Source of the DNA: Bacteroidales bacterium
GTDB taxonomy: Bacteria > Bacteroidota > Bacteroidia > Bacteroidales > Tenuifilaceae
NCBI GenBank assembly: GCA_008933525.1
Contig: WBUV01000006.1
Coordinates: 1 to 21,620, forward strand
Length of the DNA stretch: 21,620 nucleotides
Direction of reading: 5' to 3'
Made by a program: the position numbers and the translations under genes. The stretch's first letter is position 1. Each line of letters starts with the position of its first letter. This document shows positions 1 through 21,620 of the stretch, in pieces. The notes under the pieces were generated by a model. It had not been told where the DNA came from, ran no database searches, and saw only the letters and a program-made list of their open reading frames with translations.

Positions 1-271
1 CTTCAGGACTCGCCCCGAGAAAAGTAAAGTTGGAGCATGGGCATCGCCACAAAGCACTGTAATTCCAAGCCGCAGATACCTCGAAAACTTAATGTCCGAT
101 TTCGAAGAGGAATTCCACAACAAAAGCATTGCCCGCCCAAAGAATTGGGGTGGTTATATTCTAAAACCCACACTTTTTGAGTTTTGGCAGGGTAGACCTA
201 ACCGCTTACACGATAGAATCCAATACTCATATATCAACGAAAAATGGGTGATTGAAAGACTTGCGCCTTAA
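1..271 (+). CDS. pdxH: Pyridoxamine 5'-phosphate oxidase, C-terminal part (5' end outside window)
   Basis: The first 89 complete codons (frame beginning at base 2) encode the end of PdxH, the FMN enzyme that oxidises pyridoxine or pyridoxamine 5'-phosphate to pyridoxal 5'-phosphate in the cytosol. The visible signature is the family's C-terminal block: RPEKSKVGAWAS near the window edge, WGGY, then EFWQGRPNRLHDRI, and the terminal ERLAP. In characterised PdxH proteins the Arg and His of the RLHDR motif contact the substrate phosphate-pyridine ring; both are present. The gene is cut by the window edge, so its start, promoter and N-terminal FMN residues cannot be judged. Its TAA stop (269-271) overlaps the stop codon of the convergent histidine kinase gene, and there is no terminator hairpin between them. 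Confidence 0.95.
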   Translation, partial: FRTRPEKSKVGAWASPQSTVIPSRRYLENLMSDFEEEFHNKSIARPKNWGGYILKPTLFEFWQGRPNRLHDRIQYSYINEKWVIERLAP

Positions 272-3200
272 CCTATAAGTTTGTTAATCTTATCGAAAAG
301 AGCCTCGGAGTCGAGTGGTTTTGTGATATAATCGTCGCAACCACTTTCGATACTTTTATTTAGTTCCGATTGTAAAGCATAGGCAGTTTGAGCAATGATA
401 GGCAAATCAGGCTTAACTTTTTTGAACTCTATTGCAAGGTCATAACCATCGGCATCGGGCAATCTAATATCTAGCAGAACCAGATCAATAGTTTTTTCCT
501 GTTTGAATAGCCTGCGAGCTTGATTAGCGCTAGATGCAAAAATAATACGGGCTCCTTTTCGTTCCAAAATCCTTTCAAAGTAGAGGCGGATGTCCTTGGT
601 ATCCTCAACAACAAGTATAGTTTTCCCTTTCAAAGAGAAACTCTCTCCTCTAAAATCTTTACTATCTTTCTTGGGATGAAAAGAATCGTTTTCTTCGTCA
701 ATTATGTATGGTATAGTAAAGAAGAACTCGGAACCCTCTCCCACCAAACTTTCTACCCATATATGCCCCCCAAGTAACTCAACCAACCCCTTAGAGATTG
801 CTAAACCAAGACCCGAACCACCGTATAATCTGGTATACGAATCGTCGGCTTGTCGGAACCTTTCAAAAATAAGCATCTGGTTCTCCTCCGATATTCCAAT
901 CCCTGTATCTTTTACATAGCATTGTATTCGTGGTAAATGGTCGTCAATAATTACAGTGTAACCAAACTTGATGTTTCCGCTTGGAGTAAACTTAATGGCA
1001 TTGCTAAGAAAGTTAGTTAGTATTTGTCGAATACGAACGGGATCGGAGTATACACTGAATGGTGAAGGATTTGCTAGTTCTGGGCGGAAAAGCATTGTTT
1101 GAACATTCTCTTTTGTTTTAAGTTGAGTAGAAAAGACCAAAAACAACTCCTCCATTAGCTGATTCAAATCGAAATAACTCTTCGCCAAACGCAGTTGATT
1201 TGATTGAATTTTTGAAATATCGATAATATCCTCAATTAGTGACAACAACTGGTTACCGCTATTCTGGATTAAATCAACATATTGCTTTCCTGTTTCGGAG
1301 AGCTGTTCGTCGGCCTTAATAAGTTGAATAAACCCAAGCACAGCATTCATCGGGGAGCGAATCTCGTGGCTCATATTCGAAAGGAATGCGGTTTTAAGCC
1401 TATCGGACTCTTCGGCTTTCTCCTTTGCTCGTATTAACTCCTGCTCTGTACGTTTACGTTCACTGATATCATTTGCAATCCCAACAAGTGCCATTGGCAA
1501 TCCATCGTCGTCGAAAACACACGATGTGGAAAGGTAAATTGGGAAAACGGAGCCATCCTTCTTCACATTAATCAACTCGCCCTGCCATCCAGTTTTAATT
1601 GTTTCCTCCAAAATTGTTTGACCATGCTCCATTTCTGCATCAATAGGTTTTAGTAGCGAAGCATTTTTGCCCACAATTTCTTCGAGCGAATATCCGTATA
1701 TGCTTGTAAACGCTGGATTAACGTACAAGAAATTATTGTTTAAATCCGTAATTGATATACTGTCGTGAACATTGGTTACTGCTTGTGCCAACATACGAAC
1801 CTCTTCTTCAACTTTCTTTCTCTGAGTTATATCTCTCTGAAGTACAAGAAAGATATTATTTCCCGAAGGCACTATTCGTGTTTCGTAGTAGTAGGTTTCA
1901 TTGCTAAAAATGACCTGATATTCAAATGTTTCGAGAGCAAACCCTTGTTTACCATTGGAAATTGCAAGGGTAAACTTATCAAAAACATCTTGTGGATAAA
2001 TCTCCTTTAACGATTTGCCGAGCATTTCAATGGTTAACGTAGGATAAAAACTTTGCTCGGTAGGTGCAAAATCAATAAGTAAACAATTCTCTGTGATCCG
2101 GAAAAGCTGATCGGGAATTGCGGAAACCATAGCCCTAAATTTCTCCTCGCTATCGCGAACCGAGTCGATTGCAAGTTTTCGATCGGTGATATCGAGAATT
2201 ACACCATCGATATAGTAGATCTCCTTGTTGGCGCCATAATTAACTCTTGTTTGATTTCTGACCCATATCTTAGATCCATCTACCTTTTGCATCTCCTCCT
2301 CGCTAGGCAAATTAAGATCATCGTTACCTTTTTCAACTAAGTCTGTGATAAAATCATTATTTGTAAAGGCAGAGATATTTTGTCCTATCAATTTGTCGAC
2401 AGATATAAACCCAAGTATATTAGCAAATGCAGGATTGGAGTATATTATATCGCCGGAGGGTGATAATCGGTATAATCCTACGGGGATTTGCTCGGTTAAA
2501 CTCCTATACTTATCCTCGCTCTCCTTAAGTATGGCTTCGGCATTCTTTCGCTCCGAAACTTCGCGAGCCATGGCCATGACAACCTGCAAGCCAAAGTAAG
2601 TTCCCTTGCTAAGAATTATTTCGTTTGGGATAGCATCGCCATTCTTTTTTCGACCCCAGAATTCCAATGTTTGGCTGTGACCTTGATATGCTAATTTTAA
2701 CTTTCGTTTTATCTCCGAAAAATCGTTCATTTCGGGCTCTGCAATATCTTCGGGAGTAAGACCAACTATCTCTTCCTTTGAATAGCCGTACATCTTTTGT
2801 CCATTAACATTGACATCCAGAAATACTCCACTGGAGTCAAGGATGTAAATGGCCTCACTGGCATTATCGAATAAACCTCGGTAGCTCTCCTCGCTTTCTC
2901 GAATAGCCTTTTCAGTTTCCTTTCTAAGGCTAATATCGCGAATAAATACTATTGTAATGGTATCGCCCTGAAGGACGGTTAGGTTGACGTTAAACTCAAC
3001 AGGTACGGGCTCATTATTCGAATTCACAAGGACAGTTTCGTAAATTGAGGGTTCTACGCTCCCATTAAGGCGTCGTTCGTATCTGCTCAATATTTTACTG
3101 CGCTCATTAGGATGTACAAATTTTGTGATAGGCTGCCCAATAAAAACATCTGGAGTAATGGAAAGCATCTCCAAAATTCTAGGGTTTGCGTAAGTAATCA

Positions 3201-4065
3201 ATCCTTCCTTCGCGTATATAATTCCATCGTTTGAGTTCTCAACTAAAATCTGATACTTTTCCATCGAGTCAAAAAGAGCCTCTTCGGCCTGCTTTGCCCT
3301 CGATATATCAGTTGAAACATCGAGTATTCCGAAATTTCCATCAGGAAAAATTACCCGAGCCTCGTGAAGCTGAACATAACGTTTACTGCCGTCCTTCCTA
3401 TAGTTGTAAACCTCTGTTATAAGTGATTCTCCATTGATTATTCTTCGGATATTTATATCAACCTGAGGCTTAATATCGTCAGAAACTAAATCGTGAAACC
3501 TCATTTTAATCAATTCCTGTGGGTTATACCCCAACATTTCGCCAGCAGCTTGATTTGTGAAAAGAATATTCCCATGATGATCGGCCAACAAAATTCCGTT
3601 GGGTGACTGTTCAAAGAGAATCCGCCATGCTTGCTCTTCGGGAATAATTTTTTTTAACCGAACATGATTAGAGTTTACGTTCTTATCGGAGAAAGTTGAT
3701 GCAAAAACCTGCATCCGCTTAATACTTGTTAGTTCAATTACTAATTCCAACTCTCGGCTAGTACACGAAGTGCTAATTTGATTTGATTCACAGATAATGT
3801 CAAACTCATCGGAATGCTTCAGAATATCTCCATCCAGATAGTAAACAAAAGGCTTATCGAGATATTTTTTTGAAAGTGATATTAATATGTCTTTCTGATT
3901 TAAACTTGAAACACCTATTATGCAAACATTAAAACTAGGCAAATCAATATCGGAGGCTATATTCTCCATAACAACACATGAATAACCTAATCCTTCCAAT
4001 GAATCCTGAAAACTCTCCAATGGAAGGACCCCGTTCACTATCAGTATTGCTACCTTTGAAGCCAT
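268..4065 (-). CDS. Hybrid sensor histidine kinase with six PAS domains and C-terminal receiver
   Basis: A 1265-residue hybrid kinase for phosphorelay signalling. Residues 1-130 look like a degenerate receiver-type alpha/beta fold without an obvious phospho-acceptor Asp. Six PAS units follow at about 144-264, 265-387, 388-513, 514-636, 637-755 and 756-876, mostly ending in the DIS/DIT-x-RK linker. The HisKA helix has the phospho-accepting His900 in SHEIRSPMN. The ATPase domain shows an N box (QILTNFLSNAIKF), DTGIGI, FERFRQ and GGSGLGLAISKG. The C-terminal receiver (about 1143-1262) has Asp1199 in LLDIRLP, with VVED and a late TKPLD lysine. I see no membrane segment or signal peptide, so it is probably cytosolic and senses intracellular ligands or redox. 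No DNA-binding output domain is present; phosphate presumably passes to a separate partner not seen here. The ATG at 4063-4065 is the first in frame, with AAAAGG about 8 bases upstream. Confidence 0.93.
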   Translation of the reverse strand: MASKVAILIVNGVLPLESFQDSLEGLGYSCVVMENIASDIDLPSFNVCIIGVSSLNQKDILISLSKKYLDKPFVYYLDGDILKHSDEFDIICESNQISTSCTSRELELVIELTSIKRMQVFASTFSDKNVNSNHVRLKKIIPEEQAWRILFEQSPNGILLADHHGNILFTNQAAGEMLGYNPQELIKMRFHDLVSDDIKPQVDINIRRIINGESLITEVYNYRKDGSKRYVQLHEARVIFPDGNFGILDVSTDISRAKQAEEALFDSMEKYQILVENSNDGIIYAKEGLITYANPRILEMLSITPDVFIGQPITKFVHPNERSKILSRYERRLNGSVEPSIYETVLVNSNNEPVPVEFNVNLTVLQGDTITIVFIRDISLRKETEKAIRESEESYRGLFDNASEAIYILDSSGVFLDVNVNGQKMYGYSKEEIVGLTPEDIAEPEMNDFSEIKRKLKLAYQGHSQTLEFWGRKKNGDAIPNEIILSKGTYFGLQVVMAMAREVSERKNAEAILKESEDKYRSLTEQIPVGLYRLSPSGDIIYSNPAFANILGFISVDKLIGQNISAFTNNDFITDLVEKGNDDLNLPSEEEMQKVDGSKIWVRNQTRVNYGANKEIYYIDGVILDITDRKLAIDSVRDSEEKFRAMVSAIPDQLFRITENCLLIDFAPTEQSFYPTLTIEMLGKSLKEIYPQDVFDKFTLAISNGKQGFALETFEYQVIFSNETYYYETRIVPSGNNIFLVLQRDITQRKKVEEEVRMLAQAVTNVHDSISITDLNNNFLYVNPAFTSIYGYSLEEIVGKNASLLKPIDAEMEHGQTILEETIKTGWQGELINVKKDGSVFPIYLSTSCVFDDDGLPMALVGIANDISERKRTEQELIRAKEKAEESDRLKTAFLSNMSHEIRSPMNAVLGFIQLIKADEQLSETGKQYVDLIQNSGNQLLSLIEDIIDISKIQSNQLRLAKSYFDLNQLMEELFLVFSTQLKTKENVQTMLFRPELANPSPFSVYSDPVRIRQILTNFLSNAIKFTPSGNIKFGYTVIIDDHLPRIQCYVKDTGIGISEENQMLIFERFRQADDSYTRLYGGSGLGLAISKGLVELLGGHIWVESLVGEGSEFFFTIPYIIDEENDSFHPKKDSKDFRGESFSLKGKTILVVEDTKDIRLYFERILERKGARIIFASSANQARRLFKQEKTIDLVLLDIRLPDADGYDLAIEFKKVKPDLPIIAQTAYALQSELNKSIESGCDDYITKPLDSEALFDKINKLIG

Positions 4066-4122
4066 AAAAACAGCCTTTTACGGTTGTAATTTATAATAAT
4101 TTTTCCAATTGTATCATGCACA

Positions 4123-4153
4123 CAAAAAAAAACCCTGCGAAAAAACGCAGGGT
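4123..4153 (-). terminator. Rho-independent terminator behind glnA
   Basis: An 8-bp stem (4132-4139 with 4146-4153, ACCCTGCG/CGCAGGGT) closes a six-base A loop. Read on the minus strand it is followed by nine T residues (A tract 4124-4132, whose last base is also the outer stem pair). It lies 25 bases after the glnA stop and before the histidine kinase gene, so the kinase probably depends on read-through or its own promoter. Confidence 0.9.
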
Positions 4154-4177
4154 CTTAAGTTTTGTTGAATATTTTTC

Positions 4178-5683
4178 CTATGCAATATGGATATACTGCT
4201 CAACCAGTGTCTTAATTTCGTCATCCTTCCCGTAAATCCTCTCGCTTAAACCTTTGTCGTTGAACGATTTCAACTTCTTGATTTTAGAATCAATCATTCC
4301 TTTTGGGAAGATACCATCGGCTTCAAAGATTGCTCGCTTCTTGTCCAAAATTTCAGCAGACTCGAAACACGATGCTGGTAATTGATTTAACGATGCTAAT
4401 TTATCTTTGAATTCAGGGCTAAATATATTTACGTGAGCATATAGTTTCTCAGCCATTTCCAATGAATCGGCACGACGAATACCGTTCAACGAAGCAATAA
4501 TTAATCCGGCAACAGTTAAATGAGGATCGGCGGAACCATCTGCAACACGGAACTCGTAAGTTTGCTTGCTTTCCTTTGGACCTTGACACCCACATTCAAC
4601 AGGATTAGCATCAGCAATCATATTGTTAGCTCCAGTCCAACCAAGAGGAACACGCACAACAACCGAACGGTTTCTATCGCCCCAGCATATATAGGTTGGA
4701 GCCTCTTGATGTGGCACTAAGCGCAAGTATGAAGTAGGTATTGTATTTCCAAAAGCAGTTAAAGCATCAGCAGAATCAAGGATTCCTGCAATCATTCTCT
4801 TAGCTAAAGGACTTAGCTTATTGTCCTCTACTAGCAAATTGTGTCCATCCTTCTCAATTAACATATGGAAATGCAGTCCGCTACCGGCTTTACCTACAAT
4901 GATTTTTGGTGCATAACTAATCTCAACGCCGTAGCGATATCCTAGCATACGTACAATCCACTTAGCTATTACCAATTGGTCAACAGCATCCTCAGCATTG
5001 GTGGGTAAAAACTCTATCTCGTGTTGTTCATAGAGCTTATCCTCGGTCATAAAGCAGCCCACCTCGGAGTGTCCGTATTTAATTTTTCCACCCGCCTGAG
5101 CAACGTAAAGCAACGCCTCGCGACGAAGGTTTTCGTACTTTGCGTATGGCTCCGATGCATGGTATCCCTTCTGGTCAACTCCTGGGTAAGAGTCCTCACG
5201 ATCGCTAATAACATAGTACTCCAACTCAGCCAAAGCCTTGAAAGTGTAGCCCGTTTCTTTTCTAAATAAATCGTGAGCTTTGCGAAGCACATTTTCAGGA
5301 GAACTCTCAAGTGGTTTACCGGTATTATCGTAGAAAGAGCAAAGAATATCAATTGCAGGAACTTCGGAGAATGGATTCACAAAAGCAGTACGGTAACGAG
5401 GTATTACGTATAAATCGCTACTACCTGCCTCAATGAATGAGAAAAGGCTACTGCCATCGACACGTTCACCTGCTGATAATATAGAATCAAGATGATCCTT
5501 TGATGTTATAACAAAATTCAGTGTTTTTAACTTTCCATCCTCTGCCACATAGCGGAAGTTTACCATTTCAATATCATTCTCCTCACAAAAGCGAATAATA
5601 TCGGCCTTAGTGAATTCTGATGCTGGCTTTTTCAGGAAACGAACCAACTGGTTAGGGTTCATTAAGATTTCTGAATCGTTCAT
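4178..5683 (-). CDS. glnA: Glutamine synthetase, type I-like
   Basis: A 501-residue cytosolic enzyme that should make glutamine from glutamate, ammonia and ATP. The metal and substrate ligands of the type I family can be placed: E153 and E155 (ELEYY), E207 and E222 (HSEVG, EQHEIEF), H271 and H273 (GSGLHFHM), R321 and E327 (RLVPHQEAP), R339 and R344 (DRNRSVVVRVP), E377 and R379 (YEFRV). It differs from the enteric enzyme in three ways. There is an extra stretch around 210-220 between the two glutamate motifs. There is an insertion of about 20 residues after RVP (347-370) that contains a CGC pair. The NLYDLP adenylylation site is not visible, so control by adenylylation is unlikely. The chosen ATG (5681-5683) is the first in frame; M8 is a possible later start. 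A -7-like element and palindromes lie upstream and a terminator downstream, suggesting a single-gene unit. Confidence 0.88.
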   Translation of the reverse strand: MNDSEILMNPNQLVRFLKKPASEFTKADIIRFCEENDIEMVNFRYVAEDGKLKTLNFVITSKDHLDSILSAGERVDGSSLFSFIEAGSSDLYVIPRYRTAFVNPFSEVPAIDILCSFYDNTGKPLESSPENVLRKAHDLFRKETGYTFKALAELEYYVISDREDSYPGVDQKGYHASEPYAKYENLRREALLYVAQAGGKIKYGHSEVGCFMTEDKLYEQHEIEFLPTNAEDAVDQLVIAKWIVRMLGYRYGVEISYAPKIIVGKAGSGLHFHMLIEKDGHNLLVEDNKLSPLAKRMIAGILDSADALTAFGNTIPTSYLRLVPHQEAPTYICWGDRNRSVVVRVPLGWTGANNMIADANPVECGCQGPKESKQTYEFRVADGSADPHLTVAGLIIASLNGIRRADSLEMAEKLYAHVNIFSPEFKDKLASLNQLPASCFESAEILDKKRAIFEADGIFPKGMIDSKIKKLKSFNDKGLSERIYGKDDEIKTLVEQYIHIA

Positions 5684-5714
5684 TTTCAGCTATTTTTAAA
5701 TTTTTAAATTTCGT

Positions 5715-5722
5715 CAAAACTA
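5715..5722 (-). promoter_or_regulatory. Possible glnA promoter -7 element
   Basis: Read on the minus strand the bases are TAGTTTTG, a full match to the Bacteroidota -7 consensus TAnnTTTG, 32 bases before the glnA ATG. No convincing TTTG or TTG -33 element stands 19-21 bases further upstream, so support is from the -7 element and its position only. Confidence 0.4.
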
Positions 5723-5729
5723 ATAAATG

Positions 5730-5767
5730 TTAAGTACTTAAATAGCTTTGGGTTAATGTTTCTTAAC
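5730..5767. promoter_or_regulatory. Paired palindromes upstream of glnA, candidate operator
   Basis: A 12-bp perfect palindrome TTAAGTACTTAA (5730-5741) is followed eleven bases later by an inverted repeat GTTAA-N6-TTAAC (5752-5767). Both lie directly upstream of the candidate glnA -7 element, where an activator or repressor would bind. The A+T-rich background makes short palindromes common, so an operator role is an inference. Confidence 0.3.
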
Positions 5768-5829
5768 ATCATTTTATAAGCAAAAACTAGGCGATTAGAT
5801 GTTTTTTCTTCAAATAAGACAATATTTAA

Positions 5830-5862
5830 AACAAAAGCCCGCAATCAATAAAGATGCGGGCT
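5830..5862 (-). terminator. Terminator behind valS
   Basis: An 8-bp stem AGCCCGCA (5836-5843) and TGCGGGCT (5855-5862) with an 11-base loop. On the minus strand it is followed by TTTTGTTTTAAA. It sits 25 bases beyond the valS stop and separates valS from glnA. Confidence 0.85.
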
Positions 5863-5887
5863 GCTTGCCGAATATTTTTATAGAATT

Positions 5888-8524
5888 CTATTTTAAACTA
5901 GATATTCTTTCTTCCAGCGTTTTAATTTTATCAAGCGCATCGGCCTGCTTTTTGCGCTCAAGGTCAACAACATTTGCAGGGGCACTATTTACAAAGCGTT
6001 CGTTGCTCAACTTCTTCATTACGCTTTCCAAAAATCCTTTTGTATAATTAAGTTCCTCCATCAACTTAGCTTTCTCCTCCTCGGCATCTACAAATCCTTC
6101 CAAAGGAACATAAACCTCTAGGTTACCAACCATGAACGACGCTGCGCCATCAATTTTGGAATCAACATAACTGAGGTTTTCTAATCCTGCTAGTTTTACA
6201 ATAACGGCCTCGTGTCCTCCATTCAATTTTGAGTTTGTACGGATTGATGTTGATAGTTGCTGTTTAATGGCAATATTTTTCTCTTGACGGATTGTCCTTA
6301 CCCCCGCAATTATCTCCTTAACCTTCTCGAACTGCTCAAGGATGCTAGCATCGTAGCCATTGGATTTTGGCATTAGGCTAACCATTATACTCTCACCATC
6401 GTTGCGTTCGCGTAGGTGTTGCCATAGTTCCTCTGTAATAAATGGCATGTATGGATGAAGCAACGAAAGTATTTTCTCGAATATCTCAAGGGTTGCCCTG
6501 TATGTTTGGCCATCGATTGGTTGTCCGTAAGCAGGCTTTATAATCTCTAAGTACCACGATGAGAACTCATCCCAAAATAGCTTATATAGATTCATCAAAG
6601 CCTCAGAAATACGATACTTGTCGAAATCGTCGTCGGCCTGCTCAATTGCCTTATTTAACTGGTTGTTAAACCACTCTATTCCTGCACGTGCTGATTCGGG
6701 CTGTGCACCAGTTTCATCTACCTGCCAACCTTTAACCAAACGGAATGCATTCCAAATCTTGTTGCAGAAGTTACGTCCTTGCTCGGTTAGTGCCTCATCG
6801 AAAAGCAAATCGTTACCTGCAGGCGAGCATAGTAACATACCAACACGTACTCCATCAGCCCCATATTTCGCCATCAGGTCAATTGGGTCGGGTGAGTTGC
6901 CAAGTTGCTTACTCATTTTACGGTGCAAATGGTCGCGCACAATACCTGTAAGGTAAACGTTGCGGAAAGGCTTTTCGCCCATATACTCGTAACCAGCAAT
7001 AATCATACGTGCCACCCAGAAGAAAAGAATTTCCGGAGCGGTAATCAAATCGTTAGTTGGGTAGTAATACTTAATATCCTTATTGTTTGGCTCTAAAATT
7101 CCGTTGAAAACGGAAATTGGCCACAACCAAGAACTGAACCAAGTGTCGAGCACATCCTCATCCTGACGTAAATCAGAAATCTTAAGGTTGGCATTTCCTG
7201 TTTCTTTCTTAGCCAGTTCAAGCGCCTCTTCCTCAGTATTTGCTACAACATAGCCACCCTCTGGCAAGTACCATGCAGGAATACGATGACCCCACCACAA
7301 TTGGCGTGAAAGACACCAATCCTTCACATTCTCCATCCAGTGGCGGTAAGTATTCACAAACTTAGGAGGGTAAAGTTCTATATCGCCATTGATAACTGAA
7401 TCCAGAGCGGGTTGCGATAATTCCTTCATACGGAGGAACCACTGCATGGATAGTTTTGGCTCAATAACAGCATCAGTACGCTCGCTAAAGCCAACTTTGT
7501 TAACGTAATCTTCAATTTTTGCAAGATTTCCGGCCTTCTCCAAATCGCCAACAATAACCTTTCGAACCTCGAACCGGTCCATTCCAACGTAAAGTTTGGC
7601 TGCAGGACTTAGCGTTCCATTATCGTTAAAAATATCGATAGACTGAAGCCTGTGTTTCTCACCCAACATATAATCGTTGATATCGTGGGCTGGAGTAACT
7701 TTTAGTGCTCCAGTTCCAAACTCCATATCAACATAATCATCGTAAATAATAGGCACACTGCGGTTGATAAGCGGCACAATAACATGTTTACCCTTTAAGT
7801 GCGCATAGCGTGGATCGTTTGGATTAACGCACACTGCAGTATCGCCAAGGATGGTCTCGGGACGAGTAGTTGCAATGGTTACAAAACCATCCTCTCCATC
7901 AATCTTATACTTTAAGTAGTATATTTTGCTCTGAACCTCGCGGTATATCACCTCCTCGTCGGAAACAGCAGTTTTAGCCTGTGGATCCCAGTTAACCATT
8001 CGAACTCCACGGTATATCTTGCCTTTTCTGTAAAGGTCAACAAAAACATGGATAACGCTCTCCGAAAGGGTGTCGTCCATGGTAAAAAAGGTACGATCCC
8101 AGTCGCAGGATGCTCCCAGTTTTTTAAGCTGTTCTAGAATAATGCCTCCGTGCTTTTCCTTCCATTCCCAAGCATGCTTCAAAAACTCATCGCGAGAAAG
8201 TGTAGCCTTATCGATACCCTCGGACTTAAGTTTGTTTACAACTTTAGCCTCGGTTGCAATTGAAGCGTGGTCAGTTCCAGGAACCCAGCAAGCATTCTTG
8301 CCCTTCATACGGGCACGACGGACCAGTACATCCTGCAATGTATTGTTCAACATATGCCCCATATGCAACACACCGGTTACGTTGGGTGGTGGGATTACAA
8401 TACAGTACGGCTCACGCTCATCGGGAGTAGAGTGGAAAAACCCTTTATCCATCCAGTACTTGTACCACTTGTCCTCAACCTCAATAGGGTTGTACTTTGC
8501 CGAAAGTTCCTTAGTATTATTCAT
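5888..8524 (-). CDS. valS: Valyl-tRNA synthetase
   Basis: An 878-residue class I aminoacyl-tRNA synthetase that charges tRNA(Val) with valine in the cytosol. The HIGH motif is HMGH at 54-57 within [13 protein letters not shown], and the KMSKS loop reads KMSKQ at 536-540. The CP1 editing domain, which clears Thr-tRNA(Val), is marked by [13 protein letters not shown]. The anticodon-binding helical domain follows (about 640-790), and a C-terminal coiled coil begins near 810 ([11 protein letters not shown]) and runs to the end, as is typical of ValRS. Length and domain order are complete. The start is the first ATG, 25 bases behind a -7 element. The gene is divergent from the small exported protein at 8679, and its own terminator suggests monocistronic expression. 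Confidence 0.98.
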
Positions 8525-8548
8525 TTGTCATTAAAAAAAGTCGAACCG

Positions 8549-8556
8549 CAAAAATA
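8549..8556 (-). promoter_or_regulatory. Probable valS promoter -7 element
   Basis: Minus-strand TATTTTTG followed by C matches TAnnTTTG completely and lies 25 bases before the valS ATG. A -33 TTTG is not evident at the usual distance. Confidence 0.4.
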
Positions 8557-8678
8557 ATAAAAAAATAAAGGAGAAGCTTAATCGTTAAAACTTATAACCA
8601 AGATTGTAGACGATTACTTTTACTAATGTTCTAAAGTGGCATAAAATATGTTTATGCTATGGAGTAAATAAAAATATC

Positions 8679-9074
8679 ATGAAAAAAATAGCACTAATTC
8701 TATTGACATTTGCCGCTTTTGCTGTTACTGCACAGGAATTTTCTAAATCTATTCCCGATTGGTACAACAATCCGCCAAAATCGAATAAGAAATACTATGG
8801 CGCAGGAGTGGGAACATCAAAGGCAATAGATATTGCAGAAAGTAAAGCAATGCTTGATGCCAAAACCAACATTGCAGAGCAAGTTGGTAAAGTTAAATAC
8901 AGCAACAAAAAAATTACGACCAAGGTGGGTGTTAACGATAAGCAGGAAGAAACCTTCCAAAGCAAGCAGATTGAAGCAGAACTTACCGATGTGAGGCTTA
9001 TTAAAAAGGTAGTTATGCAGGACGGCGATAACTATTCAGTTTACGTTTTATGTGAAATGAAAAAGAACAAATAG
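8679..9074 (+). CDS. Small exported LPP20-like protein
   Basis: A 131-residue protein with a Sec signal peptide (Lys-Lys start, hydrophobic run, probable cleavage after VTA before QEF, about residues 1-19). It lacks a lipobox Cys, so it should be periplasmic or released rather than lipid-anchored. The mature part starts with PDWYNNPP and continues YYGAGVGTSKAIDIAESKA, then an Ala-rich stretch DAKTNIAEQ. This is the pattern of the LPP20/LPP20-like family, whose function is unknown; members often occur in cell-envelope proteins. It stands alone: divergent from valS, and ended by a strong hairpin shared with the convergent gene. TATGTTTA (8648-8655) resembles a -7 element with one mismatch. Confidence 0.75.
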   Translation: MKKIALILLTFAAFAVTAQEFSKSIPDWYNNPPKSNKKYYGAGVGTSKAIDIAESKAMLDAKTNIAEQVGKVKYSNKKITTKVGVNDKQEETFQSKQIEAELTDVRLIKKVVMQDGDNYSVYVLCEMKKNK

Positions 9075-9082
9075 GCAAAATA

Positions 9083-9109
9083 CCTTCAAGGGTTTAAAAC
9101 CCTTGAAGG
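9083..9109. terminator. Bidirectional terminator between convergent genes
   Basis: A perfect 10-bp stem, CCTTCAAGGG (9083-9092) and CCCTTGAAGG (9100-9109), with a seven-base TTTAAAA loop. ATTTT follows on the plus strand (9111-9115) and TATTTT on the minus strand, so it can stop both the gene ending at 9074 and the gene ending at 9129. Confidence 0.88.
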
Positions 9110-9128
9110 CATTTTCTGAAAATTTCTA

Positions 9129-9593
9129 CTAGTATTTTTCTAACAAGTACTCCTCTTTCATTTGAACCCCTTCCATTTCGCCCTCAACCCTCGCATGAAG
9201 TTTTCCATCCTCACGCTTTGTATAGACAATTCGCTGTGGAAAATCGTGCTCATAGTTAACAAAAATCCACTTTTCATCATCGGAATTGATTAATGTAAAG
9301 AGTACAGGGTAACTATTTTCAATGCTTGCAATATAAATCCAATACTTTCCAACCTTGTGCAGCTGCAACTGCTCTCGAAAAAGGGTATCGGTTTTAACAA
9401 CATGAAAGCCTTTTCCCTCTAATGTATTCTCGTTAATTTTTGTCCATGTTTCATAAAAAACTCCATCGCCCTGCGTTCCTTTCCAGTTACCAATTAACCA
9501 CTGAAACTGGCTAAAGTCATCGGTTTGGGCATTTAATCTGACAATTGAGCCTAGCACAATTAGCAGCATTAGAAAAAACTTAACCCTTTTCAT
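9129..9593 (-). CDS. Exported DUF6265-like protein
   Basis: A 154-residue protein with an N-terminal signal peptide (hydrophobic residues about 6-18, probable cleavage after RLNA before QTDD). The mature part has the features I associate with DUF6265 and related lipocalin-like small beta proteins: QWLIGNWKGTQGDGVFYETW near the start, an ENTLEGKG strand, and NYEHDFPQRIVY near residue 120. No enzymatic residues can be assigned; a role in binding a small hydrophobic ligand would be a guess. It is probably monocistronic: the convergent neighbour shares its terminator, and gatD ends 80 bases upstream. The family assignment is from memory of the motif pattern. Confidence 0.65.
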   Translation of the reverse strand: MKRVKFFLMLLIVLGSIVRLNAQTDDFSQFQWLIGNWKGTQGDGVFYETWTKINENTLEGKGFHVVKTDTLFREQLQLHKVGKYWIYIASIENSYPVLFTLINSDDEKWIFVNYEHDFPQRIVYTKREDGKLHARVEGEMEGVQMKEEYLLEKY

Positions 9594-9626
9594 TTTTACA
9601 TAGATTATTCGATAAATTTAACGTTT

Positions 9627-9651
9627 TTAAGTAATCAATGCCGATACTTAA
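9627..9651. repeat. Inverted repeat TTAAGTA-N11-TACTTAA
   Basis: Seven-base perfect arms (9627-9633 and 9645-9651) lie between the gatD stop and the start of the DUF6265-like gene. On the minus strand the hairpin is followed by A residues, not T, so it is a poor terminator and more likely an operator or chance. The arm sequence recurs in the glnA upstream palindrome. Confidence 0.25.
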
Positions 9652-9673
9652 TAGCTAATAATTGTTTTAAATA

Positions 9674-11059
9674 TTACTTTCTAAACTTCCTAATAAAATC
9701 CTCAACCTCCGGAACGCCTCCCTGATATATCAAATAACCATTGTACGGTTCGCGTTCAGTAATTTCGGAGTTTATTGGAGTTAACATTAATCGGCGAACC
9801 TCAGCAGGGTCGTTAGTTTGTCCAAGTGCCCAGCCCAGTTTAATATAGGCCGTTTCGGGGAGCATATTTTCCGCTGGAATAATGCCTTTGGCCATTAAAT
9901 CGCGACCAGTATCGTAAACATACATATGCGCGTAGCCCCAAAGCGTTTGAACGGTCATGTAGATGTGGACGCCTTTCTTTGTAGCACGCTCAATAGCCGG
10001 ATAAAGCGGTTTATTAATATGCCCCAATCCTGTTCCAGCAATGATAATTCCCTTGTAGCCATTATCAACCAACGAGTCAATAATATCGGGCTGCATATTG
10101 GGGTAATAGTATACAATTGTTACCTTCTCTTCAAAATATGGAAGAATCTTCGCTTTACGGTCTTTACGTCGATGATTGTAATTTTCAACAATAGGTTTAA
10201 CGCCATCCTTCCGGCTAACAGTTGCCAATGGTGTGTTGCCAATTGTGCGGAATGTACTGCGGTACGATGAGTGCATCTTACGTACACGTGTTCCTCGATG
10301 CAGAAATCCGTATTCGTCTGAAGTTGGACCAAACATACAAACCATAACCTCGGCAATATCGGAATGTCCGGCAGTGAGGGCTGCGTGCATTAGGTTTAAA
10401 GCGGCATCGCTACTGGGGCGGTCGGAGCTACGCTGCGAACCTACCAAGACAATAGGAACAGGCGGATTTTGCACCATAAAGGTTAGTGCGGCGGCTGTAT
10501 GGCTCAAGGTATCGGTACCGTGACCAATGATGATTCCATCAATACCGTTCTCAATCTCCTTACCAATAGCAATTGCAAGTGCTTTGTATTGCTCGGGGCC
10601 CATGTTCTCGCTGAATACTGCGAAAAGTTTCTCTGTGGATAGGTTGCAAATATCAGCTAACTCAGGAACGGCACCGTAAAGTTCTCCGGGTGAGAATGCC
10701 GGGATAACTGCACCTGTACGGTAATCGAGCCGCGATGCAATTGTTCCGCCAGTACCAAGCAGCTTAACTTTTGGCAAATTGGGCGTGAAAGGGAATTCCT
10801 TTTCCGGAATCTTGTAGGTTGCTTTGTAATAACCAACCTCTTTCATACTGGTAATCGTGAAAATATCGATACCCACGTTGTAGCCAGTATCAATTTTAAT
10901 TACGATATGGCAATCGTCGTCGTTCTCGGCGCGAGGCAGAACTGTACCTTTAAATTCACCACGGCTCGTTTCAACTACAGCCTTACCCCAAACCCTAACG
11001 TTGTACTTTTTTAGCACTTCCAGTGCTCGTCCTTTATATCCTTGAAAAATATCTTCCAT
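9674..11059 (-). CDS. gatD: Glutamyl-tRNA(Gln) amidotransferase subunit D, archaeal type
   Basis: A 461-residue glutaminase/asparaginase-fold subunit that should release ammonia from an amide donor and pass it to GatE for conversion of Glu-tRNA(Gln) to Gln-tRNA(Gln). The N-terminal 95 residues form the extra small beta domain of GatD (ALEVLKKYNVRVWGK, then a GTVLPR strand), which plain L-asparaginases lack. The asparaginase catalytic set is complete: T106 in GTGGTIAS, T182 and D183 in GHGTDT, K261 in RGTRVRKMHSS. SSDRPSSDA (211-219) is also conserved. Length and architecture fit archaeal GatD. It is the last gene of the gatE, barrel protein, gatD operon, 20 bases after the barrel gene stop. 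Simple cytosolic asparaginase is the alternative, but the N-terminal domain and nearby gatE argue against it. Confidence 0.93.
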   Translation of the reverse strand: MEDIFQGYKGRALEVLKKYNVRVWGKAVVETSRGEFKGTVLPRAENDDDCHIVIKIDTGYNVGIDIFTITSMKEVGYYKATYKIPEKEFPFTPNLPKVKLLGTGGTIASRLDYRTGAVIPAFSPGELYGAVPELADICNLSTEKLFAVFSENMGPEQYKALAIAIGKEIENGIDGIIIGHGTDTLSHTAAALTFMVQNPPVPIVLVGSQRSSDRPSSDAALNLMHAALTAGHSDIAEVMVCMFGPTSDEYGFLHRGTRVRKMHSSYRSTFRTIGNTPLATVSRKDGVKPIVENYNHRRKDRKAKILPYFEEKVTIVYYYPNMQPDIIDSLVDNGYKGIIIAGTGLGHINKPLYPAIERATKKGVHIYMTVQTLWGYAHMYVYDTGRDLMAKGIIPAENMLPETAYIKLGWALGQTNDPAEVRRLMLTPINSEITEREPYNGYLIYQGGVPEVEDFIRKFRK

Positions 11060-11079
11060 TTTACTCGTTTTTTATCTAT

Positions 11080-11649
11080 TTAAAATGAATAGCCAACACC
11101 TAAGCCAAATGCAGGTATAAACTTATTGTCGGATTTTAAATCCGAGAAAGTCTTAATCCGGATCAATGGAGTAAAACCGGCCCTTAAAAAGAATCCTCCT
11201 GATGGTTTCTGGTACTTATATCCTAATCTAGAAGACCATAGCAATCCTTTTACAGATTCGACATCAACCAACGAACTATTTCCTCCAAAGTCACCTAAGT
11301 AATCATACCCCGATTGCTGTAACCCAGAATTGTATGCCAACCCTGTACCTATCTCAAAAAAATGCTTTGTTTTTCCCATCGATAGATTTATGATTACTGG
11401 GATTCCTATTATTGGGTTCCAATTTTTAACTGAGGGGAAATAGCCAAATCCTAAAGTTAAATTGAGATGATAATTTGGCGTTAAATACAACACCCGATCA
11501 TAGTTTAAGTTAAAGACGGAACCACTAACTCCAATAAATTCAATGGACAAGATGTTTTTCTTGTAGTTCTTGTCAAAATCCTCTTGACCCTTCAACAAGT
11601 TAAATATTAAAAGGAGCGTTGATAGTACTATAACTTTTTTCAAATTCAT
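11080..11649 (-). CDS. Predicted outer-membrane beta-barrel protein inside the gatE-gatD operon
   Basis: A 189-residue protein with a signal peptide (residues 1-21, ending LLKGQ). The mature part consists of alternating, aromatic-rich strands such as NLTLGFGYFP, HFFEIGTGLAYN and GGFFLRAGFTPLI. It ends in GVGYSF; a C-terminal Phe is the usual signal for insertion of outer-membrane barrels by the BAM complex. The size suits an eight-stranded barrel. I cannot place it in a named family. Its ATG is 11 bases after the gatE stop and its stop is 20 bases before the gatD ATG, so it should be co-transcribed with both, although an envelope protein has no known link to tRNA amidation. Codon use looks A+T-rich; whether it differs from the flanking genes was not calculated. 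Confidence 0.72.
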   Translation of the reverse strand: MNLKKVIVLSTLLLIFNLLKGQEDFDKNYKKNILSIEFIGVSGSVFNLNYDRVLYLTPNYHLNLTLGFGYFPSVKNWNPIIGIPVIINLSMGKTKHFFEIGTGLAYNSGLQQSGYDYLGDFGGNSSLVDVESVKGLLWSSRLGYKYQKPSGGFFLRAGFTPLIRIKTFSDLKSDNKFIPAFGLGVGYSF

Positions 11650-11660
11650 AATGCGCAGAA

Positions 11661-13661
11661 TTAAGCATTTACCCTTTCCTCAATTCGCTTACGAAGCTCC
11701 TTTAAATCGGTATTACCCATAGCTTGTCGGTTTAGTTGTCCCATAACCCAATTCACCACAATATTAGGGTTATTGTCTTTTGTAACGCGAATCTCCTTGA
11801 ACTTCTCAATTAGATAGTCCACTGGAGCGGTTAACTCATCAACAGTACGCTTCTTAAAATTGATACTGGTAAGCACGGAGTTGAAGTCCATGTTAGGATG
11901 CTGGTAAATAACCGGAAGCATCAATTTTGATAGGGATTGATGTAGTTTTTGCTTTGAAAGAAAAGCAAACATCTCCACAATTCTACGATAACTAAAGTCC
12001 TTATGCATTGGAATATGCCCCTCAATGCACTTTAGGTTATGGCCAAGCAAAGTTCCCACAAACCTTGCGGAGAATCCCATGTTGGAAATCTCCTCAATTA
12101 TTGGAACTAAGTTGCGGCGCAATATAAAACGGTGCGTATCCTCTGGAATTCTCATATTGGCCAACTGCTGAAATCGCTGCCAGATATCAACCGGAAGATT
12201 TTCACTTAACTTTTTTATATACGAATCTTCCAATGGTATTGGAGCAGAATCTGTATCGGGGTACATACGGTCTGCTCCGGGTAGTACACGCTCAAAAAGC
12301 GTAGTACCATCGGCAAGCGGACGGCGTGTTTCGCGAGGAACTCCCTCAAATGCCATACGGCAACGCTCATCAATAACATCAAGCGCAGTTGGAATATCCT
12401 CCTTTGGTCCCCATATTAGCACTATTGCATCGTCGGCCGATGCCTTAAGCAACGATGCCAGTTTAACTGTATCCTGCTCAGATAATGGATTCACCAAATC
12501 CTCATCGCTGGTAATATTGGGTTTCTCAACGCAAGCAATAACCTTTAGCCTATCGCTTAGTTCATTGGTGAAACTCATTCCGGGCTGTGTAAAGTGCGAT
12601 AGAATGCCATGGAAAGCAGGCAGCGCAACTGCTACAAGTTTGTAGCCATTATCGGTATATTTCTGTGCAAGTTCGTGCTCAAGGTTATGCGAGTAAGCAT
12701 CAATCTCCATATGGCGTAAAGCCCAACTTGCCGTATTTGCAATACGCTCAAGTAGCATTTTGCGGATATTTAGCAATGCCCACTGACGGAAACACTCGTT
12801 ATGCGATAGCTCAGGCAACCACTTACTGTGCGATACACCCTTAATCTCAACACGCGTTCCGCCCTCGCAGCTAACGTTCGTATCCTGACGTGCTGCGCCA
12901 ATCCCAGTACGAACCTTTCCTGTGCTTCGGTTTAAGAATCGGATATAATCGCCTGCCTCGCGGAGTTCATCAGGAGTAAGACACTCTGGGTGAGTAACCG
13001 TTTCAATGAGCGGCATCCCCAAGCGGTCGGTTTTGTATATACGTTGATGCCCAATATCCGATATCTCACGGCAGGCATCCTCCTCAATACTAAGCTGTAT
13101 AAGGTTTATCTTCTTTTTCTTGAGTTGAAGTTCGCCCCCAACGCCAAGAATTGCTGTACGCTGAAACCCCGTTGGTATTGAACCATCCAAGTATTGCTTA
13201 CGGGTGATATGCACCTCGCCAACAATGCTCATTTTGCAAAGCAGCGATATCTCAAGCGCAATTTCCAACGCCTCTCGGTTAACGGGGAATGGCGGGGTAT
13301 CGTCAATCTCGTATGTACAGGTTGTTTTATTGTTGATGCGGTAAATAACCTCTTTTTTAGTTTTAAACTCCATTAGCGCAGTACCATCGTACTCGCCCAT
13401 CTCGCTCAGAGTTGGACGCATATGTCGAATAATTTCTGCGTGAAAATCTTCGTTCTCGTGGAAAATGCCCGCAGGGCAACGGCAGAATAGTTTTTTCTGT
13501 GTTTTAAGTTGCTGGTGCACTTCAAGACCTGACTTAAATCCAATCCGACGGTAATCCTCAGGAGTGGCGTTGCTACGGCGAACATAGCCAATAGCCTTCA
13601 TTGTAGCCAAATAATTTTTCTGGGGGTCGAATTGTTTAGGAGTGGTAGTTTTCTTGGCCAT
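11661..13661 (-). CDS. gatE: Glutamyl-tRNA(Gln) amidotransferase subunit E, archaeal type
   Basis: A 666-residue tRNA-binding and kinase/transamidase subunit. It activates the Glu of mischarged Glu-tRNA(Gln) with ATP and amidates it with ammonia from GatD. The GatB/E cradle is clear: SGLEVHQQL (44-52), KLFCRCP (57-63, likely metal ligands), RHMRPTLSEMGEYD, EIDDTPPFPVN, RKQYLDGSIPTGFQRT, SIEEDACRE, DRLGMPLIETVTHPE, GIGAARQDTNVS and TRVEIKGVSH. The AspRS-like (GAD) insert that separates GatE from GatB lies at about 340-445, followed by GVPRETRRPLADGT and PGADRMYPDTD, then the helical YqeY-like tail (about 500-655). It is roughly 35 residues longer at the N terminus than archaeal proteins I recall. 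The start is the first ATG, 33 bases from a good promoter. It heads the operon with the barrel gene and gatD. Confidence 0.94.
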   Translation of the reverse strand: MAKKTTTPKQFDPQKNYLATMKAIGYVRRSNATPEDYRRIGFKSGLEVHQQLKTQKKLFCRCPAGIFHENEDFHAEIIRHMRPTLSEMGEYDGTALMEFKTKKEVIYRINNKTTCTYEIDDTPPFPVNREALEIALEISLLCKMSIVGEVHITRKQYLDGSIPTGFQRTAILGVGGELQLKKKKINLIQLSIEEDACREISDIGHQRIYKTDRLGMPLIETVTHPECLTPDELREAGDYIRFLNRSTGKVRTGIGAARQDTNVSCEGGTRVEIKGVSHSKWLPELSHNECFRQWALLNIRKMLLERIANTASWALRHMEIDAYSHNLEHELAQKYTDNGYKLVAVALPAFHGILSHFTQPGMSFTNELSDRLKVIACVEKPNITSDEDLVNPLSEQDTVKLASLLKASADDAIVLIWGPKEDIPTALDVIDERCRMAFEGVPRETRRPLADGTTLFERVLPGADRMYPDTDSAPIPLEDSYIKKLSENLPVDIWQRFQQLANMRIPEDTHRFILRRNLVPIIEEISNMGFSARFVGTLLGHNLKCIEGHIPMHKDFSYRRIVEMFAFLSKQKLHQSLSKLMLPVIYQHPNMDFNSVLTSINFKKRTVDELTAPVDYLIEKFKEIRVTKDNNPNIVVNWVMGQLNRQAMGNTDLKELRKRIEERVNA

Positions 13662-13693
13662 TTTTAGAAAATCGGAAAAGGGTTAATGGGTTT

Positions 13694-13724
13694 TAAAGTT
13701 AGTTTTGTTTTCCGTTTTTCCAAA
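13694..13724 (-). promoter_or_regulatory. Promoter of the gatE operon
   Basis: On the minus strand TTTG (13721-13724) is followed by exactly 19 bases and then TAACTTTA (13694-13701), one mismatch from TAnnTTTG. This two-part arrangement is the Bacteroidota housekeeping promoter, and it stands 33 bases before the gatE ATG. It is the best two-element promoter I found in the window. Confidence 0.55.
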
Positions 13725-14037
13725 TGATTTTAGGAGTAAAAAGTTAAATGTGAGATAATAAGCCTTAGTTGGACATTTTCTATTAGATTTAAACGAGTGC
13801 TAATACCTTATGATAGTTCTCCCATATCTTTTAAGAAGAACCACTTATGAGGTATTTGACAATTTTGTGTCTATAAAATAAAGATATTTCACACAATGAG
13901 AAGCCCCTCTCAAAACTTCTCTACTTTAGGTAGATATGCTATAGAAGGCTTGGGGTTTAGTTGTAAGTAAGGGTTTAGGATTTCAACCACACTCTAGTTT
14001 TTGGTTTAGAAGGGATGCAAGATCCAAGTCAAGAAAA
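13725..14037. other. Gene-poor intergenic stretch with an imperfect hairpin
   Basis: No convincing gene lies between the gatE promoter and the next coding region. The main structure is an imperfect hairpin: 13802-13813 pairs with 13845-13856 over 12 positions (two G-T pairs), and inside it GTTCT (13816-13820) pairs with AGAAC (13837-13841). A weaker 6-bp hairpin is GAGAAG/CTTCTC (13898-13903, 13916-13921). Neither has a clear T tract. A 24-codon ORF at about 13896-13970 has no visible ribosome site or recognisable product. The stretch could hold a small RNA or a decayed element; the sequence does not decide. Confidence 0.4.
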
Positions 14038-15186
14038 TTATTTATCTGAAACATTTATAATAAATCGGAAAGCTGTCATCTCCTTTTTATCATCGTAAGC
14101 ATTAATTCTTAATGCTACTTTGCCGCTTTCATCTGGAGTTCCCGATAGAGTGTTTGTTTTAGTATCGAACATCAACCAACTGGGCAAAGGATTACCATCA
14201 ATCAAAAGCGCTTCGTAAGTAACTGTTTTTCCGTCGTCATCGCAAACAGCATCGATTGGGAAGGTGTATTTAAACATTTCTCCTTTTATGGCATTTTGTG
14301 GCTGAGGCTTGTTTTTTATGTAGGGAGGAAGATTTGTATTTTTCATACTATCAACCAAATTACCAATACTAACCCAATAAATATAAGTGTCGGAATAATC
14401 CATTTTAGTACCAGTACTATAAAAAAGATACTTATTGTCAGGAGACACATATACGCCCCAACCTCCAATTCCAAAATTTATTTTTTCGTTGAAGAATCTT
14501 GAATTTGACCACTTTTCTTTTGTTTTATTGGGAAAACTGATGCCAATAGGACCCATTGGGCAAGTTATTATATAGCTTTCGTCTTTATCAATGTAAAAAT
14601 CCAAGTCATCTACCACCCTGTTAATTGAAAAACCCAAACTTACAGCAATGGTGTCTTTCCCTTTAACATCAACCCTACTCCAATCCGATAATCCAACTGA
14701 ACTTTTTGAACGGGCAGAAACATAGTAATTTTTTTTATTGGTAACCTGCAAATAATGTGCAGAGTCAATAGACGGCATAAATAATGAAGGTTGACTCCAC
14801 TTGGAATTTTGTCGAACAGAGTAGTAGGTTTTGAACTCGCATTCCATAAAAAGGGTATCATTGGTTAATGATAGTGCTGGTCCCGAAAAACCATCGAATA
14901 GAATAAAAGAACCATTCCATTTGTTATTTTCGTATTTGTAGTATCGTATTTTTTCGCCTGAATTGGGGTAGTAACCCTTTATTTCAGAGTAGAAAATTTC
15001 AGTTCCATTGTTTGAGATTGCAATTCGCTCTGCAGCAAAAGAACCAGGAGTAACCTCTAGTTTAAAAATTTTTGGCCCATTACCCGGTGGTGTTTGCCCT
15101 AAATACATACTATCCAAAGGAATCAACTGTGGCATACCTAACTTGACAAAAGTCATACAGGCAATAAAAAGACAAATTCTCTTCAT
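14038..15186 (-). CDS. Secreted beta-propeller (PD40-like) protein with C-terminal Ig/cadherin-like domain
   Basis: A 382-residue exported protein. The signal peptide spans about 1-19 (KRICLFIACMTFVKLG, then MPQ). Residues about 20-280 contain repeated short-bladed motifs with the WD40-like PD40/TolB-propeller look: AERIAISNNGTEIFYSE, SLTNDTLFMEC, YIDKDESYIITCP and GWGVYVSPDNKYLFYST. The last 100 residues form an Ig-like putative domain of the He_PIG or cadherin-like type (LPSWLMFDTKTNTLSGTPDE, then a VALRINAYDD strand), found in many secreted adhesins. No catalytic site is seen; it may be a binding or sensor protein of the envelope. It is transcribed alone, with a terminator of the preceding gene and a 24-bp palindrome just upstream. 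Which ligand it binds is unknown. Confidence 0.7.
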   Translation of the reverse strand: MKRICLFIACMTFVKLGMPQLIPLDSMYLGQTPPGNGPKIFKLEVTPGSFAAERIAISNNGTEIFYSEIKGYYPNSGEKIRYYKYENNKWNGSFILFDGFSGPALSLTNDTLFMECEFKTYYSVRQNSKWSQPSLFMPSIDSAHYLQVTNKKNYYVSARSKSSVGLSDWSRVDVKGKDTIAVSLGFSINRVVDDLDFYIDKDESYIITCPMGPIGISFPNKTKEKWSNSRFFNEKINFGIGGWGVYVSPDNKYLFYSTGTKMDYSDTYIYWVSIGNLVDSMKNTNLPPYIKNKPQPQNAIKGEMFKYTFPIDAVCDDDGKTVTYEALLIDGNPLPSWLMFDTKTNTLSGTPDESGKVALRINAYDDKKEMTAFRFIINVSDK

Positions 15187-15205
15187 AAAAAATGGTTGAA
15201 ATTTT

Positions 15206-15229
15206 ATAGTGAAAGAATTCTTTCACTAT
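15206..15229. promoter_or_regulatory. 24-bp perfect palindrome upstream of the propeller gene
   Basis: ATAGTGAAAGAATTCTTTCACTAT is identical to its own reverse complement over all 24 bases and begins 20 bases before the ATG at 15186. A perfect palindrome of this length next to a start codon is typical of a dimeric regulator's operator. In RNA it would form a 10-bp hairpin with an AAUU loop in the 5' leader. No regulator gene adjoins it. Confidence 0.55.
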
Positions 15230-15334
15230 TAATATTAAGATAAGTAAACAGCCATTTACCCTATGATTTTCTTGACTATAATAATTAAAAAATTAGAGGC
15301 GACTTCTTAAAAGCATAATAAAGATATAACGATA

Positions 15335-15367
15335 AACCCCTCTCAGCCTGTCAGTCTGAGAGGGGTT
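15335..15367 (-). terminator. Terminator behind the MotA/TolQ/ExbB-like gene
   Basis: A perfect 12-bp stem AACCCCTCTCAG (15335-15346) and CTGAGAGGGGTT (15356-15367) with a nine-base loop. On the minus strand it is followed by TATCG and then a T-rich stretch, a weak tail for so stable a stem. It is placed 42 bases after the gene ending at 15409. Confidence 0.78.
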
Positions 15368-15408
15368 AAGTGAATCAGAACAATAAAACTATATTAAACT
15401 AGTATTTA

Positions 15409-15768
15409 TTATCGGCCCAACCTACGCGCTATAAACCAAACAATAAATGATACAATAAATAATGCGAATCCGTAGGTAGTTGTGTACATGGATACTTTAA
15501 ATCCTCCGGCCAATAATCTTGGAGATATTTCTCCAACAGCCTCAATCGCACTCATTGCACCCAGCAATCCGATTATCTGGCCAAAAATACCCCAGAAGAA
15601 AGCCAGACTTCCCAGAAATAATATTAGTTCACGTAACTTTTTGTTATTTGAGTTTGATTTGAAGTATTTGATTGCCATTGCAATAGTTAATACTAATACC
15701 AAAACCCAAAGAATGTAAATAGGAAGCATCCACCAGAAACCTCCCACAATTAAATGTTGATAAAGCAT
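15409..15768 (-). CDS. Short MotA/TolQ/ExbB-like membrane protein
   Basis: A 119-residue protein with three predicted membrane helices: about 10-33 (FWWMLPIYILWVLVLVL), 48-72 (LGSLAFFWGIFGQIIGLLGA) and 95-115 (GFALFIVSFIVWFIA). The segment GIFGQIIGLLGAMSAIE...ISPRLLAGGFKVS...TTYGFALF matches the conserved second and third helices of MotA/TolQ/ExbB proton-channel proteins. Those proteins couple proton flow to movement or energy transfer across the envelope. It is only about half their usual length and misses the large cytoplasmic loop. No ExbD/TolR or MotB gene is beside it, so it may work alone, with a remote partner, or as a stripped-down channel. It is divergent from a LytTR-type two-component system. 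Confidence 0.65.
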   Translation of the reverse strand: MLYQHLIVGGFWWMLPIYILWVLVLVLTIAMAIKYFKSNSNNKKLRELILFLGSLAFFWGIFGQIIGLLGAMSAIEAVGEISPRLLAGGFKVSMYTTTYGFALFIVSFIVWFIARRLGR

Positions 15769-15925
15769 AGCTTAAAGTTTTAAGGTTAAACATAAGCCAA
15801 TTTTAGAACATTGCGCAAGAAAGTAAAAACTATTTAGGTTGACAACAAGTTATCCCCCCCAAACAACCAATTATTTATTGATTGTTGGAAATAATAAATG
15901 CTTAAATGCTAAAAAAAATGTTTTT

Positions 15926-15947
15926 CCCTAAATCTAGTTGTTTAGGG
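15926..15947. repeat. Inverted repeat upstream of the LytS-like kinase
   Basis: CCCTAAA (15926-15932) and TTTAGGG (15941-15947) are perfect 7-bp arms with an 8-base spacer, in the region between the two divergent genes at 15768 and 16059. Position fits an operator for either gene. There is no T tract suited to termination. Confidence 0.3.
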
Positions 15948-16044
15948 CAAAGATTCTAAAACCAGCAGCCGTTTCGTTCAGGGTTGCAAATATGCTGTTT
16001 ACCGAAATTTAAATCATCACCCCAAATAATTTCATTATACCAGC

Positions 16045-16052
16045 TATATTTG
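16045..16052 (+). promoter_or_regulatory. -7 element of the kinase-regulator operon
   Basis: TATATTTG is a full match to TAnnTTTG and ends only six bases before the ATG at 16059. Transcription starting about 5-8 bases after the element would give an mRNA with almost no leader. No -33 TTTG or TTG is present at the expected spacing. Confidence 0.45.
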
Positions 16053-16058
16053 GTTGTT

Positions 16059-17126
16059 ATGAAAATTTCGACCGATAGCATAATTCTTTCTAAAAGGCAT
16101 AGGGTGTTATGGCAAATAATTTACTGGATATTTGCCTCGTTAACCCTACTTTTTGTTTTCAGCAATAGCCAATACGATTTTGCTGTAAGAGTTGCTGTAT
16201 CCATTGCTATTTGTGCAACTAGTTTTGGTGTAAGTTCGTTTATAAATTACATCCTTATCCCCAAGTATCTTTTTGGAGGAAAACTATTTAAATTCATCTA
16301 CCTTCTATTATTTTCTGTGCTTTTTTCGGTTTGGATTAACCTTTTAAGCATAATTTTTATTCTTTGGTACACATCATCCTATTTCCCAGGTTCGTCTTTA
16401 CCCAACAGAACTGACCTGATGCTTCTTATTTCGGGTAGTTTTTTAATGATCACTTTTGCAGCAATTATTCATTTTATAAAGGAAACCTACTCTAAAATAA
16501 TTGAGCGTAACCGTGCTGAGCAGCAAAAAACCGAAACAGAATTGAAGTTGCAAGAGGCAAAACTAAAACTACTTCAAGGTCAACTGCATCCACATTTTTT
16601 ATTCAATATGCTTAATAACCTTTATGGACTTTGGATTGAGAATTCCAAATCGACCCCTGATGTAATATTGAAACTATCATCGTTGCTCGACTATATGCTT
16701 TACGAATGCGACAAAGATAAAGTACCATTAAAGAATGAATTACAGTTCATTAATAATTATATAGAACTGGAAAGGCTCAGACACGATGATAGGTTGAAGG
16801 TTGAAGTGCATATCCCTGAGATTTTAGATAACTATTCGATTGCGCCTTTAATCCTCTTCTGTTTTGTGGAAAATGCCTTTAAGCACGGAGCAAATAAAAC
16901 TAGCGGAGATAGCAGCATTGCTATTAACCTCAAAATAAAAAATGAATTGTTAGTGTTCGATGTTCAAAATAGTTTTGTAAATAATAGTGAGCCAAAAACC
17001 AGCAATGGAGTGGGATTGAAAAACCAGAAAGAACGATTGAATTTGATTTACCCCGAGAGTCATAAATTAGAATTAGTCAGTAGCAATGGCATTTATAGCG
17101 CAACCCTCACTCTGAAACTGAATTAA
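16059..17126 (+). CDS. LytS-type sensor histidine kinase
   Basis: A 355-residue membrane kinase. Four predicted helices lie at about 16-35, 43-68, 76-100 and 120-140 with little extracytoplasmic sequence, then a coiled linker (about 148-172). Next is the His_kinase domain of the LytS/YehU class, with QLHPHFLFNMLNNLY and the phospho-accepting His179. The ATPase part has PLILFCFVENAFKHG (N box) and NGVGLKNQKERL (G box). It senses a signal in or near the membrane and phosphorylates the regulator encoded one base downstream. The ATG at 16059 is preferred: an in-frame TTG at 15984 would add 25 residues with no membrane or signal character, and the -7 element lies between the two candidates. Confidence 0.93.
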   Translation: MKISTDSIILSKRHRVLWQIIYWIFASLTLLFVFSNSQYDFAVRVAVSIAICATSFGVSSFINYILIPKYLFGGKLFKFIYLLLFSVLFSVWINLLSIIFILWYTSSYFPGSSLPNRTDLMLLISGSFLMITFAAIIHFIKETYSKIIERNRAEQQKTETELKLQEAKLKLLQGQLHPHFLFNMLNNLYGLWIENSKSTPDVILKLSSLLDYMLYECDKDKVPLKNELQFINNYIELERLRHDDRLKVEVHIPEILDNYSIAPLILFCFVENAFKHGANKTSGDSSIAINLKIKNELLVFDVQNSFVNNSEPKTSNGVGLKNQKERLNLIYPESHKLELVSSNGIYSATLTLKLN

Positions 17127-17127
17127 A

Positions 17128-17832
17128 ATGAATAAAAAATCAACATATAGTTGTATAATTATTGATGATGAACCCATTGCGCTTAGGGTTATTGGTGGGT
17201 ATATTGAAAAAATTGATGATATTGCCGTAGTTGGAAGTTTTACAAACGCCCTTGATGCCCTTAAAATATTAAGAAATCAGAAAGTCGATTTAATTTTTCT
17301 TGACATCGAAATGCCTGGGATAAACGGACTTGATTTTCTTAAATCGATTCCACAGCCACCAATGGTGATATTTACCACCGCCTACCGCAACTATGCCGCC
17401 GAGGCATTTGATGTTGATGCACTCGATTATCTTGTTAAGCCAATTCCTTTTGAGCGATTCCTGAAAGCAATTAATAAGTTTTATGACACTGTAAAACCCG
17501 CAGCAGTCAACATTGCTCTGCATGAGCAAAAACATATCGTCTTAAAGTCCGACAAGAAGAATTACAAGGTTGATATAGACGATATTCTATTTATAGAGAG
17601 TATGGACGATTACGTTAAAGTCCATACAACGCAAAAAACGCTAGTTTGCTACTTGCGGTTAACTGGAATTGAAGCAATGCTCGATAATAGCCAGTTTATC
17701 AGGATTCATCGTGCCTATATTGTGAACAAAAAACGGATTAGCATTTTTACCCACGCATTCGTGCAGGTAAATAATCAGCAACTACCAATTGGTCGTAGTT
17801 ATAGAGATGAGGTTGTGAAAAGGTTGGAGTAG
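17128..17832 (+). CDS. LytTR-family response regulator
   Basis: A 234-residue DNA-binding regulator and cognate partner of the preceding kinase. Its ATG comes one base after the kinase stop, indicating translational coupling. The receiver domain (about 8-125) shows IIDDE, phospho-acceptor Asp59 in FLDIEMPG, FTTAY and the LVKPI lysine. The LytTR domain (about 137-232) has IVLKSDKKNYKV, IDDILFIESMDDYVKVHT, FIRIHRAYIVN and a terminal LPIGRSYRDEV. LytTR proteins bind direct repeats upstream of few targets, often adjacent. Divergent candidates here are the short channel-like gene at 15409 and the operon itself, but I could not identify a sure binding site. Confidence 0.95.
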   Translation: MNKKSTYSCIIIDDEPIALRVIGGYIEKIDDIAVVGSFTNALDALKILRNQKVDLIFLDIEMPGINGLDFLKSIPQPPMVIFTTAYRNYAAEAFDVDALDYLVKPIPFERFLKAINKFYDTVKPAAVNIALHEQKHIVLKSDKKNYKVDIDDILFIESMDDYVKVHTTQKTLVCYLRLTGIEAMLDNSQFIRIHRAYIVNKKRISIFTHAFVQVNNQQLPIGRSYRDEVVKRLE

Positions 17833-17858
17833 ATTTTCGAATTAGAATCCATAAATAG

Positions 17859-17886
17859 AATAGCCCCGAATAAACACGGGGCTATT
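17859..17886 (+). terminator. Terminator behind the two-component operon
   Basis: A perfect 10-bp stem, AATAGCCCCG (17859-17868) and CGGGGCTATT (17877-17886), encloses eight bases and is followed by the T-rich GATATCTCTTCCTTTT. It lies 26 bases after the regulator stop and may also act on the convergent hexosaminidase gene. Confidence 0.85.
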
Positions 17887-17942
17887 GATATCTCTTCCTT
17901 TTGAGAGTTCAAATTTGTAAATCAATAATGAATCTGTTCAAT

Positions 17943-20195
17943 TTACTCAACCACAATTTCATCGGCAAAAAGCCACGAGGGTGAGCCTGCGGCTGGGTGC
18001 CAATCGGGACAGTTGCCTATGCTGTGAGCAACCATTTTAATGTAACGACAAGTTACACCGTTTACATCGGCTGAGAAATCGTGGCGGAACATTCCCTCGT
18101 TTTCGGGTTTCACCTGCGAATCAATTGTTGCAATAACATTATAACTGTTTCCATCTGTAGAGGCTAGAAATTCAACCTGCCTTGGTACAAATATCCAAGA
18201 TGGGTTGGATTGAAAAAATCCAACTGAGACTGAATTTACAGCTTGGGTCTCGCCCAAATCTAGTACTGCTGTCATATCGCTACCCTGAACAGCCTGCCAA
18301 ATGCCATCGTTGTAGGAGCCTGTTCCTTTGCGGCCATCAGCCAAAGCCTGTAGGCCTCCACCCATGTACTTTTGTGCAGGAGTAAACCCTAACGCTAAAT
18401 TTTTTCCTGTCGATTTCGATAGCACAAGTTCCCTGCTAAAAACTTCGCCTACTCTACTATCGCCAATAAACGCTGCGGCATTAATGGATGTTGATTTTGT
18501 AACAAAAAATGGCTTGGTATATTTGGTGGATTTTGTTGTGGGCTCAGTTCCGTCGGTAGTATAGTAAATTTCCAGATTCTCCTGTCCTCGCTCAATGCTT
18601 ACTGTGATTGATTTTAAATCCTCGGATAACTGGCTGTTTATTGTTACTGCACTTTGCTCAAAGCCATAGTTCACGCCCAAGCTAGTTAATCGGCCATAAT
18701 GCGTGCGCACACGCTTTAGGAATTGCTCGTAGTTGCGCTCTACAGGGCTTGTCCAAAGCACCTCGCTAATAGCCAAAATACGTGGGAATAACTTGGAGTC
18801 AACGGTTTCTTGTGGTGCACGTTCGCTCCACATATTACACTCGCCGCCAACAATCAACTCCTGCTGTTCTGCTGCAATACCATCCGGAATTGGATTAAAT
18901 GAGTAAACCTTTTGTAAATTGGTAACTTCTACCGGATAATCGAAGTAACAATGGCTAGTAGGCGATACAATTACTGGCGCACCAACAGCTACAGATGCTT
19001 CGGCTCTATCAATTCCTCGCCAAGCCTGCACAGTGGCATTGTGAGGGCGACCACCATCCAGAATCTCATCCCAACCAATAATTTTTCTTTCCTTTGTTTC
19101 CAAAAACTCGGCTATTCGGCTTATAAAATATCGTTGTAACTGCTCATAATCGTGCAGTTTTTGCTTTTTAAGTAGATGCTGACATTTTGGACAATTCTCC
19201 CAACGGTACTTTGGGGCCTCATCGCCACCAATATGGATATACGGGAAAGGAAACAGGTCAACAACCTCGGTTAATACATCCTGCAAAAACATATAGGTTG
19301 AATCGTTTCCTGCGCAGTAAATATCCTTGAACACACCCCAACTAGTTTCAACTTTTAATGGTTTACCCGTGCACGAAAATTGAGGATAGGCCGCAAGTGC
19401 AGCAACAGAATGCCCGGGCATCTCAATTTCTGGAACAACATTAACATAACGTTCTGCCGCATAGGCTACCACCTCGCGAATATCGTCCTGGGTGTAATAA
19501 CCTCCATAGTTTGTACCATCGGCTAACTGTCGCCAAGCGCCAATCTCTGTTAATTTTGGATACTTTTTAATCTCAATTCGCCAGCCTTGGTCTTCGGTTA
19601 GATGCCAATGCAGAATATTCATCTTATGGTAAGCCAATAAATCGATATAGCGCTTCACAAAATCCTTGGTCATAAAATGACGGCAGCAATCAAGGTTCAG
19701 ACCACGCCACGCAAACTTGGGCTTATCAACTATCAGCACATTTGGGATTGATATTTTGCTGTACTTTGAATCGGCATTTTCAAAATCGGCTGGCATTAAC
19801 TGACGTAAAGTTTGAATAGCATAGAAATACCCCGAACCTGAATTGGCTCGAATTATAATTCCATTTCTTGATACAGATAACTCATAACCCTCGCTACCTA
19901 AAGAATCACTAACACCAGTCATAGTAAAATAAATATCTCTAATGGTTGCAGATGAATTCACAACATCGGATAGCTCCAACTCAATCCCTTTAGCTTTAAG
20001 CATCTCCTGAAAATACTTAGCAACTTTAATGGCTGCGCTATCGGCCTTATCAATAATAATTTTTGTAGATTTACTTAACTTGAAAGTCCCCTGCTCCTGA
20101 ATCATCTGAATGGGCGCTGGAATAATATTTATCTCTTGTTGCTTGCAGGATAAAAGTGCTATACCAAGCAAAATTGGAAGGATTATATGTTTCAT
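17943..20195 (-). CDS. Lipoprotein beta-N-acetylhexosaminidase (GH20) with C-terminal F5/8-type domain
   Basis: A 750-residue exo-enzyme that should remove terminal GlcNAc or GalNAc from chitin-like, peptidoglycan or host glycans. The lipobox LLSC puts the lipidated Cys at residue 17, so it is membrane-anchored, perhaps surface-exposed. Domains in order are: GH20b N-domain (about 22-155); GH20 barrel (about 158-505) with R164 in FAWRGLNLD, WHLTEDQGWR, PEIEMPGH and catalytic D325-E326 in HIGGDEAPKY; a chitobiase/HEX C-terminal beta domain with YYTTDGTEPTT (about 515-590); and an F5/8 discoidin-like carbohydrate-binding domain (about 600-750, ALADGRKG, VPRQVEFLASTDG, CRYIKMVA). Length and residues are complete. 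No SusCD pair or other glycan genes adjoin it, so it is not part of a visible polysaccharide locus. Confidence 0.94.
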   Translation of the reverse strand: MKHIILPILLGIALLSCKQQEINIIPAPIQMIQEQGTFKLSKSTKIIIDKADSAAIKVAKYFQEMLKAKGIELELSDVVNSSATIRDIYFTMTGVSDSLGSEGYELSVSRNGIIIRANSGSGYFYAIQTLRQLMPADFENADSKYSKISIPNVLIVDKPKFAWRGLNLDCCRHFMTKDFVKRYIDLLAYHKMNILHWHLTEDQGWRIEIKKYPKLTEIGAWRQLADGTNYGGYYTQDDIREVVAYAAERYVNVVPEIEMPGHSVAALAAYPQFSCTGKPLKVETSWGVFKDIYCAGNDSTYMFLQDVLTEVVDLFPFPYIHIGGDEAPKYRWENCPKCQHLLKKQKLHDYEQLQRYFISRIAEFLETKERKIIGWDEILDGGRPHNATVQAWRGIDRAEASVAVGAPVIVSPTSHCYFDYPVEVTNLQKVYSFNPIPDGIAAEQQELIVGGECNMWSERAPQETVDSKLFPRILAISEVLWTSPVERNYEQFLKRVRTHYGRLTSLGVNYGFEQSAVTINSQLSEDLKSITVSIERGQENLEIYYTTDGTEPTTKSTKYTKPFFVTKSTSINAAAFIGDSRVGEVFSRELVLSKSTGKNLALGFTPAQKYMGGGLQALADGRKGTGSYNDGIWQAVQGSDMTAVLDLGETQAVNSVSVGFFQSNPSWIFVPRQVEFLASTDGNSYNVIATIDSQVKPENEGMFRHDFSADVNGVTCRYIKMVAHSIGNCPDWHPAAGSPSWLFADEIVVE

Positions 20196-20224
20196 CGGTT
20201 CTGTTTAGTTTGTTTAGATAAAAT

Positions 20225-20237
20225 GGGTTCGCAACCC
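20225..20237. promoter_or_regulatory. Inverted repeat between divergent GH20 and nitroreductase genes
   Basis: GGGTT-CGC-AACCC is a perfect 5-bp inverted repeat, notably G+C-rich for its surroundings, placed 30 bases upstream of the hexosaminidase start. It could be an operator for that gene. It is too short to exclude chance. Confidence 0.25.
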
Positions 20238-20352
20238 TAAAAGTAGTAAATGTTTGGAAGATTTTTCACTTGAATGTACATTGAGAACAAATTGCCTATA
20301 AAAACTGTTGTTTGGGTACTTAAATCATCTGAAAAAATAAAAATCAATTAAT

Positions 20353-21009
20353 ATGACAAAGCAAGAAATTTTATCGGCATTCCAGTTTCGCCATGCTTGC
20401 AAGGAGTTCGATAGCACTAAGAAAATCTCCGATGAGGATTTTGAGTTTATTCTCGAAACAGCAAGGCTTTCGCCCAGTTCATTTGGTTATGAGCCTTGGC
20501 ATTTTATTGTGGTTCAAAATCCAGAACTTCGTGAGAAAATAAAAGAAGGGGCATGGGGAGCACCGCTAAAATTTGATACCGCAAGCCACGTTTTAGTTTG
20601 CCTTGCAATGAAATCGGAGATGATACGTTACGATAGTCCTTATATCAAGCAGTTCACAAAAGAAGTTCAGAAACTATCTGACGAATATATTGCCCGCAGG
20701 GAAAAATTCTACGAGAATTTTCAGAAGAGCGATTTTGACCTAACCGACGACCGCAAACTTTTCGATTGGGCCACCAAGCAAACCTATATTGCAATGGGCA
20801 ATATGATGACAGCCGCTGCAATGATTGGCATAGACTCTTGTCCTATTGAAGGTTTCAACCAAAGACTCACCGATGCGATTTTATCAAAGGATTTTGGTGT
20901 TGATACAAACAAATATGGTGTTGCATATATGCTTGCATTTGGCTATCGGAAAAATCCTCAGGGACTAAAAACCCGTAGGGCATTGGAACAAATAGTTACC
21001 CGGATGTAA
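20353..21009 (+). CDS. NfsB-like FMN nitroreductase family protein
   Basis: A 218-residue cytosolic FMN enzyme that transfers hydride from NAD(P)H to nitro compounds, quinones or similar acceptors. Family marks are FRHACKEFD near the start (FMN phosphate contact), RLSPSSFGYEPWHFIVV (about 39-55), DTASHVLVCLA, a KQTYIAMGNMMTAAAMIGIDSCPIEGF stretch (about 141-168, dimer interface and flavin pocket), and LAFGYR near the C terminus. Length and spacing agree with E. coli NfsB (217 residues). The natural substrate cannot be told from sequence. The start is the ATG after ATCAATTAAT; no Shine-Dalgarno is evident. It is followed 60 bases later by the TapB-like gene on the same strand. Confidence 0.93.
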   Translation: MTKQEILSAFQFRHACKEFDSTKKISDEDFEFILETARLSPSSFGYEPWHFIVVQNPELREKIKEGAWGAPLKFDTASHVLVCLAMKSEMIRYDSPYIKQFTKEVQKLSDEYIARREKFYENFQKSDFDLTDDRKLFDWATKQTYIAMGNMMTAAAMIGIDSCPIEGFNQRLTDAILSKDFGVDTNKYGVAYMLAFGYRKNPQGLKTRRALEQIVTRM

Positions 21010-21069
21010 ATGAATAACGAATTAAAAATAATACTACCTTTAACATCAAATCTCTAAAATCTAATATCT

Positions 21070-21620
21070 ATGAAAAAATTAATTCTACTAGTAGTTATTG
21101 CTTTTGTTGGCGTTACATTAAATGCACAGGATTTATTCTTCCCAACTAAAGAGGGAACAGTGCTTGTTTATAAGCATTTCGATAAAAAAGATAAAGTAAC
21201 CAGCATTGTGAAGTACACAATAAAAAGCATAAAAAAATTAGGTGATGATATGGACATTACCTACCTCTGCGAGGTTAATGATGCTAAGGACAAAGCCGTT
21301 TACAACGAGGAAATTACAATCAAGAAACGTGGCGATAAGATGTTTTTTGATATGACCAATTATATGAGTAAGGCTGCATTCCAACAAAACGGACAAATTC
21401 CAGCAGAATTGCAAGTTACAGGAAATAGTTTAGAAATACCTAATAATCCAACTCCTGGTCAAACGCTTCCAGATGCATCGCTTGAGATGGCAATTAAGAT
21501 GGGTTTTGTTAATATGAAAACTACAGTAAACGTTACAAATCGCAAGGTTGAGGCAAAAGAGGATGTTAAGGTTGCTGCCGGAACGTTTAACGCTTATAAA
21601 TTTACAGCAAATGTAAACAC
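21070..21620 (+). CDS. Exported TapB/DUF3108-like protein, N-terminal part (cut by window end)
   Basis: An open frame from ATG 21070 runs 183 codons to the window edge without a stop. It begins with a signal peptide (KKLILLVVIAFVGVTLNA, then QDLFFP). The mature protein opens with FFPTKEGTVLVYKHFDKKDK, followed by alternating strands, QIPAELQVTGNSLEIPNNP, a TLPDASLEM turn, and KVAAGTFNAYKFTA. This is the pattern I associate with TapB/DUF3108-type exported beta proteins of Bacteroidota, whose role is unknown. TACCTTTA about 36 bases before the ATG resembles a -7 element with one mismatch, so it may be transcribed independently of the nitroreductase. The C terminus is missing. Confidence 0.65.
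   Translation, partial: MKKLILLVVIAFVGVTLNAQDLFFPTKEGTVLVYKHFDKKDKVTSIVKYTIKSIKKLGDDMDITYLCEVNDAKDKAVYNEEITIKKRGDKMFFDMTNYMSKAAFQQNGQIPAELQVTGNSLEIPNNPTPGQTLPDASLEMAIKMGFVNMKTTVNVTNRKVEAKEDVKVAAGTFNAYKFTANVN

Follow-up and report, generated by a model that had tools for sequence, protein, structure and literature searches.

Why does a bacterium with a GlnRS also carry GatDE? The question is raised by the window, a 21,620-nucleotide stretch of DNA (contig WBUV01000006.1) from a Bacteroidales genome of the family Tenuifilaceae, in which both subunits are encoded. In the sections of a 2022 review that deal with the enzyme, GatDE is confined to archaea, archaea are said to lack GlnRS, and the adaptation of their tRNA-Gln to GatDE is given as the reason why archaea never took up GlnRS (PMC9499178). 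A second source, in its passages on the subject, also calls GatDE archaeal only (PMC8007984). The locus comprises the following features:

9674..11059, minus strand: gatD, 461 aa, with NCBIfam equivalogs over cut-off, Pfam GatD_N and Asparaginase matches, and the invariant residues.
11080..11649, minus strand: an ORF of 189 aa whose start resembles a signal peptide, with a PagL-like match below threshold (E 0.06).
11661..13661, minus strand: gatE, 666 aa, with NCBIfam equivalogs over cut-off, compared with solved GatE (1zq1, 2d6f) and with an AlphaFold model.
13662..13740, minus strand: leader upstream of gatE, with the promoter-like motif TTTG-N19-TAACTTTA, read directly.

To judge from sequence matches and predicted fold, the GatD and GatE of the window are a genuine GatDE. 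GatD joins a GatD_N domain to an asparaginase-type amidase bearing T106, T182, D183 and K261; the extra N-terminal domain and the catalytic residues claimed in the first-pass annotation were thus confirmed, the domains by Pfam and the residues by their invariance. GatE is laid out as a cradle domain, an AspRS-like (GAD) insert at about residues 310-443, a helical domain and a YqeY-like tail. Its AlphaFold model (mean pLDDT 87.7) matches solved archaeal GatE, the alignment with 1zq1 spanning residues 36-661, and none of the four parts is lost. The Pfam match to GAD is sub-threshold, the insert having diverged below the cut-off; the insert and tail are seen in the predicted fold, and the GAD-bearing GatE of the earlier reading stands. 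Across 41 bacterial and archaeal-type GatE sequences, 80 residues are invariant.

The two genes, previously described as one operon, are indeed encoded together, one ORF apart in the window and adjacent elsewhere: in all 17 relatives whose regions were read, gatE is followed directly by gatD, and the 189-aa ORF that stands between them in the window is absent from that position in the same 17. The leader block is nearly identical in congeners G001 and G002, and its motif is partly kept in G007. TTTG-N19-TAACTTTA resembles the Bacteroidota promoter consensus. No Rfam family reached threshold anywhere in the window. The neighbouring genes (LolC/E-like, RNase H-like and an aminotransferase) occur in only some members of the family and say nothing about function.

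The assembly is fragmented (543 contigs, 85% complete), as might be expected if gatDE were contamination or a decaying relic, but there is next to no chance that this explains the locus. The pair is also found in G002 and G017, each a genome of one contig; relatives within the family, G017 among them, carry it, and the contig of the window is not archaeal in origin. Moreover, dN/dS is far below 1. Comparison with the congener G001 yields 0.0085 for gatD and 0.042 for gatE, and with the congener G002 0.008 for gatD, 0.035 for gatE and 0.025 for glnS; with G003, which is more distant, the values are 0.036 for gatD and 0.100 for gatE, at a near-saturated dS of >2. In each of the 9 relatives compared, GatD is more conserved than both GlnRS and GluRS; GatE falls behind GlnRS in 8 of the 9 and surpasses GluRS in 2. 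Both genes are under strong purifying selection, and such low dN/dS values, together with conservation across relatives, indicate that they are not decaying.

Of 40 near genomes, made up of this one and 39 relatives, 19 have GatE if G032 is counted, where the gene is split over contigs; 20 of the 21 without it are also without GatB. In a sample drawn evenly from the phylum, 22 of 296 genomes have it, this one included. A scan of species-representative genomes for GatE alone confirmed at least 543 GatE-like loci. Among the best 80 of these, 77 carry the label of Bacteroidota or of one of its subgroups, the other three belonging to Neomarinimicrobiota (L128 and L168) and an uncultured bacterium (L156). 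Named holders include Tenuifilum thalassicum, Ancylomarina, Marinifilum, Labilibaculum, Perlabentimonas and Ignavibacterium. As to whether GatDE is common and already documented in Bacteroidota, it is common, and database entries of these proteins are already named GatE, but a full-text search of open-licence papers found no paper on bacterial GatDE.

A GatE tree with GatB as outgroup, built without G121 (whose GatE match is interrupted by a TAA), groups 52 bacterial sequences in a single clade (support 1.0), apart from 14 archaeal or presumed archaeal ones (support 0.992). The window's class, taken as Bacteroidia from the named relatives, is largely separate from other classes, an Ignavibacterium being among the latter; the Bacteroidia-type group has a support of 0.62 and contains one genome of another class, G195. 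The non-bacterial side consists of six proteins from named archaea (Pyrococcus, Palaeococcus, Methanocaldococcus), a fragment from Methanothermobacter and seven presumed archaeal sequences, too narrow a set to name a donor. The single bacterial clade fits the old inter-domain transfer suggested by the first-pass annotation, and the tree is consistent with one such transfer, after which the gene was inherited, lost in places and sometimes exchanged. GatE has been gained or lost often, with 18 parsimony changes among 63 tips.

Is an intact and strongly selected GatDE a needed source of Gln-tRNA(Gln), as had been proposed for this genome? The state of the genes favors that view, but the other enzymes of the host make it very improbable. 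This genome encodes a GlnRS of 564 aa, full length and with HIGH and MSK motifs, a GluRS of 525 aa, both over their equivalog cut-offs, and an AsnRS. Of the 40 GatE-bearing genomes checked, 37, the present one among them, have a full-length GlnRS; G032, G326 and G290 do not, the last having only a partial match in a 135-aa open frame. With a full-length GlnRS beside GatE, GatDE is not the sole glutamine route, and the many relatives without GatE, nearly all without GatB too, also speak against need. It may be needed in G326, which has no GlnRS, although GatB is present there as well.

Among 15 genomes without GatE, 13 have GlnRS over cut-off (interrupted by a TAG in G024) and one has it in split form; of 28 more such genomes, 23 have it over cut-off. 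Being common in both groups, GlnRS does not separate them. GatB is over cut-off in 18 of 40 GatE-bearing genomes, and in none of the 15 GatE-bearing members of the window's family, this 85%-complete genome included. A search of 55 genomes found AsnRS over cut-off in 53. Asn-tRNA therefore has its own route, as had been anticipated, and GatDE is not there for Asn. The GluRS of this genome is of bacterial type only. A second GluRS as partner of GatDE was rejected, two full-length copies being found only in G002 among 28 genomes. Arg358, a discriminating-GluRS residue of Thermus, was likewise discarded as a marker: it is present in all 25 GluRS examined (a set that excludes those of G003 and G017), GlnRS-less genomes included, and is therefore uninformative in this phylum.

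The genomes contain two tRNA-Gln bodies: in the long one the D loop has 8 nt and the variable loop 5, in the short one 7 and 4. The UUG tRNA usually has the short body and, in most GatE-bearing genomes, the CUG tRNA has the long one; in G026 the bodies are swapped between the anticodons, and the tRNA-Gln of G009 was classed as long-loop by eye. Tenuifilum thalassicum follows the usual pattern, its CUG tRNA being long-loop and its UUG tRNA short-loop. In the window's family, the tRNA-Gln(CUG) gene lies directly behind glnS in 15 of 23 genomes, with and without GatE alike. A loose pattern for the UUG tRNA was set aside because of many chance matches among those listed and similar control counts in several genomes; six regions that shared a recurrent match were examined, and all six were tRNA-Gln(UUG). 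Two sources report that archaeal GatDE contacts the D loop (PMC9499178, PMC4810234); the second, in its relevant part, assigns this contact to the tail domain and states that GatDE favors the D loop of tRNA-Gln, which is smaller than that of tRNA-Glu (PMC4810234). The body linked to GatE here has the larger D loop of the two tRNA-Gln bodies, which counts against a long-loop preference.

GatE tends to track the long-loop body of tRNA-Gln, usually CUG, and the link is not strict. In the 296-genome phylum sample, 18 of 22 GatE-bearing genomes have a long CUG body, as compared with 17 of 274 without GatE (Fisher 9e-16; p=0.0014 when stratified by family). Within family f33 the counts are 8 of 8 and 2 of 8, and all eight genomes without GatE have GlnRS. 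For 34 of the 40 near genomes, a long body on either anticodon is found in 18 of 19 with GatE and 5 of 15 without, a count that includes the G036 tRNA (7-nt D loop, 5-nt variable loop). In the window's family the figures are 14 of 15 and 3 of 8, the latter becoming 3 of 6 (p=0.053) when fragmentary G015 and G018 are removed. On a GlnRS tree of 63 genomes, which stands in for the species tree and covers genomes with a retrieved GlnRS (G053, G290, G326 and G032 are among those outside it), a model of correlated evolution was preferred (LR 13.9, 4 d.f., p=0.0075), for a hypothesis formed after part of the same data had been seen. A smaller rerun that also drops G015, G094, G219, G191 and G179 gave LR 13.2, a value reached in 0 of 108 simulations under independence; since G094 and G219 bear GatE without a long tRNA, their removal favors the link. 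Only 47 of the 63 tips show agreement between GatE and tRNA body.

Strict coupling is ruled out by G021 and others. By the patterns used, G021, G053, G094, G219 and G290 have GatE without a long-loop tRNA-Gln, although some genomes so scored may merely have escaped the pattern. Conversely, five of the 15 GatE-less relatives (G004, G006, G010, G029 and G030) keep the long-loop tRNA with neither GatE nor GatB, so GlnRS alone can charge it. The 17 phylum genomes with a long CUG body and no GatE all give sub-cutoff matches to the GatE model, as bearers of GatB do. The long CUG body occurs in four of five genomes lacking both GatE and GlnRS (G043, G167, G279 and G310), and a long body is also found in G326 and G032, which have GatE and no GlnRS. 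Because GlnRS-less genomes must use transamidation, the long body is compatible with it.

These exceptions bear on the possibility that GatDE is a general backup that would amidate any mischarged Glu-tRNA(Gln) without preference, its link to a tRNA body reflecting shared ancestry. Long-loop tRNA without GatE, the frequent gain or loss of GatE and its coexistence with GlnRS in 37 of 40 genomes are in keeping with such a clean-up activity; the association, however, survives both stratification by family and the correlated-evolution test, and we regard this explanation as less likely than not. Could GatDE instead have been repurposed, amidating or hydrolysing something other than Glu-tRNA(Gln)? 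GlnRS makes its usual role unnecessary, and U1-A72 is found in 68 of 68 tRNA-Gln examined, as opposed to the A1-U72 given for archaeal tRNA-Gln in the pertinent section of the 2022 review (PMC9499178). Against this, every structural part of GatE is kept, its invariant residues are shared by bacterial and archaeal-type sequences, and GatE is linked to a tRNA-Gln type; repurposing thus appears improbable.

The explanation we put first, at roughly even chances, is that a working GatDE, of a bacterial clade descended from an old archaeal transfer, provides a second, non-exclusive route to Gln-tRNA(Gln) beside GlnRS, likely preferring long-loop tRNA-Gln, usually CUG. The data establish the intact genes, the fold, the selection, the coexistence with GlnRS and the tRNA-body association; misacylation, amidation and preference we infer. 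GluRS would charge some tRNA-Gln with glutamate; GatD, if it follows the chemistry of its family, would free ammonia from glutamine, and GatE would activate the Glu-tRNA(Gln) and then amidate it. The likely preferred substrate would be tRNA-Gln of the long body (D loop 8 nt, variable loop 5 nt), usually CUG, while GlnRS would serve the short-loop tRNA-Gln, usually UUG, and could probably serve both. It is rather unlikely that the two routes are split by isoacceptor within one cytoplasm, the CAG-reading long-loop tRNA-Gln(CUG) being supplied via Glu and GatDE and UUG via GlnRS. Of the first-pass account as a whole, the genuine GatDE and the separate Asn route hold, the old transfer fits the tree, and the need for GatDE in making Gln-tRNA(Gln) is not supported.

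The 2022 review, where it treats GatDE, has it as archaeal only (PMC9499178), and 37 of 40 checked GatE-bearing bacterial genomes hold both enzymes. Tenuifilum, Marinifilum and Labilibaculum offer a natural setting in which to ask why both routes are kept and whether isoacceptors can be divided between them. Compared with archaeal GatDE (Pyrococcus abyssi 1zq1, Methanothermobacter 2d6f), the bacterial enzyme has the same full-length subunits, domains and catalytic residues. It differs in sitting in a GlnRS-bearing host whose tRNA-Gln begins with U1-A72 rather than the archaeal A1-U72 (PMC9499178, in the section concerned), in a GAD insert that falls below the Pfam cut-off, and in that bacterial GatE forms its own clade. 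Deinococcus, Thermus and Bdellovibrio, in the portion of a study that covers them, keep the transamidase GatCAB beside GlnRS and AsnRS (PMC4206432), and there too a transamidase is retained despite direct charging. GatDE is nonetheless a different enzyme, with no GatB over cut-off in the 15 GatE-bearing members of the window's family, and since it is described for Gln-tRNA(Gln) only, in the passages of PMC8007984 that concern it, Asn synthesis cannot be its purpose. A precedent for isoacceptor-specific misglutamylation is Acidithiobacillus ferrooxidans, with GluRS1 and GluRS2, in which GluRS1 glutamylates tRNA-Gln(CUG) and not UUG, as stated in the part of PMC3927822 on these enzymes; that organism is without GlnRS and is listed there with GatCAB, whereas GatDE in Bacteroidota occurs together with GlnRS.

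Between the window's own genome and its congener G001 (window 9674–13661 vs locus L056), synonymous divergence is 0.72 for gatD and 0.30 for gatE, and this more than twofold difference between the genes suggests that they have had separate histories or have undergone recombination. One further reading frame lies in the same stretch:

11080–11649, minus strand: small outer-membrane-like ORF between gatE and gatD

It was absent from that position in 17/17 relatives read.

Two genomes labelled Candidatus Neomarinimicrobiota also carry GatE (loci L128 and L168). In the GatE tree both proteins are placed within Bacteroidales GatE, a nesting that points to either a wrong label or transfer. The GatE match of another compared genome, G121, which encodes GlnRS and GatB as well, is interrupted by a single in-frame TAA (G121:C87:3574-5436); the interruption may reflect recent loss or an assembly error.

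A search of the whole genome of the window found no GAD-domain AspRS, and 14/14 control genomes gave a match. Because the assembly is 85% complete, the AspRS gene probably resides on a missing contig. The single-contig congener G002 has a second full-length bacterial-type GluRS (L073:4750-6584), followed on the same strand by a tRNA-Glu(CUC) gene; among the 28 genomes searched, it alone has two full-length GluRS copies. The tRNA-Gln(CUG) located behind glnS contains a T-T mismatch in its T stem in the window's genome (L001:3210-3283), in G001 (L240) and in the compared genome G011 (L253), and in most of the other relatives listed this stem is fully paired or contains a wobble.
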